A DNA stretch of 64,000 nt from Nymphaea colorata. Lineage: Eukaryota; Streptophyta; Magnoliopsida; Nymphaeales; Nymphaeaceae. Numbering within the stretch: the stretch's first letter is position 1; each line of letters begins with the position of its first letter. Location: the NCBI RefSeq assembly GCF_008831285.2, contig NC_045143.1, positions 22,072,302 to 22,136,301 on the forward strand, read 5' to 3'. This document shows, one piece after another, positions 1 to 64,000 of this stretch. The position numbers and the translations under genes are program-made. Below the pieces are notes generated by a model that was not told the origin of the DNA, did no database searches, and was given only the letters and a program-made list of their open reading frames with translations.

Positions 1-591
1 TGAAGTTTGCAACACATAACCTAGGTGATGTCGATCCTCAAATCCTGAAGGCTGAGCCATATATACATCTTCAATCAGATCTCCATGAAGGAGCACATTA
101 TTAACATTGAGCTGTTTTATAGGCCAGCTGAGAGAAGTAGCAAGAGAAAACAGTGCTCAGAGTAGCTGGTTTTACAACAGGGTTGAATGTTTCATAGTAG
201 TCGATGCCTTCAATTTGATCATGGCTTTTGGCGACCAATGAGCCTTGTAACATTCCAAAGTTCCATCAGCTTTACGTTTAATTTTGAAGATCCATTTACA
301 CCCTATAATGGTATATGTTTGGCCTGGTGGAACAAGAGTCCATGTTCTATTTTGATGAAGAGCTTGCATTTCCTTGGCCATATCCTCTTGCCAATGGGCT
401 GACTTGAGTGCTTGGACATAAGTTCTTGGTTCCTGGTAGGAGCAATATTGAGTGACAAGAGCAGTGAGAAGAGGGTAGATCGTTAGAAATGAGAGTATGG
501 GTTTTCTCATACCATCTTGTGAGCGAGTGATCATACTATGGGTTCGAAGAGATGGCATTTGAGGATCTGTAGTTAGAGGTTTGGCAGGCAC
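1..591 (-). pseudogene. copia reverse transcriptase, N-terminal half (degenerate)
   Basis: From 591 down to 172 the frame shows the typical RVT_2 entry: a W-x-x-AM-xx-E-x-AL-like stretch, then NRTWTLVPPG and GCKWIFKIKRKADG. Below 172 another frame continues with NVNNVLLHGDL and EDVYMAQPSGF, which correspond to the family motif around the first catalytic aspartate. In working copia elements that motif reads L-D-V-x-N-A-F-L-H-G; here the aspartate position is Asn, so the catalytic carboxylate is lost. Stops and frame changes also occur. The YVDD box would lie left of the window. Confidence 0.85.
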
Positions 592-631
592 AGGTGTTGT
601 GGATTGGGTGACATTTGGTTCACATGTAGAA

Positions 632-1586
632 CTAGTTTGATTGGATGGTGGCTGAGCAGGCAGAGGGAGTGTTGGGTAAGGGAGGTATCATAGGTAAAAG
701 AATAGGTATTGATGTGGTGGTAGGATGGGTAACATCAAGTGGTTTTGGCTGATCAAGGAAAGGAAAATTTAACTCATTGAACACAACATGTCGCTTGACA
801 ATGATTTTGGAACTTTGTAGGTTGTAACATAAGTATCCATTGTGGACATTAGAATACCCAAAAAAGACATGTTTGGAGGATTTGGGCTGAAGCTTGTGGT
901 CGTGATAAGGTTGTAGGTTTGGGTAGACAGTGCAGCCAAACACTCGCAGAAAGGTATAATTTGGAGTTCATTTGTGTAAAGTTTTAAAGGGAGACTTGCC
1001 TTTGAGTCCGGTTGTAGGAACACAGTTCAATAAGTATGTTGTTGTGCTGAATGAATATGTCCAAATTTCTGCTAGAACGCCTCCATGTTTAAGAAGAGAG
1101 AGACCCATTTCTACAATGGTGCGATGTTTCCTTTCAGCAGTGTCATTCTGCTCATGTGAATACGGACATGAAATTTTCCTTCAATACCATGATCTTGAAA
1201 TAATTTGTTAAGCGATGCATACTCACCACCACCGTCAGATTGGAAAAATTTAATTTTTGTATCATATATATTTTCAACTTTCACCTTGATGCTTTAAACG
1301 CCTTTTCAACATCAGACTTATATGCTAGAAAGTAAATCTATGTAAACTTAGAGTATTCATCTATAAAGTTGACATAGTATCGATATCTATCTTTGCTAAT
1401 CACGGGCGCGAGACCCCAGACATCTGAGTGAACAACTTCTAAAGGTTTAGTGTCCTTATGATCTGATTGAGTAAAAGAAAGAGCATGTGATTTCTTATAT
1501 TGGCAAGCATCACAAAAATAGTTGTTTTTGACATCATAGTCAAAAGGAAGTTGAAATTGTCTCAAAATAAAATTAACAGTATTCAA
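632..1586 (-). pseudogene. copia integrase region (degenerate)
   Basis: The segment 1586-1338 carries the end of the GAG-pre-integrase zinc-binding module (YFCDACQYKKSHALSF) followed by the integrase core opening HSDVWG and then FIDEYSKFT. The D of HSDVWG is the first acidic residue of the DDE triad. Downstream, in other frames, a second-acidic-residue-like FFQSDGGGEY stretch can be read near 1240. At 943-632 the C-terminal integrase part appears, with the typical MFGCTVYP and HVFFGYSNVHNGYLCYN block. At least two frame changes separate these pieces. This is a fossil integrase, confidently copia-type. Confidence 0.85.
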
Positions 1587-1597
1587 GGCAGGATGTC

Positions 1598-2040
1598 CTA
1601 GTCTAGCATGCCATCTACTAACTGTCGTCCGTTATCCATATAATGCCACCTTCTCAATTTGATGCTGATTGATTTTTGGTTGTGGGAGTTGAAGACGATA
1701 AAGGTCATTGTTACTCTTCCTTGAAGTATCACCACCCGTGTACGCTGGTCCTTCACCACACAATGATCAGCAGAAAATTCAAACACAACTTGATTATCCT
1801 TGCAGCATTTATTTACAGATAAGAGATTATGAACCATTTTAGGAGCATGAAGAATATCACGCAAAGCAACAGTAGATTTAAGAAGACGAAAGAAAGCTGA
1901 CCCAATGTTTTTAATGTACACACATGTTCCATCTCAAACCTTGACGGTGTCATTGCCTTCATAAGGTTCATGAATAGTCATCAACCCAAGAGAATTGGTG
2001 ACGTTATGGGTTGCTCCTGTGTCAAGATCCAGTTTGCATC
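1598..2040 (-). pseudogene. copia protease and GAG-pre-integrase linker (frameshifted)
   Basis: A retropepsin active-site motif, DTGATHNVTN, is readable on the minus strand at about 2025-1990. It is in a different frame from the gag reading that precedes it (…DANWIL), so a one-base indel sits right at the junction. The segment 1921-1598 then gives the usual downstream text, including DILHAPKMVHNLLSV, which precedes integrase in copia polyproteins. The protease motif itself is intact at residue level but cannot be translated in line with gag. Confidence 0.8.
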
Positions 2041-3033
2041 ATCTAGCATATGTGGAGTTGAGTGATATACCTGAGCATTTGAGGATGGTGACAAGTTTGT
2101 GTTGGTAATAGTTGTTCCGTTGTGATCTTTCTTTGCTATTTTAAAGCAAGTCTTGGCGCTATGACCCATTTTATCACAAAATTGACAAATAATACGATTT
2201 CTTCTACCAAAATCAGACCTGTCATGTCCTGCATCAGATCTGCCACGACCTCGACCACGGCCCCTTTGAATCATTGAGGGTTGTCTTCGGTTGAAATTTT
2301 TCCTAGTCATTGAATATGGTTGGGCATAATGGGCAGTAGGAGTAAACGTTTCGTGCTCAAAATGATGATCTTTAAGTTGTGTCTCTTGAGTGAGTAGTAG
2401 GCCGTGCAGCCACTGAGAGATATCAGATCTACTCGAGTGGTCAAAGAAGTTTTGAAAGCTGAGTATTCTCGAAGAAGTCCTCTCAAAATGTGCATAATTA
2501 AGTCTTCCTCTTCTCTGGTTTTGATGCAACAGCAAGTTGGTGAGCCAACATATTGGCTTTATAAAAATAATCATCCATAGTTAAATTTCCTTTTCGAAGT
2601 CCTTGTAGTTGTTCCTTGAGTTGTATCATTCTTGAGTGGGAATGAGCAGTATAGGACCATTTAAGAGCATTTCATACCTCATACGACTTCTTGAGCCCAA
2701 CTACTTGCACAACAACAGTTTCAAACAGTGAGGAGATAATACAACTTAAGAGAAGTTGATCTTGCCTCATCCAAGTCACATATTCAGGATTAATAGATTG
2801 AGATCTCCCAACACTACTAGTGATATATTGATTCAGACATGGTTTAGAACCATCGATGAACCCAAGCAAATCATATGAATATAGTAGAAGTAGAAATTGT
2901 GATTCCCACAGTAAAAAAAATTATCTGTAGTCAACTTGATGTTCAAATATTGTTGTAAAGTGGTTGGTGCAGGCAGTAAAGGTAGATCAGTACCTTGCAA
3001 TGACGTCTGAGTTACAGCTCCGTTTGATGCCAT
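1981..3033 (-). pseudogene. copia gag with CCHC zinc knuckle (degenerate)
   Basis: The ATG at 3033-3031 opens a gag-like frame (MASNGAVTQTSLQ…) that is soon interrupted. Further gag text follows at 2869-2672 and 2574-1981 in other frames. The latter contains a Gly-Arg-rich RGRGRGRGR stretch and a nucleic-acid-binding zinc knuckle, CQFCDKMGHSAKTC (CX2CX4HX4C), at about 2195-2150. These are the normal features of a UBN2-type copia gag: RNA binding and capsid assembly in the cytoplasm. Several frameshifts make it non-functional. Confidence 0.82.
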
Positions 3034-3556
3034 AATGAATTACGAATCTGGTCAAGTTTGGAGCTATTGAAGCCTCAACGGAATGAAGGTACTTTCTGCT
3101 ATAAAGTCGCAGTGAACGATCACCTTAGGAGACAACACCAGTCAATAAACAGGAAGGGCAGAAATAGCAACTGTTCCTCCTGTTTCTCAACCAGCGATGC
3201 TTCAAAAATCAAGTGCTTGCTTCTCCAAGCCCCAAAAAATCTGCAAAAGCACTGGGAGCATCATCACATGTCCATGAAACGTTTGGATTCCTGCTCGACA
3301 GCTGGAGTGACCGATTTTGACAACACCAGCACAAAAAGATACCGTGAACAGGTAGGCAGAACTTCCTCTGTTTTTCCTTTGTTTCAGCAACAGGGAGTGA
3401 TCGTTAATTTCCTCCAGCTCTAGAAAAAAATGCAGAAACGCCTTGGGGCATGATATGCAAAAGCCTTGGGTTATTCTGGACTCTACCCGACGACAAGAGT
3501 TGTCGGACTTGAACACGCTAGTAGAGATTCTCATCGTGAGTGGTAATTTCCGGTGG
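3034..3556 (-). other. Probable copia leader segment upstream of gag
   Basis: This non-coding stretch lies between gag and solo LTR-A. If LTR-A and one copy of its 5-bp duplication are ignored, it becomes continuous with 7180-7209, just downstream of the primer site. It is therefore most simply the copia untranslated leader. A 133-codon minus-strand frame (3603-3202) overlaps LTR-A and has no recognisable domain, so I do not call it a gene. Confidence 0.5.
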
Positions 3557-3707
3557 AAGGCTGTAATCACCCCAAATTTTTCTAAAAGATTATGATGTTT
3601 CATCCAAGCACGAAACTCAAATTTAGATCCAAATTAAATCCAAAATACAACTTCCATATCCAAATTAGATCCAAAATCCAAGTTCAGATCTAAATCGATC
3701 ATTTAAG

Positions 3708-4257
3708 ACCCATTTGCCCCTCCTTTTGACCAAAAAATCTCTTTTTAGATGGTGATTTTAGTCTTTTTTTGTGGACAAGACCAATTTGCCCTTCTTTTTG
3801 ACCAAAAAATCTCCTTTTAGAGGGTGATTTTAGACTTTTTTGGTGGACAAGACCAATTTGCCCTTCCTTTTGATAAAAAAATCTTCTTTTAGAGGATGAT
3901 TTTAGTCTTTTTGGGTGGATAAGACCAATTTGCCCCTCCTTTTGACCAAAAAATCTCCTTTTAGAGGGCGATTTTAGTTTTTTTGGGTGAACAAGACCAA
4001 TTTGCCCTTCCTTTTGACAAAAAAAATCTCCTTTTAGAGGGTGATTTTAGTCTTTTTGGGTGGACAACCAAAAAACCTCCTTTTAGAGGGTAATTTTAGT
4101 CTTTTTGGGTGGACAAGACCCATTTGCCCTTTCTTTTGAATAAAAAAACCTCCTTTTAGAGGGTAATTTTAGTCTTTTTGGGTGGACAAGACCCATTTGT
4201 CCTTCCTTTTGACCAAAAAATCTTCTTTTAGAGGGTGATTTTAGTCTTTTTAGGTCA
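3708..4257 (+). repeat. 72-bp tandem repeat array in U3 of LTR-A
   Basis: About eight head-to-tail units with a period of about 72 bp. Each has the core AAAAAATCTCCTTTTAGAGG followed by a GATTTTAGTCTTTTTGGGTGG-like stretch. Units differ by scattered substitutions and one is shortened. The array ends about 40 bp upstream of the TATA box, where LTR enhancers commonly sit. LTR-B carries the same array with about five units. Confidence 0.85.
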
Positions 4258-4294
4258 AAAAATTCAAATTTAGGGTTTTGGCTCCAAAATCTTT

Positions 4295-4302
4295 TATAAA
4301 TA
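4295..4302 (+). promoter_or_regulatory. TATA box of LTR-A
   Basis: The octamer TATAAATA follows the U3 tandem array. About 30 bp downstream begins CT-rich sequence suited to a transcription start. The same octamer is at the equivalent place in LTR-B (10705-10712, minus), so the promoter core is conserved between copies. Confidence 0.6.
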
Positions 4303-4559
4303 CCCATCATTTTCCCCTCTCTTGGGTAAGATTGGCCCTTGGGAGAAACTCCAGTGTATTCTCACTTGAAGACTTAGAGTTTCTCTTGAGCTCTCTCTCT
4401 CTCCTTCTTCCTCTCTCCATTTTCCTCTCCAACTTGGAGCAAGCTACAACCCTCTTGGAGGCATCATCTTGGAGCTTCACTCAAAGGGGATTTTCAAGTA
4501 AATGTGTTTATCTTCCTTAAGTCATTTTTCATTAGAGGTATGTAATCATCATCCCTCTC

Positions 4560-5560
4560 ATTTCTTTTTCTTTTTTTTCTTTTCTCTTATCTTTATATCC
4601 TCATGGCCAAAGGAGATAGCACTCAACCTCTTTTTAGAGACAAGAGGCTATGCTCAAGTGCACCGAGAGCATGAGAAGATGAGATGATATTTTATTTTAT
4701 GATTAAATCATGTTCTTTCAAGTATTCTTGTTGTTGTTGTTATTTTTCATTAATATGTTCTTATTATTATGCTATTCATTTTTCTTGAACATAGTCTTGT
4801 TGATTGTTTTCATTTTATCTTCTCATCTTCATCTCCCCATGGCCAAAGGAGATAGCACTCAACCTCTTTTAGAGACAAGAAACTATGCTTAAGTGCACCG
4901 GGAGCATGAGAAGATGAGATGATATTTTATTTTATGATTAAATCATGCTCTTTCAAGTATTCTTGTTGTTGTTGTTCTTTCTCTTCATGAATATATTCTT
5001 GTTGTTATTGTTATTTTCTTTCTTCAATATAACCTTGCTCTTGTTATTTTCTTTTCTCTCTTCCTCCTCTCCCCATAGCCAAAGGAGATAGCACTCAATC
5101 TCTTTTTAGAAACAAGAGGCTATGCTCAAGTGCATTGGGAGCATGAAAGGATTAGATGATCTTTCATTTCGTGATTGAATCATGTTTTCTCTTTTATTAA
5201 ATATGGCATTGTTTTTCTTTCTGCATTTTCTCCTCATCTTCATCTCCCTATGGCTAAAGGAGGTAGCACTTAATCTCTTTTTAGAGACAAGAGGCTATGC
5301 TCAAGTGCACTGGGAGCATGAAAAAATAGCTCTTTCATTTTAATCATGTTCTTTATTTTCATTAATACATTCTTGTTGTTCTTTTGCTTCCTCTTATTTT
5401 CCTCTATTCCCTATTTTCCCATGGCCAAAGGAGATAGCTTTCAATCTCTATTTTAGAGTCAAGAGGTTATACTCAAGTGCACCGGGAACATGAGAAGATG
5501 AGGTGACATATCATTTCATAGTTACATCATGTCCTCCCTCCTAATTGAACCTTGTACTTT
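4560..5560 (+). repeat. Five diverged tandem blocks in LTR-A
   Basis: Five copies of a 170-240 bp block start near 4603, 4839, 5076, 5250 and 5418. Each opens with ATGGCCAAAGGAGATAGCAC or a close variant and continues with text around GAGACAAGAGGCTATGCTCA and a GAGCATGAGAAGATGAG-like end, then a T-rich spacer. The first bases read as a short Met-Ala-Lys-Gly-Asp frame in several copies, but the frame is not kept across the block. LTR-B has six such blocks. Confidence 0.75.
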
Positions 5561-7209
5561 CCGTCATCCTCTTTCTCTTTTTCCTTCCTTGAATGTTGTC
5601 TATATATTTTTCATACACAGTTGCTTTGTTTTCTACTTATATGTGAATGCATGGTGGGGATGAGAGTGTGGTTTGGGGACTTTTTATTTTCATATTAATT
5701 TTTGAGGTTGGGACTTGTCCAACCCGGGATAAACCCTCACAAAAATATACATGTTAATATGCATTTGCATGTCATTTTGCGCTAGTTTCCTTCTTAACCA
5801 TCCCATTAGGAACCCTAACGAGTGTCTCGTTATGTTGCTTGTTTTCTTCCATACCCAACGGTGGAAGAAATATATCCCTTACAACAAACTAAATAATAAC
5901 ATTTTATGTTTATTTTCAAAAACATTTTCAAAAGGAACCTTCAAACATGGCCTTAGGGACTTAGCTTAGACTCTTACATGAGTCCAAGCTCCCCTGCGGC
6001 CCACATAAAACTTGAAGTTGGTAATTTTAAGTTGTTCCTTGATTTCTAATCTTGTGAAGATATGGATGTATACACATGTTACATACATCTTTGCCAACAT
6101 GATGACCCCCCATCTTTCTCCCTCTATGCTTTCACTTTTCATTTTATAAATTTTCATATGTGCATGAATGCGTATGTACATGTGCTCCATTTCCTCTCTT
6201 TCAAATATTTATTTCTCTTTTCAAGACAAATATCTTCTCTTATAAAATTTCTCATACTCATATAGACGTATGATATTTTTATTTTCCTCTAAAATCTTTC
6301 TTTCTCTTCAAATCAATACATATTTTTCTCTTAATCTTTCATATATGTGTATATGTGATGGTATGTACACATATATGCATGTCTTTCTCTATCTCTCTCT
6401 TTCTTTTCATAAGAGTGTTTTATCTCTTGTATTCTTTTTAACATTCTCCTCTCACGAACTTTCTATTTACCAACTTCATTAAGACCACAAACCAAGTAAT
6501 GACTCAATATTGGAATCATGGTAGATGGTTTACAATCCCTATCCCTTTTCAAAAACTTTTTCTTCTTATATACAATAATTATAACAACGTAATCTTAGAT
6601 GTATGTTGTAGTAGGAATGACTTTAGATGAATGTTGTGGTATGAATGTTTTACATTCTTTCAATCATATAGGATAAATGCATCCATACATTCTCACCCAC
6701 TTTATTTCACTTATGATCACAAGCATCTCTCCAAAAGAACTTAAGCAAGAAGGGAATGAGTTCTAGCTAGGTGGTAACCGAATTAGAGCAAAATCTCAAA
6801 CTTACTTAAAGTCTTAAGAGAACACTAAAGTGATTTCAAAATGATTTCACAAGCTTTTCAAACGATATTTACTAGTTCCACTTTTTCCCCAAAACATTTC
6901 ACATTTTCAAGCAACTCTTCAAGAACCTTTTCAAAAGTTTGAAACTTCAAACTTTTAATATTTTCTACACCGCATATAGAATCAAAAAGATGTTTAAGTT
7001 AAAACGAAATCCATCAATCATAAACATCGCCCTTGGGTTGATTACCCCTAGTAAAGGCGCCGGGAACGGTCAATCCTCGTACCGACGGACGAGTCTCTTT
7101 CTTTCCTCTTTCAAAACAAAAACCTCATTTTTTTGGAGCACTCCAAAACCAATGAAAATTTTGGGATGCAAACAAAGGCACAATCTGTTTTCAATAGCTG
7201 CTTTTTACA

Positions 7210-7221
7210 GCTCTGATACCA
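7210..7221 (-). other. Primer-binding site (tRNA-iMet type)
   Basis: The minus strand reads TGGTATCAGAGC, identical to the primer-binding site widely used by plant Ty1/copia elements. It lies immediately 3' of the LTR remnant, as expected. Confidence 0.75.
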
Positions 7222-7335
7222 TAAAGAAAACAAGGAAGAGAGAATGAGAAACACAGAGCTTAATGTTGTTCAGATAATGATTATCCTACGTCCACAATGA
7301 TCCTCTCTCACCGCTTACTCTAGGTGAGGTTTCAT

Positions 7336-7343
7336 TATTTATA
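7336..7343 (-). promoter_or_regulatory. TATA box of the copia LTR remnant
   Basis: The minus strand reads TATAAATA about 115 bp upstream of the primer-binding site, a normal spacing for a copia LTR. Confidence 0.45.
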
Positions 7344-7356
7344 GAGGAAGAATTAC

Positions 7357-7655
7357 CTCAAGTCAATCTTGGAAAGATGTCTTTCCTTTTGTTTACAGTT
7401 TGGCTTATTCATGCATTGGGATTTACTTCCTTCTGTTGGCTTGACAGTTTCTTCTTCCTTGCTACTGTAATCATGGGAAGTTGATGGGGGAAGACAGTTG
7501 TTCATTCCTAAAGTAGCCTATAACACGATGGTGAAGCGTTTTGATTTTGCCACTATTGAGGCAATGGCAGCAAACAATGGGAGCAGGAGACTCGACTGCC
7601 AATTCATTTTTTAAATCCCTTAAGAAGCAACGTGCTGACTATCCCTCTGTTCAGA
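7357..7655 (+). mobile_element. Internally deleted 5' fragment of a LINE
   Basis: Two segments are colinear with the LINE at 12987. Bases 7357-7480 match 12987-13105 (5' untranslated region), and 7481-7655 match about 13363-13525 (start of ORF1). About 257 bp between them are missing; short AGTTGA repeats sit near both deletion ends in the longer copy. The homologous ORF1 text here is broken by frameshifts. It ends where LTR-C begins. Alternatively, the first segment could be shared LTR sequence rather than LINE 5' UTR. Confidence 0.7.
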
Positions 7656-7692
7656 TGTAATCACCCCAAATTTTTTCAAAATGGTATACGCC
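7656..7692 (+). mobile_element. LTR-C, 5' end (split by LTR-B)
   Basis: It begins with the same 20 bases as LTR-A and then diverges. After 37 bp it is interrupted by LTR-B. The continuation is at 11322. The bases before LTR-B are ACGCC and those after it ATGCC, consistent with a 5-bp target duplication with one later change. Confidence 0.65.
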
Positions 7693-9404
7693 TGTTTGCA
7701 TCCCTGAATTTTATTGGTTTTGGAGTGCTTCAAAAAATTGAGTTTTGTTTTGAAATAGGAAATAAAAGGGACTCGCCCGTCGGTACGAGGATTGACCGTT
7801 CCCGGTGTCTTTACCGGGGGTAATCAATCCAAAGGCTATGTTCATCATTGATGCATTTCATTTTAACTTAAACATCCCTTTGATTCTATTTGCGGTATAG
7901 AAAATATTGAAAGTTTGATGTTTCAAATTTTTGGAAAGACTCTTGAAGGGTTGCTTGAAAATTTGAAATGTTTTGAGGAAAAAGTGGAATTAGTAAGTAT
8001 CATTTGAAAAGCTTGTGAAATCATTTTGAAATCACTTTAGTGTTCTCTTAAGACTTTAAGTATGTTTGAGATTTTGCTGTAATTCGGTTACCATCTAATT
8101 AGAGTTTCATTCATCTTGCTTAAGTTCTTTTAGAGAGATGCTTGTGATCATAAGTGAAGTAAAGTGGATGAGAATGCATAAATGCATTTATCCTATATGA
8201 ATGTAAAACATTCCTACCACAACATTCATCTAAAGTCATTCCTACCACAACATACATCAAAGGTTTTTGTTGTTGTATATAAGGAGAAAAATTTTTGAAA
8301 GGCGATTGAGATTGTAGACCATCAAGCATGACTTCAATGTTGGGTCATTACTTGGTTTGTAGTTTTAATGAAGTTGGTAAATAAAAATATCATGAGAAGA
8401 GAATGTTAAAAAGAATACAAGAGATAAAACACTCTTATCAAAAAAAAAAAAGAGATAGAGAAAGACATGTATACATGTATACATACCATCACATATACAC
8501 ATATATGAAAGCTTAAGGGAAAAAGATGTATTGATTTGAAGAGAAAGAGAGATTTTAAAGGAAAAGAAAAATATCATACGTATATATGGGTATAAGAAAT
8601 TTTATAAGAGAAGATATTTGTCTTGAAAAGAGGAATAAATATTTGAAAGATAGGAAATGGAACACATGTACATGCGTATTCATGCACATATGAAAATTTA
8701 TAAAAATGAAAGTGAAAGCATAGAGAGAGAAAGATAGGGGGTCATCATGTTGGCATAGATGTATATAACATGTGTATACATACATACCTTCACAAGATTA
8801 TAAATCAAGGAATAACTTAAAATTACCAACTTCAAGTTTAATGTGGTCCGAGGGGAAGCTTGGACTCATACAAGAGTCTAAGCTAAGTCCCTAATGTTAG
8901 AAGGTTCCTTTTGAAAATGTTTTGGAAAATATGATTTATATAAGCATAGAATGTTATTATTTAGTTTGTTGTAAGGCATATATTTCTTCCACCGTTGGGT
9001 ATGAAAGAAAACAAGCAACATAACGAGACACTCGTTAGGGTTCATAATTGGATGATTAAAAAGAAAACTAGCGCAAAATGACATGCAAATAGATATTAAC
9101 ATGTACATTTTCATGAGGGTTTATCCCGAGTTGGACAAGTCCTAACCTCAAAAATAATATGAAAATAGAGAGTCCCCAAACCACACTCTCATTCCCACCA
9201 TACATTCACATATAAGTAGAAAACCAAATAACTATGTATGGATAATATATAGACAACATTGAAGGAAGGAAAGAGAGAAAGATGATGACGAAAAGTGTAA
9301 GGTTCAATTAGGAGGGAGGACATGATGTAACTATGAAATAATATGTTGCCTCATCTTCTCATGTCTCCGGTGCACTTGAGTATAGTCTCTTGACTCTAAA
9401 ATAG

Positions 9405-10470
9405 AGATTGAGAGCTATCTCCTTTGGTCATGGGGAAATAATGAATAGAGGAAAATAAGAGGAAGTAAAAGAACAACAATAGTGCATTCATGAAAAGAAA
9501 GAACATCATTAAAATGAAAGATCATCTCATCTTTCCATGTTTCCGGTGCATTTGAGCATAGTCTCTTGTCTTTAAAAAGAGATTGAGTGCTACCTCCTTT
9601 AGCTATGGGGAGATGAAGATGAGGAGAAAATGTAGAAAAAAAAATAATGCTATATTTAATAAAAGAGAGCATGATTCAATCACGAAATGAAAGATCATCT
9701 CATCTTTCCATGCTCTTGGTGCACTTGAGCATAGCCCATTGTCTCTAAAAAGAGATTGAGTGTTATCTCCTTTGGCCATGGAAAATGAAGATGAGAAAAT
9801 GAAGAAATAAAACAATGCTATATTCAATAAAAGAGGAAACATGATTCAATCACGAAATGAAAGATTCTCTCATCTTTTCATGCTCCCAATGCACTTGAGC
9901 GTAGCCTCTTGTCTCTAAAAAGAGATTGAGTACTAACCCCTTTGACCATGGAAAGATGAAGATGAGAAAAGAAAATAACAAGAACAAGGCTATATTAAAG
10001 AAAAGAAATAACAATAACAACAAGAATATATTTATGAATGGAAAGAACAACAACAACAAGAATATATTGAAGAGAAGAAAGAGCAAGAAGATATTAATGA
10101 AGATAAAGAACAACAACAACAAGAATACTTGAAAGAGCATGATTTAATCATAAAATAAAATATCATCTCATCTTCTCATACTCTCGATGCTCTTGAGCAT
10201 AGTCTATTGTCTCTAAAAAGAGGTTGAGTGCTATCTCCTAAGAAATAGCATAATAATAAGAACATATTATTGAAGAGAAAGAATAACAACAAGAAGAATA
10301 CTTGAAAGAACATGATTAAAATGCAAGATCATCTCATCTTCTCATGCTCTCGGTGTACTTGAGCATAGCCTCTTGTCTCTAAAAAGAGGTTGAGTGTTAT
10401 CTCCTTTGGCCATGGGAGGATGAAGATGAGAAAAGGAAAAAAAAAATGAGAGGGATGATGGTTACGTACC
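9405..10470 (-). repeat. Six diverged tandem blocks in LTR-B
   Basis: Minus-strand counterparts of the LTR-A blocks, with block starts near 10405, 10240, 9945, 9775, 9605 and 9430. One block (near 10240) has lost the opening ATGGCC text. Confidence 0.7.
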
Positions 10471-10704
10471 TCTAATGAGAAATGACCTAAGGAAGATGAA
10501 CACCTTCACTTGAAGATCCCCTTTGAGTGAAGTTTCAAGATGATACCTCCAAAAGCGTTGTAGCTTACTCCAAGTTGGAGAGGAAAATGGAGAGAGGAAG
10601 ATGGAAAGAGAGAGAGCTCAAGTGAAACTCTAAGTCTTCAAGTGAGAAATACACTAGAGTTTCTTCCAAGGGCCAAACTTACCCAAGAGGGGGGAAATGA
10701 GGGG

Positions 10705-10712
10705 TATTTATA
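10705..10712 (-). promoter_or_regulatory. TATA box of LTR-B
   Basis: The minus strand reads TATAAATA at the position matching the LTR-A box, between the U3 array and the CT-rich start region. Confidence 0.6.
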
Positions 10713-10744
10713 GAAGATTTTGGAGCCAAAACCCTAAATTTGAA

Positions 10745-11115
10745 TTTTTGTTTTTTACCTAAAAGGACTAAAATCACCCTCTAAAAGGAGATTTTTTTGT
10801 CAAAAGAAAGAGCAAATGAGTCTTCCCACTTAAAAAGACTAAAATCACCCTCTAAAAGGATATTTTTGATCAAAAGGAATGGCAAATGGGACTTGTCCAC
10901 CCAAACAGACTAAAATCACCTTTTAAAAGGAAATTTTTTGTCAAAAGGAAGAGCAAATGGGTCTTGTCCACCCAAAAAGAGTAAAATCACCCTTTAAAAG
11001 CAGATTTTTTGGTCAAAAAGAAGGGCAAATGCGTCTTTCCACCCAAAAAGATTAAAATCACCCTATAAATGGAGATTTTTTGGTCAAAAGGAGAGGCAAA
11101 TGGGTCTTAAATGGT
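10745..11115 (-). repeat. 72-bp tandem array in U3 of LTR-B
   Basis: About five units matching the array of LTR-A in reverse. The copy number is smaller than in LTR-A. Confidence 0.8.
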
Positions 11116-12088
11116 CGATTTGGATCTGAACTTGGGTTTTGAATCTAATTTGGATATGAAAGTTGTATTTTGAATTTAATTTGGATTTAAAAGTTGTATT
11201 TTGGATTTAATTTAGATCTAAAAGTTGTATTTTGGATTTGAATCATGTGCCTAAATTTGAGTTTCGCGCTTGAATAAAACATCATAATCTTTTAGAAAAA
11301 TTTGAGGTGATTAAAATGCCATTTTACCAAAACACAAAATCCAATTTTTGGATCTAAATTAGTCAAAAGCCTCAGTCCAGATCTAAATCTAGTATTTGAA
11401 ACCCAAAATTCGACTCAAGTTCAAAACGACAAAATTTGAGCGTCGCACGTGCACGGACTTTCCCTTTCTTTTAAAAACTCATTTCTCACTTCAAAATGTA
11501 TTTTTAAACCCAAGTCGCACGCTCGAACGAGTCGGCAACCGATTAAACCAAAAGCAGATTTGGAGCGAGTTTGGAAACGCTCAAAAAGAGTCACCACCCA
11601 TTTGTAACAAAAAAAATCCATTTTAATAACCAAATAATAATTTTATTTTGTAAATAGCCCTTACTTACTTTATATCATTTTAAAAAATTTAAATTTAATT
11701 TTAAAAAAAAATGAGTTTTTGCACGTCCCACGACACGAGCGAGCGAGCTGTCGTGGTCGTGCGAGGCCGCACAACAGCGCAGTAGCGCGGCATGCCAGCG
11801 TCGCCCGACCACGCGGTCGTGGCAGCTTCGCACGCGCGGTCGGGGCCTGCCTTGTGCGCAAGCCCCATTTTTCTTCAAAAATCAATTTGTTAGGGGCATT
11901 TTTTACCATTTTAGGTGGGCATTATCCCTGCCTACACTTCAAAAAGTGATTTTTAGGCCTAATGGCCAATCATATTACGCCAAAACCTATTTCTTTTTCA
12001 AAAAAATTGAAAATAATTCAAAATTATTTGAAATTCGGATGAAAATGTTTTGAAATTCAAAAAAATTTAAATTTTGAGTTTTGACCCC

Positions 12089-12212
12089 AAAACTTTCATG
12101 AATATGTACATGTTAATATGAGTGTAGTTTTGAGGTGAGTTTGGAACTCTTTATTCTTATCCTTATTTTTGAGGTTGGGGGAAAACTTTCATGATTATGT
12201 ATATGTTAATAT
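12089..12212 (+). repeat. Short direct repeat inside LTR-C
   Basis: A 31-bp text beginning AAAACTTTCATGA occurs at 12089-12119 and again at 12182-12212 with two or three differences. It may be a local duplication or replication slip. Confidence 0.6.
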
Positions 12213-12710
12213 ACATTTTCATATCATTTGGCGCTAGTTTCCTTTTTAATCATTCTATTAGGAACCTTAATGAACATCTTATCATGTGGTTTGATCTTCT
12301 TCTATACCCAACGGTGGAAGAAGCATATTCTCTTGTAACAAACCAAATAATAACATATATGTTTATATATAAATCATATTTTACAAAAAAAAATTGAAAG
12401 CAAATACCCTCTCTAATGTGCCTTTGGAGACTTAGCTTACGCTCTTACATGAGTACAAGCTCCCATCCGGCCTACATCAAATTTGAAGTCGGTTATTTTA
12501 AGTCTTTTCTTGATTTCTAATTTCATGATGACACGTATGTAAATACATGTTATATACATATATGTGCACATGATGGTTCTTTTATCCGTCTCTCCCTATG
12601 TTTCCACATTTTATTTTACGAATTTTCATATACATATGAATGTATATATACATGTGTTCTATTTTCTCTCTGTAGAACCTTTTTTTATCTCTTCAAGTTA
12701 AATGACTTCT

Positions 12711-12712
<2 letters not shown>

Positions 12713-12751
<39 letters not shown>
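12713..12751. repeat. (TA)n microsatellite
   Basis: About 19 TA units inside LTR-C, absent at the same place in LTR-A and LTR-B. Confidence 0.95.
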
Positions 12752-12753
<2 letters not shown>

Positions 12754-13278
12754 TTTTCTTTCCCTCTCCATTTAAGTTAAGACTTCATTTTCAAAAATAT
12801 TTTCAAAAGTTTGAAACATCAAAACTTTCAATATTTTTCTACACCGCATATAGAATGAAAATGATGTTTAAGCCAAAATGAAATGCATTAATAATAGACA
12901 TAGCCCTTGGATTGATTACCCTCGGTAAAGGCTCCGGGAACGGTTAATGCTCGTACCAATGGGTGAGTCCCTTTCTCTTTCATTTTCATCAAGTCAATCT
13001 TGGAAAGATGTCTTCCCTTTTGTTTACAGTTTGGCTTATTCGAGCATTGGGATTTACTTTCTTTTGTTGGATTGACAGTTTCTTCTTCCTTGCTGTTGTA
13101 ATCATGGGATTTTATCAGTTGACAGTGATTTCTTTTTTCCTCAATTTTCTTGCCTTTGTCTTCAGCTCGGTTTTCTTGCCTTTGTGGTGTGTTTCCAGAA
13201 TCAGCGCTAGATTGAGATCTTGTTGGATCTGCTACTACTAACACCAGCACGGGATGCAAAGAAGGCTGGGGTGGGGGA

Positions 13279-14343
13279 GTGATTTGTCGCTCTTGGGTTG
13301 CCATTGTTGAAGGAAAAGAGCAAGGATTGGAGGAGTCTGTTCCTCCATGTGAGATCAGAGCAGTTGATGGGGAAAGACAGTTGTTCATTCCTAAAGTAGC
13401 CTGTAACGTGATGGTGAAGCGTTTTGATTTTGCAGCTATTTGGGCAATGGCAGGAAACAATGGGAGTAGGAGACTCGACTACCAATTCATTTTTAAAGCC
13501 CTTAAGAAGCAATGGGCTTACTATTCCTCTAATTGGTTTGCAGTGGTAGGGAAAGGGAATTTCATTATTCAGACAGCCTCAAAAGAAGAAATCAATGCCA
13601 TCCTAACTCCAGGAGCTTGGAGGGTGGGGACAGTGCTTATAGCAAATCGCTGGAGGCCTGAGGTGGAAACAACCAACAGAGTCCGCATTTGGATCAGATT
13701 ACCAGACTTCCCTATGGAGATGTGGAGGGATAAGGTATTCAAGGATGTAGCAGAGATCTTGGGCTCTAGATTTATCTCAATAGATCAATGCACCCGATGG
13801 GTGGAAAGAAATGGGTTTGCTAGAATCCAAATAGAAGTTCCCATCGGCTACCAGCCTATCTCAAAATTTAAAATGAGAATGGAAGATGGAAATGTCATCA
13901 CTCAGGTGATTGAATATGAATCGAAGGTCAAATTTGTGCATCTTGTGGTTCCACCACCCATTTCATGGCTAACTGCAATGTTAGCACAACAAAATATGGA
14001 AGCAAGCACGGTCTCAAAGGATGGATGGTCTAAGGTGCGCATAGTAAAGTTCCACATGAGAAAGCAAGCAGCCAAGGGAACTCAAGCTACTCGGGCGAAC
14101 AGATTTGAAGCATTGGGAGGTGAATATCATTTGCCCCCTTTGGCAGGCAATGAACAGGAGGGAGGAGATACTCCCCTGCATGCCCCGTTTTACTGCATTG
14201 CCCAATGCCCCCGAGGTTTTGTTGAGCAGGGCCAAATGGAAGTACAAAATGAGACTGTGATTAAGGGAGGTGATCATGACAGAGGCTGGAAAAGCAAGTC
14301 AGGTGGCAAAAGCATTAAAAGAGCCTTAACTATAAAGTTATGA
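13279..14343 (+). CDS. LINE ORF1, DUF4283-like RNA-binding protein
   Basis: An open frame of 354 codons. Residues about 50-200 match the DUF4283 domain of plant LINE and retro-ORF1 proteins: FKALKKQW, then NFIIQTASKEE, then VRIWIRLPDFPMEMW, then VERNGFARIQIEVPIG. Such proteins bind the element RNA. A CCHC zinc knuckle normally follows. Here its text, CASCGSTTHFMANC, is present at 13935-13976 but in a different frame, while both sides (IEYE before, DGWSKV and NRFEALGGE after) lie in the main frame. Two compensating indels have therefore recoded the knuckle. The first ATG after an upstream in-frame stop is used as the start. Confidence 0.75.
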   Translation: MICRSWVAIVEGKEQGLEESVPPCEIRAVDGERQLFIPKVACNVMVKRFDFAAIWAMAGNNGSRRLDYQFIFKALKKQWAYYSSNWFAVVGKGNFIIQTASKEEINAILTPGAWRVGTVLIANRWRPEVETTNRVRIWIRLPDFPMEMWRDKVFKDVAEILGSRFISIDQCTRWVERNGFARIQIEVPIGYQPISKFKMRMEDGNVITQVIEYESKVKFVHLVVPPPISWLTAMLAQQNMEASTVSKDGWSKVRIVKFHMRKQAAKGTQATRANRFEALGGEYHLPPLAGNEQEGGDTPLHAPFYCIAQCPRGFVEQGQMEVQNETVIKGGDHDRGWKSKSGGKSIKRALTIKL

Positions 14344-14603
14344 GTCAATTCAAGAGAAAGTCTCATGCGCATTCGGAACCAGATGATCTAATTGAGCTTC
14401 ACTCGAACAAGAATAATAAAGAAAACTCAAAGGGTATGGTCAGTCGTAAAAAAGCCAATGACATAATTCCTACTACTGTAGATTCTGATGTACAAGTGCT
14501 TGTCTCGATGGAGGAAGAAGTGTGTGCATGTTCTCCAGTCCCTTTGCTAGAGACAGAGGATAGAGCTGACCTAATGGTCTTTGTGGTCCATGAAGATAGT
14601 TAG
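14340..14603 (+). pseudogene. Probable frameshifted C-terminus of LINE ORF1
   Basis: An 87-codon frame begins at ATG 14340, overlapping the ORF1 stop by four bases (ATGA). It ends inside the start of ORF2. Its composition (basic, then acidic) suits an ORF1 tail displaced by a frameshift. No domain is recognisable. Confidence 0.4.
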
Positions 14604-15200
14604 CTGGAACATACATGGAGTGGCAAGCCCAGCATTGCAGCGGATCTCTTTTTTCACTCCACACTAAAACCTAGAATTACAATCTTTGTTGATTCCAAAC
14701 TGTCCATAGAAGGTATAATCAAATTTCAACTTAAATATCCTTACTGTCGTATTTTGTCTAATTTGGGCTTTGAAGGGGAATGGGCTAGGATTTTGGTGAT
14801 ATGGGACAAAGCAGAAGTTACTCCAATATCTCACTTCTTCGCGGGGTGTTGGATTAATTGTTTCTTCGAATCTAAAAATACTACGGAATTTTTCAATGTG
14901 ATTGGAGTATGCTTGTCTCTTGATTTAAAATCCGTAAGTATCAGTTTTGGGATCTCCATTCGGTGATCATGACTGTTTGCCTTGGTTATTTTTATTTCAT
15001 ATTAAATGCTACAAAAAAATCTGGTCGTGCCCTTGCAACTGTTGCCTATTCGCCTTTTTTGAATTTCTTTGCCTTGTCCAATTTGGTGGAGCGATCAGAT
15101 GAACACTTCAAATTCTCTTGGTCTAACAATAGATGTGGTGATAGAAATGTGATGTGTCTTCTTGATAGAGTATTTTTTACATAGCTGGCTAGATAATTTT
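14590..15200 (+). pseudogene. LINE ORF2 endonuclease domain (degenerate)
   Basis: ATG at 14590 opens with KIVSWNIHGV, the standard start of the APE-type endonuclease of plant LINEs, which nicks target DNA. The frame hits a stop after about 25 codons. Later endonuclease text occurs in other frames: SNLVERSDEHFKFSWSNNR near 15080-15130, followed by a DRVF-like motif near 15160 and SSGHNLVV near 15235, matching the SDH(S)P motif region in altered form. It cannot be functional. Confidence 0.7.
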
Positions 15201-15639
15201 CGTCAGCTCTTCAAAGTTTCCTTGCTTCCAAGGTCCTCTTCTGGTCATAACCTGGTGGTGCTGAGGATTGAGAGGATTATCAACTCGCTTCCCGAGAAAA
15301 GTGCCTTTAGGTTCTCCAATTTTTGGCAGGAAAAGGCTGACTGCTTTCAAATCATTCATTTGTTATGGAATCAAAAGTTTGATGGCTGCCCGATAATTCA
15401 GTGTCGATCTAAACTTCAAGAGCCCAAAGTCAGGCTTAATTGATGGGCTAGAGAGTCCAAAGAAGACTTGGTCCCACAGATAGGTTCCATTAAGCAGGAT
15501 ATTGCTAATCTCCAAGTTCAGGCTGGATGGGGTTACCTGAATGCAATGGTGTTGGAAAGATCCTTAAAGGTCAGGCTTACCAAACTCTTGCAGATGGAGG
15601 AAGATTATTGGAGGTAGAAGTCTCATATGACATGGTTAA

Positions 15640-16950
15640 AAAGTGGCAATGCTAACACTCATTTTTTTCATGAAGCTGTCATGGGTGCTGATGGTGATTC
15701 GGCTCCGGGGCCGGATGGCCTTAATTTCAGATTTTATTAGTCTAACTGGGAAGTGGTAAAAACAGATGTCTATAGTGTTGTTGCGGATTTCTTTGTAAAA
15801 GGCAGGATGGACCGTAATGCCAACCAGACGCACTTGGTATTCATCCCCAAGATGCCAAAAAATTCCCATATTTCAATTTCAGGCCTATTTCTTTGAGTAA
15901 TTGTTTGGTTAAAATCATCAGTAAGGTGATGGTCAATAGGATGTGTCTGATCTTTGGGAGGGTGATTTCAGCCAACCAGCATGCATTCCTTAAAGGTCGC
16001 AACATTCAAGAATGTTTTTTCTTGGGCCACGAAGTCTTTCATTCCATTGCCACTAGGAAAGGCAAAGCTACGTGTTATAATCTTGATCTAAGTAAAGCTT
16101 ATGATCGAGTTAGTTGGGCTTTTCTCTAAACAACTCTTCACCACCTTGGGTTCCACAATAAGTAGATTGACAGGATTATGAAGATTGTCAGTTCTGTGTC
16201 TATGGTAGGGAAGGACTCTGGCTTCAAATGAAAAGGGGCCTCTGACAGGGCGACCCGCTCTCTCCATACCTGTTTCTAGTGGTAGTAGAGATGATTAGTA
16301 GGAGCTTCCAGAAAGCAGTTCTATATGAGCAAGTTAGATTGCCGCAAGTTGTAAATCGAGAAACCCCATTTCATCTATCATGTTCGCTGATGACTTCTTC
16401 TTTTTTTTAGCTTATCATTGGCCTTCCATTCATAAATTTAAAGAGTTGCTTTGCGAGATCGAAGTTAATTCAGGGTTGGTAGTTAACCAAAAAAAAACAA
16501 GATGGTAGTGGGGTTTAATGTTAGTAGATCTGATATTCAACAAGTGGCAAATGAGTTAGTGTGGGCAGTTGGATCTATGCCACTCAAGTACTTGGGTTTG
16601 CCACTTCAAGTGGAGAAATTCTCCACTAACCAGTGCCATGTGTTGTTGATTAAGATGGAAAGCAAACTAACTACCTAGAAGCAAAAAATCTTATCTTATT
16701 CGGGCCGATTGTGCCTTGTTAAAAGCATCTTGTCTATGATTCCCAATTACTAGAGTATGGTTTTCCAATTACCTAGTAGCACTATCAAACAGATTGAACG
16801 CTTATGTTCTAAATTTTTGTGGGGAGATGATGTTCTGAAGAGACACTTCCATCTAATCATGTGGTCCAAAGCTTGCCTTCCGAAATCTGAAGGTAGCTTA
16901 GGTGTTAGATGTCACAGGGAAGTCAATTATTCCAAAATCTGAAGGTAGCT
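15640..16950 (+). pseudogene. LINE ORF2 reverse transcriptase (degenerate)
   Basis: Recognisable RT blocks in order: SAPGPDGLNFRFY (about 15700), THLVFIPKMP (about 15830), SNCLVKIISKVMVNRM with QHAFLKGRNIQ (15893-16010), DLSKAYDRVSW (about 16085-16120, first catalytic Asp), QGDPLSPYLFLVVVEM (about 16248), IMFADDFFFF (about 16378, the F/YADD box) and an LPSSTIKQIE…FLWG segment (16757-16830). Blocks lie in several frames with internal stops. A 35-bp stretch near 16880-16975 is also locally duplicated (KSEGSLGVRCHREVNY occurs twice). Confidence 0.85.
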
Positions 16951-17099
16951 TCGGCGTTAGATGTCACAGGGAAGTCAATTATGTGGCCTTAGCATTCATG
17001 GCAGTTTGAGCGCTTTCTGTAGATTCGGCATGGGGTACTTATGTCAGGGGTAAGTATCTTCATAACTCTAGTTTATGGGACATCAAACAACAATCCTGT

Positions 17100-18427
17100 G
17101 TTTCTAATTGTTGGAAAGGTAAGAGCATGGAAATTCATTAGGGAGGACATTAGCTAGAAAGTCAAGAGTGGAACAACAGTTAAATTTTGGAATGACAAAT
17201 GGTTGGAATGTCCACTTAATAGAAGTCCTCATTTACTAGAGGTGAACATGCAAGTGGCTCAGCCTAATGTTACAATCTACCAAATGGTGACCTCATCGTA
17301 CAATCAGGTGGAAGCTCTAATACAGCATATGTTTCTTGGCACACACGCCTTCCTTCCCCTGAATCTTTGGTTGAAGAAGATGCGAACGAGATTGTTTGGA
17401 AAGGGCAAGGAAAGGTCGTTACTTCTAGGCATGAAAGCTGGCAATATCTACGCTCCAAAGGTCTGGTTGAACATTGGAGGAAGACTATTTGGGTTGGGTT
17501 TGGGCCTCCAAGAGCATCCTGGTCGCTATACTTATCATGTGAAGAGAAGTTGCTGACATATGACAATCTACATTAGAGAGGAATCTCTGTGGCATCCATG
17601 TGCTCCCTCTGTCGAAACGCAAGGGAATCAATCACCCATTTGATTACTGGTTGCATAGTGGTGAAGAGTGTGTGGAAGGTTTTGGCTTCCCAATGTGGAT
17701 CACTTCTTAGAGGATCCATTAAAGAAGCCTTCAAGGCATGGGGGAAGAAGAGAAAAGGTTACAAGTTTTTGTATAAATGCATATTAATCGTCTTCCACAT
17801 TATGGTTTGGTGTGTGTGGCGACTAAGAAACCAGTTGAGGCATGACATCCAAAAAAATAGATGATTACTGCAAAATGGGTATGGGAGTGGTGCATGGAGT
17901 TCTTTTTCAGCATGGAGGCAGATGGTCACTCCATGAAATTTCTGAGAATGTGGTCACTTACAGGAATATGGATGGAAGGTTGGAGCCAGAAGAGGGACAG
18001 CTGGCTGATAATCCAGATTGTCACATGGGAGAGGAACAACACTATGGGATTAGCTGCTATGGTTAAATAGAGAAATGGTTCTATTCACCTTGCAGTAGTT
18101 AAGTGGTCCAAGCCTTCAGCCTCTATGGGTGAAACTTGGCTGCTGAATTTTTGTTTAGAGGTAGTCACTCAAGAGCATATGCCGATAGTTTTCCAGGCCA
18201 ACAATAAGCGATGACTGCAATGAATCAATAGAGCTGCTAGAAGATACCCTAAGTTGATTGAAAAATACAGCATGATTGGACATAATCTTGAATCTTTACA
18301 GATTGACAATATGTTCCCAGCAAGTGCCACAGTTGGTCTTTTTTTCTTTGTAGATGAAGGTAACCACTTTCAAGAGTGGAAGGACCTCCCAGTAGATTGG
18401 GACGTTATTGCGTATGCAAATGCTTAG
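17100..18427 (+). pseudogene. LINE ORF2 C-terminal region with zf-RVT
   Basis: From about 17500 the text LSCEEKLLTYDNLH is followed by CSLCRNARESITHLITGC, the cysteine-histidine zf-RVT motif found at the C-terminus of plant LINE ORF2. The tail runs on through 17589-18066 and ends with EGNHFQEWKDLPVDWDVIAY and a stop at about 18427. Stops and frame changes are frequent. An RNase H domain is not convincingly visible. Confidence 0.7.
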
Positions 18428-18490
18428 TGAGTCTCCATCCCCTTTTTGGGATCCTGTAATTTTTTTGTTGTAAATATTTCATTTCTTATC

Positions 18491-18848
18491 AATAAAGATT
18501 GAGGGCCTAACCCTCTACAGGCATATTTCGGAAGTGCCCTCAAAGAAAATGGGTTAGATAAAGAGAAAGCGAGAAACAAATAAGTTTCCTTAAATGATGC
18601 CCATTGCATACCTTGAAGGCATTTGGATTTCTTGTAAAAAATGTTTTCTCCATTGTCTGATTTCCTTAGAATTGAAGATCTGGATAATTCTCATCAAGTC
18701 TTGGCTACTAATTTATATATGTATTGGTACCTAAAATTTCATTACTTTGTGTATATGAGAGGCCAAAGGCATCTAGACCGCAAGAGTATCCATGTTTTGT
18801 GTGTGTGTCCGTGAATATAGAAAATATAATCCATAATGCAGTAACGTC

Positions 18849-18882
<34 letters not shown>

Positions 18883-19892
18883 CGTGTGTGTGTGTGTGTG
18901 TGAATCTATTAAATATATATATATAAAGAAAGAGAGAGAAAAAAAAAACAAAAATCACCCAAGTGCTTTATACTGCCGGGTGACAAATATTCGAAAATCA
19001 TCATCAAAAATACCATGCAAATGCAATGGAAGTATGATACACAACGATTTATGGTGTTTGGAGCTACACTTTATAATACATTTAACCACAAAAAATATGG
19101 CATTTGGCAGCTAGCACATCTTAATTTTGTTTGCTATATGTGTGTGTAAATATTTAGCCATTTAGCAATATCAGGTAGTCAGTAGATCTCAATTTCCCTA
19201 TTATACATGTCTCTATGTGTGAAAAATATGTGTGTGCAAAAAATACTTTCAACAATTTAACCATTCTTCTTACCAAATAAGGTAGCAAATCCTGATAAAA
19301 ATGTTTTTGTAGATCATGATGTCTAGTTAGGGGCCTACGCGTGTGTGTGTGCATCTGGGGGTGTGTCAAAAAGAGCATAGACGCAATATCGTATTCAGCC
19401 CATGCGCTTGTGTGTGCCTATGTATGTGTCAAAGAGAGAATAGACACAATACTGTATTCAGTCCACACTCCTCTATGTTCCCACCGATCTAGATTATTCA
19501 GATTTGATTGATTTAAGTGGACCGTAAATTGAGATACAGAGGAAATTCACATTCTATGCAATAACTGTTTTACATATCCTTATCCAATAAGATACAGAGA
19601 AATATAGGTGTGCTAGAGGGAGGGGCAATATCAAGTTATCAAATTCATATATTTTCCAGTACAAAGAAAAGTTGTATGACATTAATTCTTAATTACTGTT
19701 CATCTTACATATTGAAAAGTTAAGATAGTACAAGCACATGACTTAATGCATCACATTTTGTAGATTAACGAAAACTTCAGCTTTGCATGCATCAATGGTG
19801 GAAATCAGGATGTGTGGGCAAACCTGCATAGAAGAAGTAAAACTTGTTATAAAAAATGAAGAAGACAATTGAGTATATAATATATTCCAAAC
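18491..19892. other. Intergenic, no gene seen
   Basis: AT-rich sequence holding a palindromic compound microsatellite (18849-18902) and scattered GTGTGT runs (18799-18810, 19341-19350, 19402-19430). No coding text is recognisable on either strand. Confidence 0.6.
18849..18902. repeat. Compound (CA)n(TA)n(TG)n microsatellite
   Basis: About ten CA, seven TA and nine TG units follow one another. CA and TG are complementary, so the run is a near-perfect palindrome that can form a hairpin. Confidence 0.95.
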
Positions 19893-21310
19893 TCAACTGA
19901 ATGATCCCGCAAGCGAATCCATGATTTGATTGACACGCTCTTGCAGCATATCTACCATTGCACAATTTGTCTCTAACTTAAGGACCTTATCACAACTTGC
20001 CTCAAGGTCAAGTACTCTAGCACATGTTTCTTTGAGCTCATCATATTTTGCACATTTATCCTCTAACAAAACAAGCTTTCCTTGTAATGTACTGACTTGA
20101 TAATGCATTTTGTGGTTCAAGCTAACTCTTTCTTGTGCTTTTAGTAGAAAATTGCAAATGTTTCATACCTCATATTGCCATTGTGAGTGTTCAACCATGG
20201 CTATCGCCTCCCATCACGTGGGATAGGACATCATCGCTGCCACGTGAATCGAATGCTCCCTCAGGCAAAGTCGATATCTTTTCCTAATGCATTGACATAC
20301 ATGCAAAATTAGTGCACAGTAATATATCTACTCTTGCATGAAAAACAATTGGATACAATAACTTGCTATAAAACTGTTGGTTTACGGGTTAGAGTAGTTT
20401 GCATTAGTGTTGTTTTGATTTTAGCAATAAAAAACTTCAGTTTGTGAGGGCTCAGGTCTATCTTCTCCAAACTATATAAGTGAATATATCAATTTGAGTG
20501 GTGGATAGATATATAGTTTAATGTTAATATTCAACTAGAATTTTAAGCTCAAATAAATGTAAATTTATAATGTAACTTTTTGTTTTAAATCTTGCAAAGC
20601 TCTTTGTACCTGTGGTTTGTTGATAATTTAACTACACTTCGTTTTGTGTATTTTTTTTCATTAACTTCCTGTAAACCATTACATTAAATAAGTTATCACT
20701 AGTGATGATATAAATTCTATTTGATGTAATGATAAATTCTAATTACATTCAAATTTATAGAATATATACATTTTGCCCCTCATCATCAAAATGCTTCATA
20801 ATATATTACAGCTAATCATCTGGAATCTCATGCTTGGCAAGTTGGGCTTTACCAGCTTCAAACGTTGCAAATTGTTTGTATACTTTTCTTAGTTCATACC
20901 TGCATGATATAAAGAGAAGTGTATATTCTTGTAATGCCCACTTGTGTACAGCACTGCTCATTACGACCCTCAAATTTTTCCTATCAATTCAATATATAAA
21001 ACAAAGTAGAACTAACAACAAATGGGATATGACAATAAATTTTTAAAAGTTAAGACGAAAACAACATTAATGACCTGCACATATTTCTAAAAATCTACTT
21101 TAAATGAATTAGGTAATTCTGACCACTTGTGAAATATCAATAGTGTACTTTCTAGGTATTGTGCCAATGATCCAATAAAAGTTGTCAAAAATTATGTTTC
21201 TCTATCGATTGGCTGCTTGAGTGTGTTCACACAGATTATTTTTTTGCCAATGTCTCAAAGTTGCAGGGTCAAGAGCTCGAGTCCATCCCTGTGTGTGTCT
21301 TGGTGGAGAT
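19893..21310 (-). pseudogene. Remnant of a Ptta/En/Spm (CACTA) transposase-type gene
   Basis: On the minus strand three pieces occur in the order expected for the plant transposase family: around 21300-21150 a WTRALDPATLRHWQ stretch with NLCEHTQAANR, around 20280-20190 the text STLPEGAFDSRGSDDVLSH, and at 20120-19893 a heptad-rich coiled coil rich in K/E/L/C (75 codons). The middle piece resembles the D-x-L-x-x-x-LG region that precedes the coiled coil in these proteins. All are separated by stops. The assignment is from memory of family pattern and is moderate only. Confidence 0.45.
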
Positions 21311-23180
21311 ACTACAAACAAGTAAATACATGTTAAACAAAACTTGAGAAATTATTGCAGAAATTAAGCCAGTGAATATAAACTTCAGTGAATGAGCATA
21401 TTGACGAACAATGTTGCCTGAAGAAACTTCACCCCATGTGTCATTGTCTATGTTGTTATATGTGGAGGGCATATACTGTCGTTGAGAAGTCCTTTGACAA
21501 AAGAACATATTATCACAAAGATGCTTTCAACACGTTTGGCGATTATAATAGTGACCTTGGTCATTCAATTTAATATGTTGGAGGATTTTAACAATGCCTG
21601 TCTTGTGGTCTGCCGTAAGGAAGAAAGCATCGCCTTCCCCACCAATTGTTGCTGGATACGACTTTTACACGAGGAGAAAAAAAAGTCTAGGAATTCTGTC
21701 CACCGTGAACACAACAGTCCATTAACAAAAACATACAGTCTAAAGCAGGAGCCCTGCTGTCCACCCCACAAAAACAATTTGACACTGAACGTTTGAGATG
21801 CTCTTGCATGTCAGACTTCTCCATTCAAAAGATACTTCTTGAGATGCTCTTGCATGTCTTACGTTAAAAACTTTTCTCACTTTATTCATTTTTTTTATTT
21901 TTTAATGCCAAACATTTTTTTTTCATTTTTTATTTGTTACAAATCTACTTACCTTTTAATGTTTGCATTATTATTTTCTTACTTATTTTATTTTTTCTTC
22001 TTTTTGTACTTTTCCCATTTTTTCAAGTTTGCCGTATTATATAAAAAAAAATGTCGCCATTTAAAACTCCAAAATGTTATTTGTACCTATGATTTTGACT
22101 TTGTGGTCTTTTCTATCATTTTTTTTAAGCTTGCTGTGTATAGAATGAACACCACCATTTTGTCTAAGTAGTGCCGTTGCCTTTGTCTTTTTTCTTGACT
22201 CATGTTGGGTATAGTTTGAGCACTACTGTTTTGTCTTAGCAGCCAAGGTCTGTCCTTTCTGGACAGCTTATTCTATTCTAATAAAAGGTTGGGAAGCATG
22301 GAACATGAGAAGACATGTTTCTACTTTTTATCATATGGGCATTTTGATAACAGGGTGAAAATATTTTCTAGTTTTTACTTTTAAAGATTCCAATTGGATA
22401 TAACTTTAACTGTATTTGTTTTTTTGGATATTCATATATTTAGATTTGCATGTGAACAAAGAAAAGGTCATATCCAAATTTAAAATTTGGTTTCACGATT
22501 TGAATCAGATTCGAATCTGATTTTTCTTTTCATATCCCAATCTAAATCCAAATCTGAATTTTAAATCGACTCTGGCCAATTTTCAAAATGTAAGAGAATT
22601 GGATATAAGATTCATTTAAAACTAAGTCCAATCAGAATCAGAATCCGATTGTATGTCATTTCTAACCTAAAACGCATGATACTTTGTTAGAAGCGACAAC
22701 TAATTTCAGCTAATCCAGAAGAAAAAAAATTGGTCAATAATTTGCTCTCTCCCAAATCATGTGCAAGACGATCTACTCAACGCCCTAAAAATATAATGGC
22801 TGACTTGTTGGTAGGAGCAAATGTCAGGAATATTCATTCCAACTGCCACTTAAAATAATACCAAAGAAAGTCAGCCAGTAGTTTACTGAAAATATTAGGA
22901 AAAAAATGATCATCGATAAGCATGTGGTGAAACCAGGAAATAAGGGCAGTGACGGCCATGACATGGAGGTGATAAAAGAAATTAATTCAGATTATTTCTC
23001 CTTCCCATGCAAAATTAGCAAACTTGGTTATGTGCACACACTGCTGATCAAAATGCGCTCACTAAAATACAAGAAAGAAGTTTTTAAAAGGGTAAAAAAC
23101 AGATGTGAAAAAAGAAAAAGTCTAAAATGCCAACTACTTTATAAAAATTGGAAAAAAAAATACTCTCATCTCCCTTTTGG
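21311..23180. other. Intergenic, repeat-derived
   Basis: Includes an AT-rich dispersed repeat (21880-22105) that recurs in RPT1 intron 6, then AT-rich sequence with repeated GGATAT/AATCTGATT motifs (22380-22660). No gene is supported. Confidence 0.55.
21880..22105 (+). repeat. AT-rich dispersed repeat, copy 1
   Basis: Bases here align in the same orientation with 43895-44148, sharing AATGCCAAACA, a run of TTCATTTT…TTTGTTGCAA-type text, TTTCAAG(T/C)TTGCC and TTTAAAACTC. It is probably a dispersed mobile-element fragment; no ends were identified. Confidence 0.7.
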
Positions 23181-23377
23181 TAAACTTGGGCGCCGGGCCT
23201 GGCCATCGGCCGGTACCTGGTACGGGCCCGGGCCCGATAGGCCGGCCCGGGTCATTCTAACGAAGCCCGATCTGGCCCGACCGACAACATTTAAATAATT
23301 TTTTTATTAATAATATATATTTTATATTTAAAAATTTATTTTTATCGTAACTCGGGCTGGCCCGATGCCCAGGTCTA
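23181..23377 (+). mobile_element. hAT-type MITE, 197 bp
   Basis: The ends read TAAACTTGGGCGCCGGGCC and, in reverse complement, TAGACCTGGGCATCGGGCC, giving imperfect terminal inverted repeats. The flanks are CCTTTTGG (23173-23180) and CCTTTTCG (23378-23385), seven of eight matching, the target-site size of hAT elements. GC-rich GGCCCGGGCCC motifs are subterminal and the centre is AT-rich. There is no coding capacity. Confidence 0.75.
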
Positions 23378-23404
23378 CCTTTTCGTGCATGCACTTAACT
23401 CAAA

Positions 23405-24120
23405 CTGCAAAATTAGTGCTGGGAAGTCAATCGAAAATTCGATGGATCGTTCAAACCCAATGAAGATTTCGTATAGAGTCACGGATGCCGAATTCAGAGA
23501 CATTGGATTTGAACGGTAGATCTGTTATTACGTGGAAAACAGTAGGCAGCTCTAATGCCGGAAGATATTAACGAAAAATCATTCATGTGGGATACAACAA
23601 AATGTGTCGATGGATCTGAGATACTCAACCAAATTGCTTCAAAAAATTAAAGTCAAATATGGAATAAAAAATTCACATCCAAATAAGAAATCTGCAGATT
23701 GGATATTAAGATGTATAATAATGACATCTGATCAATTACTTAATCCAGATTCATTATATATATATATATATATATGTATCTTATGGGACTAATTCATTTA
23801 AACAGCATCGCTTGTTTGTTGTATGCTAAGGTTTGATGTATGCACGGTTCAAATCCAATCCATATTTAAGACAAGAGTTGTGATGCTACATTCTAGTGAA
23901 TCGTTCAGAGACCGACACTGGTAGATCTGTCATTACATGGGAAAGAGGATTTGAACAAAAATAATTCTTCTGGGATACAATCAAGGATGTCAATGGACGT
24001 GATTCGGATGAGTCATTCGACCAAATTGTTCGCGTAAAAAAATTTGACGTTTGATTAAGAAATCTAATTGGATATTGAGATGCAAAAAGTTATACATCTG
24101 ATCAAATTATCCAGATTCAA
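23405..24120 (+). repeat. Diverged direct duplication, two units
   Basis: Units at about 23430-23760 and 23860-24120 share, in the same order, GGTAGATCTGT(T/C)ATTAC, GGGATACAA, ATGGA followed by GAT, AACCAAATTG-like text, AAGAAATCT, TTGGATATT(A/G)AGATG and CATCTGATCAA. Differences and indels are many, so the duplication is old. A (TA)n run (23757-23775) lies at the end of the first unit. No coding text is apparent. Confidence 0.65.
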
Positions 24121-24751
24121 TTTTTTTTAAAAAAAAAAAAAGTAGACAGCAAATTTAGCTTTAAATAAATATACAATATTAAAGTCAGGTTTTAATGTTT
24201 AATAATGTGGTTTGGATTCGTTAATTATGTATTCAAAAGCCGGTTTTGGATTCGTTGTAAAGTTAAAATTGGATTTGGTTTTGGTTTTGGTTTTGGATTT
24301 AAGTTTTGGATTCACATGTCTTATAGAATTTTCCCATTAAACTTTAAATATGAATATGTGGATATCCAATAAATCGGATATGGTAAGGTGTAGATCTAAT
24401 TCAAATCTGATCCATTCACTTTTCAAGATGCAACAATTTCATGTACATTTTAAATTGAAAAGTTAAATAAAATGTAGAACTGATTCAAATCTAATTCATT
24501 GACAACTCTAGATACAATAATTTCGTGTACATTTTACATTAAAACTTTAAATATTTACAATCTCATATACATATAATTAAAGAGATTCCTCAGGTACGGC
24601 TTGAAATGTATCAAAAAAAAATGTATGCATGTCGTATCGCCACAATACCTTTTGTTGCTAGAGAGACTGCTGAACCTACAAAAATTTTAGGTTGCAATTG
24701 TACAATATGTAACAAGCATGAAACAAAACCATTAATAATGAGGGCATACAC

Positions 24752-25030
24752 TAGGGGATGGGCATCGGCCAAGCCGGCCCCGGTCCTATTTCGGCAGCTT
24801 GGACCCTGCCCCATCCGGTCTGGTTCAATTTTAATAAATAAAATAATATATATATTATATAAACATATACATGTATAGTATAAATAAAATTAATAAAAAT
24901 ATATATTATATAAAATATAACTAAAAATAATAAAAAGTTATCGGATTCAGCCCAGTTCAACCCTACCTCGGCCTGGTCCAGGCTTGAGGAGTGAAAGCCC
25001 GATGGGCTCCTTGCCCAGTGCCCACTCCTA
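24752..25030 (+). mobile_element. hAT-type MITE, 279 bp
   Basis: The ends are TAGGGGATGGGCATCGG and, in reverse complement, TAGGAGTGGGCACTGGGC. The flanks are GCATACAC (24744-24751) and GCATATAC (25031-25038), seven of eight matching. The design, with GC-rich termini and an AT-rich centre, resembles the element at 23181, and the two are probably one superfamily. It is non-coding. Confidence 0.75.
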
Positions 25031-26794
25031 GCATATACAGTGTCTAGTGTTGGCAACATATAAGCAAAAGGCATTTGATTAATAAATAATAAGAAAAACC
25101 AATCGTATAATTTTAACTCAGCACAAAGCAACGAACTGTCAGTTCCTCTGCCAAAACTGAGTACCGCGCCAATGTTGTCTGAGAAACAATACTTGTTAGC
25201 TGATGTATTTTAATCGCAGCTTATTAAATTATTTTGCAGAATCAAGCAGCTTTTGCAAACTCTGTTTTTCATGAAAGCGCAAAACACAACACATTGACAT
25301 GTGGTTCGAAAGAAGAGATGGGTGGTGCTAAAGAAGATGCCTCAAGGGTGGATGTTATCTTTGCATCAAAGGCCAGGTAAGGTAAAGCCCTAGGGAAGGA
25401 GTCGTTTCATCATCGACGTGGTAAATCTGCACTCCAGTTTGAGGGGAGTGCTGAATTGCCTGTAGCTGTGCACCATCATCTTTTTGGTAGGAGATGGTTG
25501 GCATTATCTTTCATTTCTTTTGGAAGATTATCCTGTGTAGGTTAGTGGTGACAGGATAATGGCAATCCACTGACACTTGGATTTTCTGAAGATCTATTAC
25601 TCCACTTTTTTGTTTGGAAGTCTATTTTGTTGTTTTGGGAAAGCTGCATCGGTGGTGTGTGTAATTCCTATTTCTCTTAATGATTTTCTTTTCTCCTTTG
25701 TTGGGTGATGAATGAAGGAGAGCCTTGGATGTACGAGTCCTTATTCTCCCAACTACATATTTGCATCGTCATTCCTCTCTCTCCATTGTTTCTTTGTTCC
25801 ACTTTTGGCATTGAATTCTAGCATCAAAATTCAAGGTACACCCTTATTTCCTTGTCCCATTTTTCCCTACCATCCCTTTTTTCCCTACCATAGTTTCTTC
25901 TTTGTGGGGATTGAGGAATGATGTTCTTTTATATAGACGTTTTTTTCTGAGGCAAGAAATAGTGAGGACCTTTGAGCTATGGGAATGTAATGTGCTTTGT
26001 AGCCCCATGCAGTCAGCACTGTGATCAAGCATGACAAGCATAGGGTTTTTAATGTCACCATAATAAAACCCACCATGAATCCAAGGCTGTTGGTAGCTCT
26101 AATTAGAACAAAGACTAAGAACATGAACCAAGACAATCAACCACTTAGTAACTCATTTTATAAGTCTTCTAAGATCTCTCATAATGTTCAATACGAGACT
26201 AAATTTTGAGGTGTTACAACCATTTCCCTTAAGGCACACGCATCTGTGCGTTTGAGACCTGAGGTTTGAGTGTTGAAATGGACTTTGATATAGTGCATCT
26301 ATTCTGGTATATTCCTACTCACTCTTAGCAGTTTTAGTTATAGGCAAAAAAAGGTTAGAAACCAAGACAACTAACCACTTAACAACCTCTTTCATAAGTC
26401 AGTCCTCCCTGATTATAACAATCTTCAATACGTTGCTAAATTTTTTAGGTATTTCATTTGGTAAGAGTGTTTTGACAAGGCAAAGAGAGATATCTTGTTA
26501 AAAATGCAATGTTTTTCTTTTCCAACTTTGTCTTGCAGATAGGAGCGCTTTTCCTTTTCACAAATCAAGGGTATTTTTGTCTTTTAGCCCCTACTAAGGA
26601 GTAATTGAATTTTCTCAGATCCCAAACTTCTCTTCAAGCACAAGAGCATGCCTTGATCTCAAAACAAAGGGATGTAACCGTAAGTTCACTTCCCCTTCAT
26701 TATAATTTGATTTGAAGTTAAATCTAATTCGTTAAGAAAGTTCTCTTTCCAATTGATAGATCAATATTGGGATTTGGCTTTTTGAACACCTAAT
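25031..26794. other. Intergenic, no gene seen
   Basis: No domain or motif could be recognised on either strand. Two similar texts, ACTAACCACTTA and AATCAACCACTTA, near 26130 and 26365 with matching surroundings hint at a short old duplication (26090-26215 and 26340-26455). Confidence 0.5.
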
Positions 26795-27030
26795 TGTGGT
26801 GTTCGGGATGAGAGGATGGAGAAGGGAGATGCCTCAAAGAGGCTGAACTCCCTCATCCTTTCCTCCGCCCTCAAGGTCCAGAGCCCATTCAGGATCTAGG
26901 TGAGCTACAATACGCCAAAATGTTGTTCATCTATTGTTTATAGTTCACAAGAGTTGAGCCCATGAGAATCGAATTGATGACTGGATTTTCATCGGCCTAC
27001 AAGTCCAACCTGCTACACTACGCCCTTTGG
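26795..27030 (-). mobile_element. tRNA-derived SINE, copy 1
   Basis: On the minus strand the 5' end (27030) reads AAGGGCGTAGTGTAGCAGG, which fits a pol III A box, followed about 45 bp later by AATTCGATTCTC, fitting a B box. The body is shared with copies at 36705-36947 and 40500-40680, including GGACCTTGAGGGC and GATGAGGGAG. There is no poly-A tail or clear target duplication. The SINE class is inference from box spacing and the family of copies. Confidence 0.55.
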
Positions 27031-27350
27031 AGTTGAAGCATCCCATTGTGACCATAACTTCCATAATAATCGTGCAAAATGTGAGTCAAATCGCTTTTAT
27101 ATGTACATGGAAAAATAGAATGGTGACTGTATTTTTGTAAAGTCACTTAGTCATTTAATCAAAACCATCTAATCTAATGATTTAATATGATAAACGGTTA
27201 AAAGAAAAACAAGGAAAATTTATATTAGTTTATATATTTTTCTTCCTATTTTTCTTACATGTTTTATATCCAATGCTTTATATGGATATGGCCCTTAGGT
27301 GACTCTGGATATTAGAGTCACCACTCACTCCCTTATAGAAAAACTGAATG

Positions 27351-27408
<58 letters not shown>

Positions 27409-29600
27409 GCAACACCGATAAATAACAATCATACCATCAACCGTCACAACCATGAATTTTACATTAAAATATATCAAGTGCCTATTATATGCTAAATAAG
27501 TAACTATAATCTCATTTCACACGACGAGGTTGAGGAGAATTGCAAGTCAAACTTATATTTAGTTCGAAGAAGGCAAATGAGAGGCATAAGCTATCACCTT
27601 CTAAATATACATGGACTTCTATTAGTGGATCATCTAAAGGTCCAACACACACACATATATATATATATATATATTTAATTTCGAAAGCTAATTTGTGCTC
27701 CTGTAATTGGAATCCCTCTCGACACTGAAAGCGTCTGGTTTAATCTGCCAGCATGGTGAAGTATTTCCTTGATCCTCTGCGAACACCAGACAGACACCAG
27801 TAAGTAGATTCGGAAAACTAAATATATAAATGCACAAAATCACCGCTGAAAGAGCCTCGACATTGAACGACATCATCTTAGAACACGCATGGTTCAAGAA
27901 AACCATTGTTTTTGGAACAAGAAACATGATCCAATATCCAAGTAGAACATTCATAATCAAATCATATTTCATGAAACAAGAACACAATTATTTATTTAAT
28001 CATGTGTTATAAGAACATGTGTTTGGCGAACACCATGCTGTTTATGCGCATTTTGGAAATGACTCGGTTTCATGTTGGCCTAATATATAAATACACTAAC
28101 ATCAAAAAGTTTATTTTACATTTTTAATATAGTAAGTAATTTAAAAATGATCAACAGAGGCCAAATTCCCATAAACTAATATTTTGTTGTAAAATTTTTT
28201 TAACCGAAAAAAATAATTTATGGCTGAAACGACGAGTCAGGAAAGCTTTTGAAACGATAGGGACACCAAGCCTGAAAAAGTAACTATTTTCCAGCACACC
28301 TGTCCATCGTTTGCGGCAGGAGGAACACGCGTCCCTTTGTCTCACAAACTTTTAAAAGATGAGTTTACCCACAAACTTTTATCTTTAAATATTTAATTAA
28401 GAAAATCGTTACCGGTTAGTTTCGGATCTAAAATCTGATGATACTGCATTAAAAAAAAAAAAGTTTAATGTTGCATAAAAAGATGTGTGATCTTGATGTC
28501 AATAACATAGATTTTAAATTTATGCATTTATGCTACAAGAGTTTAAGGTGAGAAAGTCTATAGATACGAGATTCTAACATCTTACAGATTTGCGGTGAAA
28601 GCCATGCTTTTATATCTTCAGCCTACTGGATAACATTTGAATACATAATATTAAAGGTCCAAGCAATAAAATACTAGATATTGAGTAGTCAGGTGGCTTT
28701 TAGGAAATAAACCTGTAACTTTTGTCTAGGTGTTTTAGTTCCATATTTGTTTATATATAAAAGTTTTCTTGACACACATCTTGATGTATAAACAGGGTTG
28801 AAAAAGCAACAATGAAAAATTTTTACTTGAACCCAACTTCCACTTGTTTAGATGAAATTTTACTCTCCATAAAGAACCTGTTTATTTATTCCGCGTTTGT
28901 TTTGTGGTAGAAGTTTTTCATAAAATTTGAATTAAAGTTTCATCTCTACAATACAATACCATGTATTCAAACATAACCCCAAGATTTTGATTTTAACTGC
29001 ATAAATGGACTCCATGACTTACCCAGAACTCCAAACGTAGTCCCCTAGAGCTTTCTTTCTTACTTTCTCTCCTCCCATTCTTTTATGTAAGATTATTATT
29101 TTTCAAGTAGATGCCAAGTTTTTATATTGGAAAATAAGTAGATACAAGTGCAGGAAACTTTCTATAATTACTGTCGTAAAAACTGTTTTAAACAATTGTC
29201 GTAAAAACATGTATCTTTAATGCCATGGCAAAGATATAAGATTGAAAATTTTTCCACCGTAAGAGGTGCATAGTCAAACGCCCACAATCTCTCTCTCACA
29301 CACAAATAACTAACTACATAAATAAATAAATATTTCCGTGTTTAATTCTAAAATACGTCGTGCAAAAAAAAAGTAAATTTTAAAGAAAACGAATTTCGAG
29401 CACAAGAAGAAAGAGAAGCGATAACCATGGCGCACCAATCAGTCATCCCCCGGACTACACCAAGTGGGTGGCAACCCACGTGATCAACCGTGCCAATCAC
29501 GACACTCATCTTCTTTTTTCGTTCTCTTCTCCTTCCATAAGATTTTTCCGTTTTGTTTTCGTCCCTCTCCTTGAATCTTTTTCTAGTAGATGATGAGGCT
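27031..29600. other. Intergenic, no gene seen
   Basis: AT-rich, with a long (TA)n run at 27354-27404 and a CA/TA run at 27642-27673. No coding text is recognisable. This stretch is where a 3' exon of the gene at 29628-30548 would be expected; I could not identify one. Confidence 0.5.
27354..27404. repeat. (TA)n microsatellite
   Basis: About 25 uninterrupted TA units. Confidence 0.95.
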
Positions 29601-29627
29601 CAGCGCTCCTGTCGCTCTCGACCAGCT

Positions 29628-30548
29628 TCAACTCTTACCATCTATTATTCTCTCACTGGCCCACCGTAGAAATTGAGCCAGAATCCGGAGCAGATTCCCC
29701 AACAGTGCCAAGAATTGCAGAAAGAAAAAGAAACGAAAAAAAAAAAAAAATCGTAAAGGGGATGAAGAAGAACGAACCGAGTCATCTGCATAGACGTGGA
29801 ACCTGATCTTCTGGTTCTGTATCTTCTGCTGCTGCTGCTGCTGTCGGTGTTCCTTTTGGCTCTGGTTTCCTCCCAGCACTACGACGCATATGGTTGCAGC
29901 AGCGGCGGCGACGGCGGTGGCAGCTACCATCCGGCCGAACGAACACAGAACCCCCATCCCCTCGATCCTCCACCTCCAAATCGTGAACCCCGATCCATGA
30001 CTCTTCTCCCCTTCAACCAGCGTGCGACCCATCATACTGCTCCCCTCATTCTTCTCTTGACCAACAACCAACTTGGGAACACCGGGGAACTCATCGGAAT
30101 TCATGGAGCGTTCCTCACCCGGAGCAGCCCCGCCGTGGAATATTTCCGGCAGCACTGCTGCTTTTATGTCGACGAATTTAGGCAAAGTGCCAGTTTGTTG
30201 CAGAAAGATTTCCTTCTGCAAAGTAATACTAAAAACAGGAATCTCCTTCTCTTCCTCTTCCTCCTCCTCCTCCAAATTCTTCTCAATTCTTGGTTCCAAC
30301 CAAGGTGGCATGACATCCACGTCTTCAATGCCCACTGCTGGACCTTGAATCAGATGATGGCGAGGAGGTGGAGGAGAAGGAGGGCAGATGAAGTAATTGA
30401 CATCCACCAATAAAGATTTGTCATGAAGACCAACATCTGTAGAAACGAATTCCCTCCCAGCAACAAGGAATCCTTCATCATCTAGCATCTCCCACCCATC
30501 ATCGAGATCCATCTCGTCTGAAGATGGGTAGTCCATGGTAGAATCCAC
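29628..30548 (-). CDS. Plant-specific acidic single-pass membrane protein, 3' part uncertain
   Basis: A 306-codon frame. The N-terminus is acidic and has DDGWEMLDDEGFL, then VDVNYFICPPSPPPP, a pairing I associate with a plant-only family (possibly DUF6821; the number is from memory). A Glu run lies near residue 95. One hydrophobic segment rich in Ala and Val (about residues 198-226) is a likely membrane span, followed by a Gln run and KIRFHVYADD. Related proteins continue after that point with a conserved C-terminal tail. Here the reading turns into Ser/Phe-rich text, which looks like intron read-through; a donor TCG|GTTCGT at about 29778 would end the exon at residue 257. The true 3' exon was not found. 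Function is unknown. Confidence 0.65.
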   Translation of the reverse strand: MDSTMDYPSSDEMDLDDGWEMLDDEGFLVAGREFVSTDVGLHDKSLLVDVNYFICPPSPPPPRHHLIQGPAVGIEDVDVMPPWLEPRIEKNLEEEEEEEEKEIPVFSITLQKEIFLQQTGTLPKFVDIKAAVLPEIFHGGAAPGEERSMNSDEFPGVPKLVVGQEKNEGSSMMGRTLVEGEKSHGSGFTIWRWRIEGMGVLCSFGRMVAATAVAAAAATICVVVLGGNQSQKEHRQQQQQQKIQNQKIRFHVYADDSVRSSSSPLRFFFFFRFFFFLQFLALLGNLLRILAQFLRWASERIIDGKS

Positions 30549-30646
30549 GAGCTGGGGTTTTTGAGGTTGGGGAACGAATCGGATCAGAGAGAAGGAGCAC
30601 TGACTCTCTCCCTCTTTCTTTCGAAGCGTGATCAGTTGGTGGTAAC

Positions 30647-30669
30647 AGAGAGAGAGAGAGAGAGAGAGA
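30647..30669. repeat. (AG)n microsatellite upstream of the membrane-protein gene
   Basis: About eleven AG units (CT on the gene strand) about 100 bp upstream of the start codon. CT runs are common in plant 5' UTRs and core promoters. Confidence 0.85.
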
Positions 30670-32450
30670 AGGCCTGGAGAGAGGCGGTATTTGAACTTGA
30701 AGAAGGAACCGCCGGCCGTTTTTGGAGAAGACTGTAACCGTGGGGGTTTCTGTGCTTAATCCGTCCCATTCCTTTCCCTTTGTCTGAGTTGACGTAGGGA
30801 GACTGGCCCACTTGCTACGTTAGATCACACGATCATCGATGGACCGACTTAAAGATATTTCTTTTTTTTCTTGCAGAATTTTGGTCCTCTTCATTTTCTA
30901 GGGAGAGATCAAAATCATGTTCATAGATGGAAAGGAAGTGGTTTCTCCATCATCATACATGTGTCCCCCAACTGTTCACCTTTCAATTGAAAAAAAAAAG
31001 GAAAGGAAGCCTAAACAAGTCAAAATTCAGACCCAAGAAACCTTTCTTGTATTGTTTTGAAACAAAAAAAATTAATATGTGTCTGAAGTTTATGATTCAA
31101 AATTGCAATGTTATGAGAAAGCACATAGGGCAAATACTTGGGGAAAAGAATCTCATTTCCATTTTATCCAAAGTCAGGTTGCCAAAAACGAGTTTCCTTT
31201 CCTTGGTTTAGTTTTCAACCAGCAATTCACCTGTCCCATTTTTTACTTTAAAAATAATAAAAGTTTGTGGTATCAAAACCGAGTCGGGTCCATTAACAGG
31301 TCAGTTTGAAAGCTGAAAAGTGCAACTTGGATCAAACTTAACATAAGCTCATGTAAAGGTATCAGAACAGAGTCGATACCAAATACAACCCTAATTTATA
31401 TGTCAATTAATAAATTGTTATCACCCCCATTGAAACACAGACACAAAAGCATCGTTAGAATCAAACCAACGGTGCAGAGTTGCCTAGGAAAGTTTTGCTC
31501 TTAAAAAACGTAAAAGTAAAAGATAGAGCGAAAGAAAAAGCAAAACTGAAGAAGAGTAGTAAGGAATGAAACAAAGGGAAAGGGGCAAAGATTGAGCGTC
31601 CGGTACACATGGCCAGGCCAGAAATAAAATCCATGCCCAGAAATTTTAGATGGATTTGGATCTCTGTCCGATGTAGCTATTAATTAGGCGTTTGTGTAAT
31701 TGAATTCTAGATTTGGACCTCATTTTCCAAAACCGAATTCAGGCTCGACTGACATAAGCTCCAAAATTTATATCCAATTGGGTCAGATCTTTGTTGGATC
31801 CTAATCAGATATAAGCAACCTACCTTTATTACCTAAGCAAGGAAAGAATCCAATCAATCAAATATTGGACTTCAGATTCATATTTAGTTATGCAACTAGA
31901 TAATATCTCCAAAGCAATCAATTAGTTGACCCAAGGACATGCAAAATAAAGATTGTAGCACAAGAGATTGGGTAGAAGGTTTAGCTTAGCTCTCTGTAGG
32001 GTGATGAGTGATCGATCCTTCTTCCGCTCACCCAAAATTAATTATTTGGTCCAAATGGTTTTTCCAAATCCAACCCGATGCATTTACAATCCATCAATCG
32101 TGAGCCAAAAACAACAAATGAAAAATATATTGAATTTAATAATAACCGATACAGGCCAATACAGCATATCGTTGATGTTTCCCAATTTTTGCGACATTTG
32201 TCCATGTCAAGAGGAGTATGTCATATGCTTTAACCCTTAGTTACTAGAAACCCATCTTTTCTTTTGTCAAGTTACATTCCCTGCTTTACATCACCTTTCT
32301 TCTTTGTATTACTTTTTTTCCGCGAATATCGTCTCTTTGCCAATAAAATACTTTTGATATAAACATCTGCTTCCTTGCTTATGCTTCAAGCACCCCCCTT
32401 TCTTTCTTTTCCTGTTGATGTTGCCATTTTCCACATGGCAGGTTAAATGG

Positions 32451-32452
<2 letters not shown>

Positions 32453-32543
<91 letters not shown>
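32453..32543. repeat. Compound (TC)n(TA)n(GA)n microsatellite, palindromic
   Basis: About 19 TC units, 15 TA units, then 11 GA units follow without interruption. TC and GA are complementary, so the 91-bp run can fold into one long hairpin. Confidence 0.95.
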
Positions 32544-34441
32544 TTCAGTCATGAAGGTCATCCATTCATTGTGATGGATGTTTAATAGAAAAACAAAAAA
32601 AAAATGTGAACCAATACTATGTGACGAATCTATTCATCACTCTTTTGTTTGTGTTTATCTTTCAACTATTCATAATGAATCAGATGGTCCGTATGAGTGA
32701 GTTGGGTGATTATGAATAACCAAAGCAAAAAGAAAAAAAGATTGCTCACAATTACTCAAAGAAGAAGAAGACGAGATTCTCATAATCATACCTACAGCCG
32801 ATATGTCCACACACACATTTCGTATGGACTATCCAGAAAAACTCATCCGTTGCTAACCGATTAAGAAAGTTCCCAACTACAATGCCAATAATGCAATGCA
32901 CGTTCATCCGACGGACAGGATTCGGATGAGTTTGTTAAGTTTTCCCCTTGAAGAAAAATGCATTTTAATAAAGGTGCTCAATCTTTGAATTAAATACTTG
33001 CTTAACGTTTAAAAATTAACAAATACATCGTCATCCTTCAAGAAAATTTCTCAAGAAGCTTCCTATGAATATAGTTGACATTATTTTTTATCTAAAATAA
33101 CCAAAAAAAAAAAAAAAAAACTTTTCTTGTTAAACCACTGATCCTCCATCTGCAGGAAGACATCTCTATCATTTTATATATATAAAAAAAATAATGGTTT
33201 ATGCTAATAAGTAACTCTTTGAGAATCTCTCTTAAACGTTGAGCAGTTTTTTATTAAATCTTGAAAATTGAGCAAACTGAAAGGTTGGTCTAGAGCGGTT
33301 TTGGTGTTATGTCATTCGGTCGTCATATGAATGATGCGCAAAACAATTGCCGACACAGATGGCAAAACTTTGACAGAGTGCACAAGATCAATTGAGGAAC
33401 TTGCGAATCTAATTTTGTTTATAATGTTTATATTAAAATTTAAAAAATAAATAAATAAATAAATAAAAGAGACGACAGTGAAGTTTCTCATCAATTTGCA
33501 ATAAATCGATAAATTGCCCGCCAGTTGAGACCGACCTTGACAACTTTGTCTTAATTCAAGGTTTCCTATTTTCTCGATTTTTTTTTTTCCTTTTTTCCAA
33601 ACTTGTTTCGACTGCCAAGTGGGCCTTCGTCACCTGTCCAGTCAAAGAGGACCAAGGGCATCGATGGGGCCAAACGGGCGCTAATTTCTGAAAAATATGG
33701 TTGGTTTTTTCTAACGGGTATTTGGTAGTCTTGGATTTGAAATGATTTCAAGTTGATTTTAAGATTATTGAAAACCTCAAGTTCATAGATTTAAAGGTCA
33801 GATCTTCTTCCCTTACGAAGTAAAATCTAAAGCTTTGGCTATAAACTGAAGATCTCAGATCCTATTTTTCACGCAACGGTAAGATCCAGTATTTACATAT
33901 AATGTGGGTCAAAGGATCTTAGGTCAGCGTCCATTTAAGTCCTGAGGATATCAAACACAACTTAGCTCCAAGTGTGCATACAAAGGTATGTTTAAAAAGA
34001 TTCTCAATGAAGATCTCAATAACATTGATTTTAAATCTATGCTATATGTTAAGAATCATTAAATTTAAGATCGGATGAAAGAGAAGAAGATTCGACCATA
34101 AATTCATGGATATGAGATCTCATATTAATGCAAATCTCAAATAGTACTATAGTGAAACAAATGAAGCCTAACAGATTTTTCTCCAGCTCGAGAAGATAGC
34201 GCGCGTCTCTATCGGCACAAGCTTAGCATGAAATGTAAGAAGGAAGAAGAAAAGAGAAGATTGTATTACGCAACTCCTCCTCGAATGCATCTCGACCTGG
34301 TCTCCTTCAGCCCAGTAGATGACTGATTGCCCACTTGGCTGCGGACCCATGATGGCAAGGTGAGAGAAGTAGGCTCGCACGCAACAAAAAGATTTGGAGC
34401 TTCTCGTCCAAGCATGAGGCCCATCTACGGCTGCCAACCCA

Positions 34442-34700
34442 CTTGATGATATTTTTAAAAATTTTAGCTTCACCGTTATGAAAATTTTGAAAAATATATT
34501 GAACACCCGTGAAATATTGTTTGTAGAAATTTTATACAACCTAAGCTATATGTATTATATCTGACTTCACATGATAATATTTTTAAAAGTTTTAGCTTGG
34601 CCACTATGAAAATTTTGGAAAACATGTTAAGGTCATGTGAAATATTTTTTTTTTTTTTTGAAAGATTTTATACAACTAGACTTATATTTACTATATCTGT
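34442..34700 (+). repeat. Two-unit tandem duplication
   Basis: Units at about 34442-34568 and 34569-34700 share GAT(G)ATATTTTTAAAA, TTTTAGCTT, TATGAAAATTTTG(A/G)AAAA, GTGAAATATT and ATTTTATACAAC in the same order. The second unit has a poly-T insertion. Confidence 0.75.
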
Positions 34701-35334
34701 GTGTGCACCCTAAGAAAAAAAAATTTGGCATCTTCCTTCAGCAGTTCCCTGTTTAACTCAAAGTGCATTTGGATAACATGATTTTAGTTGATTGTGCCAG
34801 ATTGGGTAACTCAGGGAGCGGTTGATTACACTTTATCTTAGATAGGAGAGTTGGATTCAATAAGAAACTTACCTAAAATCCTGTTATGCTGATACAAACT
34901 GTGGATTTAAGAATTGTTAATTTAGTATGGCTATCATGTATCCAATCTATAGATCTCAGGTTACAGGAGAGGGAATTTGACTTGATGTCTATAGATTTGA
35001 AAATGTAAGAAGGATTGCATTTTCATGCAGTAACCCTTGCTGCATGTTTCAAGCATAAGATTTCGGATCTTGTCAGAAACAGAAGATCCACATTCATAAA
35101 ATTCTAAACTTCTAAGACTTTAGGTCACGCCAGATATATACTGCAATCAAAAAACTACTTAAGACATTGTATCTCAAACATGAAAGGGGATTAGGTAGAA
35201 AAGTATCTTGCCTGTATCTATGTACTTGAACCAGGACATATCTAGGCCTTGAAACAGGTTAAAGTGACAACCAAGTTGAATGGTGTCTGCATCAAAAAGT
35301 CTACTCATTCATGTACTCAAGCCCCCTTGAACAG

Positions 35335-35424
35335 GGGGAGGGGAGAAGGTAAAGGTGGGGGGCCACATGGCCTTTGGCCCTTTTAAAATATAAAAATTTT
35401 AAAATTTATATGTAAAAAATTTAG

Positions 35425-35456
<32 letters not shown>

Positions 35457-35545
35457 TCTGTTAAAATTTTGAATTCCTTCGTAATTAAAAAAAAAAAACA
35501 CACACACACACACACACAACAACAAACATAAACATAGCTACGCCC
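35335..35545. repeat. MITE-like AT-rich block
   Basis: G-rich text on the left (GGGGAGGGG, GGGGGGCCACATGG), an AT-rich centre with (TA)n (35429-35457) and (CA)n (35500-35518), and AGCTACGCCCCT on the right. The last motif is familiar from repetitive elements in many plants. No target duplication was found, so element limits are uncertain. Confidence 0.35.
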
Positions 35546-36704
35546 CTACCCAGTGGAAGGAAACATGGGGGTTTTCCGGTCTCATCCAGGTCATGGTCGC
35601 TCCCGCTCACCGAGAAAAAGGAAAGTGAGGGGTTGGTGCGTGGTAGGCGTGATGGGTTTTTGGCCTTAGGCGTGATGGATCTGGCCTTGACTGGTTCCCG
35701 GGCAAGCAGTTACATCGGAAAATGAAGTCCTTTTTGTCGCTACTCACCTCTTGCACACCATCTTGGCCTGAACAGGGCTAACCCCAACACAGTTGATGAC
35801 CTTTTTGTTTCTTCTCTCTCACGATGGCTTTGAAAACTCCTATTTGGATTCCTTCTCCATTAATTTTCAACTTTTTTTTCTCTTTTCCTTTTCTCTCATT
35901 TTTCACAGGCTGTTCTCCATGCATGTATGGGAAGCATGCAATTTTTTTCTGCAGAGTTCGGTAGGTGATGTTGGCTATTGAAATGGACGTGAGTTAGATA
36001 CGAACCATTCCTATTTTACATTGTTTAATTTATTTATATATAAAAAGAATCAAATATTAAAGAAGACATGCAGGACTTTACTGCTGCTTTCTTCTCTTCC
36101 CATAACAAGAGGTCTTTTGTTTATGTGCTTTGGGGCAAAACACTGTTATCCGATTATGCTGAAGCCGACGCAAACGTCGGATATGCAGGAACTGCTGGAA
36201 CAGGCAGAATCCCCTGGTCAACTCTATTACATGTAGTTCTATGACTTTCCATAGAATCACATATATTCAAGTATGATATATACTTTACCATATCTACTTT
36301 TTAGAATATATAGATATCCACGTTCGAATACATTTTCAAATTCAGATGGAAAAAAAAAATCTATACCATATCTCAATCTGAAATCCAAATTCATAATCAG
36401 AATTCAATTTGTGGATTAACATCTAAATCGGATTTTTAAACTGAATTCAAACTATGTTATAGATATTAATTATAGGATATTTATTTAAAACTATACCTAA
36501 TCTGATCTGAATCATAATCTGGCTAATATTTACTTAGTTTTAATCCGGTTTCAAATTATTAATCGGATAACAATTTTTTTTATATCATATGTTTTTATAC
36601 CGTTCAGTTGAATGTAGAGTCTAAATAGAATTTATTGACATCCGTATCTTTTTTTGGCTCCCTTTGCTTTTCTTTCTCTCGTTCCCACTACTTCTTCATT
36701 TATC

Positions 36705-36947
36705 TATCTAGTTTGGGTGAGCGAGAGGATCATCCCACCGCCTGAAGTGAGGCCCAAAAGCCCCCTCATTCCCCCTGCCTCTAAGGTCCTGAACTACGTT
36801 GGTGTCAGCAATAAAACGGTACACTTTTCAACTCGAATGTCACACCTTACCACCTTAAGACACAGGAGCATAGCTCTTACGGAAATCAAACTAAAGACCT
36901 ACTTTATACATGTTCCTAGCTCGACTAGTTACACTATGCCCCTTGAG
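36705..36947 (-). mobile_element. tRNA-derived SINE, copy 2
   Basis: On the minus strand from 36947: AAGGGGCATAGTGTAACTAG (A box-like), then TTTGATTTCCGTAAG (B box-like) about 50 bp later, then a body ending in GGACCTTAGAGGC, GAATGAGGGGG and GGGATGATCCTCTCGC. These match copy 1 in order. The body is longer than in copy 1 between the B box and the shared 3' part. Confidence 0.55.
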
Positions 36948-39852
36948 GCCCATTTATCTCTCCGATTACTACTGACTAGATAATACATGGAGTAAGATCA
37001 CTGTTTTGTCCTTTAACTTCATCAAAAACAATGGACATATCACTATGCTGTCCACTAGAACGGGACAAGTATGTGGAGACGAACAAAACGTGTCAGTTCC
37101 TTATTTCCCAGAAACTGCTACGAAACAACCTCGGGACAGTCAGTCTACCACGTTTATTTTACTGAATATGCTTGCAGGTTTTCCAATACTACGTGTTGTC
37201 ATCTACAAATTCAATCAGACAGGCAAGCGTGAAATATTAAATTAAGAGAAACGTGAAAATTAGATGTGGGCAATTGCTTTTCAACACAAATGATCAGCAG
37301 TAGCAAATATAGTGGCAAAGATCAAGACGATGAATTGTGAGAACAGCTAATAGCAAGCACAAATCAAGGAACCCTTGCGTTGTTAATACTGATAATCTGT
37401 TACTAATGTTGATAATGACTATAACAACTCCTTAAAGAGCTACCTCAGCTGTAATGCTTACAGCCTATATATAAGAGATTGATATACTTTACCAATTCTA
37501 AGGTCAATAGCCTTCCGTTGATAAATAAAGTTACTTCACATTAAAATCTATTATGTTTATGCTTTTGTTCAGCTTCTATAAGAATTATAAATTTAATGGT
37601 CTTTAACTCTCTGAACTCATGCACACTAATCTAGAGGTTAAATTTTTATTATTTTTTCTTTTGTTCCTACGTACATAAAATTAAAATAAAACAATAAAAA
37701 ATAAGCACTTGAAAAACATGTTCATAAGAATGGACATCAAAACTTTAGCCAAGAAAACGGAAAAAAAACGGCAACAGTTTCATCAGTGAACAAACACGCA
37801 CTTATGAAAAAGCACACATAAATGCAGGATGACGACCTCTGCCGGTGCAACAAAAACTTAACGTATAACGTCACGCCCACCGTTGAATGGCAATCTTTAT
37901 TTCAAGAAGTTGCTTTTTAATTACGACGCCATAAACGCAGTCACTTAAATCTTTAAATGTCAAGAGTATGAAGTCGTTAAAGTCTTTGAACCGTTAGATC
38001 TGTCGATCAAACTCAAGCTACAAAGTAACACAATCCAAATGTTACTGTGCGTTAAATCAATAACTTCGAATCTTGTCACTTCCTTCTCTCAATGCATAAT
38101 GGTCAGGAGTCGTCCAGGGTTTCACTCTTGTTGTCAAGGCCCTTGAGTGATAGGAACTCTTTAAACTGGTCCTGTTTCTTAATAAAAACCAATTAATTAA
38201 TAATTTCCTTTCCTTTTAGTATTACCAAAGTATTTTTTCTTTAGGAACATAAATATTTTTAAAATCCTATGTAACAATAGAAACAACGTCCCTGTTCGCA
38301 AGACACTAGAGGGAGAGAGAGAGAGAACGTGTGGGACATGGTCAACCCCGACATCACTGGGCATACACTCACAGTCTTTCCATTTAAACCTTTTCATTGA
38401 TCTGAATCCTCTAAACATCTTAAGGTACCAGTAATCACAGTTGAGATACAATGTGTCGAGCAGATGTGATTAAACATGCCATAACAAGTAGTGCATTGTG
38501 AGAAGTGCTCTGTGAGAAGCCAGAAGATTTGTCTATCCAAACCTAGATGAAGAAATCTACAAATCCCATGTTGTACATCAGACTTATCAGCTTGAATTTT
38601 CTGTAAATCTTTATACTTAAGAGGTGCTCATGCACTTAATCGGAAGTCTAGAAACTCCCAATTTCCGTTGCTTGCTTGACAGCCATTTAGCGAGCAACTT
38701 TGCTCCCTCCTTTCCACGTCAGAAGAAGCCTGGTTGAGAAACGTTTTTCTTTCTCTCCGGATTCACTGTAGGAAGCCTATTTACATAGGAATCAGGATCT
38801 TCTCCTGTGTAGGCCGCTGAGTTCCAAATGAACCAGGATCTCCTCGTCTCACCCAAACTAAGGAATTTAACAATCAACTAACTACTATCCCTCATCATGC
38901 CACAACTAACTTGGACTGCTAACCTGATAAAACAGATTTCTCAGATTCAGACCAAACAGGTAAAACAGATAATCCCAGACATGTGGCTATAACTTTTGGA
39001 TGAAACGGCACACTGGCGTTGCCACTTGCCAAATCAATTTGAAAATGGATTTTGACATTCTCATCAGCAGTCGACCATTTCCAATGGAAGTGTCGAGATC
39101 GGCCACTCACATATGTAACGCCCTTTTAAAACTGTGCATTACTGAGGCTGAATGCAGCACCCAGTACGTCTTAAAATATCGATCGACTCATAAAATGACC
39201 CGATCACCGTGAAACAGATTCAAACTTTTCTGCGTATTCACCTTGCTACTGTCGAACAAAAATAACCATCTGAAATCAGCAGCTTTTCGGAAGGGAAAAA
39301 ATATAGCCAAACACGGAATTAGACTGATAGATACAGCAACGCATAAAAATGACGAAATCCAGAGAAAACTCGGGTGAGGCAGACTTTGGCCTACTCTGAC
39401 GTTTGGCCTCTCAGCAGCCAATGCCTGAAGGCAATCAGCGAAACCTCCACGCACCATAATGGTGACAGCCAATACGACACAGACAAGTTGCCGATATCGA
39501 CACGCTGGCTTAAACCACGTTACCAACTTCAATAGGCCTCCACCTAAATCCAACCAAAAGTTCAGACGTCGAAAACAAAAGAAACATATATAGCCAAAAC
39601 CTGCTTCCCCAGCCAAGTTTAAGTTCTTTTAACTACGGCTCAGCCATGTGGCAGTGACGATTTTACAAGAAAGCACGATTTATCATTGAAAACAGACTAT
39701 TAATCAATAAAGAACTGCAATAGGCAAAGCATCAGCAAAAATAAAAACACATTTTTTGCTCGTGTACTTCGTCTCTAAGAGTATCACATATAACCACAAG
39801 CACAGCTTCCTCGATCGAGAAGATTTAACACCAACTTCTCTGAAGTTCGGAT
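36948..39852. other. Intergenic / RPT1 3' flank, no gene seen
   Basis: The bases just below 39853 should be RPT1 3' UTR. No polyadenylation site can be fixed. A 142-codon minus-strand frame at 39616-39188 has hydrophobic stretches but no recognisable family, and is not called. Confidence 0.5.
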
Positions 39853-42800
39853 TTAATTGTACACCATATACTTGGGTGTCGCGCTGAACTTTTGATAGCC
39901 TTTAATAACCTTGTTTACGGCATCAAGAAAATCTTTCTCGGTTACTGTCTTCCTACGTGCTCTGATGGCGTACATTCCAGCTTCTGTGCACACGCTTCTT
40001 ATATCAGCCCCTGAAAGGATAAGCATTCAGTTAAATATACTGGCAAAATGGCAACCGCCATGAGATATACACATGGAATGCTAAAATATGATCCAGTTCA
40101 GAAAACAGTTCATCCTAAAGTTACTAATCCATATGAAGAACTGGAACATAGGAAGTCCATGAATACAACGTGCCTTGTACGCATCAATAACATCCTAAGT
40201 TAATTTCTTAAGCAAGGGCACATAATTCGCATTTCTCTTCCTGCAAGATCTGACCATTTCCACTGTTGGCAAGTCAGTCTCATGCCAACAAACAATGTCC
40301 AAACCATGAACAGTTGAACGGCTCGTGGGACATTGGATCAATCCCAAGGATATCAGAAACACCAAAAACACGATTCATGAAAAGATAATGAACTGTCTAG
40401 TAGGCTGTAGCCAAAAGGAAGACACAGACCAAGTTGAAACAACTCATAAAAGAGTCTAGTTTGTCCTTGGCAGCACCTTGCTGGACCTACTACCAGGTGA
40501 GCTTAAAAGCCGCAATGGCCTACACCACCCCCCTCAAACTCTTCTCCCCTTGCTTCGAAGGTCTAGGGCTGCATGAGGACCTAGAGGGTTATGGTGCACC
40601 GTCAGCTTGGTACCGCATTGGCCACTCCAATAGCACAGGAGCGTAGTATCCAAGTGAATTGAAATGAGAACAGAGTCTCAATGTGCCCCAAGACTGACCA
40701 GATATGCTATGACCGTTGCAGAAGGTAAGGGAGAAAAAATATATATATATTTTAAAGTTTCCCATTTCAACAACCATGTCAGGAGATGAAGGGAAGTGAG
40801 AAAAAGCTAGAGTTCAAGTTGGATAAACTTAGAAACCAAAACTTGTTTGCTTAGCTAGCTAACAGTCCCTGCCTGCTTAAGTGGACCTCACAAAGAAGCT
40901 TAATATTTTTTTCTTTGAAACATTGAACTCCAACGTGGCCCCACCTGGGATGCTGCCTGGCAGTCTGTAGGCAGACACCCAGGCCCATTTTTACGGAATT
41001 ACTGCAACGCCTAAGATATATCTAGAAGTTCCAAAAATGTATAGGAAAGAAAAAAAGAAACTGGGGTCTATAAAACAATCCTTATGCTCCTTCTAATTCA
41101 ACAAAAATTAATTAAAAGTTTTGACAAAGAGGTTTTACATCAAAATGCTATATATTTAGTTCTAGATCCTTCCCCGTCTGAAACCTGTGCTGTATTCTAG
41201 AATGCCTGGCATTAACAGCATTTAGGAGGCATTTGTATACAAATCTGTAACTAACATGAATGTAATCTAACTAAAGACCCAAAAACCTAGAGAGCAATAT
41301 ACTAACACACTCTTCCAATGCATACAACAGCACGAAATTTGTTATAGCTAAAATCTATGCATCACTAATTATGTGCAATATGTCGATTCCATAATTTTTG
41401 ACATGTTGAGTCCATTCCCACAGGGAGTGAAAAAAATATGTTGAAATGAAGATTGACACTTCACATGCTATATATATTAACATTATACGCATCCACTTCA
41501 ATCATCTTGTAAGATCAGGCCCCATCAGCTCCAAAGGAGGAGTTTAGCACTTTTCCCTTTAAAAAATTGTGAAGATTGCTAGGTCAAAAAAAAAGTGTAA
41601 AATTGTCATTCTCTTCTGCAGAATTGTTATTAGCCAAATTTTCTCCAATCAACACAAATGATATTAATTGGACAATTCATGGTGACACCGCATTTTTCCA
41701 AGAGACCTATAAGAAAGAAAAAATCAGGTTTTTTTTTTTTTTTGCTAAAAAGTATCAAATTCCTCATGCTAAAACCATGTCAGGACAAGCCCCTTTATAG
41801 ATGGAGATTACTTATCAAGCCAAATGTACGCATGAAAATCTTGGAACTTTAAATAGTTATCAAATACACAAGAAGAAGAGAAAATGCAAAGAGAAGAGTG
41901 GTGCCATATTCTCATACCAGTAGAGTTGGGACAGAGCCGAGCAAGGAGCTCAAAACGGATGTCTCTCTCACAGTTCATTGTTCTGGTGTGGATCTTGAAG
42001 ATTTGCGTCCGACTTTCTAGATCAGGCAATCCAAATTCAACTTTACGATCAAGCCGTCCAGGACGAAGAAGTGCAGGATCCAACGTGTCAGGTCTGGACT
42101 CATGAAAAAAGGGAAACAATCATATTAAAACATGTAAGATAAGCTCGCTTCAGTAGTTTTTGAAGCTTGACATTTCAGAAATTGCCAACAGGTGTTGATG
42201 CATGGATAAACAACATTGCATTTTTAAATTTTAACCTATGTGGCTTCAGCAATATCTCATAACTTTCTTGGTGGAACATAATGTACAAATAATTTTAAAG
42301 CAACCAACTGCATTTGTACAACACAGCTTCCAAATGGATGATCCTAATCCACTAATCTTTAACCCTATAGCATACTAACCTAACTCCAGTCTACTGATTA
42401 AGACAATAGTCGACCAGGAAAATTTTCATGGATCCATGTGTTTATTAAGTCATGACATGTGGTAGTACAATTATCATGGAGCTATCCTTGGAACTGAAGC
42501 ATGTTTCAAATGAAAAGAGACCCAGAAGGGCTAGAACCAGCAACTTCTTCAACTTAATCACATGAAACGGCAGAACAAGTGCATAGTGTATACATGAATA
42601 CCACCACATCATGTATCTTTGAAATTAAAAACACAAATCGTAGGTCTATTCGGAGCAAAAATGTAAAGCATCCGAGTGTAGACACAGTTAATGCCTGGAA
42701 ATTTTAAAGAGCGTTTTTCACACAAGTGCCACATGAACCGCTGGAGTGCCTCTCCATTTTTAACGACACATTTATTAAATCAGTACAGCCAATTTCAGTA

Positions 42801-45800
42801 AAAAGATCACACATATGACAACACCATCATGTATCATCTTTATACAAAGCATATCAGATAGCTCATAATAGCAAAGTTGATTTTTGTCAATATACACAAG
42901 CAGAACAGGAAAAAAGAAAGTCTAGAAATTATCAAGTAGCATCAAGTAAAGCAGATGCAAACTCACACCTGTTTGTTGCCATGAGAACTTTGATGTTCCC
43001 TCGAGCATCAAATCCATCCAGCTGATTCACAATTTCAAGCATTGTGCGCTGCACTTCATTATCTCCACCTAAACCATCATCAAATCGTGCACCACCAATT
43101 GCATCTACTTCATCGAAGAAGACAATGCATGCCTTTTTTGACCGGGCCATCTGTTGCAAGTCAAAAAATATACTTGACACCTTAGAGGCTTAGACCATCG
43201 TAAACATAAATAAACATAAGCCATACATTTACACTACAATACGAACAACTATTAAACACTTATTTTGTGACCAAAATACAGGCAAACAGGAAGAAATTCA
43301 CAACCTGGAAAAGCTCTCTAACCATCCGAGCTCCCTCTCCAACATATTTCTGGACAAGTTCACTTCCAATGACACGTATAAAGCATGCATCAGTTCGGTT
43401 GGCGACGGCTCTGGCAAGTAGTGTTTTCCCAGTTCCAGGAGGGCCATAGCAAAGCACCCCCTTAGGAGGATCAATTCCAAGCTTCACAAATTTTTCAGGA
43501 TGAAGCATGGGGAGCTCAACAACCTGATTGATAAGAATGAAGGCATATCACAAAGGAGAACATACCACAATCCACAAGCTCACAGGTTTGTGGAAAATAT
43601 AAAAAAGTAATATGAAAACGAAACCTCATTTTGAGAACAAATAACGCCCTAAACTGGACCATTCAAAATAACTTGGTGATGTTACAAAAATCAATAAATT
43701 AGGAATCATTTACTCTCACAAATAGGCAATGTATATGAAATTATTAAATGGAATTCCATAAAACTGCAAGTTACTTAAAGCTAACCAATTTCATCAAAAA
43801 GAACTGGAGAAATCCTGACTGCAAAGGTCAAACATCTTGAAATATGATTCTTAAATGGCTGTTTAAAACTTTTAAAAAAAAAGTGTTTTTTCTCTTTTTC
43901 TATTTTTTACAGTTTTTTTAATGCCAAACAGTTTTTTTTCATTTTCTATTTTTTATTTGTTGCAATTCTACTTATCTTTTGATGTTTGTATTATTAGTTT
44001 CTCACTTATTTTATTTTTTCCTATTTTTAGTTTTTTAAAATTTTTAAAAATTTACTGTATTTTCCCTTTTTTTTTCAAGCTTGCCCTATTATACCCGAGA
44101 AAAACTTCGTTGTTTAAAACTCTGAGACGTTATTTGTGACTATGATTCCAGCCAAAACCAAAGTATTTTACATATCGACTTATCATTATGAGTAGAATTT
44201 CTACTCATAATGATACGGTTACGATACGGCACGATACGTTACGATACAGCACGATGAAGGTACGATACGGTAATTTTTATTGATTTTTTATTATTTTTTG
44301 AGAATTTTTTATATTTTTTTTATTATTTAAAAAAAAACGATACGGTTACAATACGTTACGATATTTTACGATACAGCGTATCTTAAAGCCAGACCAATAC
44401 GGCTTACGATACGCTTTTTACAATATTGAGTAGAATGAGAAAATAAACCTGGCTTGCACCATTTGGTAGTCGTACAAGGACAAAGCCCCAGGAATAACAA
44501 TTCTTCAAACACAATAGGACCTAACAAAATTGAACACCCAAGCCTTCACTCCAAAAGAATCAGCCAGCTGATATAATTCAATCTATCCAACAAATTTTCA
44601 TGTTTCTTTTTGCTGATTTTCTAGGGTGCCATTATTAGATCTATTACACATGACTAATTTCACCTTTGCGATGATGATCCCAAAAATGCATGGAGAAGTG
44701 TTTTACTAAGCTTCATAGAATAGTGCTTATTCAAGTGGGATTCTTACAGAATCTGTGTTAACTATCAAGTTCTACACTTGAATGTACGCATGAATAGAAC
44801 TGCACATAAGTCAAATCCAGTTGCATTAATAGCATTGATGTGAACATTTAGATACAAAGGTTGGTCTAAGACTCTACGAATACATTATTTCAAATTGTTG
44901 TCTGATAATTGTTTCTCAAAATTGTTTGACTGAAAGTTTTGCTGATGGAAATAAGTACTAGTTCACTCAATTGAGCCAGAAATAACATAGAACCATTGTC
45001 ACATATATCGTGTACGGGTATTATACGATGAACAATTTCTCGGTAACACGGCAAAGTTGTATATCTCAAGAATATCTCGGAAAAATATCAGCAAATTTTA
45101 AAAAAAATTAAAACATTTAATAAATCCTGAAAATTATAACAAAATAAAAGTACGTGATTTTTTTCACGTTTTTTATTTTCTGGCGTTTTTTTAAAAAAGA
45201 AGCAACTAATTGCCGTTAAAATTACGTGTTTTTTCACGTATTATACGAACCCACAATGTTCATGGACCTTGAATCTAAAAAATAGTTGATTCAAGCATAA
45301 CCTACATCCTAAAATATCAAATATATGTGAGCATTCAATTGCAGTTTACACATACAGAAGATGAAAAAGATCATCGTGTGATGCCACTGAAAACTATATG
45401 TCAATCTTGAACACTGAAGTATTTAGTTTTACCAAACAAAAGTGATAGATAGCCTGATCTGTAATTCCACATCTGAAGGATAACCTGATTTGTAATTCCA
45501 AATGCAATCGCAATATGTTTGGATCTTATTTTCATAATTAAATATTAATGTGCTCCGTTGATGTTTTGATATGATTCTAAATCATATGTAAAACTAGCAG
45601 GCTGAAAGCCTGAAATAATGAATATATGCAAATGAATTGCAAAAAAATGATCTGATTTACATATCTAAATATCTAATCCATTCCTAGCATACGTTCCAAT
45701 TACATTTTCACGATTTCACATAAAAAATGTATTCATAATCATATCAAGTGTCTCATGCTATGTGACACGGGTACGTGTGGGTACGGTGGCACGGGTACAG

Positions 45801-48800
45801 ATGAGTACGGCTGCATTTTAAAACATTTAACAAACTAAATTTTTTCTCTAATTTTGATTTTTCCCTTCATTTATGTTTCCCTTCCACTAAGATTCTATAT
45901 TTTCCTCCTATTTTTCTTTAATTTGAGAATTTTTGTGGATTATAAGACTATTAATGTTTTATTTTCATTTTATCATTTTTGAGAATATAAAATCTGTCCT
46001 ACCCGTGTACCCACAAATTTCAAAATTGTCGTGTCTGAACCTGTGCCGCCATACCCGAACTCATACCATACCCGCACCCATGTGACATAGGTCTCATGCA
46101 CTGCATGCAGTCTACATGAATTTACCCATTTGAAGCCGAAGACCTTACTAGTGATTCACTAAGGCAGCATACGACAGCACTAGGTTTAAAATCCTGGGAT
46201 CAAATCCCAGGATTTTAATACTGGGATCTGTGGGATAGGGATTTCCATCCATATCCAAGAAAGAGCTTGTGTATGATTGGCAGGGATTTTAATCCCAGGG
46301 ATCATGTTCCTAAGTTGGATGCACAATTGAGCAAGAATGGGGAAATTTTCTGAACCGTAGGCTGACATGTTAGCCAAGAGAATATAGATGGTTGATATAT
46401 ATGCTCAAAACAAGTTCAGTGACTATGCATATTGCTCATCTAAAAAAATATGAAACATAAACACGTGATAGAACAGATCCATGAATTAAGACCACTGGCT
46501 TATCATTGGTTACAAGTCGATGGTGGTGGGCACACCCATCGCCCGAGGATGGCTCAGGGAGTAACAGAAAGAGAGGGAAGAGAGAGGGAGGGTGGAGAGA
46601 GAGAGCGGAGCAGGTGATGGAAAGCTGTCACCTGCCGGTGGTGTGCACAGCCCACCTGCAGCCATCACCTCCTGGCAACCAGGTGCTGTGCACAGCCGAC
46701 TTGCGGCCATTACCTCCTGGCAATGGTTGCCCGCAACCGAGGAGAGAGAGTGAGAGACAGAAAGAGGGAGCGAAAAAGAGCCTAATGATGATAATCTGGT
46801 GAAATGGAACAGACATACCTGGCAGATTCCTGTTGTGGTTATCAGCTCAGACGAAGGCGAAACGCAGGGCAGTTGTATTGTGCAGATATGAGGAAATGGA
46901 GAGAAATGAAGACAAGAAAGAGATAAGAGATGGTGTAAGCCCTAACAGGCAAATCTTTTTCCATGGATGAAAAATCGCACCACCCGTGGTGGGATTTTGA
47001 TACATGGAAGCAAACCCCAATTTCACCTTAGCAATCATGGATTAGTTTTCACCTATGTCACATAGGTACGGGTACGGGTGCCGGTGCGGGTACGGACCAT
47101 TTTCAAAAAAACTCGGGTGCAGGGGTACGGCCGTATATATATATAAACAATAAGAAATACTTAGAAAATATGTATCAAAATAAATAATATACATCAACCT
47201 AAACAAATAAATAACAAAGAAAATATATATCAACGGTTTTTGCAGCAGTGTGTTTAAGAAACCTATGAAAAACTTTAAACATATGGACAACCAAGCAGCC
47301 CCCTAGTCAAATATGAATATCAATCGAATTTTCACATTCAAAGAATAAAATAAAAATTAAGGTGGACAAAATTAAATCAAAGTAAAATTAAGCACTTTGG
47401 ATCTATAGGTACCCAAGTGTCAAAGTACTCATTTTGGGTACGGATACAGCGACACGGGTACGTGGACCTTACTAAAGTACCCATGTGACTTAGGTTTCCA
47501 CTGTTAACTATGGGCATGGATTTTTTTCAAAATCGGAATTGGCATTCCACTTGAACAGTGGAATCCAAGCCCCGTGAACATGCCTGAGTGAAGATGGGTA
47601 CCAAGTCCTAATTATTGGTTCATTTCATAAACATTGTCCTTAGGGTTCTTTCTGTAGAGGCTTTTTTCTTGGGTATTATTAAAAAAATCTATTTTCAAGG
47701 ACAATGCAGGTATCCATAAAATAAATCTAAATAAATTATAAAACAATAGGAAAGATGTGAAATTATCAGTTTTCCACTAATTTTCTTACAAAAACACCAA
47801 CAAAACTCAAAATAGTTAGCAATTTTGTCTTGGCGATATTTTCCCAATACAGAATTCTTTCACGTCCTTTTCCTTTTTCTTTATTTTTTCGTGCTAAACA
47901 CGATATCTAGAAAAAAAAACTGCCACTACCTCTATCAGAATTCCCAACCATCAGAGGAAGTCTAACTTTTGCAATACACTATCTAAAAAGGGTTCAAAGT
48001 TCAAACACAGCATCACCCAATGTGAACAAAGCAAACCAAAGTCAAAATTATGAGCATACATCAGCATTTCATTAGTCAACTTAGAAATTTCCAGATCATC
48101 AACTCCCCCCATTTAGTTTTCTATCTATGTAATTTTCAAGATATATTGGGTCTCAATTCAGTTCAAATTCACACCCACACATGATATAGTGGGTGTGTTT
48201 TTCCTGTAACAGCCATTGTTGATGAAATATGAATGAGTATAAAATAAGGATCTTCAAGGATCCCAATCACTAACATGGGGAAAGGATCATGCATGGAGGT
48301 GTAAATTCCTCCATATCAGCAAGAAAGGAAGAGGGTACAAGCGGTTGAGACAAGAAAAAAATGAGCACTGGCATCCATAGACTTCACAATCATTTTACTG
48401 GAATAAAGGTTGAAGAATAATTAACATTGAAGTGAGTAACAAAGAGAAATTTTAAAAGCTTGGACTTTGGAGTTATTGATAAAGGAAAAAAGAAAAAGAC
48501 TATAATAACACATTGTGTGAAATTGATTCCTCTAAATTAGAAGTGAATGATGTGGACCAGTGAAATGAATGTGATAAGTATAATAAAAGAAGCTTTCTAA
48601 AGGGGTAAAAGACAAGCTAAAGGACGGACTCCATCAGTGAAATAACTTGGTTTAAGAACATCTTTGGATAGAAAAGCTAGAGACAATTTAGGTTCAGCTG
48701 TTGCAAGATTCTTCCATCATTTTGAGAGAGTAACGCATTTCTAGTCTGATATAAAAGGGCAGAGGGGAGAACACGCTTAAAGACACCCTAAGCAAAGACC

Positions 48801-51800
48801 CAAAGAATTGCATGAATAAATAAATGATCCTGGATTGAATAAAGAAAACAAGTACCTGAACTATTTTGTATTTTTGTTAATGAGTAACAGAAGAAAAAAT
48901 ATGAAAACCGTTGCACTCACCTCCCTCATCTTTTCAATTTGTTCCTTGCAACCACCAACATCGTTATAGGTTACATCTGGCTTTTCCTCAACAGTCATCA
49001 TTGTGACACTTGGATCGATCTTTGGTGGCAAAGGAATCTGAATTTGATATTTGTTTCGATCAACTCTGCAACACGAGGATGACTATTCAAAACAAAGGAT
49101 ACAAGTTTACACAGATATGAACACTAAATGCTAGACGAACGAACACACGATTGGCATGTTCACAACATTAAACACAAGGCACTGCAGTCTTTCATTCAAA
49201 AAGTCAACAATATAAAACACTAAGTCTTTAAATATATAGTTTTATTAAGCAGAAAGTTTTGTGAGGCCACAATCAATGCCTTTCAGAAAAGCAAATTCTA
49301 TGTCAACATATATACATAGAAAAAATTAATTGACAAGTTGTAACTTGCAAGCTCAGCAAGGAAATGAACATACTTAAGATGCAAAATTTGAACACCAATT
49401 TACACATACTTGCACATACAGCAGGAAAAAAAAAACTTCCATAAAATGTTTCGTGATATCGCTCAAAATATCAATGTTTAGAACCTCGCCAAGTCAACTC
49501 GTTGATCTGACTCTGCTCATCCTTGCTACCAGGTTAACCCAGTATCTGTTTTTGTGTGAAACTCAGCATGACCCAGTGAAGACTCATCTGATTCAGCCAT
49601 GGCTTAGGCAAGTTTCACAAATAGCCACAAATCTCACTCTCGGGTTTTTAACAACAAAGTTTTTCTCATGTATTTTTCAGCAAAATTTTTCTTCTCGAGA
49701 AAATTTCAGGAAAATCTCAGCAAATTTTTGAAAAAAGAAAAAAGAAACTATTTAGCAAAATAAAACAAATGAGAAGCTAATGTGAACTTGAAGACATTCA
49801 AAAAAACTACATGAAATGATAAAATACAATATAATACTACCCATATTGTACAATATTTAGCTTACAAAAATCAAAGTAGACCCAAATCCGTTCTTTTGGC
49901 TGTTGGGTTCAAAACTCCCTAGCCCCTACATGCACGAGTCTTAGGCACTCCTCAAGAGGTGTGTAGCGGAGATCCTGCTGCTTTAAGAAGAAAAGCAATC
50001 ATTTCATTTACAACCAAATTTGTGCGTAAGAAGTCAATTTTGCATTGAGACGCATTGTTACTCATTTTATGTGTGAGAGCTTATTCTCACCATTAAAGGT
50101 CTTAGATTTGCATTTTTAACAAAAGATGTCTCATTTTTAACATACATCTCTTACGAATTAAAACTTACAATAATGTAGACTAAGTCACATAGATACTAAT
50201 ATGGGCATGGATACGAATGGTATACTGGTATAGACACGGCAATTTTAGGAATTTTGGACACAAGGATACGGCAAGGTATATATACATATATGTATATATG
50301 TGTGCAAAATTTCACAAGAAATATGAAAAACACAACAAAGAATATTCAAAAGTTCCAAAGTTCCACAAAAAATATGCAAAATTCCACAAGAAACCTGCAC
50401 AATTCAACAATAATATGCAAAAACCAAAACTGCCTTATCCAAGTGTGTCACCATACCCATGTCAGCATGTCAACACAGGTATGGCGGCCTTCCAGCCATG
50501 TCCGTGTTACTTAGAATGTACATGTTGTTCCTTTTATTAGTCCTTGGCTTATATTTGACAATGCTAGGTTCTCTGGAAGACAATAGTAAAGATAGGAGGA
50601 GTTCTGCAAATGATGTTCATATTACTCAAAGGATCAAGATGTGCAGCTAAGATTTTGTACTCACCCAACACGCATGCCTTCTTCAATATCAGTTGGGGAA
50701 ACTTTGTCTCCTAATCCAACAACAAACTGCATTTAAAGGAACCTTCAGAAGCCAAGTCCGGACACCTAGCATTCAAAAATCATTGAATATCATATGTAGA
50801 GTGTAGTTAAACCTTTGCAATTTGCTTGACGTTTATGACATACTTTGCATCCTCAGAATTCTGGTTGATTATTTTCGTACACCTTGCAACCTATTTTCAA
50901 TACCATAGTAAGCTCTACTGGCACAATTGAATCAGAATTTAGAGTAAAAAAGACGCTCACAAACAACACAGACATCAAAAACAATTTCTACCTGAAGAGG
51001 CTGCTCTTCTTGCATCATCTGCTTGTCAGAAACAAGATCCCACTGACTGGGTGCAGCCAAGCCTGTATCGGACTCTTTGATTCCTACATTTCAAGATAAG
51101 ACACAAACAAAATGAAAAATCAAATACACACCTTGGATTTTCAATCACTAGAGAAAACAGGAATTCAAGTGCAATTGTCCTCGTATGAGCTCAATTTGTT
51201 TATGTAGGTCAAGTACATTAGCTCTCGGATATTCAATCTAAAAGAGACTCCAACATGCAAGCAGGTGCATGAAAGAAAGCACTAGGTCAATGCATGCAAT
51301 ATGTGTGTGCATGTGTATATCCATGCACTATTATTTGCAGTTGCCCACACCAGCCCCACAAAAATCATTTACTTTCATATTATTGCCTTAAACAATCTAC
51401 TCATTTATATCCAGTGGTGTCCATAAAACTGTGAGAGTTTTTGAATTAGCGCTCCTCGGCCCAAAATTTATGCAAACACCATTGATTATTTGGATAGGTG
51501 CATATTTATTAGAAAGCACACACTATCAAGAAAGATCATCAGTCGCACTATGCAAATTGGAATCCTCCTTTAGCTAAACTCAGTAAAAGTATCCTGAATA
51601 CTTATTAGATACTTTATTTTCCTTGCTCAAAGGACATTTTGAATAAGTTACACATATATGAAGGAAAAAGTGAAAGTCAGATAAAACTAGACTCAAATCC
51701 ATCATTTATTTAGGATTTACTTTCCCGAGTATGAAGTACCATTCAATAGTCCATATTCCACAGGCAACGACCAAGAGAAAGACAGGATAGGTCTTAAACA

Positions 51801-52933
51801 CACAATCCAGATGCCCTAAGCTATTCAGCAAGAGGTGACAAGGGCTTAAGGCACGACAGCACACTTAGTATTATTATTCAAGCAAATAAAACATAAAACC
51901 ATGTTAACAAACAGACGATCTCTAACTTCTGCAGGTAAAAGTATAATAAAAAAACTGATCTGAAAAGAATGACACTTACCACATAGATCATTGACTTTCT
52001 TCGCCATCTCTTTAATCTCCTTCTCTACTTTCTTTATGCTGTTAGAATAAGGACCAAGGCCCTGAACGGAAAATAATACATCGTACCATAAAGAATGCCC
52101 AACGATAAAAAAGCCCCTGAATTAATATAAACGACACAGAAACTCGTCGAGAAATGCTATCCAACTCGAACATACAAACGAAAGAAAAGAGGGAAAAAAA
52201 AAAGAGAAAGATGCAACATGCCGCATGTTGGATCTAATCAGGTAGCAAAAGCAAACATAAAGGACAACCGAGGCACAGGAGTGAAATGAGATCCATAATT
52301 CAGAAGAACAAAAAGTCAAAAAAGTTTGTTTGTTTTCCTTTTCCACCTCCTTTGCCTTGGACATTGATGAAGCTGAAACTTCATCACCACTTCACAAAAG
52401 CTTGTTTTGAGATCAAAAGAAAGGCATTTCTAGTGTCTTGCCCACCTCATGAGATGGAATGGAAAGGCATCGGACTCGAGCGATTGAAAGAAACAAAAAA
52501 AAAAAAAAAAAAAAACCAAATTCATGTCTATGAGTCACAGAAAAGAGGAAAAAGGCGTCCCTCATAAACAAAAAAATTAATCTCAAAACCTGTTTATAGA
52601 AGACAGGATACTCTCCCAGTACCAAAAATGCATCAAAGCCTCAACACATACTTTCCCACTGGGGAAAGACGAATGTTTGTACCTAATTTTCAGAATAGTA
52701 AAACGTGTTTTTCATCGTCCAGAGCGAAAGAAAACCTGAACTGTCCACACTGCACTCGACGTTTCCTTTGCCGCAAACAGAAGACCCTAAGATCCAAAAG
52801 AAAAAAAACCCTAGATGGACGGGAAAATGAGGAGCCGGCGCAAACTTACGTAGGTCTTCAGAAGGGCGATATCGTCCTCATCAAGAGGGCGCGGATTCTT
52901 CTCATTGATCTCATCCTCTGGTTCGGGCGCCAT
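39853..52933 (-). CDS. RPT1: 26S proteasome regulatory subunit 7 (AAA-ATPase RPT1)
   Basis: RPT1 is one of six ATPases in the base of the 19S cap; it unfolds ubiquitylated proteins and feeds them to the 20S core in cytosol and nucleus. Ten coding exons with GT-AG junctions: 52933-52850, 52061-51980, 51083-50992, 50890-50813, 50726-50665, 49065-48921, 43523-43305, 43150-42969, 42093-41918, 40010-39853. They join to 1278 bases, 425 codons plus TAA, about the family's usual length. An N-terminal coiled coil (about 30-60) precedes the OB region. Walker A GPPGTGKT is at residues 208-215, Walker B IVFFDE at 263-268, sensor Asn at 314 and arginine fingers in LRPGRLDR (R325, R328). All key residues are intact. 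ATG 52933 matches the known N-terminus; an in-frame ATG lies upstream at 53017. Introns 6, 5 and 9 are enlarged by mobile elements. Confidence 0.97.
40500..40680 (-). mobile_element. SINE-related copy 3, in RPT1 intron 9
   Basis: The plus strand reads CCCCTCAAACTCTTCTCCCC, then TTCGAAGGTCTAGGGC and GAGGACCTAGAGG, similar to copy 1 in reverse, and later GCACAGGAGCGTAG, which matches ACACAGGAGCATAG of copy 2. Ends are not defined and the A/B boxes are decayed. It sits in the same strand sense as RPT1. Confidence 0.4.
43895..44148 (+). repeat. AT-rich dispersed repeat, copy 2, in RPT1 intron 6
   Basis: Same orientation and order of text as 21880-22105. It is inserted opposite to the direction of RPT1 transcription. 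Confidence 0.7.
44199..44426. mobile_element. Small element with ACGATACGG repeats, RPT1 intron 6
   Basis: About 228 bp flanked by a perfect 10-bp direct repeat, TGAGTAGAAT (44189-44198 and 44427-44436). Both sides of the element carry repeated ACGATACGG/CGTATCGTAA motifs around an AT-rich centre. The left flank also forms a palindrome with the first bases of the element (TGAGTAGAA/TTCTACTCA). A 9-10 bp duplication would suit a Mutator-type MITE, but terminal inverted repeats are weak. Confidence 0.5.
45758..46090. mobile_element. hAT MITE (CTATGTCACA family), RPT1 intron 6
   Basis: The ends are CTATGTGACACGGGTACG and, in reverse complement, CTATGTCACATGGGTGCG. It is flanked by a perfect 8-bp duplication, GTCTCATG (45750-45757 and 46091-46098). 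Repeated GGGTACGG-like motifs are subterminal and the centre is AT-rich. It is 333 bp, non-coding, and shares ends with the copies at 47053 and 50180. Confidence 0.82.
46186..46218. repeat. Perfect 15-bp inverted repeat with 3-base loop
   Basis: TTAAAATCCTGGGAT (46186-46200) is followed after CAA by its exact reverse complement (46204-46218). Related GGGATTTTAATCCCAGGGAT text occurs at 46282-46301, so this may be the end of a small unrecognised element. Confidence 0.8.
46642..46731. repeat. Two 45-bp tandem units in RPT1 intron 6
   Basis: The text TGTGCACAGCC is repeated at 46642 and 46687, followed in both by GCGGCCAT/GCAGCCAT and ACCTCCTGGCAA. Surrounding sequence is GC-rich and AG-rich, unlike the rest of the intron. 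Confidence 0.7.
47053..47493. mobile_element. hAT MITE (CTATGTCACA family), RPT1 intron 6
   Basis: The ends are CTATGTCACATAGGTACGG and, in reverse complement, CTAAGTCACATGGGTACTT. The flanks are GTTTTCAC (47045-47052) and GTTTCCAC (47494-47501), seven of eight matching. It is 441 bp with repeated GGTACGGGTACGG motifs on the left. It is non-coding. Confidence 0.8.
50180..50514. mobile_element. hAT MITE (CTATGTCACA family), RPT1 intron 5
   Basis: The ends are CTAAGTCACATAG and, in reverse complement, CTAAGTAACACGGAC. The flanks are AATGTAGA (50172-50179) and AATGTACA (50515-50522), seven of eight matching. It is 335 bp with an internal run of AAAATTCCACAAGAA-like repeats (50308-50412). It is non-coding despite a chance frame. 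Confidence 0.75.
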
Positions 52934-53394
52934 CGTTATTAGTCTGTCTTTCCTCTCCTCCTTCCCGTCGCCGGAGCCTTCCACTCGCTTTCTTGTGCAA
53001 GAGGCAACCCAGATCAACAGGACCTATGTTCGTGGGATATTTATGTGGACCTCTGTCCCGTTAGTTCTGCATGGAGTGAGAACGGGTCGGGTAAGGTCCG
53101 ATCGTGTCGGATTTTGGTTCGAATTTGAACCCAGACCTTTGGAAGGAGGGAGCGTGCTCAAATCCGGTCACTCCCGTAAATATCATGACTAAATATTGAG
53201 AGAGAGGGGATAAAATGGTTAATGAAAATAATTGACGAGAAGTTGAGAGAACTGGAGAACAAAAGGTCGGGAAAAAAAACGAAATTGACAAAAAAAAAGG
53301 CCGACAGAGGAGAGAGAAATGAGGGGAGGGAGAGCTAATAAGTACCCAAACATGACTAAGACAAAATGCATGATGTACATTAGCCTTGATCTAA
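52934..53394. other. RPT1 5' UTR and upstream flank
   Basis: The first 80-100 bp beyond the start codon are CT-rich on the gene side, as in plant 5' UTRs, and contain an in-frame upstream ATG (53017). No TATA box was identified with confidence. The remainder up to the LINE is not recognisable. Confidence 0.45.
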
Positions 53395-54290
53395 GTAACT
53401 AATGGAGTTTGCAAAAGCCGTCGTGTTTCTGAACATCCTATAGTTGTGCTCTTCATAAATATACCACTAGCAACTAATAAGCCACGACTGCCAGGTAAAC
53501 TGCCAAAGCTGAGAGGTAAAATGCAAAAGGGTGAAAAGAAGAGCAAGTGAACAGAAAGAGGGCTGGGCAGGAGTGGCAACAAAGAAAATCACACATTGAA
53601 AAAGACATAGCAAAAAAACAGGCAAAAAAGTGAAAAGGTAGATGTGTGACTTAACAGTTGAGCAACAAAAGACACATTGGTTATCTAAATGAAGGCCAAG
53701 ACACTGAAGATGGTCAAAGGTATTGCTATGAGCAAAAATGAGCTAGCAAAAGCAAAAGCATGAAGCAGGGTCAGCAAATCAGAGAGCTTAACTACAAAGT
53801 TAGGCAATTGATGGGCCAAAGGAGGCAAAATAGCATGAAACAGTAGTGAAAAAGTCAAAAGAGGAAATAGGCCACTAAGGGGCACATGAGGGAAGAAGGT
53901 AACTAGAGGGTGGGCAAGGCCAGACATGTAGGGTAGGGATTTCATATTTGGAACGGATAAAAAGAAAAATAAATGAGAATCTAAGGTAGCCAAATGCTAA
54001 CCAAAAGGACTGCAAAGCTAAACTGCTACAGCAATGGTCAAGAATCCCAACACCCCCTAAACATTGAGGACGAGTAACCACATCCCATCACACGCACAAG
54101 ACAATTGGAAGAGTGGTCTCCACACCAAGAAACTAATGGAGAACACGATCCAGCCTATGAAAGATGTAAGCATAAGGCAACAACATGCATAGGGATGAAA
54201 CCCACACAATACCTTGCCAAAGTGATCATGCCAAGAAGAGAGAGCAACTTGCTCTGCCAACCTTGCATGTGGGCCAACATAGATCACTTA
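53395..54290 (-). pseudogene. LINE-B C-terminal (zf-RVT) region
   Basis: Several overlapping broken frames (54287-54057, 53993-53685, 53582-53391) correspond to the part after reverse transcriptase in LINE-A, finishing with the EEHNYRMFRN motif near 53415-53450. No single readable protein remains. Confidence 0.6.
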
Positions 54291-54299
54291 ATCGAATTC

Positions 54300-55301
54300 T
54301 AGAAAGAAGGTGGTGGGAGAGTGGGAAACATCCAAATAATCAAATGGATGACTAAAAGATTTGCAGCCAAAACATGCCTATGTGAAAAAGGGTAGTAGCT
54401 CTATTTGCAAAAAGGACAGGTAGCAGACACTTTCTAGGGTTGATGGAAAGACTAGAAGCAAACTCAAAAACCCTAAGCAGGAACCATGTCCTGGCAAACG
54501 CCTTGGAAATTTGTTGTTGAGAAGCAACTCCAAAGATGATAAAGTCATTAGCATACTGTATGAAATATAAGTGTGGAAGATTAGGTAGAGGAATATTCTA
54601 GAAGAAGCCTAAGAGAACCACGGGAGGCAACCCTAATGCAAGTCATGTCTAAGAGAAAAACAAAAATAGCAAGCTAGGCTCCTTAACAAGAAACTGAATC
54701 CAACCACGAAGTTAGGGCCAAGCCCCATACTGCGAAGAAAGTGAAAGAGGAAATCTCAATTAAGAGAGTCAAAAGCTTTAGAGATGTCTAGCTTGAGGAT
54801 GAAGGAGGGAAAATGAAGAGAGTGGAAAGAGTGAATAACCTCATTAACAAGGAGGACTACATGATATAGACGACACCCATGAGTGAAAGCAACTTGAAAT
54901 GGGCTGGTAAGGGTGGGCATAATAGGACTAAGGCACAAGGCAAGAAGCTTGGCAATGATTTTATAGGGGGTGCTTAGGATGGAAATGGGCTGAAAATCCA
55001 TGGCATCCAAAGGATGAGGCTCCTTGGGGATAAAGACACAAACAACTTGGTTAAATTCGCCCAACAGAATTGGGTTGACAGAGATTTCTTTCATGAAGTC
55101 AAAAATGTCATGCTAGCATGAGCCCCAAAAGGTCTTAAAAAACTCAAGAGGGAACCCATCAAGGCTAGGAGAGTTACCTGCCTTAAGAGCCCATACAACT
55201 GACCTTTTTAATTTCATCCTGCTGAAACGGTTTATCAAGAGTAACATCAATGGAAACATGAAGGAAAAGAAGCTGGATTTGTAGATGATCAGAGAAGGCA
55301 T
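54300..55301 (-). pseudogene. LINE-B reverse transcriptase (degenerate)
   Basis: RT text from 55301: KAGNSPSLDGFPLEFF, then VCVFIPKEPHPLDAMDFQPI (about 55060), YKIIAKLLALCLSPIM, and FILKLDISKAFDSLN (to 54756), which includes the first catalytic Asp. The second catalytic box reads QYANDFIIF at 54558-54544: the second Asp of YxDD has become Asn, or rather the box reads Y-A-N-D. The corresponding box in LINE-A is QYVDDFLLF. Confidence 0.8.
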
Positions 55302-55594
55302 TGGGGCAAGCTGGTAAAGGGAGCGAAGTGGTTGGATAGGGCAGGAAGAATATCAACCTCAGTGGCAACTCGATCCCCAACACAGAGGGAAGAGAAGCAT
55401 GAATGCTGCTTCTTCTAGGAAGCAAAAAGATGAAAAAAATCTAATATTCTGATCACCCCAAGAGAGCCAAGAAATCTTATAACACTGCTGCTAATGGATA
55501 GAGTCCCTAGAAGAGACACAGGACAATTAGCCTCCGATTGAGAGAGGAACAAGAATGACTAAAGCTGAGCGAGAAATCTCACTGTCCCAAGTAT

Positions 55595-56200
55595 CTATGC
55601 TAGAAAATTTATCTCATGAAGCTTTCCAAAGGATGATCTGCTTCCTAATGACATGAAGCTTATAGGAGAGCCTAAAAGTAGTCCACCTCCCCGTGACATG
55701 CCTACTCCACCAATGAAGGATGGCAGAGACAAAACTTTGATCACGGAGCCACCACAATTCAAACCAAAAATGAGGAGAAGAACAAATGTGGAGATGACTA
55801 GACAAGTCGGCCAAAAGGGAGGCATGATCAAAGAGGTGCATGGGAACCACCAAAGCAAAAGTATGAGGGTAGAAAGAGAGCATGTCTGAGGACAAAAAAA
55901 TCTGGTCATGCCTACGAGACAGAGGAGGCGAGTGATTATTGAACCAGGTGAATTCAACATCGACCAACAAGACATCATACAAACCATGAGTGATGACAAA
56001 ACAAGAAAAAAATGACGTGGAGGCAGAGGCAATGATAGTGACAAAACCAGATGAGTCACTGGGATTGAGGAGACAGTTGAAATCATTAGTGAGCAACCAA
56101 GGGTCATCGCAAAGAGAGAGAGAAAGAGAGAGCTGATAAAATGAGAATTCATAATAAAATTTGGGGACAAGAAGTCTCCTAGATACAAAAGCAAACCGCA
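55595..56200 (-). pseudogene. LINE-B endonuclease, C-terminal half (degenerate)
   Basis: The reading DPWLLTNDFNCLLNPSDSSGF matches the D-F-N core of plant LINE endonucleases, followed by EFTWFNNH and later FWFELWWLRDQSFV, which parallels FRFELWWLRDESFV in LINE-A. Upstream parts are missing, being replaced by the 3' end of LINE-A. Confidence 0.7.
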
Positions 56201-56298
56201 AAAAACAAAAATAAAAAAAAAATAAAATATACAAGACAATCGCACGACAAAACAAAATAAGAGGGGTGGGGAGGGAGTGGATAGAAGGAGCGACACAA

Positions 56299-57146
56299 TC
56301 ACCTAGCCGCAGACCGAACACGGCGCCGCAGCCTTATAGCAAACTGGACATCCCCCTGCACAAGACGAGTTACAAAATTTGGTGATGAGAAGGTGCCCCT
56401 GAAGACCCTGTTGTTGCGCTCCTCCCAAATACGCCACCAAGAGGAAATGAGCCACAACTTCCAGACACGACCCCAGGAAATGGATAGGTGGGGGAAGGAT
56501 AAAAGAGAAAAAAAAGACAAATGAAAGTGGATCTGAAAGGCTACTAACAAGAGAAAGACATCTAGAGGCAAGAACACCAAGAAAGAAAGGGCAAGAAGTA
56601 AAAAAGTGGATACGAGACTGAGCCGCGGTGAGACAAAGTGGACATTGGTTAACTGAACTGATGTCAAGGTGCTATAAGTAGTCAAAAGTATTGATGTGGC
56701 CAACAAGAAGAAGTCAGACAAAAACAATGACATGAGGAAAAGGGCCAAGGGAATGGGGGAGGGGGCAATGCAACGAAAGAACCAAATGAGGCCAGGTAGC
56801 AAGAAGAAAGTGAATCCACTGGAAGGTAAAAGAGGCCAGGATGAGGGTGCGAACGAAGGGATGTCAGTAAGGTGGAGGAAAAGTGGAAGGGCATAAAGCA
56901 TGTCACACCAAATGTGGGACATAGATGTGTGAGAGATGGAACTATTTTAAACACTAGGGGAAGATATGTCAAATTTGGAATAAATGAACAATGTGATGGG
57001 ATAATGCTCAATTGCCAAACACCACCACCAAGAACATAGAGAGGACTCACATGCCTAACTAAAGTTGGTAATTTCAGCACCCCCAAGTATAAGCGGGAGG
57101 GCAACCATATCCCAATGCGCAATGTAATTCGAAGGCCGATCACCAT
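56299..57146 (-). pseudogene. LINE-A C-terminal (zf-RVT) region
   Basis: Overlapping frames at 57146-56682 and 56922-56299 cover the zf-RVT region and end with WRIWEERNNRVFRGTF, the standard closing motif of this LINE type. A frameshift separates the two parts. Confidence 0.7.
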
Positions 57147-58400
57147 CGCAGATAAATCTACAAATGATCTTATTAAACCTTCTCAGAATAGCTACAAGAG
57201 GTCGAAAGACCGTCAGAGCATGAAATGGGACAGACGCATGATAATGTTTAGCAAAAATAATACGATCTAGGAGAGAAAGCAGCTTTTCATGCCAACACTG
57301 AAGGCGATCCATAAGTTTCTGCTCCACTGCAATCCAAAAGAAAGGTGCAGGAGGCGACAGCGTAATCTGAAAACCCAAGTAGTCCATGGGCAGACCAACA
57401 GCCTTACACCCAAAGCAAGCTTTCGCAAGAAGTACCATGGCCAGATCCGCGTGAATGAGAGAAATGTGACAATTAGAGGAATTAATAGAAAAACTCAAGA
57501 TAAGCTCAAAACCCTGAAGGATGAGCAAAGTTCTCACAATCTGTTGGCGGGAAGCAGTGCCAAACAGGAGAAAATCGTCAACATACTGAGAGGTGGAGAA
57601 GGCTTGTAAGTGGGGGAGGGAATGCGGTGTAAGAAAGCCAACAACCGCAGCATGACGAAATAAAGCAGAGAAACACTCGACAACTAAGTTAAAAAGCAAC
57701 GACGATAACGAACAACCCTGACAGAGGCTGCGACCGAGACAGAAGAAATCACCACACATCCCATTGAAGGAGACCGCAAGTTGCGCCCCAGTGACAAGCG
57801 AAAGGATCTATTGCCGAAACGACAGACCAAATCAAGGCGCGTGAGGAGGTGAGACAGAAACTGCTAACTAACCAAATCAAGGGCCTTAGAGATGTCCAAG
57901 TTAAGGATGAAAGAAGGAAGACGCAGGTAGTATAGGGAGTGAACAACCTCATTGGCCATGACAAAAGCATCCTGCAAATGCCGACCCTTGATGAATGCTT
58001 CCTGGAAGGAGTTAGTGATAGAAGACATAACAGACGCAAGGCGCAAGGAAAGCAACTTAGCAATAATCTTGTAAGGTATGCCTAAGATAGAGATCGAGCA
58101 AAAATGGCTGACGTCCCTAGGGTTAGGATGCTTAGACACCAAGACGCAGGTGGTTTGATTAAATTCCTTAAGAAAGATAGGAGTTGGAGGCAAATTCATC
58201 ACAAAACACAAATATATCAGCGCTACAAGACTCTCAAAATGTGCAAAAAAATTCAATAGGGAAACCATAAATGTTGGATGCCTTACCAGAGCCGAGGGCC
58301 CAAACAACATTCTTGATTTCTTGGTGCACAAAGGGTTGCTCAAGAGAGATCGCACACGAGACGGAGAGGGATGAGAGGTGAAAGTCTGGCAGAGGGGCAT
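57055..58400 (-). pseudogene. LINE-A reverse transcriptase
   Basis: The best-kept RT in the window. Blocks include TTCVLVSKHPNPRDVSHF, YKIIAKLLSLRLASVM, FILNLDISKALDLVS (58400-57864, first Asp kept), then in a second frame (57759-57055) GCSLSSLLFNLVVE, QYVDDFLLF (57588-57562, catalytic pair intact) and LPMDYLGFQITLS. A break near 57760-57865 separates the two halves. The protein would copy the element's RNA at the target nick. Confidence 0.85.
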
Positions 58401-58839
58401 GGAAGCAAAGAGGCTTAGAGTAGAAATCTCGAAAATGAGCAGTCAAAGTCGAGAGAATGTCATCACCTAGAAAAACTCTGTGTCCAATGACCATAGACTG
58501 AAGCAAAGTTTGACGGCACCTCTGAGAGGCAGCCAAGTAGAAGAATGTAGAATTCTGGTCTCCATACAAAAGCCAACCCAGTCGAGAACGGTGCTGCCAA
58601 TGGATGGACTCCCTAATCCGCCATTCATGAGCAAGATACTGGAGACAAAGGAGACGAAGAGATTGATCCGTAGAAATGTTGTCAACAGACTGGAGGGACA
58701 GAATCTTCTCATTCCAAACGGTCACCTCAGAAAACTTGCCGCTCCAGAAAATGCTCTTTTAGGCAAAGACCTCCCTCCTGATGGAATGTAACTTTCGTGA
58801 GAGCCTGAAAGCAGCCCAACTACCGTTGAAGGTGCGAGC

Positions 58840-59602
58840 TCACCATTTAGAGACGGCAGCCACAAAAGACTCATCTCGAAGCCACCAAAGCTCAAAACGA
58901 AACCTGGCGTGCCCGGTACCAGCCCTACCCCAAAGAAGGGAAAAGAGAAGCAGAGCATGGTTAGACAAGAGCCTCGATCCTAAAACCAAGGAGAACGAAG
59001 GAAAGGTAAAGAACAGCTCAGGTGAAAGAAAAACACGGTCCAACCTACGGAGAATGGGAGGATTCCTATTGTTGGACTAAGTAAACATACCATTATTCAG
59101 AGGTACATCAAAAAGCCAAATTCTTCAACAAAAGAGCGAAAAATAGACATAGACGGGCCAGAACTGATAGGATAGGATGAGTCAGCAAGGATAAGCAAAC
59201 AATTGAAGTCCTCTACCAAAAGGCATGACAAAGAAGCAAGATGACGAGCATGATGTAGCTCAGCCCACAGCTAGTCACACAAGGCCTCAACGCAAGGGCC
59301 ATAGACCGCAGTTACTAAGACCGGACTATTGGGCCAGAGACCATTGAAAATAGCTGAGATAGAATACCTACCAACATGCATAACAACCCTTGTAACTGGT
59401 GAAGACCAGGCCAGCAGGATGCCGCCAGGAACCCAAAGGACAGTTGACACAACAAGGTACGAACATAGGCATGAGAGATAACAGATAGCTTGGTCTCAAC
59501 CACGATAAGCAAAGAAGGGTCATGCTGATTGACCCAAGAAGAGAGACATCTATGCCGATAACGGGCACTCAGGCCCCGCACATTCCAACATGCAACCCTC
59601 AT
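58840..59602 (-). pseudogene. LINE-A ORF2 endonuclease (degenerate)
   Basis: ATG 59602 opens with RVACWNVRGLSARYRH, the typical start of the APE-type endonuclease. VVETKLS follows, matching the E-T-K motif with the catalytic Glu. Later text (59043-58840) includes DRVFLSPEL, NHALLLFS in place of SDH and FRFELWWLRDESF. The frames between are broken. Confidence 0.8.
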
Positions 59603-59619
59603 GGGAAAACCATGTGAAG

Positions 59620-61308
59620 TGACGTACGTCTGGCCGTCCTAGCAGCATCGAGAGAGAGGATAGAGGCCGCGGAAACCCCAATCCTATGCAATTCCTACCG
59701 CAACCTGGCAAGGTTGGAGTGGGAGGCTGGCGCAATAGCAGAAACAAAAGAAGAATGCAGGAAATCAAGTTGCTCATGTGGAAGCGAGACCCTAAGAGAG
59801 GCAAGCACGTCCGGAAGGGAGATGCCAAGCTCAACGTCTAACAAGGGAGGAACAAGTGGCAACCTATCGGGCAAGAGATGACAAACAGAAGGTCCGGTGG
59901 TGGAACCAGGCAACCGAGCAAGAGAGAGAGGGGAGGATGGGGTAGCAGTGGCGGACACAAAATCAGAACGCAGGGTGGGGGAAAAAGTATCAACACAAGG
60001 AACGTGGGTGAGGACAGGGCTAATAGGGGGAAGGGGCAAGCAGGTGGGGTTGCGAGGACAGCCGCAACTGAGTGCAAGGAGCAGAACATGCAAGGAAGGC
60101 AAGTCGGTGGCAATGCTACTGCCAATGGAAATAGAAGAAAGCCATAACAGATGGGCAAAGAAGGTGGTCTTGGATGACAAAAGGGGCAAAGGGGGGCCGG
60201 TAACAAGGGTAAAGGGCAAGGAACATGCCACAGAGGGAGATGGGTTGACTGGGGGTGATGAAACGTCGGAGGTCAAAGCAACAGAGGCCACAACTGAAAA
60301 AGAGTGAGCAACAACAGCGACCTCAAGGGGACGACCCCCTGCTGACGGGCGGGCAGCCGACTGTGATGGTACAAAGGACTAGATGTCACCAAGATCAGAC
60401 AGAGCAGCACCGGGCCGGGGCATCCCGAGGTGGACGAGCGTGAACCCCCTGCTCGCAGAGAAGAAAAAGGAAGGGGCAAACAAGGTACCTCGGGGGAGCG
60501 CGGAAGAGAGCAGGCAGGGCAACACCGAGTAGGCAAGGACAACTCCAGTGGTGAGGGAAGCAAGGGTGGAATCTATGATGGTGGGAGCTCGACAATCGAA
60601 GAGAGCTGGTGTGGTAGTCCACCTGGCCTGAAGACCCGCAGGACCTCTACCAAGAAAGGTGGACCCCGCGCACTAGGAAAAGTAGGCCCTGGCCAAGGAA
60701 GTCTAATAGAGCCAAAGAAAATAGAGATAGCATTCGAAGTTGGCGATAGAGGAGCAGCTGCCAGAGGAACCTGTACCCAGAAAGAGGAAGCAATCGCCGC
60801 AAAGCCATTCCGCCGACCAAAAAGTCACTGATCATTCTGACAAGTACAAAAACGGCAGCGGGAACATGTGGCGCCTTGGCAGCCGTTCAAGGTAGTACAC
60901 CTCTAACACCACCATTGGCCCCATCTGACACAGATAAAAACGATAGACCGAAGAAGGTGACGAAGCTTGGAAGCACGACGAGAAGAGGGAACACACCAAA
61001 GTGAGGGGGCGGCCTACCAATGAAGACACCTTGGGGAGCCTCAGCCGCAAGGAATAGTCACCCATCTACAAAAAAAGAAACACACATCGCATGGGTGGGA
61101 GGAATGCTAAAGGAGGCCTCGATTATCTTGCAACTGAAGCGAGCCAACGAAAACACAATTGAAGATGGTAGACTGCCAACTGAATGACAACGCCAAAGCC
61201 TGACGGATCCCCTCAGGCGAGCAAAGAAAACTGACTGCAGCACTACAAAGCAAGTGATTAAGGGAGAGGGGGTTACCCGACCTAATACCACAAAGACTGG
61301 GGCCACCA
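59620..61308 (-). pseudogene. LINE-A ORF1, downstream part (degenerate)
   Basis: GC-rich, Pro/Leu/Ser-rich text in several frames (61309-61058, 60563-60273, 60291-59695). The first ~200 bp continue the frame that opens at 63996 on the far side of the hAT element, up to a stop at 61107. No zinc knuckle was found. ORF1 identity rests on position upstream of the endonuclease and on continuity across the hAT insertion. Confidence 0.55.
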
Positions 61309-61536
61309 ACCCTAGCTAGGGCTGTTCAACGAGTCGAGCTACTCGAACTCGACTCGTTTAACTCGACTCGTATGTTTAAACGAGCTGCTTATTTAGTTAA
61401 ACGAGTCGAGCTCGAGTTGACGAGCCGACTCGTTTAATTAATCGAGTCGAGTTCGAGTTCATGTGAGGAAACTCGTTAAACTCGAATCGGCTCGATTATT
61501 TAGTAAACCAGTTTTTTTAAAACCGGTTCAAAATCA

Positions 61537-61890
61537 AGATGAGAAAGCGCCAAGGCGGGAAGAATTTTAGGGTTTCTCATATCATTTCCTTTTTGCGTTT
61601 TCGCTCTCTCCTCTCCGAGTCCGACTCTCCCTCTCTCCGTCTCTCGCCTGACGCCTCTCTCCCCCTCGCGCAACTCTCCCGACGATTACCACGTCGTCTC
61701 CTCATCAGTCATCCCTTCACGTAAGTCTCCTTCTCTCTCTATCCAAACCGACACCTAAACCCTAATTTTTCTTCTTATATTCCCCCCTCCCTCTGGGCCG
61801 TTTGTTTGATGGTTCTCTCGCTATCTCTGGTTTTATTTCCGTTCAGGAGAAAAATCGAGGTGCTCCGCAAGAATGGATGCACTCTGGTAG
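61537..61890 (+). pseudogene. Captured 5' gene fragment with splice sites, inside the hAT element
   Basis: An exon-like stretch with a short frame starting ATG at 61539 and a CT-rich, plant-5'-UTR-like text ends at 61720 with the donor CAC|GTAAGT. A second exon-like piece, 61847-61890, follows the acceptor TTCAG and ends at the donor GTAG|GTGAGT. The retained intron (61721-61846) shows that the piece was taken from DNA, not from spliced RNA. The source gene is not recognised. Confidence 0.5.
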
Positions 61891-62694
61891 GTGAGTTCGC
61901 TTTTTCTGCTACTGGAGTTCCCTTTTATTTTTGAACCTCATACTTGTGATCACGTGGGGATCATCTGGATTTCTTGTTTGAAAAGTTTAAAGGTCGGTAA
62001 TGACGTTGAACGCGGTTGAATTTCTTGGTCAGTAACACTAGTAGGGTTATTTTTTGTTTGATTAGTGCACTTAGATTATTTGCACGTGCAAGTGTGTTGC
62101 TCTCTTTGCTGCCTAAGTTGATAAACAAAATTCTAGAACGTGGAAATCTGATTTCCTCGTTTGTGTTGGAAAGTGGGAGAAGCTGGAAGATGACATTCGA
62201 CCGTAATGCTACTCCAAATTAACCAGTTGGTCCGTTAAATCCCACTCCCCAAAATGCTGATTAGTTTTCCAGATTGGTTCACTCTTCATGTTTTATCTTG
62301 AATGTTTCCAGATCCTTCATGTTTGTTTTTCTGAAGAATGATTTAATCTTATGCTGATAGTCTTTTAGGCGAGGAAAAAAGGGGAAAATCCTTATCGGCA
62401 TCTGACAGGTAGGAATTGATTTAAAGAACTGGGTTTCTCTTAAAGCTGCATTGTGAGTTGTTGAACTGCTTAAAATTCATGAGAAAGATCATAAGCACAC
62501 TTAAAGTTTGGTTCATCAGTTAGTAAGGAACATTCTTATGTATTAGAAGCATCACCAAGGTGTTTTCTGCAAGCATTTTTTTGTTCTTGTCCTGCTGCTG
62601 TTGACATTTATCTATCTTTTTTTTTGTTCTTGTCCTGCTGCTGTTGACATTTATCTGTCACCAAGGTGTTTTCTTGATTTTTTGGTGAGGTGTA

Positions 62695-62819
62695 CTCACT
62701 CTGATGAGAATAGCAACAATCTTCTCGACAAGTTGCAAGATGCATTTGGGAGAGGCCAGAACCCTTCCTCTGTTCTTCCCATGATTTCAGCTGAGCTTGC
62801 AACACTAACAATAGCTTGA
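62695..62819 (+). pseudogene. Unassigned exon-like segment inside the hAT element
   Basis: A frame reading HSDENSNNLLDKLQDAFGRG and then PSSVLPMISAELATL before a stop has protein-like composition, unlike surrounding chance frames. Upstream, a 52-bp text (TTTTTGTTCTTGTCCTGCTG onward) is duplicated in tandem at about 62578-62660. I do not recognise the source protein. Confidence 0.3.
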
Positions 62820-62968
62820 AAAAGATTCAACTAAGGATTGGAACAGTAAGAGAAACCCAGTTCTCTGCTAGTTGAGTAGTTTCTGCTCATGGGTAAGTTT
62901 TTGCATTTCTAAGCATCTTTTCTTAATTTTTTTTTGTTCTAAATGCAGATCTATTGGACTTTTTGCAG

Positions 62969-63075
62969 GTTCATTTTTACATTTCTTGCTATTGGGATCG
63001 TAGTATGCTTCTGCACACTCTGTGGGCATGTGGTAGCCAACAACATCAACGTCCTCCTTCTTACTTTCGTATCCT
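62969..63075 (+). pseudogene. Tetraspanin-like exon fragment inside the hAT element
   Basis: After an acceptor TTTTGCAG (62961-62968) the reading FIFTFLAIGIVVCFCTLCGH is followed by VVANNINVLLLTFV. This resembles transmembrane segment 2 and the short inner loop of plant tetraspanins of the TET18/19 type, which have a similar F-L-G-I-G…C-SGH pattern. The rest of the gene is absent or too decayed to read. The call rests on pattern memory and is moderate. Confidence 0.45.
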
Positions 63076-63943
63076 TTATTGCTGATATAGAAAAGTTGGC
63101 AAACTTCTGTGCTTTTTCCTCTGTTCCCGCTTAGAGCAGATCAAGCATCATAGGGAGTATCTGCATATAACATCTATTACAGTTGGCATGTGTTTCTCAA
63201 AGGCACTTATTTGGAACCATCTCGTGGTTTCACTTGATTGCTGCTCGTAATAGCTACCAAGGAGATTCCCCAAGTGTATTTCCCTTCTAGATGCTATTCA
63301 TTATAAAACTTCTGTGGCAATCTGATTACAGGGACGCATTTGAAAGGAGCCATATGTGCACAGGTGGGATTTGAAACTGTATTGGTCTTCGGGTTTGTTT
63401 CTACAACTATTTGAACAAAATATGTCAATGACAAATTGTTGATTTGTTGCCTTTTAGGACTCTAACCTGTATAGCATGGATAATGATAAAAAGTTCACTT
63501 CTAATGTTGTTTTTAGTTTACATTTGTGTTCAAAACTCCTAAAGATATGAGGTTATCCTCAACCTCCTTAAGTACATAGTATTCGTCTGATTATCGTTTA
63601 TTCCCAAAGTCATTTCGTCCATTCGCCGTGGCTGCCTATCATTAAAAAGAAACTATTCGTGAAAAACTACAGAAATGAGTAATATTAATCGAGCTCACGA
63701 GTTCGAGCCTTATCGAGCTTCACGTATTCGAGCTCGAGCTCAACAAGTTAGGATGCAACTAAACGAGCTTAATTGAGCTTAATCGAGCCGAGCTCGAGCT
63801 CGACCATTGACTATCGAGTCGAGTTCGAGCCAGGATAGTCGAGTTATAATCGAGTTCGAGTCGAGTCGAGCTCGTGTCTTATTTAGTCGAGCCGAGTTCG
63901 AGCTGGCCGAGCTCGGGCTCGACTCGGCTCGTGTTCAGCCCTA

Positions 63944-64000
63944 ACCCTAGCCCCCTGTGGTGGCTGCAAATGTGGAGGAGGAGGGAGGGTGGCCATGACA
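63944..64000 (-). pseudogene. LINE-A ORF1, N-terminal part
   Basis: ATG at 63996-63994 opens MATLPPPPHLQPPQGAR. With the hAT element and one 8-bp duplication ignored, the same frame runs on at 61308 for a further 67 codons to the stop at 61107. This shows the hAT entered a formerly continuous reading frame. Confidence 0.6.

Follow-up and report, generated by a model that had tools for sequence, protein, structure and literature searches.

The window analysed here is a stretch of 64,000 nucleotides of Nymphaea colorata (C6:22072302-22136301), and the genome searched comprises 407.8 Mb in 783 contigs. The genes of the window have a plant-like appearance. Near its right-hand limit the window contains a hAT element that carries pieces of several host genes between its ends. 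The features, in window coordinates, are as follows (L010, a longer relative of the element, and L030, the locus of a donor gene on C3, are described below).

61309..61316, no strand: left 8-bp target site duplication, ACCCTAGC
61317..63943, plus strand: non-autonomous hAT element of 2,627 bp, recognised by its inverted ends, its duplication, other insertions and empty-site relatives
61317..61659, plus strand: left end module (inverted end and subterminal repeats), common to hAT elements with other interiors
61662..62307, plus strand: part of a TopBP1-like BRCT gene, from the end of exon 1 through intron 1 and exon 2 into intron 2 (limits by eye), matching C1:5007564-5008200
62304..62357, plus strand: 54-bp scrap with its counterpart at C1:19747596-19747649, by eye inside a NOT3-like intron
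62351..62400 and 62398..62427, plus strand: two scraps matching a C10 locus (96% over 50 bp and 100% over 30 bp)
62420..62622, plus strand: dDENN/SCD1-like gene of C3, piece 1 (93% to L030 3959-4169)
62576..62659, plus strand: tandem duplication of period 43 within the SCD1-like cargo
62661..62816, plus strand: dDENN/SCD1-like gene of C3, piece 2, an exon (96% to L030 5537-5690)
62815..62849, minus strand: inverted 35-bp scrap of the same C3 dDENN/SCD1-like gene (97% to L030 3965-3931)
62887..62890, plus strand: junction of the putative internal deletion, with a TCAT that its two sides have in common; the absent stretch, L010 bases 1546-5770, measures 4,225 bp
62887..63589, plus strand: tetraspanin-like piece (from the last part of an intron through exon 2, which follows GCAG at 62965-62968, and another intron to the start of a further exon; limits by eye)
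63614..63943, plus strand: right end module (subterminal repeats and inverted end), common to hAT elements with other interiors
63944..63951, no strand: right 8-bp target site duplication, ACCCTAGC

Two other parts of the window resemble retrotransposons by eye: open stretches on the minus strand at 55595-58758 resemble a non-LTR (LINE-type) reverse transcriptase, and others at 172-687 and 1981-2580, also on the minus strand, resemble pieces of the Copia type.

Members of the hAT superfamily have short inverted ends of the Ac-like type TAGGG. The element begins with TAGGGCTGttcaacgag and, read on the other strand, its right end is TAGGGCTGaacacgag; TAGGGCTG is thus found at both termini in inverted orientation, in agreement with the Ac-like type, and the subterminal repeats TCGAGC/TCGAGT are dense in the element. 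The two flanking copies of ACCCTAGC are identical at 8/8 positions, 8 nt being the length of the hAT target site duplication given in the available part of PMC8903248. A sequence-only reading of the window had announced a hAT element with matching terminal repeats and a perfect 8-bp duplication at 61309-63951. Both statements are borne out, and the coordinates are exact if the two duplications are counted in, the element proper being 61317-63943. A perfect 8-bp duplication flanks 13 of the 17 elements tested (the window's included), with 13 different sequences, and imperfect ones are found at L021 and L037 (7/8), L020 (5/8) and L010 (2/8); L023, whose left end is degenerate, was excluded from this count. 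The 25-base left end has 133 matches in the genome at no more than two mismatches, against 0 for a reversed-pattern control. The flanks joined through one duplication match at least 38 other places with 75-84% identity, and 38/38 of these matches cross the insertion point (of 115 candidates 40 were scored, and two of these are the halves in the window itself). The element therefore inserted into a repeated sequence of which unbroken relatives are still present.

The ends recur without the rest. The left end module is 86-88% identical in L016-L021 and L031, in none of which the adjoining BRCT-like piece is seen, and the right end module is 90-92% identical in L016-L019, L027 and L028. Altogether, L016-L021, L031, L035, L037 and L038 have the same ends around interiors that differ in whole or in part.

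The interior of the element was compared with the genome and with protein profiles. Pfam searches on the bare window pieces gave nothing useful, and the names used here come from the donor loci. Segment 61662-62307 is identical to C1:5007564-5008200 at 616/646 positions (95%), the match running through exon, intron, exon and intron. At C1 the open frame extends upstream, and a further exon lies downstream of the matched segment (by eye). The donor exons, once joined, match PF21298 TopBP1_BRCT0 (E 6.6e-5) and ECT2_BRCT0 (E 2.9e-4), both below cut-off; the shorter BRCT-like pieces gave no BRCT match in the profile search, and the BRCT-like peptide found one RecJ-like chain in the PDB (E 0.7). 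We take this donor to be a probable TopBP1/MEI1-like gene. Against it, exon 1 of the captured piece shows a 7-bp difference and exon 2 a net difference of a single base, so that the piece is not intact as coding sequence. The 54-bp scrap next to it is 91% identical to its C1 match over 54 bp (E 6.2e-12), and the exon just downstream in the donor matches PF04153 (E 7.7e-21). The open frame of the C3 gene at piece 2 matches PF03455 dDENN (E 1.3e-4, below cut-off); SCD1-like is a presumed name for this gene.

Segment 62887-63589 is 95% identical to the minus strand of C6:5524500-5525190, where further exons lie, by eye, on either side of the match. The earlier reading had called this segment tetraspanin-like, a label that holds weakly: the joined donor peptide matches PF00335 Tetraspanin with an E of 2.2e-4, below the curated cut-off, against 3.1 for a join holding a wrong exon. 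Single tetraspanin-like exons had no Pfam match, the exon gave 0 matches against the PDB, and a genome scan for tetraspanin genes returned 13 matches, the C6 donor not among them. For TopBP1-like, SCD1-like and tetraspanin-like alike, the labels are presumed ones, given by profile matches below cut-off together with a general likeness.

The splice-like sites named in the earlier reading are all present, and each has its counterpart at the corresponding position of the C1 or C6 donor locus: GTAAGT at 61721, CAG at 61844-61846, GTGAGT at 61891 and GCAG at 62965-62968. The exon-like pieces match genes that lie outside elements in the same genome, on C1, C3 and C6, and the search for donors that this reading had proposed thus ended in contiguous exon-intron matches at these three places. 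Captured host coding DNA, which a Pack-TYPE element must carry, is present in the element, introns included. The cargo is host DNA from identifiable loci, and because introns were copied along with exons it was taken up at the DNA level, as the earlier reading had held. All pieces are partial and the BRCT-like exons differ from their donor, so they are probably passengers; that they have no coding role is the most likely reading.

Longer copies of the same element were then found. Four came from a search in which 40 of 1,569 candidates were scored, and this number is therefore a lower bound: L010 (6,837 bp), L011 (6,812 bp), L012 (6,866 bp) and L013 (6,501 bp) have ends as in the window element and the same interior, plus some 4.2 kb. 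In the four of them the cargo flanks a hAT transposase gene on both sides, in the order seen in the window; L013 is missing about 360 bp of the BRCT-like piece. Profile matches are Dimer_Tnp_hAT in L010 (E 6.9e-19; zf-BED E 0.003, below cut-off) and in L011 (E 3.5e-28), and hAT-like_RNase-H in L011 (E 5.9e-25) and in L028 (E 2.7e-27). In long copies that share these ends, PF14372 and PF05699 thus both pass the cut-off, which identifies the gene as a hAT transposase. Its frame is broken in 4/4 of the cargo-bearing long copies, so that autonomy of the lineage lacks support. L010 and L013 are part of a duplicated region (over about 1 kb their flanks are 99.1% and 98.6% identical) and have right flanks that begin alike, so the four copies represent three insertions. 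L010, L011 and L013 are all located at C16:1.10-1.21 Mb, on one contig of 1.28 Mb, and pieces of leucine-rich-repeat resistance genes adjoin L010.

The window element aligns to L010 in two blocks (1-1574 with L010 1-1545, and 1571-2627 with L010 5771-6837), collinear save for one gap, as is the case of Ds-like deletions with respect to a transposase-bearing relative. It holds only L010 bases 1-1545 and 5771-6837, outside the transposase module (L010 2467-4933), and the earlier statement that it has no transposase is correct. Since four transposase-bearing copies share its cargo, this absence is best read as a later internal deletion. The search for further copies with the same ends, also proposed in the earlier reading, yielded, besides the long copies and the other elements with common ends, a second short copy, L009, which is 99.85% identical to the window element, has the same gap and is flanked by its own duplication, CATGTGGC. 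The short form was therefore copied or moved after it arose. Other stretches of the long form are missing from L013, L014, L015 and L024.

At the junction of the window element and L009 a 4-bp overlap, TCAT, was read by eye where the alignment blocks overlap. A script reported junction overlaps in 3/14 rows (9 bp in L015, 2 bp at the join between the transposase and the tetraspanin-like piece, 2 bp at the inverted scrap) and, in the remaining 11/14, 1-60 bases matched by neither source, in part because single mismatches halted it early. The window and L009 rows, which are one junction, are among these 11, TCAT having been read by eye past a nearby mismatch. These overlaps, counted without a chance expectation, are too few to prove a mechanism.

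We thus consider it highly probable that the window element arose, in the manner of Ds, by internal deletion from a transposase-carrying hAT that had already captured several host gene fragments. A parent element with a transposase gene would have acquired pieces of several host genes to the left and to the right of that gene, perhaps during break repair, by template-switching copying or by end joining. The 4,225-bp gap would be a deletion made during break repair, with 4 bp of overlap at the join, and the short form would then move by means of transposase supplied in trans by its relatives; its mobility is suggested by the comparison of copies. That capture came first and deletion later rests on collinearity and should be read as probable; the reverse order, deletion before capture, is formally possible. 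The available part of PMC3260210 reports the proposal that capture by excising transposons stems from copying errors in break repair.

The cargo might have been acquired by another route, the aberrant excision of two neighbouring elements together with the DNA between them, a model described for Pack-CACTA in the part of PMC13317346 available, instead of by copying coupled to repair. In favour of this route, a short hAT copy of about 470 bp with both ends (L029 911-1380, C1:5006410-5006879; ends 73% and 80% identical) precedes the BRCT-like donor segment, at a distance of about 0.7 kb on its upstream side. We nevertheless judge the route unlikely: the cargo is pieced together from short scraps of several contigs, including an inverted one, which would call for many separate two-element events, and no hAT end is found beside the C6 donor within the 9.9 kb of L034.

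The earlier reading implied a self-contained Pack element devoid of transposase, and this does not stand. In its strict form such a Pack-hAT would have captured host pieces between bare hAT ends and never contained any transposase, which would suit a window copy that has none and ends that recur around other interiors. Yet in four longer copies this cargo, in unchanged order, surrounds a hAT transposase gene (L013 without about 360 bp), and the window copy corresponds to the long form lacking one block, the two sides of the join overlapping by 4 bp. This explanation is strongly disfavoured, and we give it a very small probability. An origin of the exon-like pieces as untranslated exons or introns of the transposase gene, rather than as host DNA, has a negligible probability and was rejected: they lie to either side of this gene, and all four long cargo-bearing copies retain them, but at L029, L030 and L034 the same stretches belong to longer genes that by eye continue past the match, and transposase modules 96-97% identical to L010 2467-4933 occur amid different flanking DNA, without these stretches, in L027, L028, L035, L037 and L038 (save one 25-bp match in L037, to L010 1573-1597). 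As for the C3 and C6 donor loci being themselves old hAT copies, no hAT ends were seen on both sides in L030 or L034.

A deletion derivative with captured genes has precedents, of which the closest in print, judged from the available parts of the sources, are Hatvine-6, the maize element Ds2-22 and Pack-hAT. In the grapevine family Hatvine-6 (available part of PMC2528002), transposase sequence and inverted ends are common to the elements, and the rest is often unique or present in few of them; these variable regions often match exons or introns of genes or non-genic host DNA, and deleted copies are listed. Compared on this description, the family studied here is alike in its constant transposase and ends, its variable interiors of host origin and its deleted copies. 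It differs by a duplication of 8 bp, against 9 bp listed for Hatvine-6, and by the pieces of at least three genes in one element, multi-gene elements not being mentioned in the portion of PMC2528002 available.

In maize, according to the available part of PMC3260210, Ds2-22 contains exons 5 and 6 of a host gene together with the intron, and Ds-del are internal deletions of an autonomous element. The window element resembles Ds2 and Ds-del, as described there, in its hAT ends, its 8-bp duplication and its non-autonomous state; compared with Ds2 in the same source, it is particular in that a deletion derivative and a transposase-bearing form have cargo in common and that this cargo contains pieces of at least three genes. 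Pack-hAT are listed among the Pack-TYPE elements of rice and maize in the available part of PMC8903248, where Pack-TYPE elements are by definition non-autonomous and a transposase match suffices for an element to be classed as autonomous. The window copy is similar to them in its hAT ends, 8-bp duplication, captured host DNA and lack of transposase; unlike what the definition given there supposes, the cargo is not confined to non-autonomous copies but is also found in transposase-bearing ones, the frames of which are broken.

The earlier reading was fair in remarking that capture by hAT elements has less often been described, yet capture by hAT is already in print in the three cases above (PMC2528002, PMC3260210 and PMC8903248, as far as the parts available show). 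Capture of gene scraps by hAT elements is thus known from maize and grapevine, and the window element combines known features; no new principle was found. A literature search found no paper joining Nymphaea, hAT and gene capture. The element offers an instance of hAT gene capture in which the donors are resolved, and it indicates as possible that cargo is taken up by a transposase-bearing form and then spread through deletion derivatives. A pipeline that classes all transposase-matching elements as autonomous, as described in the available text of PMC8903248, would miss the long form as a gene-capturing element.

Part of the cargo is found in the long form only, or is common to distinct elements. 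A 72-nt exon reading DLSCNLLTGPIPPILGNLTYTEIL, placed between AG and GT, is present in the long form and absent from the window copy. A matching gene on C10 (L040), with successive exons of like kind, is 89% identical over the common stretch. A separate complete hAT of 3,636 bp (C8 4595030-4598665, duplication TCTATGAT) contains a longer series of these ERECTA-like exons; over 504 bp its identity with the long form is 97.6%. ERECTA-like is a presumed name, backed by the ERL1 and ERL2 rows of the PDB search. In this search, which leucine-rich repeats swamp, the stretch passed alone only in ERL1 and ERL2 rows among 60 of 69 rows; in a longer search it did so in one ERL2 row of 40. L031, which has similar ends, has NOT3-like and SCD1-like scraps in common with the long form. 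Cargo is therefore common to distinct elements, the C8 hAT and L031 both holding pieces of that of the long form.

We read this sharing, from the matching stretches, as probable transfer between elements; alternatively, each element may have captured its exons independently from an unseen gene that is close to the two. A wider proposal is that a transposase-bearing hAT lineage builds multi-gene chimeras around its transposase and swaps cargo, its members being a shuffling pool of host exons and not one-off captors; this we regard as tentative and somewhat doubtful. At another locus, L022 (C8:22161000-22166500), the arrangement is palindrome-like: SCD1-like and ERECTA-like cargo occurs in both orientations and the BRCT-like piece in one, and right-end sequence is found on both sides, partial on one of them.
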